From an uncultured Candidatus Saccharibacteria bacterium (lineage in GTDB: Bacteria; Patescibacteriota; Saccharimonadia; Saccharimonadales; Saccharimonadaceae), in assembly GCA_946409745.1 (NCBI GenBank), contig CAMJXP010000003.1, positions 1 through 42,620 on the forward strand: DNA of 42,620 bases, given 5' to 3'. The notes beneath the pieces were generated by a model. The model was not told the origin of the DNA. It made no database searches and saw only the letters and a program-made list of their open reading frames with translations. The translations under genes and the position numbers were made by a program. This document shows, in pieces, positions 1-42,620 of this stretch; within the stretch, counting starts at the first letter, position 1; each line of letters opens with the position of its first letter.

Positions 1-9
1 TTTTCCCAT
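1..9 (-). CDS. 5' end of an unidentified gene leaving the left edge
   Basis: Only the first three codons (Met-Gly-Lys) lie in the window, read leftwards from an ATG at 9-7. The start is supported by an AAGGAG ribosome-binding site at 15-20, a few bases upstream of the ATG, and by a near-consensus promoter at 38-66. The product cannot be identified. Confidence 0.7.
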
Positions 10-37
10 ATTGACTCCTTTTTATCTTTACTTTTTT

Positions 38-66
38 ATTATAACATTAACTTTATAAAAGGTCAA
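38..66 (-). promoter_or_regulatory. Sigma70-type promoter with extended -10
   Basis: On the minus strand TTGACC (66-61), a 17-bp spacer and TATAAT (43-38) are seen, with TG one base before the -10 (TGTTATAAT). It drives the gene starting at position 9 with a leader of about 20-25 nt. The -35 box overlaps the stop codon of the ADP-ribosylglycohydrolase gene, so the promoter lies exactly at the end of that gene. Confidence 0.8.
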
Positions 67-1154
67 GCGTTATCTGGTTTGAAAAATTCATCATCTTCGA
101 AGCGTGTGCGTTTAATAACACATTCGTCCATCTCTAGAAGTTCATCAGCGATTTTTACTAGTTCGTCTGATAGATAGACACCTTTTCGCCACTCTTCTGG
201 GATTGCCTCATAGCCATAATAGGCGCCGGCGAGTTGACCATAACAGGCGGCATTGGTATCAGTATCGCCACCCAAGCGAATTACAGCCATCATACCATCT
301 TTGAAATTTTTGAAATTCTGAAGTCCCCAGAGCGCAATTGCGAAGGTATCGACAATGTAGCCACCAAGATCATGGAATTGATTTTCGTCACGTTTCAACG
401 GCCTTTCGGTCAGTTCATTGATGTTGGAAATCCAAAAATCGTCAAGTTCTTCGCCTTTCATCCAACGAGACGCATAGTTTAGTATGTTTCGCTTTTCAAG
501 GCCATGTAGGGCTGAGTAAAGCGTTGTAGCGAACAATTCGGTTACGGTTATAGCTGCAATACTGTCATGGGTTTCTCGGCACGATAATTCGGCCATTTTG
601 AGCGTTGGTGCGATATCTTTACCGTCGATAAACTCACTGTTTTCATCTTCTGGGCTGATCACAAGCGAACCACTTTCGTAGCCGTCTTTTAAGGTCGGAT
701 AATTCTTATTTGGGAAAGTATTCGCAATAATGATTGGCGCTAGTCGCATAATTGGTGCGTTGCCGGCAGATTCGGTTTTCTCGGCGTCTTTTGGAATGGT
801 CTTGGATTTTTCCCATTCATCAAGGGCGTGGAGAGTTTGATTACCAACATCAAGTGGTGCTTGTGGGTGCTTGCGATAATCTGAATAGCACCATTCATAG
901 AAGCGCCTCATAATATCATAGGAATCGTAGCCTTTGTTCGCGATTAGACTATCAGCAATGCAGAGTGCCATTGAAGTATCGTCGGTCCAGACGCCTGCCG
1001 GGAGCCTTGAATTCTTGTGAAAATGTTCAATTTTCTCGCCCTGTTGCTTAATATAAAAATCAGATGGGGCTGGCAAAAATTCTACCGGAGCGCCCAAAGC
1101 GTCGCCGACGGCTAGGCCGACCAACATCCCACGCGCTTTATCTTGGTATTTCAT
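63..1154 (-). CDS. ADP-ribosylglycohydrolase (DraG/ARH family)
   Basis: This 363-residue protein matches the ADP-ribosylglycohydrolase fold, whose members remove ADP-ribose from proteins, nucleic acids or small molecules using two metal ions. Visible signatures are GLAVGDALG at residues 13-21, WTDDTS at 56-61 (metal-binding acidic cluster) and GGDTDTN at 295-301 (second metal cluster). The length is typical of bacterial members. Its ATG overlaps the TAA of the upstream membrane-protein gene by one base (TAATG), so the two are probably translated as an operon. The substrate cannot be read from sequence; dinitrogenase reductase is unlikely because there are no nitrogen-fixation genes here. No terminator follows, so reading through into the next leftward gene is possible. 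Confidence 0.9.
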   Translation of the reverse strand: MKYQDKARGMLVGLAVGDALGAPVEFLPAPSDFYIKQQGEKIEHFHKNSRLPAGVWTDDTSMALCIADSLIANKGYDSYDIMRRFYEWCYSDYRKHPQAPLDVGNQTLHALDEWEKSKTIPKDAEKTESAGNAPIMRLAPIIIANTFPNKNYPTLKDGYESGSLVISPEDENSEFIDGKDIAPTLKMAELSCRETHDSIAAITVTELFATTLYSALHGLEKRNILNYASRWMKGEELDDFWISNINELTERPLKRDENQFHDLGGYIVDTFAIALWGLQNFKNFKDGMMAVIRLGGDTDTNAACYGQLAGAYYGYEAIPEEWRKGVYLSDELVKIADELLEMDECVIKRTRFEDDEFFKPDNA

Positions 1155-1966
1155 TACTTTGCCTTTTTAGTAGTTTTCTTCTTGGTGGTCGGTTTCTTGG
1201 CAGTAGTTTTAGTAGTAGTTTTCTTGGTTGAAGTTTTCTTAGCGACGGTTTTCTTCGTAGCCTTTGGCTTAGTTTCGGCTTTAACGGTTTTCTTCTTGGC
1301 GCTCCTAGCGACTGCTTTCTTTGCTGGAGCCTTTTCGATTGGCTCTTCGAGCTCTCTTGCTTCTGGTTTTAATTCATTCAAAGCTTCGGTGAGCTCTTTT
1401 TCTGGAGTTTTCTTCGGTTTCTTTTCGTAGAGTTTAGTATTATCTACCACTAGACGACGCTTGCTGTATTCGCGAATCGCTTTTTTAATCTGTTTCTTGT
1501 ATTCAATGCGGGTGGAAATCAAAATCTTGGTTGGATCTTTCGGAATGAAACAAATCGTGTAGTGATTGAAGATAACCGATTTAGTGTCTTTCCAGAGCAA
1601 GCGATATTTGCCACTGGAGTTCTGGACTTCGATGAAGTATTTAGCAATTTGGAGGCTGCGTTTGCCCTTGATACTGTGATATTTGTTGATGCAATGACGG
1701 ACATAGAAGAAGTAGATTGTACTGATAACTAAGACGATAGAGAAGAAGATGATTGGATAGACATTAATGATGTGGTGATTGATGAGGAGCGAAATAACAA
1801 AGATTAAGATCATGACGACCGAAACAATTGCATAAACTAGAGGCCTAGTGGTCGCGAAGTGCACGCGTGACTTTGGCTCTTCGTGGAGGAAGTCGTAGTT
1901 GAGTAGTATCCAGTAAAATTCGTTGTAGTATTTTTTGTCTGCCGAATCAGTAATATTAATCTTCAT
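1154..1966 (-). CDS. YcxB-like membrane protein with lysine-rich H1-like tail
   Basis: The start is set at the ATG at 1966 because GGAG lies about 8 nt upstream; a TTG four codons further upstream overlaps that site and is unlikely. The 270-residue protein has two hydrophobic segments (about 41-62 and 68-90), then a cytosolic region resembling YcxB-like domains (YRLLWKD near 121-127, CFIPKD near 139-144). From about residue 215 the sequence becomes Lys/Ala/Thr repeats (KKTxxKK, KTTxK) like histone H1 or bacterial H1-like proteins, which bind DNA or RNA non-specifically. The combination suggests a membrane protein that tethers nucleic acid or another polyanion; this is inference. It is the first gene of the operon with the ADP-ribosylglycohydrolase. 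Confidence 0.65.
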   Translation of the reverse strand: MKINITDSADKKYYNEFYWILLNYDFLHEEPKSRVHFATTRPLVYAIVSVVMILIFVISLLINHHIINVYPIIFFSIVLVISTIYFFYVRHCINKYHSIKGKRSLQIAKYFIEVQNSSGKYRLLWKDTKSVIFNHYTICFIPKDPTKILISTRIEYKKQIKKAIREYSKRRLVVDNTKLYEKKPKKTPEKELTEALNELKPEARELEEPIEKAPAKKAVARSAKKKTVKAETKPKATKKTVAKKTSTKKTTTKTTAKKPTTKKKTTKKAK

Positions 1967-2027
1967 TGTAAACTCCAATCACTCTGTTCTACTCTTATAC
2001 TATCATAAAATCGTTTTCTCTGTTATC

Positions 2028-2056
2028 TTGAAATAGTATTAAATATATTATATAAT
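2028..2056 (+). promoter_or_regulatory. Promoter for the nucleotidyltransferase gene
   Basis: TTGAAA (2028-2033), a 17-bp spacer and TATAAT (2051-2056) precede the gene starting at 2097. The expected leader is about 34 nt and contains a strong AAAGGGGGG ribosome-binding site at 2082-2090. Confidence 0.8.
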
Positions 2057-2096
2057 ATATGTATCGTACATTAATAATTTGAAAGGGGGGATAAAA

Positions 2097-3269
2097 GTGT
2101 TGTATATTAGAAAGCCGATTATAGAATCTCAGTTCGAGTTTGCTATGAAGCATGGTTTGGTCCGGGCTAGGCATGCTTTAATGTTGGAACAATTCTTTCA
2201 GAAGCATGCCGGCGTCAAATTTGCATATGTACCGGAGCTAGTATACTTAGCTTTAGCACAACTTCTTGATCACGAAGATTCGAAGCGGATTATTTTATAC
2301 ATCCCGTTTGAAATCTTAAAAGATGCACCGCTTTGGTTTCGAGAAGTCTATCTTGATACATGGTACAGTATGCTTGGCACGATGGATGTGAGGGAGAACT
2401 TTCACGAAGGTGACATGATGGAGCCGGATGCCCGACCGAATGGGGAATTACCACGAGTCGTAAAGTGCGCCCATCTTACACCTTGGCTACTTGATTATGG
2501 TTACCTCACGTCTAGCGAAGTTCACGATTTAATCTCGCAGAATATTCACCACGAAGTATTAGTTCGTAGTTTCAAAGAAACTTGGGGAATTATTTCCGAA
2601 CGAAATATCTTAAAGCCAGAGCAGCTAGATGAGCTGGTTGCCCTTACAAAAGATATTCCGGATTTTACGCGTCTTGAGCCACTCTATATTTCGCCAAATC
2701 GAGCCAAATGGCTGGAAGAAAAAGATAAACCGCTAGGTGATTTAGTGACGCCAAACGCCTGTTTAACTGGTCCATTTTATCCGAATTTAGATGCAATTAT
2801 GGATCGATTGACGGCTTATCAAAAAGAAATGGATCCGTTTGATATTGCACTCGTTGGCGGTTCTTTCTTAAGAGGCTATGGCACAACCGATTCGGACCTT
2901 GATATCGTGCGTTATAGTGATTTTAAGAAAGATAGTAAGTTCTATATCGGTGATCCGAACCAAGCACATCTATTCTTTAATTCCGCGTGGCTTCCTGGCG
3001 AAAGGGTCTTCAATATTGAAGATTATGTTATCTCGGCGGCCTGGCGGTATCGAAAGAATGGGAAACGGAGATTGACGCTCGAAAGAATCGAATCGAATCT
3101 GATTCAGTATCGCTTGCTCCACAAAGGTTATAGTAGATTTACCGGTAAAACTAGTTTTAATACTAGTTCACATCCGGAATTCGACGGAGATTCGCCCTTT
3201 TATGATGACGACTTCCGTAAGATTGCAACAGTTTTATTCTATAAATATGTCTGGTTACCACAGGCATGA
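2097..3269 (+). CDS. Pol-beta-superfamily nucleotidyltransferase domain protein
   Basis: I place the start at GTG 2097, six bases after the AAAGGGGGG site at 2082-2090; a TTG at 2079 lies upstream of that site. The 390-residue protein carries the minimal nucleotidyltransferase signature: Gly-Gly-Ser at 254-256 followed by Asp267-Leu-Asp269 (TTDSDLDIV), the metal-binding pair of DNA polymerase beta, CCA-adding and antitoxin/effector nucleotidyltransferases. The first 240 residues form an unrecognised, mostly helical region. A third catalytic Asp is not obvious. The gene is a single transcription unit ending at a strong bidirectional terminator. It could transfer AMP or another nucleotide to RNA, protein or a small molecule; the substrate is unknown. 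Confidence 0.65.
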   Translation: MLYIRKPIIESQFEFAMKHGLVRARHALMLEQFFQKHAGVKFAYVPELVYLALAQLLDHEDSKRIILYIPFEILKDAPLWFREVYLDTWYSMLGTMDVRENFHEGDMMEPDARPNGELPRVVKCAHLTPWLLDYGYLTSSEVHDLISQNIHHEVLVRSFKETWGIISERNILKPEQLDELVALTKDIPDFTRLEPLYISPNRAKWLEEKDKPLGDLVTPNACLTGPFYPNLDAIMDRLTAYQKEMDPFDIALVGGSFLRGYGTTDSDLDIVRYSDFKKDSKFYIGDPNQAHLFFNSAWLPGERVFNIEDYVISAAWRYRKNGKRRLTLERIESNLIQYRLLHKGYSRFTGKTSFNTSSHPEFDGDSPFYDDDFRKIATVLFYKYVWLPQA

Positions 3270-3272
3270 AAA

Positions 3273-3297
3273 AGGCCCCTAACTCGGGGCCTCTTTT
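3273..3297. terminator. Bidirectional intrinsic terminator
   Basis: Arms AGGCCCC (3273-3279) and GGGGCCT (3286-3292) flank a 6-nt loop, with CTTTTT on the right and AAAAA on the left. It can end both the nucleotidyltransferase gene and the convergent helix-hairpin-helix operon. Confidence 0.9.
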
Positions 3298-3308
3298 TAA
3301 TGTGCGAT

Positions 3309-4484
3309 TTACAGAATGTTTTTTCCGGTCAGACCTTTAACGCCGCCGCGTTCAGGTTTTGTTACGCCCAGTTCACTCCAGTTGATTTGCGAACCGAGCT
3401 GCCAGAGTGCGACAAAGTAATCTACTTCCGCATCGGAAGTGATGGTATCGTGCTTCACAAAACCAAGGACATATTTGACCAGGTTCTGTTCGAGCCGGAC
3501 ATAATTGCTAGAGACGCTGGCGCCGATTTTCTTCAGCATCAGCTCGCGATTCTTCACGCCAACCATTGACGGCAAACGGGGATCTTCGAGAGTATTTCTG
3601 ATGTTGTTGGCTTCATAGGCCATAGCAGCAACAATCTGTACGCCGGTGCCACGAAATACACGGTTAATCGAGTTAACCAAGGTATCGGCCGCATCATGAA
3701 GCGGCGAAGTATCTGGTGGCGGAAGCATTCCGACTGCCGAGGAACCGTTCAAGGCACCAACAATTGATGCCGACAGCATGCTCGGGTCGAGCAGATTGCT
3801 TCTTCTGGTTTCATACCAGGCATCGAGCGCCTGATAACTTTCGGCAATGGCCGGCCAGAGAGTGGTGCGAATACGCCCCAGAAATTCACTCCGACGACCT
3901 TCAGTAATGAAGGAGCCGTCGAGACCATCAATGGCTGCAAAGATGTCGCCATAGGCCCGGCGGGTCAGAGATTTACGGAGTGCGTAGAAGGTCGGATCAA
4001 CTTGCTCTTCGGTCTCGTCCGCATATTTTTCCATGGCTTTCGCGAGGGCTTCCGGTACATTGTAAAGTCCGGCACGATCTGCCAAAGCAGCTCTAATTGC
4101 TGCAATGTAAGACGAGTCGTCCACTTTCAGGATACCACCAGTTTTCAAGGCGGTGAGCCAAGATTCATCGGTAGGAACGGAAGGAAGCAACATTTCAAGC
4201 GCCGGCGGAATGGCCGCTGCTTTTGTGGTTGCTTCGGACATAACGGTTGCTTTCTGTTCTTTTTTGAGATCAGAGACGAGCCGGCGAGCTTTGGCCAGTT
4301 TCAGGCCGACACCCGTCAGGTCTTCAACCTCCAGTACGTAGAGATCTTCGAGAGTCTCGACACCGAGTTTTTCCTCGATGTTTTTGATGGTTTCCACATT
4401 GATGCCATACTCTTTCAGTTTGGCGACCACGGGATTTTCCTTCACTTCTTCGACCTTTTCGATCGTTTTCTTAGTTTCACTCAT
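3309..4484 (-). CDS. Uncharacterised protein with N-terminal helix-hairpin-helix
   Basis: The ATG at 4484 follows a GGAGG site with a 6-nt gap, so it is preferred over an upstream in-frame codon at 4502 that lies inside the preceding gene. Of 391 residues, about 29-75 look like a helix-hairpin-helix/SAM-type module (LGVETLEDLYVL then LTGVGLKLAKARRL), which in known proteins binds DNA or mediates protein contacts. The remaining 300 residues are predicted to be largely helical and I do not recognise them; there are no membrane segments or cysteine clusters. It is the last gene of the leftward four-gene operon and terminates at the hairpin at 3273-3297. Base composition is visibly more G+C-rich than the preceding genes. 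Confidence 0.6.
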   Translation of the reverse strand: MSETKKTIEKVEEVKENPVVAKLKEYGINVETIKNIEEKLGVETLEDLYVLEVEDLTGVGLKLAKARRLVSDLKKEQKATVMSEATTKAAAIPPALEMLLPSVPTDESWLTALKTGGILKVDDSSYIAAIRAALADRAGLYNVPEALAKAMEKYADETEEQVDPTFYALRKSLTRRAYGDIFAAIDGLDGSFITEGRRSEFLGRIRTTLWPAIAESYQALDAWYETRRSNLLDPSMLSASIVGALNGSSAVGMLPPPDTSPLHDAADTLVNSINRVFRGTGVQIVAAMAYEANNIRNTLEDPRLPSMVGVKNRELMLKKIGASVSSNYVRLEQNLVKYVLGFVKHDTITSDAEVDYFVALWQLGSQINWSELGVTKPERGGVKGLTGKNIL

Positions 4485-4498
4485 GATAGTCCTCCATA

Positions 4499-5812
4499 TC
4501 ATTTTTCAAAATAAATTTTTTCTACTTCCGTAGGTCCAATTGACAAGCATTCAAGCTCCAGTCCACATTCCTTTTTTATGATGCCGCTTACCCTTAAAAA
4601 GAGTTCTTGGCTCGAAATGTTTTCCGGAATTTGTTTGCTTTCTATGATAGGTATTGCGTTTTTTAGGAAATCCGTGTAGCTTTCGCTATTTTTTGGGCTA
4701 TTCTGATAGCCCGTCGAATACTTAAAGCCTTGTTTCTTTCTTACTATCTCATCAAACCAAGTTAAATAGATTCCACGAAACTTAGTTTCTTTGCAAGATT
4801 CTAGAGCGTATCTCATTAGAGAAAAATCTAAAGGACCGGCCCTAACTTTACCTTGCCAGCGATTATTTGATTTATGACTGTCAGGCAACATCGTTCGGGT
4901 GAAGTTCTCGTCAAAAGTCGGCATTGGGCCGGCACCATGACGAATTTCATAGGCGCGATGAACTGCTAGATGACTGATTTCGCCGTCAAAACCGGCATTT
5001 CTAATCATTTGCTCGCTAAATATCGGGAGCGTTCTAATGGCACTGACATGGGGTTTTAAACCAGTTTCAGCGTCGGTTAGTACTCCGTGTGAACATTCAA
5101 CGATAGCGGTTCCGTCTGGTTTTAATACTTCTTTTAAAGTTGTGAGACGAAGTTTTCTACCAATATTTAAGAATAAATCTACAATATAAGGTAGAAAATC
5201 TGGGTCATCTAAGAGTGCTAAGTTATCTTCCAAACAATTGACGTCGTCTTTTAAAACATCTTCTGGTTTTAGGTTCCGATATAATTGTCGGTAGTATTCC
5301 AGCTCTCTTTTTAACTTTTTTAAGATTATCTCTTTTGAGGATAGCTCAGATGCTTTGATGACGTATTCTCCACCTAAGTTTTGATACATCCGATAGGCTT
5401 GCCCAACGCCGGTACCAACTGTTCCACGTGGATTGTCTTTTCGCTTGATTTCTTCAAGTTCGGAGGCAATCCGGTGAAATGGTGTGGCACAAAGGCAATT
5501 TGGATCAGCCTGAAGCATAAGAAAGGGATTTGCGATATCATGCTGTTTTAGGGCTTCGGCTTCATTTTCTAGAGAAACCGGCGAAATGATTATCTGTTCT
5601 GATAAAAACGTCGGTATTCCTTCAAAGGTTCCGCAGCCCCATTCAGAAAAGTTAAAACTATCTCCGTTTGAGGTGCGAACGCCATGAGAGCCCTGTGCGC
5701 CACCGCGTTTAATGATAACGCTAGCGTCCTTTTCGTAGGACAATGTGTGCACAATGTTGCCTTTGCCTCCGTCGCCAGGACCGAGGTCGGTAACAATGAT
5801 GACTTCGTGCAT
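4499..5812 (-). CDS. Divergent adenylosuccinate synthetase (PurA)-like enzyme
   Basis: PurA joins IMP and aspartate using GTP. This 437-residue protein keeps its skeleton: GDGGKG at 13-18 (GDEGKG in PurA, with the catalytic Asp as Asp14), GGAQGSHG at 37-44 (His43 matching catalytic His41 of E. coli), GTVGTGVGQAY at 130-140 (GTTGRGIGPAY), VECSHGVLTD at 238-247 (FEGAQGTLLD), HGAGPMPT at 292-299, KVRAGPLD at 322-329 (arginine-loop RRRTGWLD), TWFDE at 351-355 (TKLDV) and SIGPT at 424-428. Several nucleotide-pocket residues differ, including GAQG to CSHG and the TSSNTT segment. It is therefore probably a ligase of this family with a different nucleotide substrate. The ATG at 5812 follows GAGGTG. 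It sits in an operon with vWA and kinase-like genes, not purine biosynthesis genes, so a housekeeping PurA role is unlikely. Confidence 0.75.
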   Translation of the reverse strand: MHEVIIVTDLGPGDGGKGNIVHTLSYEKDASVIIKRGGAQGSHGVRTSNGDSFNFSEWGCGTFEGIPTFLSEQIIISPVSLENEAEALKQHDIANPFLMLQADPNCLCATPFHRIASELEEIKRKDNPRGTVGTGVGQAYRMYQNLGGEYVIKASELSSKEIILKKLKRELEYYRQLYRNLKPEDVLKDDVNCLEDNLALLDDPDFLPYIVDLFLNIGRKLRLTTLKEVLKPDGTAIVECSHGVLTDAETGLKPHVSAIRTLPIFSEQMIRNAGFDGEISHLAVHRAYEIRHGAGPMPTFDENFTRTMLPDSHKSNNRWQGKVRAGPLDFSLMRYALESCKETKFRGIYLTWFDEIVRKKQGFKYSTGYQNSPKNSESYTDFLKNAIPIIESKQIPENISSQELFLRVSGIIKKECGLELECLSIGPTEVEKIYFEK

Positions 5813-5854
5813 TTCGCACCTCTTTTCTGTAAACTAAATTGTTAAAGATTTTGA

Positions 5855-6934
5855 TCACAGGTATTCGATTTCGGTTGAGGGCTTTTCTTCGTCCCCAACT
5901 TTTTCATCGGGTTGAATCGGCCACAAATCTTCTTTTGTTCGGAAGATGTCGCCGATTTTCGGGATGGGGAAGGGAAGTGCCTGACGGAGTTTGGCTTGGG
6001 CGCCAATTTCGACATTGTTCAAATCGTAAATGGTTGACGAGCTGCAGTGGTAAGCTACAGTATTTCCGATATCGGTAATATCGATGGTGCCTTCAGTCAG
6101 ACCGATGATGGCCGATATTACTTCCGGAAGCTGTCCAGTAGTACTAATTCTGACCACGGACTTTTTGCCACAGACTTCGCGCCAGTATTCATAGGCGCTT
6201 GAGCGGTTTTCGACCACCAGAATAAACTGATGAGTCTTCGCCTTCAGATCTTTTACGACTTTCTCAAAGCTCGGGATTTCGCGCATGTTTTTCAGTTCAT
6301 TCTCAAAAACATTATTGCCGAAAATCCGCTGAATATCTTGGCGCCTTATGGAACCGTGACAGGTCGCGTCGGTAACGATAAAGTGATAACCTTTAAGACC
6401 GATACGGTTGGTGTAGGCATTCGTCAGGTAGGCTCTCGCAAACATTGCATATTGCGGATCTTCCGGAGAATCTCCACCGGCGCGCTGCGGGGCCATTTCT
6501 TTGAGGTAGCGTACGATTTTCTCGGCTTCCATCTCGAACTGCGGACGGCAGAGGACAAAATCGTCCACTACGTCGCCGAAAATGCCGAGACAGAGTTGTG
6601 GGTCATACCCAGGCAGGACTTTGGCGATGGCTTCATAGAGTTTCGGGAGAATTTTCATCTCCGTATCTACTTCACCACCCATCGAGCCAGTTGTATCGCA
6701 ACTGACTTCGATGTCCATCGGGCATCCCATGGTGGTAATCCACATCTTACGGTGCGGATTCAGACGAATCTTGGAATAGCGCATCGGGTTAATGCCGGGG
6801 TCAACGATTTCGTTGAGCTTTCCGGTCGCACGGGCTTGCCTTTCGGCGGTTCTCGTGACGTCCTTATCGCTCGTGATGCCGTAAGAACGGCGGGCACTGA
6901 CATAGCTGTCGACGGAAAAAGGTTTGTCTCCCAT
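5855..6934 (-). CDS. von Willebrand factor A (vWA) domain protein
   Basis: The 359-residue protein contains a vWA domain from about residue 73. The metal-ion-dependent adhesion site is Asp80-x-Thr82-x-Ser84 (DTTGSMGG), followed by GGDSPED at 153-159 and TDATCH at 188-193, which supply the other metal ligands. No signal peptide or membrane segment is seen, so it is an intracellular vWA protein, the kind that acts as a scaffold in chaperone or stress complexes. Residues 1-70 and the C-terminal part (from about 270) are unassigned. The ATG is set by a perfect AAGGAGG site 8 nt upstream. It starts 3 nt after the kinase-like gene ends, so coupling is expected. Confidence 0.85.
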   Translation of the reverse strand: MGDKPFSVDSYVSARRSYGITSDKDVTRTAERQARATGKLNEIVDPGINPMRYSKIRLNPHRKMWITTMGCPMDIEVSCDTTGSMGGEVDTEMKILPKLYEAIAKVLPGYDPQLCLGIFGDVVDDFVLCRPQFEMEAEKIVRYLKEMAPQRAGGDSPEDPQYAMFARAYLTNAYTNRIGLKGYHFIVTDATCHGSIRRQDIQRIFGNNVFENELKNMREIPSFEKVVKDLKAKTHQFILVVENRSSAYEYWREVCGKKSVVRISTTGQLPEVISAIIGLTEGTIDITDIGNTVAYHCSSSTIYDLNNVEIGAQAKLRQALPFPIPKIGDIFRTKEDLWPIQPDEKVGDEEKPSTEIEYL

Positions 6935-6937
6935 AGC

Positions 6938-7738
6938 TTAATCCTCCTTCAATTTTTTCCAAATGAGTGTGCCTTTATCTCGATAGGTAAATGTGTGATA
7001 TTTTCTACCCCACAGCTCTTCGATTACGACATACATCATTTTGTGTGCAGCTTCAAAAGTCATACTGCCATCTCTGGCTAGATTTTCGAGAAGTTCTCGG
7101 TAGGCTTTGTCTTCCTCTTCAATTACCGCCCATTCTAAGAACGTCTTTGCAATTTCTTTGACATAGTCATTTGCAACTACGTCAACGTTCTTTTCGGGAA
7201 AGTTATAGAAGATGACACGGTGTTTTTCCGGTTCGATTAGATAATCGCCAGTGGAAAAAACTGGGTATTCGATGGTGGATTGGTCGTTTGCGACTGCAAT
7301 TAGCTCAAAAAAGCCGTACAGTTTAAAGATTCGACCAAGGATCCAGGCGCTAGTTTTAGCATCTACTTCGATTTTTGCCATCAACTTTGATAGCGGGATC
7401 AGTTTGTCGAAGTCAACATCGGGAAGCGAGTAGACATTAATTCTGCGGCCACCTTGCGACTCATCAATGAATGACGCTTCGAGCTTAGCAAATAACCAAT
7501 CATAGTGGCTATCATTTTCTTTGGTCGGATTCTGAAAACGTCGAATTTCTGCTTCAAAGGTTTTCATTGTGTTAAACTTTCCAGCCTCGAATGCTAAGAC
7601 ATCGCCGTCTTCAAAGGTCTTGGCTACTTTCAGTACAACTGACGAGCCGTTGGCTTTTTCGCCTAGGTAAACGCGGTATTTGTCTGACTCTCCAATCCTG
7701 TTTTTGACTTCAAAATCTCTAACCTTCGTTGTTCTCAC
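6938..7738 (-). CDS. Degenerate protein-kinase-like protein
   Basis: The N-terminal third resembles a eukaryotic-type kinase N-lobe: a glycine-loop-like stretch (NRIGESDKYRVYLGE near 13-27) and a beta-3 lysine strand (VVLKVAK, 34-40). Further on, the HRVIFYNF segment sits where a catalytic/DFG region would be, but no HRD or DFG motif is visible, so it may be a pseudokinase. The start is uncertain. An ATG at 7804 overlaps the -10 box of the promoter at 7795-7823 and lies upstream of the expected transcript start, so it is rejected. I use GTG 7738, just after AGGAGG; another candidate is GTG 7774. It is first in the operon with the vWA, PurA-like and helix-hairpin-helix genes. Confidence 0.55.
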   Translation of the reverse strand: MRTTKVRDFEVKNRIGESDKYRVYLGEKANGSSVVLKVAKTFEDGDVLAFEAGKFNTMKTFEAEIRRFQNPTKENDSHYDWLFAKLEASFIDESQGGRRINVYSLPDVDFDKLIPLSKLMAKIEVDAKTSAWILGRIFKLYGFFELIAVANDQSTIEYPVFSTGDYLIEPEKHRVIFYNFPEKNVDVVANDYVKEIAKTFLEWAVIEEEDKAYRELLENLARDGSMTFEAAHKMMYVVIEELWGRKYHTFTYRDKGTLIWKKLKED

Positions 7739-7794
7739 TCCCTCCTGAATCAAAATGTAAAAAAATCTACGCACTTCTCCAGTGCATCGGTAAT

Positions 7795-7823
7795 ATTTTA
7801 GCATAATTGCTTAACTCTGTCAA
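7795..7823 (-). promoter_or_regulatory. Consensus promoter of the kinase-vWA-PurA-like operon
   Basis: On the minus strand TTGACA (7823-7818), a 17-bp spacer and TAAAAT (7800-7795) with extended TGC are seen. The transcript should start near 7788. Its -35 box is 18 bp from the -35 box of the divergent SPFH-gene promoter, so the two units could share regulation. Confidence 0.85.
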
Positions 7824-7841
7824 TCTATAACACCGATTAAA

Positions 7842-7870
7842 TTGACTATTTATATTGTTTGTGGTATAAT
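7842..7870 (+). promoter_or_regulatory. Consensus promoter of the SPFH gene
   Basis: TTGACT (7842-7847), a 17-bp spacer and TATAAT (7865-7870) with extended TGG are seen. The leader to the ATG at 7972 is about 95 nt and T-rich; I see no clear riboswitch or attenuator in it. Confidence 0.85.
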
Positions 7871-7971
7871 TATAAGTATTAGGGTGAGTACATTAAATTT
7901 TTGTGAGTTTTTATTTTTTTGTCTCTCCCTTTAATATACTTGATCAGACTGCTAATTTAGGAGGTTCAAAA

Positions 7972-9609
7972 ATGTCAATCATTCCCATCATTATCATTGC
8001 GGTGGCTGTCGTTCTGTTCATTGTGTTGATCTTTGCGATGATCAAGACTGCGAACGGTAATGAAGCCTTGGTCGTTTCCGGCGTTGGTGCTACTGATAAA
8101 AACGGTAATCCCACGATTAAACGCGCCGGTGGTAGAGTCGTAATACCTTTTATCCAAAAAGCAAAGTATTTCGACTTGTGTGTTCGTACGGCAAAAGTTG
8201 AGGGAGATGTAACCAAAACTATCTGCGGTGTTCCGATTTCAATTGACTGGGCTGTGGCATACAGCCCGGACATTACCTCTGAGGAGAGCCTGCAGAAGGC
8301 GGTTTGCAATTTCCTCGATAAAGATGATCAGGACCTTGAGCGTGTTATTCTTGATATCGTTTCCGGCGGCGTCCGTGCGGTTATCTCTAGAATGACGCCC
8401 GAGGAAGTCATGAATGGTAAGGACCAGCTTGACGACAACGTCAAAAAGTCCATTGCTACGCAGATGCATGACCTTGGCTTTAATGCGATTTTGTCTATCC
8501 ACGAAGTTGAAGATGCAAATGGTTCGACCTACTTCCACGATTTGGCGGCCAAAGACCGTGAGACAAAACGTCGTGAAGCGGCAAATATCACGGCTGAAAA
8601 TGATCAGCAGATTCGTGAGACAAAGGCCGAGACTGATCGGGCAGCACAGGAAAAAGAGCTGGCTGCGCAGGTCATGATTGCGGAAAAGCAGCGTGATACT
8701 GATGTGAGACGAGCTCAATTTCAAGCGGAGACAGCGCGCGAGCAGGCAAAGTCAGAAATGGCTGGCGAACTCGAGCGGACTGATATTACTCAGGAGCTCG
8801 AAAAGAAGAAGGGCGCCGTTGCTGTAATGCAAGCCGAACAGGCTAATCTGGCGGCTTTGAAGCAACAGGAAGTCGAAGTGACTCGTGCCGAGACGGCTAA
8901 ACGGACGACGATTATTTCGGCGCAGGCGGAAGCTGAGCGCAAGAAAGAAGAGGCGACTGGTGAAGCTGAAGCGGCGGCGGTCAGGAAAATGCGTGATGCT
9001 GATGCTACGGCAGAAGCGCGCAAAACCGAGGCTGAAGGTAAAGCCTCGGCGCGCAAGACTGAAGCGGCGGCAGAAGCTGACGCTGTAAAGATTCAAGCGG
9101 AAGCGGACGCCTCGGCTGTGAAAGCCCGTGGCGAAGCGGAAGCGGCAGCAATTTCTGCCAAAGGTAAAGCTGAGGCAGAAGCAATTGAAGCCAAAGGTAA
9201 GGCTGAAGCTGAGGCGGCTCGTGCACTCTCGGATGCTCAGGCAGCTAACGACAAGGTTAACTTCGAGTTGAAGAAGATTGAAATCGAGCAGAATACTCGT
9301 GTGCAGGTTGCAACTAATATTGCAACGGTTATGGCCGAGGTCGGCAAGAACGCTAAGTTCTACGACTTCGGTGGTGGCGCCAAAGAAGGTCAGTCCGGCG
9401 ATCTTTTGACTAGTGTTCTCACTAGAATTCCGACGCTGTTTGCTCAGGCAAATATGCAGAATCAGGCATTGAATGATGAAGAATTGACCAAGACGATTAG
9501 GTCTTTGGTTGCTTCAGTCGTCGATGCTAAGGATAAGGGAACTACAACGACAAGTGACGACGACTCCGATATTGAAGTAGTTGACCACGATGACGCTGAT
9601 GTGATGTAA
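7972..9609 (+). CDS. SPFH/band-7 (flotillin-like) membrane protein
   Basis: The start is ATG 7972, preceded by AGGAGG; an upstream in-frame extension to 7903 lacks a ribosome-binding site. The 545-residue protein has one N-terminal membrane segment (about residues 3-25), then an SPFH domain (about 26-190), then a long Ala/Glu/Lys-rich coiled coil with repeats such as EAEAIEAKGKAEAEA, and a C-terminal tail ending in acidic residues. This is the architecture of flotillins, which oligomerise into membrane microdomain scaffolds. It has its own promoter, divergent from the kinase-vWA operon, and its own terminator. The context suggests it provides the membrane platform for the neighbouring module; this is inference. 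Confidence 0.85.
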   Translation: MSIIPIIIIAVAVVLFIVLIFAMIKTANGNEALVVSGVGATDKNGNPTIKRAGGRVVIPFIQKAKYFDLCVRTAKVEGDVTKTICGVPISIDWAVAYSPDITSEESLQKAVCNFLDKDDQDLERVILDIVSGGVRAVISRMTPEEVMNGKDQLDDNVKKSIATQMHDLGFNAILSIHEVEDANGSTYFHDLAAKDRETKRREAANITAENDQQIRETKAETDRAAQEKELAAQVMIAEKQRDTDVRRAQFQAETAREQAKSEMAGELERTDITQELEKKKGAVAVMQAEQANLAALKQQEVEVTRAETAKRTTIISAQAEAERKKEEATGEAEAAAVRKMRDADATAEARKTEAEGKASARKTEAAAEADAVKIQAEADASAVKARGEAEAAAISAKGKAEAEAIEAKGKAEAEAARALSDAQAANDKVNFELKKIEIEQNTRVQVATNIATVMAEVGKNAKFYDFGGGAKEGQSGDLLTSVLTRIPTLFAQANMQNQALNDEELTKTIRSLVASVVDAKDKGTTTTSDDDSDIEVVDHDDADVM

Positions 9610-9632
9610 ATCACAATCTAAAAACTCACATT

Positions 9633-9655
9633 GCCCCCGATTCTGGGGGCTTTTT
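9633..9655 (+). terminator. Intrinsic terminator of the SPFH gene
   Basis: GCCCCC (9633-9638), a 6-nt loop, GGGGGC (9645-9650), then TTTTT. Confidence 0.9.
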
Positions 9656-9663
9656 ATTTTTTT

Positions 9664-9688
9664 AAAAAAATCCGCCGTTTCCGGCGGA
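9664..9688 (-). terminator. Intrinsic terminator of the AAA-CYTH gene
   Basis: On the minus strand TCCGCCG, loop GAAA, CGGCGGA (9688-9671) followed by a run of T (9670-9664). It lies just downstream of the stop at 9703. Confidence 0.9.
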
Positions 9689-9702
9689 CTTGGTAGCTGG
9701 GG

Positions 9703-10824
9703 TTATTTTTCTGGGTGCGGAAGATGGCCAACGCTTGCAATGTTGACGTTGCGGTATACCGGGTTTTCGGTGACTTCTTTAATGACTGTGAGATAAGCGG
9801 GAATAAAAGCTTGACTTTCTGCGGTCGGAAGCTCGACTTCGAGAATGGCGTATTCGGTTTCGCCGGCATAGGTGTCAATTTCGAGATACTGACCAGATTC
9901 ACGCTGCATAATGCAATAGCGAGTCTTTCGGACCGGATGAAGATCGGGGTCGGCGTGCATCAGGAGCTTAAGATATTCATCTTTACTGATGCGTTTTTCA
10001 ATTTCGACACGCTTGCTCGGTTCGTCGGTGTAGCGTTTTTCGGTCTTGGTGAAGCTGTAGCTTCCATTACTGCCACGCTGACGGACACGAACTTCGACGT
10101 TTGGCTCCGAAACAAGATAGGTTTGCAAAATTTCAACTTTCTCGCAATTTGGCATGGTCATGAGCAGTTCCGTATCAGGATATCGGATTAGGAACTTGCG
10201 TTCAATTTCGTACGGCTCAGGTTCGCCAAGGAAATTTGAGATTTCACTCATCAGATTTTTCAGTTTGTCTTCGAAAGTACCCTTGTTCTTGATAATTCTA
10301 AGATGTGGGTGGCCGACCCAAGCGTTTTGAGTCCTGCGGTCAAGTTCGATAGCTTCTTTGACGCCTTCGCTTCTAGCGATATTATTCTGAAGTGTATAGA
10401 ATTCTTCGGCGCCATCGGCTGCGGTGACGAGATGAAAGACGGCATCATAGCGATCAAGCGCCTTAGTCATGTCGTAATCGAAGTATTTTAAAACTGCTTC
10501 GAATTCTTCTTTACTAAGATAAGCACGATTGTCGCAAATGCCTCGGTCGCACACAACTAAGACTTTGTCTTTATCTTTAAGACAGGGGGCGTACACTTCA
10601 ACGGCGTCTTCTTTGTCGAGCTGAGTGCCCATCAAGAGCTTCTGAAAGGCCAAGGGATTAGTGAAATCGACTGGCGACATGCCGGAAGTGATGAGTTCGG
10701 TGGCAGCTTCATTTACAACGATAACTTTCCAGCCGTTTTTACTAAAATAATTAGAAATCCAGCTGAGTGCAGTGGTTTTACCGGCGCAAGGACCGCCGGT
10801 TAAGACAATCCTTTTCATTTCCAT
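9703..10824 (-). CDS. AAA-type P-loop NTPase fused to CYTH domain
   Basis: The 373-residue protein has two parts. The first (about 1-195) is a P-loop nucleoside kinase-like/AAA_28 domain with Walker A GGPCAGKTT at 10-18. The second starts near residue 205 with the EIERKF signature of CYTH (triphosphate tunnel metalloenzyme) domains, which cleave or form triphosphate compounds in a beta-barrel; the alternating E/K/R strands (VEVRVRQRG, KRVEIEKRI) fit this. The ATG at 10824 follows AAGGAGG by 8 nt. Such fusions probably act on a phosphorylated small molecule; the substrate is unknown. It is monocistronic with its own terminator. Confidence 0.85.
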   Translation of the reverse strand: MEMKRIVLTGGPCAGKTTALSWISNYFSKNGWKVIVVNEAATELITSGMSPVDFTNPLAFQKLLMGTQLDKEDAVEVYAPCLKDKDKVLVVCDRGICDNRAYLSKEEFEAVLKYFDYDMTKALDRYDAVFHLVTAADGAEEFYTLQNNIARSEGVKEAIELDRRTQNAWVGHPHLRIIKNKGTFEDKLKNLMSEISNFLGEPEPYEIERKFLIRYPDTELLMTMPNCEKVEILQTYLVSEPNVEVRVRQRGSNGSYSFTKTEKRYTDEPSKRVEIEKRISKDEYLKLLMHADPDLHPVRKTRYCIMQRESGQYLEIDTYAGETEYAILEVELPTAESQAFIPAYLTVIKEVTENPVYRNVNIASVGHLPHPEK

Positions 10825-10901
10825 CTAAAAAACCTCCTTAACTACTATTAATGTCCAACAAAAAATATTGTCTCTATTATTATATCATATAACAGATATG
10901 A

Positions 10902-11318
10902 TTAATACTTCTTCTTTATCTTGACAAAGATGCCATTTTCACCGAGGATTTCAACTATGCGGGAGAGCGTCTCCATGCAGAGCAAAACACGGGGATGCGG
11001 TGTATCTTCGTTGTAGTCAAAGATATTGAAACCGAAGAGTTTATTGGATTTTAGGCCGTCGCAAAAGAGAAATTCATATTCTTCGCCATCGAAATTGTCG
11101 TTTTGTTCGAGATTTTCCATTTTAATGAGCTTGGGGTTTTCCTGGATCATCGTGACAATCTGGAGCAAGGATTCTTTTGGTAGAGTGTGTGTGCTATATT
11201 CGCCATAATCTTTAACAGAGACATTGTTCTCGTTAGTGTAATCAATTTTTAGTTCAAAAAATTCATCATCGCCATAAGGCCACATTGCGGGCTCACGCCG
11301 ATACTGAAAAATAACCAT
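10902..11318 (-). CDS. Small acidic protein of unknown function
   Basis: I do not recognise this 138-residue soluble protein. The start is set at ATG 11318 (MVIFQYRREPAMW) since the frame upstream runs through the VanZ-gene terminator. A TATAAT box at 11330-11325 lies only 6 nt before the ATG and no Shine-Dalgarno is seen, so the mRNA is probably leaderless. The composition is rich in Asp, Glu, Asn and aromatic residues, with a tail ending in KIKKKY. No cysteine or histidine clusters and no membrane segments are seen. Confidence 0.65.
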   Translation of the reverse strand: MVIFQYRREPAMWPYGDDEFFELKIDYTNENNVSVKDYGEYSTHTLPKESLLQIVTMIQENPKLIKMENLEQNDNFDGEEYEFLFCDGLKSNKLFGFNIFDYNEDTPHPRVLLCMETLSRIVEILGENGIFVKIKKKY

Positions 11319-11324
11319 ACCTAT

Positions 11325-11330
11325 ATTATA
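11325..11330 (-). promoter_or_regulatory. -10 box 6 nt before a start codon
   Basis: TATAAT on the minus strand, with no convincing -35. Its distance to ATG 11318 implies a leaderless transcript. Confidence 0.5.
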
Positions 11331-11333
11331 AAT

Positions 11334-11359
11334 GAAAAAACCGCCTATTTCTAGACGGT
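11334..11359 (-). terminator. Intrinsic terminator of the VanZ-like gene
   Basis: On the minus strand ACCGTCTA (11359-11352), loop GAAA, TAGGCGGT (11347-11340), then TTTTTT. The hairpin overlaps the stop codon of the VanZ-like gene. Confidence 0.85.
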
Positions 11360-11818
11360 TTCGGCTTTTTTGGCGGCAATTAGTTTGCGAAGCCATTCAT
11401 AGAATAGTCCCAGCAGGATACCGATGATTGTACCGGCAATATTGATTCCGGCGTCCGCAAGTGATGTGCGGCGATCAAAGGCGTAAGCTTGCATGAGTTC
11501 GGTTAGAATGGCAATGAAGATTCCCATGATGAAAGATGTTAAAATGGTTGCTCTCATCGATGAGGCGGTTTCCTGAATTGCTAGATGTCCGGCGAAGGCC
11601 AGCACTAGAAACACGAATCCGTGACCGATTTTTCGCACCAGATAATAAAGGTGCTCGCTATATTCCAGATCTTTTCCGAACATATTCGAGAACTTTTGAA
11701 CGATACCAACCGTAGTGTTGGTAACGGTGGTCGAATCGGATGAATTCTGCCAGCAAAGCACAAAGACTACTAACAGAATTGCAACATATTTAACCCATCT
11801 TTTGAGGGCTAAATTCAT
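11351..11818 (-). CDS. VanZ-like membrane protein
   Basis: The 155-residue protein has four hydrophobic segments and the VanZ family signature: RKIGHGFVF, then TELMQ, then RRTSLADAGINIAGTIIG. VanZ gives low-level teicoplanin resistance in enterococci, but most family members have no assigned role and are envelope proteins. The start is ATG 11818, 8 nt after AAGGGG; a GTG three codons upstream lies inside that site. It has a perfect-consensus promoter and its own terminator. Confidence 0.85.
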   Translation of the reverse strand: MNLALKRWVKYVAILLVVFVLCWQNSSDSTTVTNTTVGIVQKFSNMFGKDLEYSEHLYYLVRKIGHGFVFLVLAFAGHLAIQETASSMRATILTSFIMGIFIAILTELMQAYAFDRRTSLADAGINIAGTIIGILLGLFYEWLRKLIAAKKAETV

Positions 11819-11860
11819 AACTATCACCCCTTATTTTTAATGTGCCAAAGCCATCTTTAT

Positions 11861-11889
11861 ATTATATCAAATTTCTTGTGTTTTGTCAA
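11861..11889 (-). promoter_or_regulatory. Perfect-consensus promoter of the VanZ-like gene
   Basis: On the minus strand TTGACA (11889-11884), a 17-bp spacer and TATAAT (11866-11861), with extended TGA. The -35 overlaps the -35 of the divergent polymerase promoter. Confidence 0.85.
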
Positions 11890-11912
11890 TATAGGGGTGG
11901 TTGTAGTAAAAT
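11883..11912 (+). promoter_or_regulatory. Promoter of the Y-family polymerase gene
   Basis: TTGTCA (11883-11888), an 18-bp spacer and TAAAAT (11907-11912) end 6 nt before the ATG at 11919. There is no LexA/DinR-like palindrome that I can recognise. Confidence 0.6.
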
Positions 11913-11918
11913 ATAGAT

Positions 11919-13274
11919 ATGAATAAGGTCTATATCGCCATTGATTTAAAGTCGTTCTATGCAAGTGTAGAATGCGTAGATCGTGGTTTAGACCCTTTAA
12001 TAGCCAGGCTCGTGGTGGCGGATGCTTCAAGGACCGAAAAGACGATTTGTCTCGCCGTTACACCGGCTCTCAAAGCACTTGGTATATCTGGTCGAGCGCG
12101 ATTATTCGAAGTCTATCAAAAGACTTCTGATTTTATTATTGCGCCACCGAGAATGCGAAAATATATGGAGATAAGCACCAAAATTTTTTCGATTTATGCG
12201 ACTTTTGTAGCGCCGGAAGATATCCACGTTTATTCGGTTGACGAAGTGTTTATCGATGCTACCTCGTATCTAAAGAATTACAAAATGACCGCCAGGGAAT
12301 TAGCGCGCACGATGATTGGTAGAGTCCTCGCCGAAACCGGTATTACGGCGACGGCCGGAATTGGGACGAATTTATACCTCGCCAAGATTGCCATGGACAT
12401 TAAGGCGAAACATATGGAAGCCGATGAAGATGGCGTCAGGATTGCCGAACTGGATGAGATGAGCTACCGGAAAGAACTTTGGAGCCACGAACCGATTACG
12501 GATTTCTGGCGAGTAGGGCCTGGTTATGCTAGGCGGCTTAAAAAACTCGGCATTCATACAATGGGCGATGTGGCTCGCTATTCACTGACCGGCTCAGATT
12601 TACTTTATAAAGAATTTGGTGTAATGACCGAACTTTTAATTGACCATGCTTGGGGCTATGAACCGGTCGAGATGAAAGATATTCGAAATTTCCGGTCAGA
12701 AAACCATTCAGTATGTTCCGGACAGGTCTTGTCGCGGCCATATCAATTTGATGAAGCGAGGGTAGTACTGCTTGAAATGGCGGATCAATTAGCGCTCGAT
12801 TTGATTCGTAAGAAACTAATGACTAATCAACTGGTGATTACCATCGAATATGACGTTTTAAGCGCCAATAATCAGTCCGTAGAGCTAAAGAAGGACCGCT
12901 ATGGTAGAAAAGTACCAAAACACGCCCATGGCACCGTTAATCTGGATGGTTATTCCGATTCTGAGAAAGAATTCATGGAGAAGTCCGGTGAGTTGTTTGA
13001 TAAGATTATTAATCCTGAGCTTCTTATTAGGCGGATTTATATTACAGCGAATCATGTGAAATACTATTTTGAAAAGAAACCTTTACACCAGTTGAGTATT
13101 TTTACCGATTATCAGAAAAAGAAATCTGAGGATGAACGAAGCACCAGACGTGAGCAGGCGATTCTGGAAATCAAAAGTCGCTACGGTAAAAACGCAATTC
13201 TAAGAGGTCTAAATTTTGAAAAAGGTGCGACTCAGATTGATCGCAATAACCAAGTCGGAGGGCATAAGGCATGA
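11919..13274 (+). CDS. Y-family (UmuC/DinB-like) translesion DNA polymerase
   Basis: The 451-residue protein carries the Y-family catalytic residues: Asp9 in AIDLKSFYASVE and Asp108-Glu109 in YSVDEVFID. A palm/finger domain is followed by a helix-hairpin-helix region (LKKLGIHTMGDVARY) and a little-finger domain. The sequence resembles the Firmicutes UmuC-like group rather than DinB of proteobacteria. It has no Shine-Dalgarno and its ATG sits 6 nt after the -10 box, so it may be leaderless. Its last codon overlaps the start of the YolD-like gene (ATGA), as seen for similar pairs in Firmicutes. Role: error-prone bypass of DNA damage. Confidence 0.9.
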   Translation: MNKVYIAIDLKSFYASVECVDRGLDPLIARLVVADASRTEKTICLAVTPALKALGISGRARLFEVYQKTSDFIIAPPRMRKYMEISTKIFSIYATFVAPEDIHVYSVDEVFIDATSYLKNYKMTARELARTMIGRVLAETGITATAGIGTNLYLAKIAMDIKAKHMEADEDGVRIAELDEMSYRKELWSHEPITDFWRVGPGYARRLKKLGIHTMGDVARYSLTGSDLLYKEFGVMTELLIDHAWGYEPVEMKDIRNFRSENHSVCSGQVLSRPYQFDEARVVLLEMADQLALDLIRKKLMTNQLVITIEYDVLSANNQSVELKKDRYGRKVPKHAHGTVNLDGYSDSEKEFMEKSGELFDKIINPELLIRRIYITANHVKYYFEKKPLHQLSIFTDYQKKKSEDERSTRREQAILEIKSRYGKNAILRGLNFEKGATQIDRNNQVGGHKA

Positions 13275-13498
13275 ATTACGATGACATTATTAATTTACCG
13301 CATTTCCATGCCGAAGGCCGACCATACATGAGTAAACACGACCGTGCGGGACAATTTATGCCGTTTAAATCTTTAAAGGGTTTTGATGAGATGGTCGACG
13401 AAAGAGAGTTCGATATTAATAAAGACAAGGCGCATTTTGAATATGATCCCGAGACTAGCGAACCGGAGTGGTTTGAAGAGGAAATCTACTACTCTTAA
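13271..13498 (+). CDS. YolD-like small partner of the Y-family polymerase
   Basis: This 75-residue acidic protein contains RPYMSKHDRAGQFMPFKSL, resembling the RAAQFxPFAAL motif of small YolD-like proteins that sit next to Y-family polymerases in Clostridia and other Firmicutes. It overlaps the polymerase gene by 4 bp and has a GGAGG ribosome-binding site inside that gene. By analogy it may regulate or stabilise the polymerase; its biochemical role is unknown. Confidence 0.7.
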   Translation: MNYDDIINLPHFHAEGRPYMSKHDRAGQFMPFKSLKGFDEMVDEREFDINKDKAHFEYDPETSEPEWFEEEIYYS

Positions 13499-13526
13499 TT
13501 GATTTTTTTGATATTTATGATATAAT
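13499..13526 (+). promoter_or_regulatory. Promoter of the small membrane protein gene
   Basis: TTGATT (13499-13504), a 16-bp spacer and TATAAT (13521-13526) with extended TGA are seen. Just downstream is the small inverted repeat CAGGT-AGA-ACCTG (13533-13545). Confidence 0.65.
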
Positions 13527-13568
13527 CGCACGCAGGTAGAACCTGTACATTTAGAAGGGGGGATATTT

Positions 13569-13751
13569 ATGCTAAGTCTACATGTAGCAGTAGCAATTGC
13601 GTTTTTCCTGTTATTCATCATCATGCTGATGCAAGAACTCCGAATGAGGAATATCCTCTTCGCCGAAAAATGGGAACACGTAATCAATATCTTTGTGATC
13701 ATCTGCTGCGTTACGGTTATCGTTGTACTTTCTCTTGCTAAAAATTCCTAA
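13569..13751 (+). CDS. Small two-helix membrane protein
   Basis: This 60-residue protein has two hydrophobic helices (about 5-22 and 37-55) joined by a charged loop (RMRNILFAEKWEH). It is supported as a real gene by its own promoter, a strong AAGGGGGG ribosome-binding site and a terminator directly after it. No family is recognised. Confidence 0.7.
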   Translation: MLSLHVAVAIAFFLLFIIMLMQELRMRNILFAEKWEHVINIFVIICCVTVIVVLSLAKNS

Positions 13752-13759
13752 TTCTACCT

Positions 13760-13785
13760 ACCGTCTCGAATGAGGCGGTTTTTTC
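13760..13785 (+). terminator. Intrinsic terminator
   Basis: ACCGTCTC (13760-13767), loop GAAT, GAGGCGGT (13772-13779), then TTTTTTC. It ends the small membrane protein gene. Confidence 0.85.
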
Positions 13786-13791
13786 TTTTCA

Positions 13792-13800
13792 TGGTATAAT
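13792..13800 (+). promoter_or_regulatory. Extended -10 promoter of the SDR gene
   Basis: TGGTATAAT with no clear -35, which would overlap the preceding terminator hairpin. The gene 26 nt downstream has an AAGGAG ribosome-binding site. Confidence 0.6.
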
Positions 13801-13826
13801 GAGAATAACTAACTAAGGAGTAAAAA

Positions 13827-14588
13827 ATGTTTAACTTAAAAGGAAAAGTTGCGGTCGTTACGGGTGCATCTTCGGGCCTCGGCAAGCAAATGGCATTAGC
13901 TTTTGCAAGGCAAGGTGCTAACCTCGTGATTCTCGCACGTCGCTACGAAAGACTGGAAGAATTTAAACCAGAACTCGAAAAAGCGGGAGCAAGCAGGGTA
14001 CTTCCGATTAAATGCGACGTGACTTCAACTGATGACATCAATAATGCGGCAGAAAAGACCGAAAAAGAATTCGGTAGAGTCGATATTTTATTAAACTGTG
14101 CCGGTTCTTCAAAAGATAAAGGCGTTATTGATATGACGGATGAAGAATGGGATTTCACTATCGCGACCGATGAAACCTCCGTTTTTAAGATGACGCGTGC
14201 ATTTGCTAAGATTATGAAGAAAAATCATTACGGCCGGATTATTAATATTGCCTCCATGTATGGTCTAGTTGGTAATACTGAGATTCATACAGTTGCCTAT
14301 CATGCTTCGAAGGGTGCCGTGGTGAACTTTACGCGGGCTGTGGCAGCTGAACTCGCTACTGAAGGTATTACTTGCAACGCAATTTGTCCAGGTTATTTTG
14401 AGACCGAATTAACTAAGGCCGTACTAGATACTGAAAGATTTCAGGAGTTTGCAAAAACTCACGTACCAATGGAACGTTATGGCAAACCGGGCGAACTCGA
14501 TGCTGCTGCGGTCTTCCTAGCCTCAGAAGAAGCTTCGTATGTAACTGGTCTAATTATGCCGGTTGATGGTGGTTACACTTGTATTTAA
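13827..14588 (+). CDS. Short-chain dehydrogenase/reductase (FabG-like)
   Basis: The 253-residue protein is a classical SDR: nucleotide-binding TGASSGLG at 12-19, NCAG structural motif, catalytic Ser in NIASM and Tyr158-x3-Lys162 (YHASK), and a C-terminal GLIMPVDGGY. It is an NAD(P)-dependent oxidoreductase. The sequence resembles FabG and gluconate 5-dehydrogenase types equally; no fatty-acid synthesis genes lie nearby, so the substrate is open. Only 12 nt separate it from rubrerythrin, so they form an operon. Confidence 0.85.
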   Translation: MFNLKGKVAVVTGASSGLGKQMALAFARQGANLVILARRYERLEEFKPELEKAGASRVLPIKCDVTSTDDINNAAEKTEKEFGRVDILLNCAGSSKDKGVIDMTDEEWDFTIATDETSVFKMTRAFAKIMKKNHYGRIINIASMYGLVGNTEIHTVAYHASKGAVVNFTRAVAAELATEGITCNAICPGYFETELTKAVLDTERFQEFAKTHVPMERYGKPGELDAAAVFLASEEASYVTGLIMPVDGGYTCI

Positions 14589-14600
14589 TAAAGGAGGAAT

Positions 14601-15137
14601 ATGTATAAAGGAACTAAAACTGAAGAAAATCTAAAGAAAGCCTTTGCCGGCGAGAGCGAAGCTAGGAATAAATATACCTATTTTGCTTCTAAAGCTAAGA
14701 AGGATGGCTACGAACAGATTGCTGCCATTTTCGAAGAAACAGCGGGGAACGAAAAAGAACATGCCAAGATGTGGTTTAAAGAGCTAAATGGTGGCTCTGT
14801 GCCTTCTACGATCGATAATCTCCGTGCTGCTGCAGATGGTGAGAACTACGAATGGACCGACATGTACGCTGAGTTTGCTAAAACTGCCCGTGAGGAAGGC
14901 TTTGAAGAACTGGCTAAGAAATTTGAGGCTGTCGCCGAGATTGAAAAGCACCACGAAGAAAGGTATCGCACTCTTCTAAAGAATATTGAAGATAGTAAGG
15001 TCTTTTCAAAGGACGGTGACTGTATTTGGGTTTGCCGCAACTGTGGTCACATTGTGGTAGGAAAAAAGGCGCCGGAAGTATGTCCGGTCTGCAACCACCC
15101 ACAGAGCTATTTCGAAATTAAAGCCGAAAATTACTAG
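14601..15137 (+). CDS. rbr: Rubrerythrin
   Basis: The 178-residue protein has the four-helix diiron domain (EARNKY with ExxxExxH helices; [20 protein letters not shown]) and a C-terminal rubredoxin-like Fe(Cys)4 domain (WVCRNCGH then [10 protein letters not shown]). Rubrerythrins reduce hydrogen peroxide in anaerobic or microaerophilic bacteria. The ribosome-binding site AAGGAGG precedes the ATG. It is second in the operon with the SDR, which might help supply reductant; that link is inference. Confidence 0.95.
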
Positions 15138-15145
15138 AAAAAATA

Positions 15146-15170
15146 ACCCCCGTTTCCGGGGGTATTTTTT
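15146..15170. terminator. Bidirectional intrinsic terminator
   Basis: ACCCCCG (15146-15152), loop TTTC, CGGGGGT (15157-15163), with T-runs on the right and A-runs on the left. It serves rubrerythrin and the convergent membrane protein gene. Confidence 0.9.
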
Positions 15171-15747
15171 ATTTGTCTTTCTTTGATTCAGCTTCTGCTT
15201 CGATAACGGCTTTCTTGTGGTATTTGGATTTACCTAGACCTAGGATGAGCCAGCAGATATCTGGGAAGAAGAAGAGACAGACGGCAAAACCAGTGCTCTT
15301 GCCAAAGGCTTTGGCGCCGTTTCTGGCCACCCAAACCATAGTGACGATGGCGAGTGCAGCAGTGAGGATTTCGCCAATGATGACGGCTGGATTATCAAAA
15401 CCATTAAAGACATATTGGTATTCGGTGCCAACTTTGACAATTTCGACATTGGCGTTTGCGGTCATTGCGCTCGTAACGACAATGCCGCCGAGAAAGACCC
15501 AGAAGTACCATTCTTTGATACCGAGAATCCTAAAGAAGATGTAAATATTGTAGAATGGGATAAGAGATTTCCATCCTTTTTCGCCAGCTTTTTCGAAGAC
15601 CTTCCAAGCGGCAATAATTTGTAAAACGGCGAACAGTATCGCGATTCCAGCGAAGAATGCGATAACCCCACCGACGACAGCACCACTTACGAAGGCTTCA
15701 GTTTTAGTTGCCCCGCTAAGCAGTTGCTCTAGTTCTGCGTTTAGCAT
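15169..15747 (-). CDS. DUF5684-like polytopic membrane protein
   Basis: The 192-residue protein has about four or five membrane segments and the block WKVFEKAGEKGWKSLIPFYN, which is characteristic of the DUF5684 family of small bacterial membrane proteins, often found near signal peptidases. The ATG at 15747 follows AAGGAG with a 6-nt gap. The C-terminus is charged and cytosolic (SKYHKKAVIEAEAESKKDK). Function is unknown. Confidence 0.75.
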   Translation of the reverse strand: MLNAELEQLLSGATKTEAFVSGAVVGGVIAFFAGIAILFAVLQIIAAWKVFEKAGEKGWKSLIPFYNIYIFFRILGIKEWYFWVFLGGIVVTSAMTANANVEIVKVGTEYQYVFNGFDNPAVIIGEILTAALAIVTMVWVARNGAKAFGKSTGFAVCLFFFPDICWLILGLGKSKYHKKAVIEAEAESKKDK

Positions 15748-15771
15748 GATAACTCCTTAATTATTTTCTTC

Positions 15772-15780
15772 ATTATAGCA
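15772..15780 (-). promoter_or_regulatory. Extended -10 promoter of the DUF5684-like gene
   Basis: TGCTATAAT on the minus strand, 24 nt from the start. It is divergent from the tRNA-Thr promoter 10 bp away. Confidence 0.65.
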
Positions 15781-15789
15781 TAGAAAATG

Positions 15790-15798
15790 TGTTATAAT
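15790..15798 (+). promoter_or_regulatory. Extended -10 promoter of tRNA-Thr
   Basis: TGTTATAAT, 12 nt before the mature tRNA 5' end. Confidence 0.65.
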
Positions 15799-15810
15799 AC
15801 TAGTACATTT

Positions 15811-15886
15811 GCCGACTTAGCTCAGCTGGTAGAGCAACGGTTTTGTAAACCGTAGGTCGTCGGTTCAAGCCCGACAGTCGGCTCCA
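15811..15886 (+). tRNA. tRNA-Thr (anticodon UGU)
   Basis: A full cloverleaf is seen: acceptor GCCGACT/AGTCGGC, D arm GCTC..GAGC, anticodon stem ACGGT/ACCGT with loop TTTGTAA, T arm GTCGG TTCAAGC CCGAC, discriminator T and an encoded CCA. The anticodon TGT reads ACA and related Thr codons. Confidence 0.97.
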
Positions 15887-15922
15887 TGGAACGATTTCCG
15901 TGCACATATAGCATTTCCTCTG

Positions 15923-15953
15923 GAGCCGGGCTTACGCCAACGGCTCTCTTTTT
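15923..15953 (+). terminator. Intrinsic terminator after tRNA-Thr
   Basis: GAGCCGGGC (15923-15931) and GCC-AA-CGGCTC (15936-15946) form a stem with a 2-nt bulge, followed by TCTTTTTT. Confidence 0.8.
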
Positions 15954-15970
15954 TGTTTCACTTCCTTTTG

Positions 15971-15979
15971 TGCTATAAT
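15971..15979 (+). promoter_or_regulatory. Extended -10 promoter of rmuC
   Basis: TGCTATAAT ends 7 nt before the rmuC ATG and there is no Shine-Dalgarno, implying a leaderless mRNA. Confidence 0.7.
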
Positions 15980-15986
15980 CGTTTTT

Positions 15987-17120
15987 ATGGATATAGTTTT
16001 AGGTGTGATGGGGGTAATAATAATTATTTTGTTAATCGTTTTGATTTTTAAGAAGTCGGCTCCGGCGCAGTCGGCTGATTTTAAATCAATGGAAGAGCGG
16101 CTGATTCGTATGGAAGGTCAGGTTAAGGAAATTAATCCATCGATTGATCGTAACTTCCGGGAGAACCGCAAGGAAATCGCGGAGAATCTCGAAAGACTCC
16201 AAACTGGCAATGAGAAGAAGCTTGAGGAAATGCGCGAGACGGTCGATGAAAAGCTTAAAGCATCGGTTGAAAAGCGTTTTAACGAAAGCTTTAAATCGAT
16301 TTCTACCCAACTCACTCAGGTCTATCAAGGTCTCGGCGAGATGAAGAGTATGGCGACCGAAGTTGGTGACTTAAAGAAGGTTATGGAAGGCGTTAAGACT
16401 CGTGGTATTTATGGTGAAGTTCAGCTTGGCTCGATTATTAGTGATATGTTAAACAAATCCCAATATGAAGAGAATATCGCCACTAAACCAGGCTCAAGTG
16501 ACCGTGTCGAATTTGCGATTAAGATGCCAGGGAAAGAGGACAATGTTTATCTTCCGATTGACTCTAAATTCCCAGTCGAGAATTATTCGCGTTTAATTGC
16601 CGCTTACGATGCCGGTAATAAGGCCGATATTGCAACTTACCAGAAAGCACTCGCAAATGATGTTAAGGAGCAAGCTAAGAAGATTTCGACTAAATATATC
16701 GAACCACCAATGACGACCGAGTTTGGAATTATGTTTGTGCCGACTGAATCGCTCTATGCGGAGATTATCCGAATTCCAGGTCTTTCTGATGAGATTCGTA
16801 AGAAACAAAAGATTACGATTGCTTCACCATCAACGCTTCCCGTGATGCTGAATGGCCTTGTAATGGGCTTTAGGACGCTGGCGATCGAGAAACGTTCAGC
16901 GGATGTTTGGCAAACACTCGGCGCCGTTAAAACTCAGTTTGGTAAGTTTGGTGAATTACTTGAGGGCGTACAAAAGAAACTTCAGGAATCAGCGAATAAG
17001 ATTGAATCGGCGAGAACCACTTCCCGCCAGATTGAGCGTAAATTAAAAGATGTCGAAGAATTACCAGAAACTGAATCAGTTAAATTAATAGGAGAAGTAT
17101 CCAATGAGTCTGAAGAGTAA
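15987..17120 (+). CDS. rmuC: DNA recombination protein RmuC homologue
   Basis: The 377-residue protein has an N-terminal membrane helix (about 3-21), a long coiled coil (about 35-125) and the RmuC nuclease-like domain, with typical blocks TRGIYGEVQLGSIISDML, DSKFPVENYSRL and TEFGIMFVPTESLYAEI. RmuC limits DNA inversions in E. coli and is a predicted PD-(D/E)XK-like nuclease. The gene overlaps the next one by 17 bp, with the ribosome-binding site of that gene inside its last codons, so the two are co-expressed. Confidence 0.92.
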   Translation: MDIVLGVMGVIIIILLIVLIFKKSAPAQSADFKSMEERLIRMEGQVKEINPSIDRNFRENRKEIAENLERLQTGNEKKLEEMRETVDEKLKASVEKRFNESFKSISTQLTQVYQGLGEMKSMATEVGDLKKVMEGVKTRGIYGEVQLGSIISDMLNKSQYEENIATKPGSSDRVEFAIKMPGKEDNVYLPIDSKFPVENYSRLIAAYDAGNKADIATYQKALANDVKEQAKKISTKYIEPPMTTEFGIMFVPTESLYAEIIRIPGLSDEIRKKQKITIASPSTLPVMLNGLVMGFRTLAIEKRSADVWQTLGAVKTQFGKFGELLEGVQKKLQESANKIESARTTSRQIERKLKDVEELPETESVKLIGEVSNESEE

Positions 17121-18621
17121 GCTCACCCGCAAAAACCGTGATTATATCGTATTATTCATCCTAAATGCCGCTGGTATGATTTTGGAGCTCGTGGCTTCGA
17201 GATTAATGTCACCATATTTTGGTAATAGCAATTTCGTCTGGACAGCGATTATCGGGATTATTCTCCTTGCTGGCAGCCTTGGCAATATCCTTGGTGGTAA
17301 GATCTCAAACAGACGGAATGCTCGTTACCTTACCATTATGTTACTATTATTTGCTGCAATTTATCTGGCGGTTACACCAATGGTTGATGCGCCGATTCTA
17401 TCAGCCATCAAGTCTGGTAATAATGGCGTCCAGTTTTCATCGGTGATTTCAAGTATCGTATTCTTCCTGGTGCCGGCTACGATTCTTGGTATTATCACGC
17501 CGATTATCATGAAGGAACATATTGCAAGCAGTAAAGATCAGGGTAAGGAATCTGGTAGAATTACGGCAATAATTGCGATTGGTAGCCTGCTTGGTACTTT
17601 TGCTGGTGGTTTCTGGATTATTCCAGCCATTGGCACGAGAATGATTTTCAATGTGCTCGCAATTACAATTATCTTAATGGTGCCGTTCTTTATGCCAATT
17701 ACCGACACCAAGAGTATTAAACTTAAATGGCGCTATTTCTTCGCAATGCTCCTTGCAACGGTCGTGACGATTGCTTCCATTATCACTGTAAACAGCATGA
17801 CTAAGAACGTCGAAGGCTCAATCAGTATAGACACTGAGTATGGTCGTGTAATTGTAGAAGATGGCACCTATGGAGATGACGAAGTGCGCTATTACAAGCA
17901 AAGTGGCGCTTATTCTTCGGCAACTTTCTTATCTGAAAATAAAAAATACGATCTCGTCTTTAATTATCTGAAGAAATATGACGAAATGTTTAAATTCCTA
18001 AACGTGAAGAGTACTGCGATGATTGGTGGTGCTGCTTATCAATATCCGAAGTATTTCATTTCGCATTTCAAAGATAAATCCATGGATGTGATTGAGATTG
18101 ATCCGATGTCAACGGAAATTGCGAAGAATTATTTCTTCCTAGATGATTTAGTAAAAGATTACGATACCGAATCGACTGGGCGACTAGGTCTATATAATGA
18201 TGATGGGCGCATTTTCCTTGCTGATTCGACTAAGAAGTATGATGCAATTCTAAACGATGCCTTTTCAGGTGAAGTGCCAGTAGGGACTCTTGCGACCGTC
18301 GAAGCGGCTAAGATTATTAAGAGTCGCTTAAATAAAGATGGTGTTTATATGTCGAATGTACTCGGCGCGGTTAGTGGGCATCGTGGTAAGTTCCTGCGCG
18401 CTGAGGTGAAGACCTTAAAGAAAGTCTTTAGGCATGTTTATGTGATGCCAGTTTATGAGAACGCTACCAGTAATCAATATGTAAACTGGATGGTGATTGC
18501 TACCGATAATGATAATTACGTGCCTAAAACTGTCGATATTGAATTAACCGAGAAGGACATAACCTTGACTGATGACTACTGTCCAATTGATAGTTTGATT
18601 ACAACTGAATACTTTGATTAG
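17104..18621 (+). CDS. Membrane-anchored spermidine-synthase-like protein
   Basis: The 505-residue protein has about seven membrane helices in its first 230 residues (starting with FILNAAGMILELVASRL) and a C-terminal Rossmann domain of the spermidine/spermine synthase type: YGRVIVED, AMIGGAAYQYPK, DVIEIDPMSTEIAKNYF and YDAILNDAFSGEVP. Aminopropyltransferases transfer aminopropyl from decarboxylated AdoMet; the membrane-fused family is common in bacteria but mostly uncharacterised, and some may not make polyamines. The glycine-rich cofactor motif is GGAAYQYP rather than GGGDG. No speD-like gene is nearby. Its stop overlaps the convergent lepB stop by 4 bp. Confidence 0.85.
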   Translation: MSLKSKLTRKNRDYIVLFILNAAGMILELVASRLMSPYFGNSNFVWTAIIGIILLAGSLGNILGGKISNRRNARYLTIMLLLFAAIYLAVTPMVDAPILSAIKSGNNGVQFSSVISSIVFFLVPATILGIITPIIMKEHIASSKDQGKESGRITAIIAIGSLLGTFAGGFWIIPAIGTRMIFNVLAITIILMVPFFMPITDTKSIKLKWRYFFAMLLATVVTIASIITVNSMTKNVEGSISIDTEYGRVIVEDGTYGDDEVRYYKQSGAYSSATFLSENKKYDLVFNYLKKYDEMFKFLNVKSTAMIGGAAYQYPKYFISHFKDKSMDVIEIDPMSTEIAKNYFFLDDLVKDYDTESTGRLGLYNDDGRIFLADSTKKYDAILNDAFSGEVPVGTLATVEAAKIIKSRLNKDGVYMSNVLGAVSGHRGKFLRAEVKTLKKVFRHVYVMPVYENATSNQYVNWMVIATDNDNYVPKTVDIELTEKDITLTDDYCPIDSLITTEYFD

Positions 18622-19286
18622 AAACCACGAATCTTCTCGAATGGGAAGAGTCTCATAATCACTGGGCCAACGATACGGCAATAAGGAATGGTGCCGAGAC
18701 CATTTCGTGAGTCCCAAGAGTTAGAGCCTTCGCGGTTATCACCGGAAACGAATAGTTCACCATCTGGAACTGTGACATCAACTTCGCCACTAGTATATTC
18801 TTTTGGGCCATCATCGGTTGCGTGACGCCATTCTTTATCATAGTTAAAGCCATCTGGATATTCATCATTATAGATGGTCATAATACCGGCTTTTACAACT
18901 ACGCGTTCGCCCGGGAAAGCAATAACGCGCTTAATAATGTATTGATCAGCGACATTTTCCGGAACAGTGCAAGTCATTGGTTTAACGACGCCTTGTTCTT
19001 TGTATTTTTCGACGGACTTTTCATTTTCATTCATAAAGACGATGATTTGACCACGTTCCGGAATATATTCTTGCCCTATAAAGTGGGCCCAAGAGACGGC
19101 AGCGCGGTTCACAATGACGCGATCGTCGTTCTGCAAAGTATTCTCCATACTGACGCCCACGACATTATATGAGCGATAAATGTAAGTATTCAAGAACAAT
19201 GTGCCGAGCACAATGGCAACGACAAAGCCAGCAAGACTCAAAATATCTTTTAATAATGGATGTTTTTGAAAAAATGTTGGTTTCAT
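18618..19286 (-). CDS. lepB: Signal peptidase I
   Basis: The 222-residue protein has one N-terminal membrane anchor (about 14-34), the catalytic serine in GVSMENTL (Ser46), the catalytic lysine in YIIKRVIAFPGE (Lys119) and the conserved SGDNREGSNSWDSR block. It cleaves signal peptides of the exported proteins on the outer side of the membrane. Its ATG is 7 nt after a TGCTATAAT box and lacks a Shine-Dalgarno, so it is a leaderless candidate. Confidence 0.95.
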   Translation of the reverse strand: MKPTFFQKHPLLKDILSLAGFVVAIVLGTLFLNTYIYRSYNVVGVSMENTLQNDDRVIVNRAAVSWAHFIGQEYIPERGQIIVFMNENEKSVEKYKEQGVVKPMTCTVPENVADQYIIKRVIAFPGERVVVKAGIMTIYNDEYPDGFNYDKEWRHATDDGPKEYTSGEVDVTVPDGELFVSGDNREGSNSWDSRNGLGTIPYCRIVGPVIMRLFPFEKIRGF

Positions 19287-19293
19287 GAAAAAT

Positions 19294-19302
19294 ATTATAG
19301 CA
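19294..19302 (-). promoter_or_regulatory. Extended -10 promoter of lepB
   Basis: TGCTATAAT on the minus strand ends 7 nt before the lepB ATG. Confidence 0.7.
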
Positions 19303-19326
19303 CTTTTAAGCTTATATTAAATAATT

Positions 19327-19335
19327 TGATATAAT
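19327..19335 (+). promoter_or_regulatory. Extended -10 promoter of the polytopic membrane protein
   Basis: TGATATAAT ends 8 nt before ATG 19344. It is divergent from the lepB promoter. Confidence 0.65.
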
Positions 19336-19343
19336 ATAAGGGT

Positions 19344-20126
19344 ATGGCAGATTTCATATTAGCAAGAAAATCTAGGAATATCGCAAGCAATATAGTGCAT
19401 ATCTTTTTAAATATCTTGCTTGGAATCTTAGCTGTTTTGATTACAGTCTTTAGTGCGAGCCCATGGCTTGGTATTTTACTAGTTTTAGTCTCGAAATGGC
19501 GTATTTTTGCAGTTCGCCGTCGCTATTTGTGGTTAAACCTTAAGTCTAATCTAGTTGATATTATTGTTGGCTTTAGCGTTGTCATTTTGGCCTATTTTGC
19601 TGGCCACTCACTTCTTCCAGTTGATTTCTTACTCATGGCGATTTATGTATTATGGTTGCTCGTGCTTAAACCTATGTCGTCAGAAGTCGCTACGCTTGCA
19701 CAATCCCTCGTAGCTGTGTTCTTGGGTATTTCGGCTTCGACGATTATGGCCGCAAGCCTTGATTCAATCATTACTGTCATACTAGCATTTCTGATTGGTT
19801 ATGCTGCGAGCCGTCACGTTTTAGCGCAAACTGGTGGACAGGATTTTACTCTTACGACCCTAGTTTGTGGTTTAGTGTTCGCCGAGATTGCTTGGCTTTG
19901 CAATTCTTGGTCGATTGTTTATACTTTCGGAAATACCGGTATTAGGATTCCGCAAGTTGCTATTATTTTGACAATTTTCGCCTTTATCTATAACTATGCC
20001 AGACAGGCAATGTATAAATATCAGGAAGATTTCAGATTCCGAGATATTTTAGGGCCCGTTCTGTTTGGTGTGGCGTTAGTGGGCATAATTGTAATTTGCT
20101 TTAGTAATCCAATATTTAATATCTAA
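19344..20126 (+). CDS. Polytopic membrane protein, unknown function
   Basis: The 260-residue protein has about eight hydrophobic segments across its whole length with short loops and a basic patch after the second one (KWRIFAVRRRYLW). No transporter motif or conserved charged residues within helices are obvious. It precedes htrA by 9 nt, and htrA has its own AAGGAGG site, so they share an mRNA. The start is ATG 19344, probably leaderless. A role in envelope quality control with HtrA is possible but only inferred from position. Confidence 0.75.
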   Translation: MADFILARKSRNIASNIVHIFLNILLGILAVLITVFSASPWLGILLVLVSKWRIFAVRRRYLWLNLKSNLVDIIVGFSVVILAYFAGHSLLPVDFLLMAIYVLWLLVLKPMSSEVATLAQSLVAVFLGISASTIMAASLDSIITVILAFLIGYAASRHVLAQTGGQDFTLTTLVCGLVFAEIAWLCNSWSIVYTFGNTGIRIPQVAIILTIFAFIYNYARQAMYKYQEDFRFRDILGPVLFGVALVGIIVICFSNPIFNI

Positions 20127-20135
20127 GGAGGTTAA

Positions 20136-21347
20136 ATGGATAATATTGAAGAGGGCAAGATTTCTGAAGTACCAAAACAAGATACTGCCGTAGTGGTTGA
20201 GCAACCTAAAGAGACTAGGGAACCAAGAGCTCGTAATACGTTTGCTACATTTCTCGCTACAATTGCAGTTTTGCTCGGTGCTGGTGGTTTGACATTTGGT
20301 GTGCTAGCTTATAATGAGGCACACAAGCCGCTTACCGTTTTATCAAGTGGTACGGATGGAAACTCAGCAAACTTCACGGAAGGCTCAATTGCCGACGTTG
20401 TGAGCAAAGTGTCTGACAGCGTTGTTTCAATTGTAACTTCTACCACTGGCAGAGATTATTATGGACGAACTTACGAATCAGGCGCTGCCGGTACTGGCGT
20501 AATTGTTTCATCGGATGGTTATATTTTGACCAATAAGCACGTTGCTGGCGATGCAAAGACTATTACGGTTGTGCTTCACGATGGCACGACGTATAATAAT
20601 GCACGACTCGTGGTCGTAGATCCACTTAATGATATCGCTTTTATCAAGATTGATGATGTTTCAGATCTCAAGGCGGCGTCTCTTGGCGATTCAAAGACAA
20701 TTACGGCCGGTCAGCAAGTGGTCGCAATTGGTAATGCGCTTGGGCAATATCAGAACTCAGTGACTTCTGGTATTATCTCTGGTACTGGCCGTTCATTAAC
20801 TGCAACCGATGGCTCTGGCACAATGTCTGAGAAGCTTTCGGATATGATTCAGACCGATGCTGCGATTAACTCAGGTAACTCTGGTGGTCCACTCATCAAT
20901 GCTGCAGGCGAAGTGATTGGTATTAATACTGCTACTTCTGCCAGTGGCGAGAATGTCGGCTTTGCGATTCCAATTGCCAGTGTCAAGGGTATGCTTTCAC
21001 AGCTTATTGAGAGTGGAAAAGCGGAGCGTGCTTATGTCGGTGTATATAGTGTCGACATCACTCCTGATTATGCAAAAGAAAATAATCTCCCTGTAACAAC
21101 TGGTACTTATATCTATAGCTCACAAGCTTATTCAGCGATTCTCAGCGGTAGTCCAGCTGCTAAGGCCGGTCTTCACGACAAAGATATCATCACGGCCGTA
21201 AATGGCGTAAAGATTGGCGCCGCTGGTTCGCTTTCAACTTTGATTGGTGAGTACAAGCCAGGCGACATTGTTTCACTTACCGTAATTCGCGATGGCAAAG
21301 AGATGGGTATCAAAGTTGAGCTTGCTGGCTATCAAGAAACAAAATAG
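20136..21347 (+). CDS. htrA: HtrA/DegP-family serine protease
   Basis: The 403-residue protein has a cytosolic tail, one membrane anchor (about 35-57), a trypsin-like protease domain with the triad His135 (TNKHVAGD), Asp166 (DPLNDIAFIKID) and Ser249 (NSGNSGGPL), and one C-terminal PDZ domain (about 300-395; SPAAKAGLHDKDIITAVNG). It degrades misfolded proteins outside the membrane. One PDZ domain and an anchor make it DegS/HtrA-like. It is second in a unit with the polytopic membrane protein, and its terminator lies inside the convergent prmC gene. Confidence 0.95.
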   Translation: MDNIEEGKISEVPKQDTAVVVEQPKETREPRARNTFATFLATIAVLLGAGGLTFGVLAYNEAHKPLTVLSSGTDGNSANFTEGSIADVVSKVSDSVVSIVTSTTGRDYYGRTYESGAAGTGVIVSSDGYILTNKHVAGDAKTITVVLHDGTTYNNARLVVVDPLNDIAFIKIDDVSDLKAASLGDSKTITAGQQVVAIGNALGQYQNSVTSGIISGTGRSLTATDGSGTMSEKLSDMIQTDAAINSGNSGGPLINAAGEVIGINTATSASGENVGFAIPIASVKGMLSQLIESGKAERAYVGVYSVDITPDYAKENNLPVTTGTYIYSSQAYSAILSGSPAAKAGLHDKDIITAVNGVKIGAAGSLSTLIGEYKPGDIVSLTVIRDGKEMGIKVELAGYQETK

Positions 21348-22126
21348 AGGATGAAGTTCCGGGTCTCGACTAGTTCGAGACCTTTTTTGTTACAGTATTC
21401 AATGATTTTTTGATGCTGGCTCGGGTCGGATTCAAGGATTAGGTGTTTAATATCTGGCCGTGCCGAGACTTGATTAATAAGCTCGTAGATTTGAGCTAGA
21501 CCGTCATTTGAGGCGTAGAGCGCTGTGAGCGGCTCGTATTCTAGACTGTCAAAATCTAGCCAATCCCAGGATTTGTCGACATACGGCAAGTTTGCCGCAA
21601 CGATATCAATGTTACGATCTAGCGCGTCGTTTAAGAGATCTGATTTTTGCAGAATGATATCGGAGTGGAGCTTAGTGCTATTCTTTTTTGCAACTTCAAG
21701 TGCCTTGTCGGAATTATCAATTGCAACTACCTTAGCCTTAGGGATTTCTAGTTTCAAAGTCGTAGCAATACAACCGGAACCAGTGCCCACATCGTAGATG
21801 ATTGGATAGTCGATATTCTCGGCGATTTTCTTAACTATATCGATAATGTCTTCGGTTTCTGGACGGGGAATTAAGACATTTTCGTCTACATAAAATTCGC
21901 GGCCATAGAACTCTTTGCTATTAATAATATAGGCAAGTGGCCTATTATTGGCGCGCTCGTTTAAGTAGTAATTTGCCTTTTCTTCTTCGACTTCGGTTAA
22001 ATCTCTGGTATCATGCGAGATTAGATAAGTGCGATCTTTCTCGCGAAGAATATTCAATAGAATTAATTCAGCATCAATATTCGGAACTTTGGTTTTGGCT
22101 TTTTCTAACCAGTTTGCGATATTCAT
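21332..22126 (-). CDS. prmC: Release-factor glutamine methyltransferase
   Basis: The 264-residue protein has an N-terminal helical domain and a Rossmann methyltransferase with DVGTGSGCIATTL (AdoMet binding) and the substrate motif NLPY in AANLPYVDKSW, in place of the more usual NPPY. It methylates the GGQ glutamine of release factors. It starts 1 bp after the prfA stop, the classical prfA-prmC order. Its last 16 bp overlap the end of htrA on the other strand. Confidence 0.93.
   Translation of the reverse strand: MNIANWLEKAKTKVPNIDAELILLNILREKDRTYLISHDTRDLTEVEEEKANYYLNERANNRPLAYIINSKEFYGREFYVDENVLIPRPETEDIIDIVKKIAENIDYPIIYDVGTGSGCIATTLKLEIPKAKVVAIDNSDKALEVAKKNSTKLHSDIILQKSDLLNDALDRNIDIVAANLPYVDKSWDWLDFDSLEYEPLTALYASNDGLAQIYELINQVSARPDIKHLILESDPSQHQKIIEYCNKKGLELVETRNFILYFVS
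21362..21388 (+). terminator. Intrinsic terminator of htrA, inside prmC
   Basis: GGTCTCGA (21362-21369), a 5-nt loop, TCGAGACC (21375-21382), then TTTTTTG. It codes for part of the C-terminus of PrmC on the other strand. Confidence 0.85.
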
Positions 22127-22127
22127 A

Positions 22128-23171
22128 TTAGGCTTCGGCCTTCAATTCACGTTCGTGCAAGGTTAATTCATGGATTAAATCATCAATGTCGCCATCCATG
22201 ACAGCTGGAATGTTGCTTCTGGAATAATGAATGCGGTGGTCGGTCACACGATCCTGTGGGAAGTTATAGGTGCGAATCTTTTCTGAGCGGTCACCGGTAC
22301 CAATAAGAGATTTGCGGGCTTCCGATGCATTCTTGATTTCTTCTTCTTTTTTACGCTCTAAAAGTCTCGAGCGAAGCACGTTCATGGCCTTGATACGGTT
22401 CTGCTGCTGAGAGCGTTCGTCTTGCATTGCCACTACTAGCCCCGTCGGTAGGTGCGTAATACGGACGGCGGAGTCAGTCGTGTTGACGCCCTGACCGCCA
22501 TGGCCACCGGAGCGGTAGATGTCAATGCGTAGGTCTTCTGGTTTGATTTCTAAATCTTGTTCGGAGGCTTCCGGAAGTACGGCCACAGTAACAGTAGAAG
22601 TATGAATGCGACCTTGCGATTCGGTCACTGGAACACGTTGTACGCGATGAACACCACCTTCAAATTTCAGCTTGCCGTAAGCTTCATCGCCACTGATTTT
22701 GAAGATAACTTCTTTCATACCGCCGGCTTCGTTTTCATTTTGAGACATTAGCTCTGCTTTTAAACCATGACTCTCGGCATATTTCACATACATGCGGTAA
22801 AGCTCGCCGGCAAAAAGGGAAGCCTCGTCACCTCCGGCGCCGGCACGAATCTCAATAATAGCCGGTTTGTCATCTTCTGGGTCGCGTGGGATCATTAATT
22901 CTTCAAGCTCAGCTTTGGATTTCTCGATTTCTTCTTTCAGATTCTTTACGTCTTCTCTTGCAATTTCACCAAGTTCCGGATCATTTACGAGTGCTTCGGC
23001 TTCTTCTAGATTGGCGTTCATTTGCGTGATTTTAGCATCTAAATCAATGATTTCCCGGAGCATACTTCCGCGCTTACTTTTAACAGCAAAATCAGGGGAA
23101 TTGTAAGCGTCTGGCTTCGCGAGGAAGTCTTCTATCTCTTTTAATTCGTCTTTATATTTCTGAATATCCAT
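22128..23171 (-). CDS. prfA: Peptide chain release factor 1
   Basis: The 347-residue protein has the GGQ catalytic motif in [17 protein letters not shown] and the usual RF1 domains, including [15 protein letters not shown] and [18 protein letters not shown]1 reads UAA and UAG. The gene heads the prfA-prmC operon. The ATG is 6 nt after a TGTTATAAT box with no Shine-Dalgarno, so it is probably leaderless. Confidence 0.97.
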
Positions 23172-23179
23172 GCTATAAT
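23171..23179 (+). promoter_or_regulatory. Extended -10 promoter of tRNA-Val
   Basis: TGCTATAAT, 14 nt before the tRNA. It overlaps the opposite-strand prfA -10 box by 2 bp. Confidence 0.65.
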
Positions 23180-23186
23180 TATAACA
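23178..23186 (-). promoter_or_regulatory. Extended -10 promoter of prfA
   Basis: TGTTATAAT on the minus strand, ending 6 nt before the prfA ATG and overlapping the tRNA-Val -10 on the other strand. Confidence 0.65.
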
Positions 23187-23193
23187 TAAATTT

Positions 23194-23270
23194 GGATCTT
23201 TAGCTCAGTTGGCTAGAGCGTACGATTCACATTCGTAAGGTCACTGGTTCGAGCCCAGTAAGATCCACCA
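23194..23270 (+). tRNA. tRNA-Val (anticodon CAC)
   Basis: Cloverleaf: acceptor GGATCTT/AAGATCC, D arm GCTC..GAGC, anticodon stem TACGA/TCGTA with loop TTCACAT, T arm ACTGG TTCGAGC CCAGT, discriminator A, encoded CCA. The CAC anticodon reads GTG. Confidence 0.97.
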
Positions 23271-23280
23271 CGACGAAATT

Positions 23281-23314
23281 ATGGACATTTTGTAGAAAAA
23301 ATGCCCATTTTTTA
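23281..23314 (+). terminator. Intrinsic terminator after tRNA-Val
   Basis: ATGGACATTTT (23281-23291) pairs with AAAATGCCCAT (23298-23308) with one mismatch and is followed by TTTTTTATTT. Confidence 0.75.
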
Positions 23315-23502
23315 TTTGTTTTCTCTGTTATTTTGAACTTTAGCGTTTGTTATGATTTTTGTTATGTAAACTGACACGTTTTACATTAAGTGTCACATTG
23401 TTTCTGACCACACAATAATGGCTTGTTAAAGCCCCTCATTCTCGTAATTTATCCAAGGAAAATACACCAATTATAGAGAATAATTGTCTCAGTGGAAACT
23501 TT

Positions 23503-23533
23503 TTATCGTATAAAATGGGCTTATCGTATAGAA
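23503..23533. repeat. Two tandem copies of TTATCGTATA
   Basis: TTATCGTATAAAA at 23503-23515 and TTATCGTATAGAA at 23521-23533. The first copy is identical to 27045-27057 on the other side of the FISUMP/phosphoesterase segment. Confidence 0.8.
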
Positions 23534-23649
23534 TAGGAAAAAATGTATCGTTTATGGCTCAGGTTCACATCTGACATTCTTTACGAAGCAATATAGCAAG
23601 TGCAGCCTGAAGACTGATTGTCCCTGTTCGTTTCCGTGTATACCCGCTA

Positions 23650-23678
23650 CCGCTGGAGCTTTTTACTCCAGCGGTTTT
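23650..23678 (+). terminator. Strong hairpin with T-run
   Basis: CCGCTGGAG (23650-23658), a 7-nt loop, CTCCAGCGG (23666-23674), then TTTT. It is shaped like an intrinsic terminator on the plus strand, but no plus-strand gene precedes it within 370 bp. Confidence 0.6.
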
Positions 23679-23771
23679 CCGCACCCTTTGTGCTTTGGCT
23701 CAAGGGCGCTCTATTCCGGGGAGTCGAGTACGGGGAAGAAAAAAAGGAACGAAGGAAAAGGGCGTCACAAC

Positions 23772-26315
23772 CTACTTCAGTACGCACCGTATAGCGCTCC
23801 CGTAGTAGCGGCCGAAGCTATTGACCGGACTGACATTCGACGTATTGAGGTACAGGTAGAACATATCCGAGATATTGATCCTAGTAGAAGACCAGTAGTA
23901 GCCGTAGGACCCCTGATCCGCCGGAGCGGAACCGCTGAAGTAGCCAGCGAGAGCGAAAGCAGCACCGGAATTCTCAATTGATGCCCTCATAAGAGCGTTG
24001 GAGTTATACTCGGCGTAAAGAGCCTGGAATTCTCCGGAGCTTCCGCCGGTTGGGAGACGCCATCCGGCAGGGCAGATATCGTAGCTGGCATTGTTGCTGT
24101 TACTGCTACCTGAAATGGTCCCGGCAGATGCGGCGTAGTAGTTATAGAGAGTACCGTAGGCAGTGCCGGAAGTAGCATCCGTACCGGAGACGCTGATGTA
24201 TTCGCCAGCATCGTAAGTTCGGGAGCCGGATGTTTTCTTCCAGCTATTGAAGGTGGATGCGGTAACAGTGGTGGATAGGTTTGTATTAGTACTAGTGAGA
24301 TCAGTAGTGAGTGTGGTACGGCCAAGATCGAGGTTCTCTGCCATCCAAATATTGCCGTCTTTAAGTTTGGTCACGGCATAGGTTTTGTTGTCGCGGTTAT
24401 CGATAAGATTATAGGTAGTGCTATCTGCCATAGATGCGAGAACGGTGGCTCTATCCGTAGAGGAAAGGTCTTTAAAATCCTGCATATAAGTGAGGTCTGA
24501 GATTGTTTTCGTTTTCAGTACGCACCGTATAGCGCTCCCGTAGCTCCTGCCGTTGCTATTGGCCGGATAGACAGGCGACGTATTGAGGCGCAGGTTGTAC
24601 ATACCCGTGTCATTCCTCCTAGTAGAAGACCAGTAGTAGCCGCTCGACCCCTGATTCACCGGGGCAGCACTGAGGAAGTAGCCAGCGAGAGCGAAAGCAG
24701 CTCCATTCTCGGTAATAGGTGCTCTCATAAGAGCATTGGAATTGTATTGTGTGTAAAGGGCTTGGAATTCTCCGGAGCTTCCGCCGGTTGGGAGACGCCA
24801 TCCGGCAGGGCAGATATCATACTGGGCGTTACTGCTATTGCTGCTACCAGAAATGGTTCCGGCAGAAGCAACATAATAGTTGTAAAGAGTGCCGTAGGCT
24901 GTACCGGAAGTGGCATCCGTACCGGAGACGCTGATGTATTCGCCAGCATCATAGGCAGCGGAGCCGGATGTTTTCTTCCAGCTATTAAAAGTAGACGCAG
25001 TTACTGTGGTGGAGAGGTTCGTATTAGAGCTGGTGAGATCTGTAGTGAGCGTAGTACGGCCAAGATCCAAGTTTTCCATCATCCAGCAGTTGCCGTCATT
25101 GAGGCGCTGGATGGTATAAACGTGTCCGTCGCGAGTGTCGTAGACATTTGAGGCTGTAGACGTACAATCCGAAGCGTCAAGGTTTTGTATTGGTTTAGCG
25201 GTATTAGCGACAATCCTTGAACTTGATACACTTAGCGGAGTGAACGTGTAATCAGTAAGGGTATATCCACTACTTAGAGTTGCCTTAATTTTAAGCGGTG
25301 TTCCATAAGATAGATTCACGGTACCGTTATTCGCAACAGTGTTCCCGTTTACGGTCATTTCGGTGATTCCGGTACCGTATTGGATTTGAAGTGTATTTGT
25401 ATCAAGCTCTGCAATTGGTGTAATAAGGCTGCTGCCGTCCCCAACGGTATATGTAGTACTGGCGGAAGTGGCACTCGCGACCGAGCCGTTCTGCCCTGGA
25501 TTCCAACGCACAAACGATGATCCGTCCATGGGCGTTGCAACTAGTGCATAAGACTGTCCGGATGTGAGATTTGCAACCGTGCATCCGGCGGTCGTGGTAC
25601 ACTCTACGCCGTTAAGCGTTACTTTAGAAATCCCGGCAGTCGGAGCAATGGTGACGCTATATAGCATCGTAGCGGTAAGAGTATATTTTACCTTCCCGGC
25701 ATAGCTTCCGGCAGCCTGTGAATTTGAAACATTTGCTTTATATGTTGCCAGTATTGCCGAGCCCGTAGTGCTGTCTGTTTCACCGTTATATGAAACAATT
25801 CTGGCAGTAGTTGCAGGGACCGCGTGATAAGCATCATATCCCGTGTCAATGGTAAGATTGGCCGGAAGATAAGATGAAGTGTCCTTTGCAATCTTCATGG
25901 ACCAGTTTGATACGTTGCCGGTCGCCGTGCCGGTCGGAATTGTACTGTTGACACTGGAGTTTATGAGATCTGTATTACCGGTTGTGTCATTGGTATACCC
26001 CACCGCATAAATCTGGTGATCTGTTGAATTTGGACATTTGGTCGTGATTTTGGTTGAACCGATGTCTTCAGCAGAAGTGCCGGGATTTAATGCTATGGAA
26101 TGAACTGTCGTGACAGTCGAGGAAAAAGAGCAGCTTTCTGATTCCGCAGATAGCAGTTCTGCGTCCAGAACAGCGAAGCTGTCGGACGGGAAATATAACC
26201 CGGCCGTGATAAAAGCCATGATTAACAAAATAGCACCCAGAATCATTCTTTCCGGATAGTATTGCAAAAAAGCAATCACCCTGCCATATTTTGTTCTTTT
26301 TACATGTAAGGCCAT
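23772..26315 (-). CDS. Large surface protein with two tandem FISUMP domains
   Basis: The 847-residue protein begins with a basic cytosolic stretch and a signal-anchor helix (about 24-42). Next come a beta-rich module (about 55-235, starting near ESCSFS and ending YAGKVKYTLTA), two repeat-like stretches (VTLNGVECTTTAGCTV, MTVNGNTVANNGTVNL), and two copies of the Fibrobacter succinogenes major paralogous domain at about 401-600 and 647-847. Each copy carries DGNxWMxENLDLG, YDICPAGWRLPTGG and YYWSSTR. It is an exported, cell-surface protein; FISUMP domains are thought to mediate binding, but no ligand is known. Codon use is more G+C-rich than in flanking genes. There is no Shine-Dalgarno; the ATG lies 9 nt after a TAAAAT box. 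Confidence 0.85.
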   Translation of the reverse strand: MALHVKRTKYGRVIAFLQYYPERMILGAILLIMAFITAGLYFPSDSFAVLDAELLSAESESCSFSSTVTTVHSIALNPGTSAEDIGSTKITTKCPNSTDHQIYAVGYTNDTTGNTDLINSSVNSTIPTGTATGNVSNWSMKIAKDTSSYLPANLTIDTGYDAYHAVPATTARIVSYNGETDSTTGSAILATYKANVSNSQAAGSYAGKVKYTLTATMLYSVTIAPTAGISKVTLNGVECTTTAGCTVANLTSGQSYALVATPMDGSSFVRWNPGQNGSVASATSASTTYTVGDGSSLITPIAELDTNTLQIQYGTGITEMTVNGNTVANNGTVNLSYGTPLKIKATLSSGYTLTDYTFTPLSVSSSRIVANTAKPIQNLDASDCTSTASNVYDTRDGHVYTIQRLNDGNCWMMENLDLGRTTLTTDLTSSNTNLSTTVTASTFNSWKKTSGSAAYDAGEYISVSGTDATSGTAYGTLYNYYVASAGTISGSSNSSNAQYDICPAGWRLPTGGSSGEFQALYTQYNSNALMRAPITENGAAFALAGYFLSAAPVNQGSSGYYWSSTRRNDTGMYNLRLNTSPVYPANSNGRSYGSAIRCVLKTKTISDLTYMQDFKDLSSTDRATVLASMADSTTYNLIDNRDNKTYAVTKLKDGNIWMAENLDLGRTTLTTDLTSTNTNLSTTVTASTFNSWKKTSGSRTYDAGEYISVSGTDATSGTAYGTLYNYYAASAGTISGSSNSNNASYDICPAGWRLPTGGSSGEFQALYAEYNSNALMRASIENSGAAFALAGYFSGSAPADQGSYGYYWSSTRINISDMFYLYLNTSNVSPVNSFGRYYGSAIRCVLK
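23778..24377 (-). repeat. FISUMP coding repeat, copy 2 (C-terminal)
   Basis: This is nearly the same sequence as 24516-25115 at a constant offset of 738 bp (246 codons), with no net insertion or deletion. Differences cluster in the stretch encoding the tip region near the end of the domain (about 23800-23960). Confidence 0.9.
24516..25115 (-). repeat. FISUMP coding repeat, copy 1
   Basis: This is the upstream (N-terminal) copy of the 600-bp direct repeat. Long identical stretches, for example around GGTTGGGAGACGCCATCCGG, would allow homologous recombination between copies. Confidence 0.9.
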
Positions 26316-26324
26316 TCTGCTTAT

Positions 26325-26330
26325 ATTTTA
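26325..26330 (-). promoter_or_regulatory. -10 box of the FISUMP gene
   Basis: TAAAAT on the minus strand, 9 nt before the ATG. A TTGCAT lies 16 bp further upstream as a possible -35. Confidence 0.5.
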
Positions 26331-26421
26331 CTACACAAAAAAGACCATGCAATTATTGACATCCTCATCATTCGTTGTATAACCATTTTTGCATATCTTT
26401 ATTGTGGATTTACGACAGATA

Positions 26422-26430
26422 TGGTAAAAT
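26422..26430 (+). promoter_or_regulatory. Extended -10 promoter of the phosphoesterase
   Basis: TGGTAAAAT, 41 nt before the chosen start at 26472. Confidence 0.6.
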
Positions 26431-26471
26431 CTACTCACTTCGAAATAGATATGAACTGCCAGGAGAAGAGA

Positions 26472-27176
26472 ATGCTTTACTATGTCTTTTCAGATTCCCA
26501 CGGCTTTAGCGGCAATATGCTGGCCGTTCTCCAGCAGAAGTTGCCGGACGAGCTGATATTCCTTGGAGACGGGGAATTAGATCTTCTCGATATTAAGAAG
26601 AAATACCCGGATCTCGTCATACATAATGTGCGCGGGAATTGCGACGTTGCATCAACGGCAAGGCTTCAAATGGTCATAAGGTGTGGCAGGAAAAAGATCT
26701 TCTTATGCCATGGACATACGATGGTTGTAAAGGATTCGCTCGATACATTGATCGACAATGCTTTCGCAGCAGAAGCGAACGTGGTTCTGTTCGGCCATAC
26801 GCATATACCATATACCGGCTTTTCTATGGCGATGGATATAATGAATCCGGGCACTATTGGAGAATGCCAGGACCCGACATATGGGATTCTAACTATTGAT
26901 GGATTCAGAGTAGAAACGAAGATAATCCATCTAAATTCATTACAAAAAGAATGGACATTGATACGGCTTTTTGATGGAATTGAGGCGTCCGGGAGTCCGG
27001 CGTGTCAAAAAAACGGTCCAAAAAAAGTGATGTGTCAAAAAACCTTATCGTATAAAACGAAGGTTTTTACATCAAATGGGCGTCAGTTTTACAAGCATAA
27101 GCACAATAAAAGTCCCGTAGGGCTCTTTTTGTTATTATGTGTTTTATCTAATAAACGTTGCGCCCTTCTTTTCTAG
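26472..27176 (+). CDS. YfcE/MJ0936-type metallophosphoesterase with odd C-terminal extension
   Basis: The start is ATG 26472, 6 nt after GGAG; the frame upstream is open but lacks a site. The first 160 residues are a complete YfcE-type phosphodiesterase: SDSHG at 7-11, FLGDGE, RGNCD, FLCHGHT and FGHTHIP supply the two-metal centre, and the domain ends near GFRVETKIIHL. Family members usually stop there (about 160-185 residues). Here the frame continues for another 75 residues of low-complexity, non-homologous sequence that passes through an imperfect hairpin (27041-27065) and the terminator at 27111-27130. The true stop has probably been lost by mutation or by junction with other DNA. The tail also overlaps the convergent isochorismatase gene. 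Confidence 0.8.
   Translation: MLYYVFSDSHGFSGNMLAVLQQKLPDELIFLGDGELDLLDIKKKYPDLVIHNVRGNCDVASTARLQMVIRCGRKKIFLCHGHTMVVKDSLDTLIDNAFAAEANVVLFGHTHIPYTGFSMAMDIMNPGTIGECQDPTYGILTIDGFRVETKIIHLNSLQKEWTLIRLFDGIEASGSPACQKNGPKKVMCQKTLSYKTKVFTSNGRQFYKHKHNKSPVGLFLLLCVLSNKRCALLF
27045..27057. repeat. TTATCGTATAAAA, third copy
   Basis: Identical to 23503-23515. Close by are AAATGGGC (27074-27081, also at 23513-23520) and GTCAGTTTTACA (27082-27093), the near-inverse of TGTAAACTGAC at 23365-23375. GTGTCAAAAAA is also duplicated at 27002 and 27032. Confidence 0.75.
27111..27130. terminator. Short bidirectional terminator-like hairpin
   Basis: CCC-GTA-GGG (27114-27122) extended by AG/CT with one bulged T, followed by TTTTT on the right and preceded by AAAA on the left. 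It lies between the phosphoesterase domain and the isochorismatase stop. Confidence 0.6.
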
Positions 27177-27641
27177 CATTTGGAAGTATTTATCTTTCTT
27201 TTTCTCGAACATAGTTCCGATAGCTTTCGTATTTACGATAACTTTGAAACCATTTTCAATTGCACCAAGCGCAGTCAAAGCGACACAACCGCCGCCATCA
27301 ACGCCTACTACTTCTACGGCATCAATATTATTCTTCTGTAAGTATTCAGGCAGTTGCGGATTAGAAAAAGCATCACCCTTGTATTTATCAAAAACCGCTT
27401 CTCCTTTTCTAATCAAGTCTTCGGCCAATTCAGCGCTCTTGTCGCAATCAAAAATATGCACCGGTGCAAGTTTATTAATGAAGTTTTTCTTCATGAGATT
27501 GCGAATATAGACGACATTCTCACTGGCTTTTATTTCTTCATTAACTTTATTGATGATATCACTATCGTATTTAAAGAATTCTGCGTGGTTCTTACCAACA
27601 CACGCTTCTTGCATATCAATTACAAGTAATGCTTTGCTCAT
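27144..27641 (-). CDS. Isochorismatase-family cysteine hydrolase
   Basis: The 165-residue protein has the family triad: Asp9 (LLVIDMQ), a lysine in VFDKYKGDAF (Lys86 by family spacing) and Cys119 (VDGGGCVALTA). The family includes nicotinamidases and isochorismatases. The active-site cysteine is present, so it is probably an amidase-type hydrolase, but the substrate is open. It begins 1 nt after the GyrI-like gene and has an AAAGG site, so the two form an operon. Confidence 0.88.
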   Translation of the reverse strand: MSKALLVIDMQEACVGKNHAEFFKYDSDIINKVNEEIKASENVVYIRNLMKKNFINKLAPVHIFDCDKSAELAEDLIRKGEAVFDKYKGDAFSNPQLPEYLQKNNIDAVEVVGVDGGGCVALTALGAIENGFKVIVNTKAIGTMFEKKKDKYFQMLEKKGATFIR

Positions 27642-27642
27642 T

Positions 27643-28275
27643 TTATGCCTTTCTAATTGGATGCCTTATTACAGTTTTAAGTTTACCTGCGTCACATTTT
27701 CTAGGATCGCTTAGATAAATCTCGTGGTGATATCTAGTATCTGCTATATCTAGCTTGTAGCCGTTATCTTCGGCGAATTTATGCATTAACTCAACTGTTG
27801 CCGGTTCGTCGTCGTAACTACCAATATGCATACATTGAACGCATAAACCCTCGTCATAGGTTAGAAACTCTATTCTAGAGAAATCTTGTTTCTTTTTCTT
27901 GGTAGCTTCTTCTATTGCCCAGTCAAAATCAGCTTTCGTCACAAAGTCTGGTAAACGGATAATGGAAATAAAGTTTAGCCGCTCTTTATGGTTATAGTCT
28001 ATGCCATCTTTATCGTCTTGCCACCAAAAACCTTCTAGCGGCGGTACGACATATTCGAAAAATCCATCAATTTTATGGTCACCTTTATAGCTCATTTTTA
28101 TCGTGTAGGCGACTCCGTAAAGTAGTCCAAGCGTATTCTGATAATCGCCGTTTTCATCGTTAGGGTTACCTTTGCCTCTAACGGCGATATAATTCATCTT
28201 CGGAACATTGATAATACTTGGCTTATTTTTTGGTAAGTAGTATTCTTTGTATTCTTTTTTAAAATCAAAAGCCAT
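27643..28275 (-). CDS. GyrI-like small-molecule-binding domain protein
   Basis: The 210-residue protein matches stand-alone GyrI-like/SOUL-type proteins: an early MNYIAVRGKGNP strand, a central FFEYVVPPLEGFWWQ segment and the C-terminal HHEIYLSDPRK ending. Such domains bind amphipathic small molecules and in some cases hydrolyse them. The ATG follows AAAGGA. It is first gene of the operon with the isochorismatase homologue; a joint role in handling small toxic compounds is plausible but inferred. Confidence 0.8.
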   Translation of the reverse strand: MAFDFKKEYKEYYLPKNKPSIINVPKMNYIAVRGKGNPNDENGDYQNTLGLLYGVAYTIKMSYKGDHKIDGFFEYVVPPLEGFWWQDDKDGIDYNHKERLNFISIIRLPDFVTKADFDWAIEEATKKKKQDFSRIEFLTYDEGLCVQCMHIGSYDDEPATVELMHKFAEDNGYKLDIADTRYHHEIYLSDPRKCDAGKLKTVIRHPIRKA

Positions 28276-28292
28276 GAATTATCCTTTAGATA

Positions 28293-28301
28293 ATTATATC
28301 A
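28293..28301 (-). promoter_or_regulatory. Extended -10 promoter of the GyrI-like operon
   Basis: TGATATAAT on the minus strand, 17 nt before the ATG. Confidence 0.6.
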
Positions 28302-28459
28302 TTTAGCGTCAACTATTCTTCGAGAGCAAATTCTTTTAATCGTCGACAGATGTCCCTTTGTACACAAATAAAACCTGGTAAATTAAGCCCCACCATTATT
28401 AAGTGGATGAAAACCTAGCCGATGCAGGGAAGTGCGAAGCTTGATAAAAACCAATGAGG

Positions 28460-28468
28460 TGCTAAAAT
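28460..28468 (+). promoter_or_regulatory. Extended -10 promoter
   Basis: TGCTAAAAT, 30 nt before the ATG at 28499. The 150 bp before it hold no gene I can support. Confidence 0.6.
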
Positions 28469-28498
28469 ATAGTGTAATAGGAAGAAAAAGGAGAAAAA

Positions 28499-29386
28499 AT
28501 GGCCAAAAAAGGTATGGTCGGTCAATTGACTGCCAAAGCTAAAGCATGGATTGTTGGGGTTAGCGCAGCGGTCCTCGCAGCTACCGGGGCAATCGTAGCG
28601 GTAATAGTTAATAATAACAACGGGTCGACGGGAGAACAACCAAATAGTTCAGAATCATCAGAGATTAAAAATCCGCTCGGTGTAACAACGAGAATAGAAA
28701 AAGAAGACGACAAAGATGAATTCATAATTTATTATTCAGTGCCCATTAACAATGAAGTAAAAGAAATTATTGTAAAATATTCAACTGACCATGACAAAGA
28801 TGGTCACACTTATATTTTGGGCGAATACTATTATCCTGGAAAAAACGCTTTGGCCAAATATGCGGCACGTACAGTACTAAAGAAAAACTATACTAATCAT
28901 GCGGAATTCACGCCAGAAAATGTCAGCAAATATTTTGGCGTTCAAAATTTTACCAAAATTGCCAATCAGGACGGAAGCGGTGACGATATTGCATTTTATA
29001 CCTACGAGGAAGACATTACGGGGAATCTTAGAAGCAGTATTTGGATTATCTGGTTTATCGAAGATGGAAAAGTTACATTAAAAGGTGGCTATGAATACCT
29101 AAACGAACGGAAGATTTACGACCTTGGAAGCGAACCGGCACCATGGTTTGAAGACGTAATGGGCTTTTGTAAAGGCAGAGATAAAGAGTGCCAAGTGCGA
29201 GCCAAAATTGATGGTGATACAATCTATTATTTCTTTTCCGATTATTCAATTAGCCATGCACATTGCCATCAATATTTAACTGAACATAAAGAAATCTATA
29301 ATCACTATTGGCCGATTGGCACCATGAATAAAGATCGAATCTTTGAAGTCGAAACTTATGGGGTTGTTGGAGAAACTGACTGTTAA
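28499..29386 (+). CDS. Membrane-anchored extracellular protein, unknown
   Basis: The 295-residue protein has a short basic N-terminus, one hydrophobic helix (about 17-38), a Ser/Asn/Gly linker (NNNNGSTGEQPNSSESSE) and a soluble region of about 235 residues with alternating aromatic and charged residues typical of a beta-rich extracytoplasmic domain. Cysteines occur in the C-terminal part (FCKGRDKEC, HCHQ, ETDC) and may form disulphides. I recognise no family. A GGAG site precedes the ATG. It has its own promoter and terminator. Confidence 0.75.
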   Translation: MAKKGMVGQLTAKAKAWIVGVSAAVLAATGAIVAVIVNNNNGSTGEQPNSSESSEIKNPLGVTTRIEKEDDKDEFIIYYSVPINNEVKEIIVKYSTDHDKDGHTYILGEYYYPGKNALAKYAARTVLKKNYTNHAEFTPENVSKYFGVQNFTKIANQDGSGDDIAFYTYEEDITGNLRSSIWIIWFIEDGKVTLKGGYEYLNERKIYDLGSEPAPWFEDVMGFCKGRDKECQVRAKIDGDTIYYFFSDYSISHAHCHQYLTEHKEIYNHYWPIGTMNKDRIFEVETYGVVGETDC

Positions 29387-29405
29387 TAGCAATAATTAAT
29401 TAAAG

Positions 29406-29426
29406 GACGCCCTGACGGGCGTCTTT
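29406..29426 (+). terminator. Intrinsic terminator
   Basis: GACGCCC (29406-29412), a 4-nt loop, GGGCGTC (29417-29423), then TTTT. Confidence 0.85.
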
Positions 29427-29444
29427 TATGTTGTAACGTAAATC

Positions 29445-29473
29445 TTGACATTAAGTTAATGGTTTACTATAAT
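29445..29473 (+). promoter_or_regulatory. Perfect-consensus promoter
   Basis: TTGACA (29445-29450), a 17-bp spacer and TATAAT (29468-29473). It should drive strong expression of the small secreted protein that follows. Confidence 0.85.
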
Positions 29474-29511
29474 CGAAATATCGTTTGATAATAAACAAGT
29501 GGAGTAATAAA

Positions 29512-30027
29512 TTGCGAAGAATTTTATTGTGCGGTTTGGTAACACCTCTCGTTTTCATCTCTGGAGGTGTTTTAGCAGCTACCGATCCAGCCGCTGTCGT
29601 CGACAATCTTAGCGTTAACGTCGAGGAAATATGTTCTTTTTCTCGCTCTTCCGGTTCAGGTTCTATCGCAAAAACAATGACTGCGAATAAAGGTGCCACT
29701 GGTATGGGTGGAAGCACTTTTACAGCTATCTGCAATAGTAACGGTGGTTATTCGGTCAAGGCTGTATTTACATCGCTTACTTCCGCTTCATCGAGTGCTT
29801 CATTTGATTATGCAACCCCAACCAAAGGTTACAATCGTTATTCTGCATATCTTGGTAGTTCTTCGAGCACAACCCGTGTAGCATCAAATGGAAATATTAT
29901 TGATACATCTGTCGCTGATGACGAAAATGGCACGGTTCAAGAAATATATTATAAGTGTTCTACTGCCAACGATGTTCCGGCGGGAACTTACACTGGCACC
30001 GCAACCTATACTTTGACTCAAAAATAA
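29512..30027 (+). CDS. Small secreted beta-rich protein related to the FISUMP protein N-domain
   Basis: I set the start at TTG 29512, 7 nt after GGAG. This gives a clean signal peptide (MRRILLCGLVTPLVFISGG, cleavage near VLA-AT). The frame upstream to 29485 would start before the ribosome-binding site. The mature protein of about 145 residues is rich in Ser, Thr, Gly and Ala. It shows the pattern CSFS ... ICNSNGGYSVKAVF ... CSTANDVPAGTYTGTATYTL. A similar order (CSFS ... KC ... YAVGYT ... AGSYAGKVKYTLTA) occurs in residues 55-235 of the FISUMP protein, so the two probably share an extracellular domain. A perfect-consensus promoter suggests an abundant surface or secreted protein. Confidence 0.75.
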   Translation: MRRILLCGLVTPLVFISGGVLAATDPAAVVDNLSVNVEEICSFSRSSGSGSIAKTMTANKGATGMGGSTFTAICNSNGGYSVKAVFTSLTSASSSASFDYATPTKGYNRYSAYLGSSSSTTRVASNGNIIDTSVADDENGTVQEIYYKCSTANDVPAGTYTGTATYTLTQK

Positions 30028-30068
30028 TCTACTTTGTTGTATTTTTTACAAAATTTAGCATAAAAGTC

Positions 30069-30097
30069 TTGAATTACTATATATAGTGGTGTATTAT
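30069..30097 (+). promoter_or_regulatory. nrdDG promoter
   Basis: TTGAAT (30069-30074), a 17-bp spacer and TATTAT (30092-30097). The leader before the nrdD ATG is about 110 nt. Confidence 0.65.
30074..30089 (+). promoter_or_regulatory. NrdR-box-like palindrome 1
   Basis: The 12-bp palindrome ACTATATATAGT (30076-30087) matches the core CwAtATaTwG of NrdR boxes and sits in the -35/-10 spacer, where binding would block RNA polymerase. Confidence 0.65.
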
Positions 30098-30106
30098 TAG
30101 AATAAG

Positions 30107-30122
30107 ACACTAAATGTAGGGT
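30107..30122 (+). promoter_or_regulatory. NrdR-box-like site 2
   Basis: ACACTAAATGTAGGGT is an imperfect match to the NrdR-box core, centred 33 bp (about three helical turns) from box 1. Paired boxes about three turns apart are normal for NrdR. Confidence 0.5.
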
Positions 30123-30212
30123 TACTGCAAATCAGCATTACCACGTAGTCGCCCGGCAGGTCATATATAAATTAACGAACCAAAATGGAATACATTTAAG
30201 GAGGTATATTTC

Positions 30213-32408
30213 ATGTTCAAAAGAATAATTAAGCGGGATGGGAAGATAGTCAAATTCGATCCTGAAAAGATTGTCGACGCCATCGCGAAGGCTGGGCTTG
30301 CGACCGAGGAATTTAAGGCAGATCGTGCTAGAGCACTCGCGGAAAAAGTTGTACAAAGAGCAAATGAAAAGATTACCGCTCGTACGCCAAATGTTGAGCA
30401 GATTCAAGATATCGTAGAAGAAGTCTTGATGGAGTCCTCATTCAAGAAGACCGCTCGGGCTTATATTCGCTATCGTCAAGAACGCTCCAGAGTTCGTACT
30501 GCCAAATCTGACCTTATGATGATTTATCGTACGATTTCCCATGCCGATGCTTCCGAAGACTCCGATGTTAAGCGTTCAAATGCTAACGTTGATGGTAACT
30601 CCGCTATGGGTAAGATGCTCCAATTTGGCGCTGAGGGTTCAAAAGTTTTTGCTAAGTCATTGCTTCTTCGCCCAGATATCGCAGCAGCTCATGATGCCGG
30701 TGAAATTCACATTCACGACCTCGATTTTTATGCTACTGGTACGCTCACTTGCTGCCAATCTGATCCATTTGTAATGTTTGAAAATGGCGGCTTTAACACT
30801 GGTCACGGTCATCTTCGCACGCCAAATTCGATTAGCTCTTATGGCGCGCTTGCTGCGATTTTGCTTCAAGCTAACCAGAATGAACAACATGGCGGTCAAT
30901 CCATTCCGAACTTTGATTATGCAATGGCTCCAGGTGTTAATAAGTCATTTAGAAAAGCTTTGAAGCGTAATCTCGAGAAATACAACAAGTTCACTGGTAA
31001 AAAACTTGAGCTCACCGTTAAAGATAATTACGATTACGGCGATGATAAAGCACTAACAAAAGACAAATGGCCACAAGAAGTGATTGATGCTTCGAATGAA
31101 GACGTTGAAAGAGAAACTCTCCAAGCCATGGAGGGATTCGTACATAACCTTAACACGATGCATTCTCGTGCTGGCGCACAGGTGCCATTTACTTCGATTA
31201 ACTTTGGTACTGACACGACTCCAGCTGGCCGCCTAGTTTCACTTGATCTTCTCCAAGCTACTGAGAATGGCCTTGGTAAAGGTGAAACGCCAATCTTCCC
31301 AATCTCAATTCTTAAAGTCAAAGAGGGAATAAATTACAATCCGGAAGACCCAAATTACGATATCTTCAAGCGTTCTATGGAAGTATCCGCTAAGAGATTA
31401 TTCCCAAACTTCTGTTTTATCGATGCCCCGTACAATTTAAAGTATTACAAGAAAGGCGATTATCGCACCGAAATCGCAACCATGGGTTGCCGTACGCGCG
31501 TATTTGCTTCCGTCTTCCCAGAATCTGATGGTATCGTCACTGGTCGTGGCAACTTATCCTTTACGACGATTAATATTGTTAGAATCGGTATTAAGCACGG
31601 TATTTGCCTTGGTGAGCGCAAAGAAGCTGACTGGGATGGTTTCTACCATGAACTCGACGAAAAACTCGATCTCGTGAAGGACGAGCTCCTCGAACGCTTT
31701 GAATTCCAAGCTAACCAACATGTCCGTAACTTCCCATTCTTAATGGGACAAGGTAACTGGTTTGGCTCTGAAAAGCTTGGTCCAAACGATACGCTTCGTG
31801 ACGTCATCAAACACGGTACGCTTTCGATTGGTTTCATCGGCTTAGCTGAAACATTAGTTGCGATGACCGGTAAACATCATGGTGAAGATGAGGATGCACG
31901 TGACCTTGGTCTTGATATCGTCACTCATATGCGTGAGAAATGTGATAGCTACTGTAAAAAGTATAAACTCAACTTCTCGCTCCTTGCTACCCCAGCCGAA
32001 GGTATTGCCGGTAGATTTACCAAGATTGACCGCAAAGAGTTCGGCAAGATTAAAGGCGTAACTGACCGGGAATTCTACACCAACTCCTTCCACGTGCCTG
32101 TTTATTATCCAATTTCTGCCTTTGATAAGATTGAAATTGAGGCTCCGTATCACAACCTCTGCAACGCTGGTCACATTACCTATATCGAGCTTGATGGTGA
32201 CCCATCACAAAATATCGCTGCCTTCGAAGCCGTGATTCGTAAAATGCATGACTGCGGTATTGGCTATGGTTCTGTCAACCACCCAGTAGATCGCGATCCA
32301 GTCTGTGGCTTCTCGGGCATCATCAAGGGCGAGCGTTGCCCACACTGTGGCCGTCTCGAAGGTGATGTACCATTCGAAAAAGTCTGTAACTGTGCAAAGG
32401 GCAAATAA
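30213..32408 (+). CDS. nrdD: Anaerobic ribonucleoside-triphosphate reductase
   Basis: The 731-residue protein is a class III ribonucleotide reductase that makes deoxynucleotides without oxygen. An N-terminal ATP-cone (about 1-95, IIKRDGKIVKFDPEKI) gives allosteric control. The catalytic barrel follows, and the C-terminus has the glycyl-radical segment DPVCGFSG and a zinc site CPHC...CNC. The AAGGAGG site precedes the ATG. It shares one base with nrdG (TAATG), so reductase and activase are made together. Control by NrdR is suggested by the boxes upstream; nrdR itself is not in this window. Confidence 0.96.
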   Translation: MFKRIIKRDGKIVKFDPEKIVDAIAKAGLATEEFKADRARALAEKVVQRANEKITARTPNVEQIQDIVEEVLMESSFKKTARAYIRYRQERSRVRTAKSDLMMIYRTISHADASEDSDVKRSNANVDGNSAMGKMLQFGAEGSKVFAKSLLLRPDIAAAHDAGEIHIHDLDFYATGTLTCCQSDPFVMFENGGFNTGHGHLRTPNSISSYGALAAILLQANQNEQHGGQSIPNFDYAMAPGVNKSFRKALKRNLEKYNKFTGKKLELTVKDNYDYGDDKALTKDKWPQEVIDASNEDVERETLQAMEGFVHNLNTMHSRAGAQVPFTSINFGTDTTPAGRLVSLDLLQATENGLGKGETPIFPISILKVKEGINYNPEDPNYDIFKRSMEVSAKRLFPNFCFIDAPYNLKYYKKGDYRTEIATMGCRTRVFASVFPESDGIVTGRGNLSFTTINIVRIGIKHGICLGERKEADWDGFYHELDEKLDLVKDELLERFEFQANQHVRNFPFLMGQGNWFGSEKLGPNDTLRDVIKHGTLSIGFIGLAETLVAMTGKHHGEDEDARDLGLDIVTHMREKCDSYCKKYKLNFSLLATPAEGIAGRFTKIDRKEFGKIKGVTDREFYTNSFHVPVYYPISAFDKIEIEAPYHNLCNAGHITYIELDGDPSQNIAAFEAVIRKMHDCGIGYGSVNHPVDRDPVCGFSGIIKGERCPHCGRLEGDVPFEKVCNCAKGK

Positions 32409-32971
32409 TGACTGCCCAAAAAATCGATTGGGACAAAATGGCTGTTGAGCGGATTCTCTCCGCTCCGCAGCCACCTCAGGGCAAAATTCGCCTGTCTGGT
32501 CCATGCGAACATGACAATATTGTGAATGGCGATGGCTTAAGAGCAGTAGTTTGGACGCAAGGTTGTCCAAACCATTGTAAAGAATGCCAGAATCCAGAAA
32601 CTTGGGACTTCTGTGGCGGAATGCTAATCGATATTGATGAAGTTAAAGCTGAACTAAAGAAATACCGTGGTCAAGCTGGACTAACTTTTTGCGGTGGCGA
32701 GCCGTTCGTTCAACCGGTTGCCTGTAAGGAATTAGCCGATTGGGTACGCAAGGAGCTCGGTTGGAATGTTTGGAGTTTTTCTGGCTTTACCTATGAGCAA
32801 ATCAAAATGGCTGGCGGTGACGCTTGGGAGTTTCTCAAATCTCTCGATGCTATCATAGATGGCCCATTTATTATCGGATTAAAAGATTTGAGCCTTCGCT
32901 ATCGTGGCTCAAAAAACCAGAGGCTACTCCACCTAGAATACGGGACTGGTAAGATACTCTCCATCGAGTAA
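32408..32971 (+). CDS. nrdG: Anaerobic ribonucleotide reductase activating protein
   Basis: The 187-residue radical-SAM enzyme installs the glycyl radical on NrdD. The [4Fe-4S] cysteines are Cys53, Cys57 and Cys60 in CPNHCKEC, followed by NPETWDF and the AdoMet-binding FCGGEPF. It carries an N-terminal extension of about 28 residues before the core (GPCEHDNIVNGDGLRAV). It overlaps nrdD. Confidence 0.95.
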   Translation: MTAQKIDWDKMAVERILSAPQPPQGKIRLSGPCEHDNIVNGDGLRAVVWTQGCPNHCKECQNPETWDFCGGMLIDIDEVKAELKKYRGQAGLTFCGGEPFVQPVACKELADWVRKELGWNVWSFSGFTYEQIKMAGGDAWEFLKSLDAIIDGPFIIGLKDLSLRYRGSKNQRLLHLEYGTGKILSIE

Positions 32972-32974
32972 TCG

Positions 32975-32983
32975 TGATATAAT
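32975..32983 (+). promoter_or_regulatory. Extended -10 promoter
   Basis: TGATATAAT directly after the nrdG stop, 30 nt before the next start. Confidence 0.55.
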
Positions 32984-33013
32984 ATATATAATATATCTAA
33001 TCATGGAGGTTTG

Positions 33014-33874
33014 GTGAATTCTGATAGCTCATTTGTCATCTCTCCGATGACGAAGCGAATTGAACTGAATGCCGGTGAGGTTTATCATGGCACACTTTCG
33101 ATTTCTAATCCTCAAAATGCAACCAACGATTTCAAGTTTAAGGTTTCGGTGTCGTCTTACTCTGTATCTGGCGATGACTATAGCGCTGATTTTTTGACCG
33201 AGAACGATCGAACCCTAATTACTAATTGGATTACACTTGATAAAGATTCCGGCACCTTGAAGCCAAACGAAACCACAAAAATCAATTACACGATTACTGT
33301 CCCAGAGAACGCTCCTGGTGGTGGGCAATATGCGGCCCTGCTCGTCACTTCTGACACTGATGTAGGTAATACCGATGGCATTGCAGTTGAAAATGTCTTC
33401 GAAATGGCAAGCCTGATTTTTGCTAAAATTGAGGGTGAGACTGAGCATGGTGGTGAGATTAAAGAAAACAATATCCCTGGCTTTGTGACTGAACTTCCAA
33501 TTAGAGTCGATGCTTTTGTGTCTAATTCAGGTAATGTTCATGATATCGCACGTGTGGCAGTAGAAGTGAGGAGTGTTTTTTCGGCTGAACCGATCTATCC
33601 GAAGAGTTATGAGAATAACACAATTGAAGAGACGATTATGCCAGAAACTTCTCGGCGTATTATCCGTGATCTCGATGGTTTTTCGCCGCTCGGTATCTAC
33701 ACGGTCAAACAGACCGTCACCTATCTTGATGAAGTTTCTGTGATTGAGAAGACCGTGATTGCGTGTCCGATTTGGTTCATGGTTCTGCTCAGTGTGACTG
33801 TGATTGCAATTGTTTATTCAATTTTTAAATCATTAAAACGACATCGCCGTCGCAAGCAGATGTTTAAGGACTAA
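33014..33874 (+). CDS. DUF916/WxL-interacting-like protein with C-terminal membrane anchor
   Basis: The start is GTG 33014, 4 nt after GGAGG; the TTG at 33011 is too close to that site. The 286-residue protein begins directly with a beta-sandwich (ISPMTKRIELNAGEVYHGTLSI) resembling the first domain of DUF916/WxL-interacting proteins, including the APGGGQYAALL block. A second domain (about 150-245) is followed by a single membrane helix (about 252-272) and a basic tail (KSLKRHRRRKQMFKD). Family members normally have an N-terminal signal peptide; none is present and the upstream frame is closed. The gene may be 5'-truncated, or the protein may be exported in another way. Confidence 0.7.
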   Translation: MNSDSSFVISPMTKRIELNAGEVYHGTLSISNPQNATNDFKFKVSVSSYSVSGDDYSADFLTENDRTLITNWITLDKDSGTLKPNETTKINYTITVPENAPGGGQYAALLVTSDTDVGNTDGIAVENVFEMASLIFAKIEGETEHGGEIKENNIPGFVTELPIRVDAFVSNSGNVHDIARVAVEVRSVFSAEPIYPKSYENNTIEETIMPETSRRIIRDLDGFSPLGIYTVKQTVTYLDEVSVIEKTVIACPIWFMVLLSVTVIAIVYSIFKSLKRHRRRKQMFKD

Positions 33875-33882
33875 GGAGTAAT

Positions 33883-34662
33883 ATGAAAATAGGCGTAATT
33901 GGGGCTGGAGCTTATGGAACTGCACTGGGTGGCGTACTCGAAGAAAAAGGCCACGAGGTGGTTTATTATGATCCGGCAATCACCGATAAATTTGTGCATG
34001 ATTTAGTTTGGGATGCTGAGATGGTGCTTCTAGCTGCTCCTTCTACGGCGGTACCAGAGTTGCTACTTCAACTTGATGTGCATACACCACTAATCATAGC
34101 GACTAAAGGGATTTTGAAAGATGACATTTTTGCCGACTTTCATGATGTGATGGCGCTATCTGGGCCAAGTTTTGCAGATGATATGAAGGCCAAGAAAGAA
34201 ACCTTCTTAACTGTAACAGATGATAGATTAGTAAAGCTATTTGACACGGATTATATTTCGTTTGACCATACGAAAGATCTTCGTGGTGTTTTGATGTGCG
34301 GCGCTTTAAAGAACGTCTATGCAATTCGGGCTGGCTATCTTGGATTAAAGCCTGGTACGGCCGAGCACCAGCAATTTATCACGGATGTTGCTAAAGAGAT
34401 GGAAGTTATCTTGCTTGCCAATGGCGCAATGCGCGATACGGTTTATCATTACTGTGGCGTCGATGATTTGAAGCTTACTTGTAACCTACCTTCTAGGAAT
34501 TATGAATTTGGTATGAAAAAACGCGAAAATCCGGATTATCAGCCGGAGAAGACTGTCGAGGGCGTTGCGACGCTGGCACGAATTGTGGCTGGAGAGATTG
34601 AAGTGCCGCTTGAAGCATCGATTCTAAAAGAGATTATTAATATGAATGTGATTGGAGGATAA
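33883..34662 (+). CDS. gpsA: Glycerol-3-phosphate dehydrogenase [NAD(P)+], compact
   Basis: GpsA reduces dihydroxyacetone phosphate to sn-glycerol-3-phosphate for phospholipids. The 259-residue protein has GVIGAGAYGTAL for NAD(P) binding, ALSGPSFA, the catalytic lysine in GALKNVYAI, and GVDDLKLTCNLPSRNYEFG for substrate binding, ending with TVEGVATL. It is about 70 residues shorter than usual GpsA because loops in the N-terminal half are missing. The AAGGAG site precedes the ATG, and uvrD-like begins immediately after its stop. Confidence 0.9.
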   Translation: MKIGVIGAGAYGTALGGVLEEKGHEVVYYDPAITDKFVHDLVWDAEMVLLAAPSTAVPELLLQLDVHTPLIIATKGILKDDIFADFHDVMALSGPSFADDMKAKKETFLTVTDDRLVKLFDTDYISFDHTKDLRGVLMCGALKNVYAIRAGYLGLKPGTAEHQQFITDVAKEMEVILLANGAMRDTVYHYCGVDDLKLTCNLPSRNYEFGMKKRENPDYQPEKTVEGVATLARIVAGEIEVPLEASILKEIINMNVIGG

Positions 34663-37600
34663 ATGCCTTTAAACGAGAATCAAAGAAAAGCAGTTGAATA
34701 TCTAGACGGTCCGCTTCTAGTTCTAGCTGGTCCTGGTACTGGTAAAACTCAACTCCTTTCCGAAAAGGTTGCCTATATCTTAAAGCATACGGATACTAAC
34801 CCAGAAAACATCCTCTGTCTAACCTTTACCGATGCTGGTGCGATGAATATGCGCGAGCGCTTAAAAACCGTAATTGGGCAGGACGCTTTAAAGGTGAATA
34901 TCGGTACTTACCATGCGTTTGGCTCTGAAATTCTTGCCCAATATAAGAATTATTCTGAGGATTATAATCGCCAACTTGATTCGCCAATCGACGAAATTAC
35001 CCAGTTTAAGATTATTAAGGATATTCAAGATAATCTCCCGGGCAACGATATTCTGCGTGGCGATAAAGTCAAAGATATTATGGGGGTGATTTCAGAGGCG
35101 AAAAAGGCTGGACTCACCGAAGATGATCTAGTAAAAATCGCCAAGAAAAACATGGAGGATTCCGAGATTTTAAGTAATGCGATTTCGCCGCTACTTCTAA
35201 ATGTAGTTCCATACAAGTTCAAAGAATCACTCGATGGTGCCTATCAGCCGATTCATGAGCTTCTGAAGGATTATTCGGACTTGAAGCCGATTACCAAGAA
35301 TATTGAGCGTTCGATTGCAGCAATGGCTAGAGAGCTGAATGAAGCGATGGCGACAGCCTTAGACAAGGGCAGCGTTGGAGCACTTTCAAAATGGAAAGAC
35401 GATTATTTCGAGAAGGATGAAAAAGGGAATTATCGCTTAAAAGATCGTATCCGTAACAAGAAACTGCTGTCAGTCGCGAATGTCATGAAACAGTATGAGG
35501 ATTATCTAAATGAGAACGGCCTTTTTGATTTTAACGACATGATCGAAGAGGCGGTCCGGATTCTTAACACCGATACCGGCTTCAAGCTAACCCTTGAAGA
35601 GAGATATCAATTCATCTTACTCGATGAGTTCCAGGATACAAACCCGTCACAGTTTGCAATTGTGAAGGCAATTACTGACTACGAAAAGCCAAACATCATG
35701 GCAGTAGGTGATGACGACCAGGCAATTTTCGAATTCCAGGGTGCACTCTCTTCGAATTTATCCGACTATCAGAAGTATTATAGTGCGGAGGTAATTCCAC
35801 TAATCGAGAACTATCGTAGCACACAGGAAGTGCTCGATTTTGCCCGTAAGATTATTAATCAGGCGCCGGATCGGTTTGCGGATAAGGAATTAATTGCGCA
35901 TAAGGAGCCGCTCACTAAGTCCGGCTTACATCGGATTGAATTCCTTTCTTCTGATCAGGAATACGGCTTTGTTGCTGATAAGATTTCGGAGCTCGTGAAA
36001 TCTGGCGTCAAACAAAATGAGATTGCGGTGATTTCTTATAAGACTAAATATTTCGAGCCACTACTGCCTTATCTCAAAGAGCACGAAGAAATCAAGATTG
36101 CTTACGAAAAACGTGATGATTTATTCCTGGATGACAAGATTCACCAGATTATCTCGATTATAAGATACATCGATGAGATGGCGAGACAAAAAGTGCCATC
36201 TGTACAAATTATGGAGATTTTGTCATATCCATTCTTTAAGGTACCGATGGTCGAGGTAATTCGTTTAATTGGGCAAGCAAGAGTCGCCCACGAGTCAGCC
36301 TTTGATTATCTCGCGAAATCCGAAGACGAAGCTGTAGCCGGCGCGATGGCATTTCTGGCTGATTTGGTCGCTAAAACGTTTACCGAACCACTTGATATCA
36401 TCATTGATGCAATTGTAAAGAAGATGGATATCGATAGTCTAGACGCTTACGAACGATTTATATTCTACGACAACCTGGCTTCGCTCAAGGGTAAAATCGC
36501 TAAGCACTTCGGTGAAAAACAACTAAAGGCCAGTGATTTGGTTGAACTTGTGGATGACTACACAAGTGCAAATATGCCGCTAACGGTCACGAGTCCATAC
36601 CGAGACGCCGATGAGGCCGTCCAGATTCTGACTGCGCATAAAGCCAAAGGGCTCGAGTTCGAATACGTCTTCATCTTGACCGCCGATCATTCGGCCTGGG
36701 GCTCCGGTAAAGGCAATAACAATCTTTTGCTCTTGCCAAATAACCTGACGCAAATTCGTCATACCGGTATGACCGATGGCGAGAGAATCCGTATTCTCTA
36801 TGTAGCATTGACTAGAGCAAAACATACGATTTATATTACCAATGCGCTCCATGATTACAATAACAAGGAACAAGATCGTCTTGAATACTTTGCCGAGAAC
36901 ATCGTGAAAGTCGATGGCGAAGAGAAACTAGCATCACCATATCTGCCGTCTGGATTTGGCGAGACGAGATACGCGATTCCATCCGTCGAAGTGCGTGAAA
37001 AGAGTGTTAAGAACTGGGTTTCATCGTATGTCGATAAGACACCAGACGTCAGACTACTCTATAAAGAACGTATTAAGAACTGGAAGATGTCAGCATCGGC
37101 ACTTACTTCATTTATTGATATCGTCTATGCTGGGCCACAGAGCTTCTTTAAGAGCTATGTACTAAATACACCACGTGAGCCAGAAACTGAGTCGCTCGTG
37201 ACGGGCACTTTGATGCACTCGGTATTTGAGGCAGTGACGAACAAAGGCATCTCAAATGATGAAGCAATTCAATTGTTCCTAGAGGAGCTCGATAAATATG
37301 ATGTCGAGAGCCAGATTAAGCAAAAGATCCGCGAAAAAGGCCCAGAATACTTACTTGTAACATTTAACGAATTCGGTGATATTCTAAAAAATGGTGAAGC
37401 CGAAGTTAATCTCGGCCCAGATAAACTCGTGGTTGATGGAATCCCAGTCACAGGCAAGGTTGACCACATCACGATTGACGATGCAAACAAGACAATTGAG
37501 ATTTATGACTTTAAGACTAGCCAATATCATAGTAATAAGTGGCGCTCGCATAATACTCTCTATAAATACATGTTGCAACTCGAATTCTATAAGTTACTTC

Positions 37601-37875
37601 TGAAGAATTCGCCAAGATATTCCAAATACAAGATTGAGAAGGCCCACATCTTATTCGTAATTCCAGATAATGATGGTTTAGTATATGATAAGGAATATAT
37701 CTTTAACGATGATGACGAGGCTGAGTTGCATGCCCTCATGCAAGCCGTCTACAAACAGGTAATGTCGCTCGACTTTATTGATGACCCAGAGCTATTTGTC
37801 GAGCCAAATACCGAGCTTGGTATTAAAGACATCATGAGTTTCATTGAGCTTTTGCTTGCAAAAAGTGCTAAGTAG
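34663..37875 (+). CDS. UvrD/PcrA-type helicase fused to RecB-like nuclease
   Basis: The 1070-residue protein is a superfamily 1A helicase with Walker A GPGTGKT at 23-29, motif II LLDEFQDTNPSQ near 320 and motif VI ALTRAKH near 717. The C-terminal 230 residues form a PD-(D/E)XK nuclease of the RecB/AddB type: GTLMHSVFE (about 848), GKVDHI (about 932), YDFKTS (about 948-953) and QLEFYKLL (about 972). This is the architecture of a single-chain AddA/AdnB-like enzyme for double-strand-break end processing. The ATG directly follows the gpsA stop, with GGAGG inside gpsA. Confidence 0.92.
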   Translation: MPLNENQRKAVEYLDGPLLVLAGPGTGKTQLLSEKVAYILKHTDTNPENILCLTFTDAGAMNMRERLKTVIGQDALKVNIGTYHAFGSEILAQYKNYSEDYNRQLDSPIDEITQFKIIKDIQDNLPGNDILRGDKVKDIMGVISEAKKAGLTEDDLVKIAKKNMEDSEILSNAISPLLLNVVPYKFKESLDGAYQPIHELLKDYSDLKPITKNIERSIAAMARELNEAMATALDKGSVGALSKWKDDYFEKDEKGNYRLKDRIRNKKLLSVANVMKQYEDYLNENGLFDFNDMIEEAVRILNTDTGFKLTLEERYQFILLDEFQDTNPSQFAIVKAITDYEKPNIMAVGDDDQAIFEFQGALSSNLSDYQKYYSAEVIPLIENYRSTQEVLDFARKIINQAPDRFADKELIAHKEPLTKSGLHRIEFLSSDQEYGFVADKISELVKSGVKQNEIAVISYKTKYFEPLLPYLKEHEEIKIAYEKRDDLFLDDKIHQIISIIRYIDEMARQKVPSVQIMEILSYPFFKVPMVEVIRLIGQARVAHESAFDYLAKSEDEAVAGAMAFLADLVAKTFTEPLDIIIDAIVKKMDIDSLDAYERFIFYDNLASLKGKIAKHFGEKQLKASDLVELVDDYTSANMPLTVTSPYRDADEAVQILTAHKAKGLEFEYVFILTADHSAWGSGKGNNNLLLLPNNLTQIRHTGMTDGERIRILYVALTRAKHTIYITNALHDYNNKEQDRLEYFAENIVKVDGEEKLASPYLPSGFGETRYAIPSVEVREKSVKNWVSSYVDKTPDVRLLYKERIKNWKMSASALTSFIDIVYAGPQSFFKSYVLNTPREPETESLVTGTLMHSVFEAVTNKGISNDEAIQLFLEELDKYDVESQIKQKIREKGPEYLLVTFNEFGDILKNGEAEVNLGPDKLVVDGIPVTGKVDHITIDDANKTIEIYDFKTSQYHSNKWRSHNTLYKYMLQLEFYKLLLKNSPRYSKYKIEKAHILFVIPDNDGLVYDKEYIFNDDDEAELHALMQAVYKQVMSLDFIDDPELFVEPNTELGIKDIMSFIELLLAKSAK

Positions 37876-37918
37876 TATTAAAATACGGAAAGCACTTTAA
37901 GAAAGGTGGGTGAAATGA

Positions 37919-38101
37919 TTGACCTGGCAATGCGAAAGGTGTGGAAAGCCTTTTCTGACCGAAAGAGAGCGTGATCGTCACCAGATGCAGTGTGGATATA
38001 CTTTTCCTCTTTCAAAATGTCGCCATTGTGACGGCACTGGGGTAACCTATTACGGAGCGAAATGCCCGCATTGCAACGGAAGCGGCCTGAAAAGACCGTA
38101 A
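37919..38101 (+). CDS. Tiny zinc-finger protein with DnaJ-type knuckles
   Basis: This 60-residue protein would start at TTG 37919, about 10 nt after AAAGGTGG. It holds a CxxC-x16-C-type finger with a possible His ligand (CERCGKPF ... RHQMQC) followed by two DnaJ-type CxxCxGxG knuckles (CRHCDGTG and CPHCNGSG). The dense cysteine spacing and a strong terminator directly after its stop support a real gene. It has no membrane segment. The start codon is the weak point: an ATG at 37915 is in another frame and gives only a 19-codon peptide. It could bind zinc and act as an adaptor near ribosome or nuclease proteins; the role is unknown. Confidence 0.65.
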   Translation: MTWQCERCGKPFLTERERDRHQMQCGYTFPLSKCRHCDGTGVTYYGAKCPHCNGSGLKRP

Positions 38102-38109
38102 CACCAACC

Positions 38110-38138
38110 ATGGCAAGACTTAGTTCTTGCCATTTTTT
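38110..38138 (+). terminator. Intrinsic terminator after the zinc-finger gene
   Basis: ATGGCAAGA (38110-38118), a 6-nt loop, TCTTGCCAT (38125-38133), then TTTTT. Confidence 0.9.
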
Positions 38139-38146
38139 ATAGAGTA

Positions 38147-38155
38147 TGGTAAAAT
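38147..38155 (+). promoter_or_regulatory. Extended -10 promoter of rpmG
   Basis: TGGTAAAAT, 10 nt before the rpmG ATG. There is no strong Shine-Dalgarno. Confidence 0.6.
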
Positions 38156-38165
38156 GTAAAGAATC

Positions 38166-38375
38166 ATGGCAAAAAAGAATAACACTAAGCGTAAACTCGT
38201 AGGCCTCGTTTCTGAGGAGTCTGGTGTTCGTGCTTACTATACCAAGAAGAATACGATGAATACTCCTGATAAGCTAAGCCTTAAAAAGTATGATCCAGTT
38301 CTTCGCAAGCACGTTGTCTTTACTGAAACCAAGAAAAACCTCGGTCGTAACGAAGTCAAGGAAAAGAAGCGCTAA
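38166..38375 (+). CDS. rpmG: 50S ribosomal protein L33, cysteine-less
   Basis: The 69-residue protein matches L33 ([33 protein letters not shown]). The two CxxC zinc knuckles of the C+ form are replaced by SEESG and DPVLRK, so this is the zinc-free C- form. It has a basic C-terminal extension of about 14 residues ([12 protein letters not shown]) beyond the usual end. It is monocistronic with a terminator. Confidence 0.9.
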
Positions 38376-38388
38376 TTAAGTTTAAAAT

Positions 38389-38411
38389 TCCCCTCATCCG
38401 AGGGGATTTTT
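38389..38411 (+). terminator. Intrinsic terminator of rpmG
   Basis: TCCCCTC (38389-38395), loop ATCC, GAGGGGA (38400-38406), then TTTTT. It may also weakly end the convergent glycan operon. Confidence 0.85.
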
Positions 38412-38432
38412 GATGCATATATATTATATATA

Positions 38433-39638
38433 TTAATACCCGAGGATATTATTGACGCGGTATTCAATATCACGAAGTACATTCATGTAATACATGAAAC
38501 TTTCGTATGGTGAGGCGTAAGCCGAGAAATAAGCGTGGACGTCGCCGTCGTTCCAATATTTCGTACACATAGAATACGGGTGATCAGAAGTTGTCATATA
38601 GCGCCAGTCGGAAATCAGCTGGCCATCCTGAGTCGACAAGATCTGCTCGCGCATACCAAAGATTTGACTCATGGCGGATGATTGCATCGAGTTAGATAGC
38701 CAAGCAGACAAATCGCGTTCAGTATCAGCCCAAGTCACGGTTTCTGGCATTGAGATTTCACCGGCTGGTTCTTCTAGGTCGGCAGCTTCGGATACTGTCA
38801 CAAATTTATTCTCGTATTCTTTAAGCCAGGAATCAATAAAGGTATCCATGAAATCAAAGATGCCGGTATCTTTCCATTGGTGCTCGCCGAAGGTCTCAAA
38901 ATCCATGAAAAGGTTGATAAGATTACCGCGGAGGCAGTCGTCGTCAATCCAGCGTTGGTATTTTGGCACCGTGAGTGGCCATTCAGCCCAAGCGCGGTTC
39001 GAGAAACGGAAAGCGATGTCGTCAGACAAGCGATAGTTCTTGAGTAACAAACGGAGATCTTTGCAGCCAGCTGGACGGTAGACATGATTTGGACTGCGCC
39101 AGCCGAGGATTTTACCCCAACCTTCGGCTAGGATAGCCTTGTAGCCCTGTGATTCGGCCCAGTGAGCGAGCGAATCGTTGTAGGCGAACTCGGTATTACG
39201 GAAGACCTTTGGCGTGACTCCAAATAATCTCTCGATTATACCAGCGTGCATTTTGACTTGATCATTAAATTCGTCGAGATTATAGAAATAAGCTAGCGAG
39301 TGATAATAAGTTTCACCAACGATTTCGGCTTGGCCACGATTTACCATATCACGAATGATATTAATAAGATCTGGTGCCCATTTCTCGGCCTGCTCAAGCC
39401 AAGTACCAGTAATTGAGAAGGAAACCTTGAATTCTGGGTGCTCAACCATGTTTTTGTAGAGCAAATTCAGCATTGGATAGTAGCTTTTGTCGGCTACTTT
39501 ACGGAAAATCCGTTCGTTTGATTGACGACCACTGTAATTATCATAGAAATAATTAGAATTATTGCCAACATCAAAAATCGAGTACTCGCGGTAGCGAATT
39601 GGCTGATGAATGTGTAGGTATAAACAAACTGCTCGCAC
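38433..39638 (-). CDS. GH57-family alpha-amylase-like glycoside hydrolase
   Basis: The 401-residue protein has GH57 region 1 HIHQP (9-13), a region with a Glu in RNTEFAYND (about 147-155, nucleophile region) and MDFETFGEHQW (about 243-253) carrying the acid Asp. The length matches the short bacterial/archaeal alpha-amylase-type GH57 proteins found next to a GT4 synthase. It should cleave or rearrange intracellular alpha-1,4-glucans. The start is GTG 39638 after GAGGA. It begins 1 nt after the GT4 stop, in one operon. Confidence 0.9.
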   Translation of the reverse strand: MRAVCLYLHIHQPIRYREYSIFDVGNNSNYFYDNYSGRQSNERIFRKVADKSYYPMLNLLYKNMVEHPEFKVSFSITGTWLEQAEKWAPDLINIIRDMVNRGQAEIVGETYYHSLAYFYNLDEFNDQVKMHAGIIERLFGVTPKVFRNTEFAYNDSLAHWAESQGYKAILAEGWGKILGWRSPNHVYRPAGCKDLRLLLKNYRLSDDIAFRFSNRAWAEWPLTVPKYQRWIDDDCLRGNLINLFMDFETFGEHQWKDTGIFDFMDTFIDSWLKEYENKFVTVSEAADLEEPAGEISMPETVTWADTERDLSAWLSNSMQSSAMSQIFGMREQILSTQDGQLISDWRYMTTSDHPYSMCTKYWNDGDVHAYFSAYASPYESFMYYMNVLRDIEYRVNNILGY

Positions 39639-39639
39639 C

Positions 39640-40869
39640 CTATTTCCTCTTATGTTTTATTGTATTATTGTAAACCTTGATACATTTTTTTGCAACATCA
39701 TTCCACGAAATTTTGTTGTACTCGTGCTTGACGTTGGTTTGTAATGCCTCGCGAAGCTCTGGGTTTTTTGAGATCGAAACAATCTCGTCGGCGAGCTTTC
39801 GCTCATCCCAGAAATCGTAGGTCATGGCGGACCAAATTACTTCGGCAACGCCAGATTGTTTAGTCAGGATTAGTGCATCGCCGTGGTGAGCGGCTTCCAG
39901 TGCAGTTAATCCAAACGGCTCAGAGATTGAGCTCATCACGAAAATGTCAGAAACAGCATAAATGTCGCGAAGTCTGCGACCGCGAATAAATCCGGTAAAG
40001 ATGACGTTCTTCGAAATACCGAGATCGGCCGCCATTTCGATCAATTCATTTCTTTCTTCGCCATCGCCAGCAAAGACAAAGATTAGCTTTGGATTCTTAG
40101 ATACGGCAAGAGCGGCTGCCTCCATGAGATTGTGCAAACCTTTTTGAACGGTAAAACGTCCAACCGTCGAAACGATTGTGCAGCCATTTTCTTTTTGCTT
40201 AAGTAAGAATTTATAGGTTTGTTCCTGGAATTGATAATCCGAATTCTCGTAATTTTCGTCGAGGGAATTATAGACGACATCAATTTTGCTTAGTGGGATA
40301 TTGTACTTTTGGTGAACGATGCGTTTCGTGGCTTCGGACACTGCGATGATTTTGTCGGCCATCATGAGACCTTCATATTCAATCTCATGGATAATTGGAT
40401 TCCCAGAATGCATGCCGGCACGATCGAATTCGGTTGCGTGGACGTGGGCGATTAGTGGAATATCGTAATTCTTCTTGGCAATCATGCCAGCTTCATAAGT
40501 TAGCCAGTCGTGTGCATGAACGATTTCTGGTTTTTCGTGGTTTGACAGATACTTATCAACATATTCACAGTATGATTTTTGGACGTCGCGGATAGAGATT
40601 AAATCTTGCTTATCGTGAGTTGGAATGATTTTTTCAGTGAGTCTCAGCGATTCATAAGCGCCACCACCATAACGATAAATCGGATCAAGATGAGTAGCAG
40701 AAAGAATATGCATAAACTTAATGTCAGGATGTTCGGCCTCGTAGGGAACGACAAAATCAATATCGACGCCCTGGCGCGACAAAGCCCTTGCCATGTTCAA
40801 GCACGCGACACCAAGTCCTCCACTATTGTGAGGTGGTAGTTCCCAACCTAACATAAGTATTTTCATCAT
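39640..40869 (-). CDS. GT4 glycosyltransferase, glycogen-synthase-like
   Basis: The 409-residue GT-B protein has the N-terminal glycine loop (PPHNSGGLGVACLNMARAL), HAHDW, the donor-site STVGRFTVQKG and the C-terminal EPFGLTALEA motif of retaining GT4 enzymes. Paired with GH57 it probably builds a storage alpha-glucan. The start is ATG 40869 or the adjacent ATG 40866; both follow a TGCTAAAAT box by 5-8 nt with no Shine-Dalgarno. Confidence 0.88.
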   Translation of the reverse strand: MMKILMLGWELPPHNSGGLGVACLNMARALSRQGVDIDFVVPYEAEHPDIKFMHILSATHLDPIYRYGGGAYESLRLTEKIIPTHDKQDLISIRDVQKSYCEYVDKYLSNHEKPEIVHAHDWLTYEAGMIAKKNYDIPLIAHVHATEFDRAGMHSGNPIIHEIEYEGLMMADKIIAVSEATKRIVHQKYNIPLSKIDVVYNSLDENYENSDYQFQEQTYKFLLKQKENGCTIVSTVGRFTVQKGLHNLMEAAALAVSKNPKLIFVFAGDGEERNELIEMAADLGISKNVIFTGFIRGRRLRDIYAVSDIFVMSSISEPFGLTALEAAHHGDALILTKQSGVAEVIWSAMTYDFWDERKLADEIVSISKNPELREALQTNVKHEYNKISWNDVAKKCIKVYNNTIKHKRK

Positions 40870-40874
40870 TTATA

Positions 40875-40883
40875 ATTTTAGCA
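40875..40883 (-). promoter_or_regulatory. Extended -10 promoter of the glycan operon
   Basis: TGCTAAAAT on the minus strand, 5-8 nt before the paired ATGATG start. Confidence 0.65.
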
Positions 40884-40931
40884 CGTTTTATAGTATTTGT
40901 GCTAATTTTTAGTGATTTTTTGCACAAAATA

Positions 40932-40940
40932 TGGTAAAAT
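40932..40940 (+). promoter_or_regulatory. Extended -10 promoter of tRNA-Trp
   Basis: TGGTAAAAT, 16 nt before the mature tRNA. Confidence 0.6.
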
Positions 40941-40956
40941 TAAGTATGTACTTTGT

Positions 40957-41032
40957 AGGGGTGTAGCTCAGTTGGTAGAGCACTGGTCTCCAAAACCAGG
41001 TGTCGCGAGTTCAAGTCTTGCCGCCCCTGCCA
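40957..41032 (+). tRNA. tRNA-Trp (anticodon CCA)
   Basis: Cloverleaf: acceptor AGGGGTG/CGCCCCT, D arm GCTC..GAGC, anticodon stem CTGGT/ACCAG with loop CTCCAAA, T arm GCGAG TTCAAGT CTTGC, discriminator G and encoded CCA. Its 3' end is 4 bp from the convergent pyrG stop. A CCA anticodon and no UCA-anticodon tRNA here agree with a standard code. Confidence 0.97.
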
Positions 41033-41036
41033 TTTT

Positions 41037-42620
<1,584 letters not shown>

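Follow-up and report, generated by a model that had tools for sequence, protein, structure and literature searches.

A Saccharibacteria form of a patchy module of phages, plasmids and bacteria, with a PurA paralogue that may join an amine other than free aspartate

Locus layout and the conserved unit in Saccharibacteria

The DNA analyzed here (42,620 nucleotides, called the window) comes from a gut Candidatus Saccharibacteria with a genome of 637 kb that is 78% complete. The locus of interest and its immediate left neighbor are composed of the following features:

2079..3269, plus strand: NT, nucleotidyltransferase-like protein; convergent; motif GGSFLRGYGTTDSDLDI; core of the Saccharibacteria form; weak match to the minimal nucleotidyltransferase HI0073
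3273..3292, plus strand: terminator-like stem between the convergent NT and HhH genes; 7 pairs, 6 of them GC, and a T tail
3309..4502, minus strand: HhH protein; N-terminal helix-hairpin-helix and all-helical body
4499..5812, minus strand: PurA-like enzyme; separate clade; Asp13, Lys16 and His41 kept; NRWQGKVR in place of the L-aspartate loop
5855..6934, minus strand: vWA-type protein; MIDAS-like D80, T82, S84, D121 and D189; conserved Met-Gly N terminus; AGGAGG just 5' of the ATG
6938 to about 7738, minus strand: kinase-fold protein, a pseudokinase by its residues; GTG start after GGAGG; without a J domain in Saccharibacteria
7795..7870, no single strand: divergent promoter pair; TTGACA-17-TAAAAT on the minus strand and TTGACT-17-TATAAT on the plus strand
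7972..9609, plus strand: SPFH/flotillin-like protein, accessory; Pfam PF01145
9633..9650, plus strand: terminator-like stem 3' of the SPFH gene

The layout given in the original prediction, i.e., four tightly spaced leftward genes divergent from an SPFH gene, was recovered in full: the open reading frames at 3309 to 7738 lie on the minus strand, with a 4-bp overlap between the HhH and PurA-like genes, 42 bp from the PurA-like to the vWA gene and 3 bp from the vWA to the kinase-like gene, and the SPFH gene lies on the plus strand, starting at the ATG at 7972, which is preceded by AGGAGG (position 7903 is not its real start). The two predicted consensus promoters are also present back to back at 7823 (minus) and 7842 (plus), each with an 11/12 match and a TG-extended -10 box, and their -35 boxes are 18 bp apart. 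Since promoter-like matches were overall no more common than in shuffled sequences (7 observed versus 11.6), the pair is supported by its placement and not by number. Likewise, the terminators expected at both ends correspond to two terminator-like stems (3273 to 3292 and 9633 to 9650) that are stronger than any others in the region, and Pfam confirmed the identities proposed for the PurA-like protein (PF00709 above the gathering score, E 8e-30, 104 bits versus a cut-off of 27) and for the SPFH protein (E 2e-20). The HhH protein, which is conserved in the module, gave a sub-threshold Pfam helix-hairpin-helix match, and its structure model (pLDDT 71) had no significant match in the PDB.

Among relatives with proteins at 40 to 70% identity, the order kinase-like, vWA, PurA-like, HhH is kept and is usually followed by the convergent NT gene, which lies beside the HhH gene in most loci. 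By strong matches, the vWA and NT genes share an identical set of 12 genomes among the 95 relatives, and the HhH gene is found in those 12 plus two more; the distribution of the PurA-like gene agrees with these. Thus, the conserved unit is composed of the pseudokinase, vWA, PurA-like and HhH genes together with the convergent NT gene (2079 to 3269) past the left terminator. As its flanks differ between most genomes, the cassette is accessory. The five-gene set first proposed was therefore partly right: its kinase-like, vWA and PurA-like genes recur across phyla, plasmids and phages, but it overlooked NT and its SPFH gene is not core. SPFH is found in 6/12 module genomes versus 3/45 other members of the genus (Fisher p 0.0015, and 0.016 once near-identical genomes were collapsed); it adjoins the module in one species cluster, lies past NT in one other genome and is often on other contigs. 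Absent beside most module copies, SPFH was dropped as a core partner and is at best a loose associate of the module.

Residue patterns of the PurA-like, kinase-like and vWA-type proteins

To our knowledge, two characterized activities, those of PurA and PurZ, are known for PF00709. The 83 PurA-like proteins of the module group in a single clade, separate from canonical PurA and from PurZ (support 100/99), in a tree with a thin outgroup of six canonical PurA and only one PurZ sequence. With residue roles taken from E. coli PurA, the module proteins resemble PurA in their fold and in the GDxGKG loop with Asp13 and Lys16, as well as in His41; Asp13 and His41 are found in nearly all of them. The guanine-binding Asp333 is mostly retained, as is, outside Saccharibacteria, Gln224, which is important for PurA catalysis and is replaced by His in Saccharibacteria. 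They are unlike PurA in several other positions: N38 is changed to Gln, T129 to Cys, Val or Ile, V273 to His in every module protein scored, and K331 is lost (Cys, His or Trp). Above all, the loop T300-T301-G302-R303-x-R305 (TTGRxR), which we take from established PurA structures to be the L-aspartate-binding loop, is gapped in every module protein scored, and a conserved (W/F)QGxxR, within the segment N..N.(W/F)QG.hR, takes its place. Judged by these residues, the clade keeps those with which PurA transfers the GTP gamma-phosphate to the 6-oxygen of a purine nucleotide and has lost the L-aspartate loop, although the replacement loop could in principle bind free aspartate and conservation of residues is no proof of activity.

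Its own 78%-complete genome has no PF00709 gene other than the PurA-like gene, and the adenylosuccinate lyase PurB (PF10397, PF00206) was found neither there nor in the other module genomes searched. With PurB missing from every module genome searched, and with no PF00709 gene of any kind in most relatives that lack the module, the enzyme is very unlikely to serve in making AMP. The suggestion that the enzyme is no ordinary PurA is thereby borne out; being the only PF00709 protein of the genome, which had been named as a sign to the contrary, is true in form, but the purine role that should go with it is not seen, with PurB missing and the aspartate loop gone.

The kinase-like protein matched no Pfam model, and a search of the PDB with its sequence profile returned nothing useful. 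Its AlphaFold model (pLDDT 87.5) matched Ser/Thr kinases of the PDB in Foldseek (E about 2e-6), so that the kinase fold assigned earlier holds. The HRD Asp is present in 1/13 and the DFG Asp in 0/13 Saccharibacteria copies; the corresponding counts are 5/42 and 12/42 in viral copies, and both residues are missing from all four plasmid copies, while the VAIK-type Lys is often retained. On these residues, the kinase-like protein of the module is classed as a pseudokinase. The kinase of one locus without PurA (L114) looks active by its residues.

The vWA protein matched no Pfam vWA model and its profile retrieved nothing useful from the PDB by sequence search; its assignment is based on an invariant MIDAS-type pattern, DxTGSM...D...D, in 87 homologues. 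Position 2 is Gly in 98% of these 87 sequences and is thus as conserved as the MIDAS residues. After clustering of the pooled viral, plasmid and phage loci at 60% identity, which gave 49 vWA lineages with a median between-lineage identity of 35%, Gly2 was present in 48/49 lineages versus a background of 3.3%. A Shine-Dalgarno-like sequence lies ahead of the start codon in 69/72 loci examined (in the window, AGGAGG and then ATGGGA), and no comparable residue rule was found at the N termini of the PurA-like protein and the pseudokinase. The exception among the lineages, L114, lacks PurA; both it and three related vWA genes that have no PurA-like gene of their own beside them start with M-S/A/P. 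This contrast between PurA-coupled and uncoupled vWA proteins is partly phylogenetic, and two distant Patescibacteria that do have PurA (L150 and L154) also depart from the rule.

Spread and genomic context of the module

The core of the module is the vWA and PurA-like pair, usually with a J-domain pseudokinase, and it is found in other Patescibacteria, including more distant ones, on actinobacterial and proteobacterial plasmids, in phages and on about 65 IMG/VR contigs. This recurrence, whose absence would have counted against the original prediction, is seen in several settings. Using tblastn, we found plasmids of Rhodococcus, Tsukamurella, Agrobacterium and Acetobacter that carry a protein of ~350 aa, the vWA protein and the PurA-like protein in that order, the first having an N-terminal J domain (HPD) ahead of its kinase-like part; Variovorax also carries the module core, and an NrtR-type NUDIX regulator adjoins the plasmid copies in three genera. 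The vWA profile search matched 70 IMG/VR contigs, and when viral, plasmid and phage loci were pooled, a PurA-like gene lay near the vWA gene in 71/80 and a kinase-like gene in 44/80. Moreover, about 190 records of Bixzunavirus mycobacteriophages have the PurA-like gene, with the full triad checked in Nappy, and vibrio and rhizobium isolate phages have the vWA and PurA-like genes; in the latter phages and in about 30 viral loci, no pseudokinase was detected. One IMG/VR contig, L055, has the complete Saccharibacteria set, but its collinearity with a contig from Saccharibacteria means that it may be chromosome rather than virus; residence in phages therefore rests on the isolate phages and the other contigs.

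The neighbors of the viral copies suggest a context of NAD+ and RNA damage. NAMPT is found near them at 9 loci from 6 lineages, and the other neighbors include NMNAT-NUDIX, NADAR, HAD-SAK and 2H-SAK RNA-repair domains, Thg1, RNA ligase and TROVE, each family from few lineages, as well as a single Thoeris inhibitor Tad3. Near ribonucleotide reductase, taken as a control gene, those families were all missing from the families with at least two members, single matches being listed in part. Altogether, a role of the module near NAD+ and RNA damage is weakly to moderately supported. The module may have a role in defense; PADLOC found no match among the seven window proteins scanned.

Several known systems share traits with the module. 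NARP are NAD+ reconstitution pathways of phages, and NAMPT and NMNAT genes do adjoin several phage copies, whereas the module itself has no NAD-synthesizing enzyme. Phage NAD+ reconstitution is also treated in PMC12774641. The MoxR-vWA and other vWA-centered conflict systems also have a vWA protein with MIDAS aspartates, which is a likely peptide-binding partner, and a similarly patchy, conflict-like distribution; in contrast, the module has a PurA paralogue and a pseudokinase in place of a MoxR ATPase. No MoxR AAA+ ATPase was found among the window proteins scanned, a neighboring AAA_28 protein belonging to a different family, and PurA is not mentioned in the paper on vWA conflict systems (Kaur et al. 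2020, PMC7159879). The ADP-ribose systems centered on ARG have a Nudix-HTH regulator associated with vWA, there as chaperones, and an NAD+/ADP-ribose context, but their core enzyme is an ADP-ribosylglycohydrolase and not a PurA paralogue with a pseudokinase, and PurA is not mentioned there either (PMC9503650). Neither Pfam nor PADLOC nor the open literature searched describes the module, and papers on jumbo phages, NAD-ADPr and vWA conflict make no mention of PurA; within this scope, the module appears to be undescribed.

Proposed chemistry and its alternatives

We favor, with moderate confidence, a model in which the locus is the Saccharibacteria form of a patchy module common to phages, plasmids and bacteria, whose PurA paralogue would join an amine other than free aspartate, with the vWA protein as an obligate partner. 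In this model, the PurA-like enzyme would use GTP to activate a 6-oxopurine nucleotide, whose C6 would then be linked to that amine. The product would be either a modified nucleotide or a partner that carries a nucleotide tag. The vWA protein could be the amine donor or a regulator, and the pseudokinase, with its J domain outside Saccharibacteria, might serve as a scaffold or co-chaperone. The module would probably serve in conflicts between phage and host that center on NAD+ and RNA damage, with HhH, NT and optionally SPFH as Saccharibacteria additions. Such a model suggests an undescribed, nucleotide-based chemistry in phage-host conflict, carried out by a third and widespread PF00709 clade that databases label as PurA or PurZ. 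Solving the function of the module would give a role to genes carried by many large phages, by plasmids and by streamlined Patescibacteria, and could bring to light a nucleotide signal or a protein-nucleotide conjugate of a new kind; its presence in about 190 sequenced mycobacteriophages makes it testable in a laboratory phage-host pair.

As to the source of the amine, the boldest and a rather unlikely answer is the vWA protein itself: its Gly2, freed by methionine aminopeptidase, would replace the amino group of aspartate, and the PurA-like enzyme with GTP would link the glycine amine to the purine C6. If this were true, the vWA protein would be N-terminally nucleotide tagged (N6-linked, about +330 Da with IMP), an undescribed protein modification of phages, plasmids and bacteria in NAD+/RNA-damage conflicts. 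The nearest rival, a real possibility that we nonetheless hold at below even odds, is that another small amine (e.g., glycine, ammonia or another amino acid) is used and the product is a free signal or a modified nucleotide, while the Gly tail of the vWA protein docks, regulates or is structural. Indeed, vWA domains usually bind peptides via their MIDAS, Gly2 could serve packing or assembly, and a nucleotide ligand that is soluble is suggested by the NrtR-like NUDIX regulators that adjoin plasmid copies. However, a free product leaves unexplained why Gly2 goes with PurA and is absent from the sister genes without it, keeping in mind the phylogenetic component of that contrast.

The remaining explanations are far less probable. 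The original prediction had likened the locus to Ter stress neighborhoods, with the SPFH protein as membrane anchor. The combination of a vWA protein, a kinase fold and a nucleotide enzyme and the weak SPFH co-occurrence recall such a system, but no test spoke in its favor: Pfam found no TerC, TerD, TelA or PRTase/ATP-grasp protein among the 19 window proteins scanned, the vWA protein matches no Pfam model and SPFH is missing beside most copies, so that we consider a Ter-like system improbable in the extreme. Hardly any likelihood is left for an ordinary adenylosuccinate synthetase that makes AMP and neighbors the other genes by chance. The above-threshold PF00709 match, its being the only one in the genome and the retained catalytic Asp and His would fit; nevertheless, the replaced aspartate loop, the loss of K331 and the changes at N38 and T129, the separate clade, the tight linkage to vWA across phages and the purine gene distribution described above all oppose it, and a role in purine synthesis was rejected.

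Just as improbable is a PurZ-type enzyme making 2-aminoadenine nucleotides for Z-DNA. Like PurZ/PurZ0 of Z-genome phages, the enzyme is a phage-borne PurA paralogue, and phage copies bear the label of PHROG 1211, "2-aminooxy adenylosuccinate synthetase." Nevertheless, position 13 of PurZ is occupied by Ser (or Gly) (PMC12884076; SH-Ab 15497 scored here), and PurZ keeps N38 and T129, whereas the module proteins have Asp13 and fall in another clade; PurZ identity was rejected on these grounds, with one PurZ sequence in our tree. A published tree built on 481 viral PF00709 proteins places no more than 151 sequences, some of them archaeal, in the PurZ group (PMC12884076), which leaves room for the clade of the module. 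Two orphan PurA-like copies (L042 and L043) have Asn at position 13.

Residue variants of the PurA-like enzymes

Gln224 (E. coli PurA numbering), kept elsewhere in PurA-like enzymes, is replaced by His in Saccharibacteria, both in the window (4499-5812, minus strand) and in its relatives, and these His224 enzymes form a long branch within the module PurA-like clade. Two orphan PurA-like copies (L042:5768-7141 and L043:8617-9669) carry Asn in place of Asp13, the second also missing the loop region; both are probably decayed or repurposed.

Genes flanking the module

63-1154, minus strand: ADP-ribosylglycohydrolase (PF03747, E 6e-62)
9703-10824, minus strand: AAA_28 (NadR/Ttd14-like) P-loop domain protein

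The ADP-ribosylglycohydrolase gene, part of a two-gene unit immediately outside the module, is retained in the close relative L027 and was not seen in the wider set. Judging from its sequence, the AAA_28 domain of the second protein is apparently fused to a CYTH-like domain, and a link to nucleotide metabolism is possible. In close relatives, its gene adjoins the SPFH gene.

vWA genes and viral contigs

Sister vWA genes without their own PurA were found in L114, L151, L152:12174-13181, and L155, with N-termini M-S/A/P and, in most cases, an adjoining J-domain kinase-like gene; in L152, both vWA types are adjacent to each other. Some viral and phage loci, mostly ones in which the pseudokinase was not detected (e.g., vibrio phages), share a conserved protein of ~235 aa that belongs to no known family and is encoded directly ahead of vWA; it lies at 5087-5794 in L105 and is present in about 12 more. 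The mycobacteriophage vWA gene L125:6867-8645 matches Hint/intein weakly, and an intein would account for the 593-aa length of its product; the Pinkcreek counterpart of this gene is annotated as an HNH endonuclease. Finally, the IMG/VR contig L055, with a GH25-like gene upstream of a complete five-gene Saccharibacteria set, is collinear with a Saccharibacteria contig (85-93%) and may represent a prophage or misassigned chromosome.
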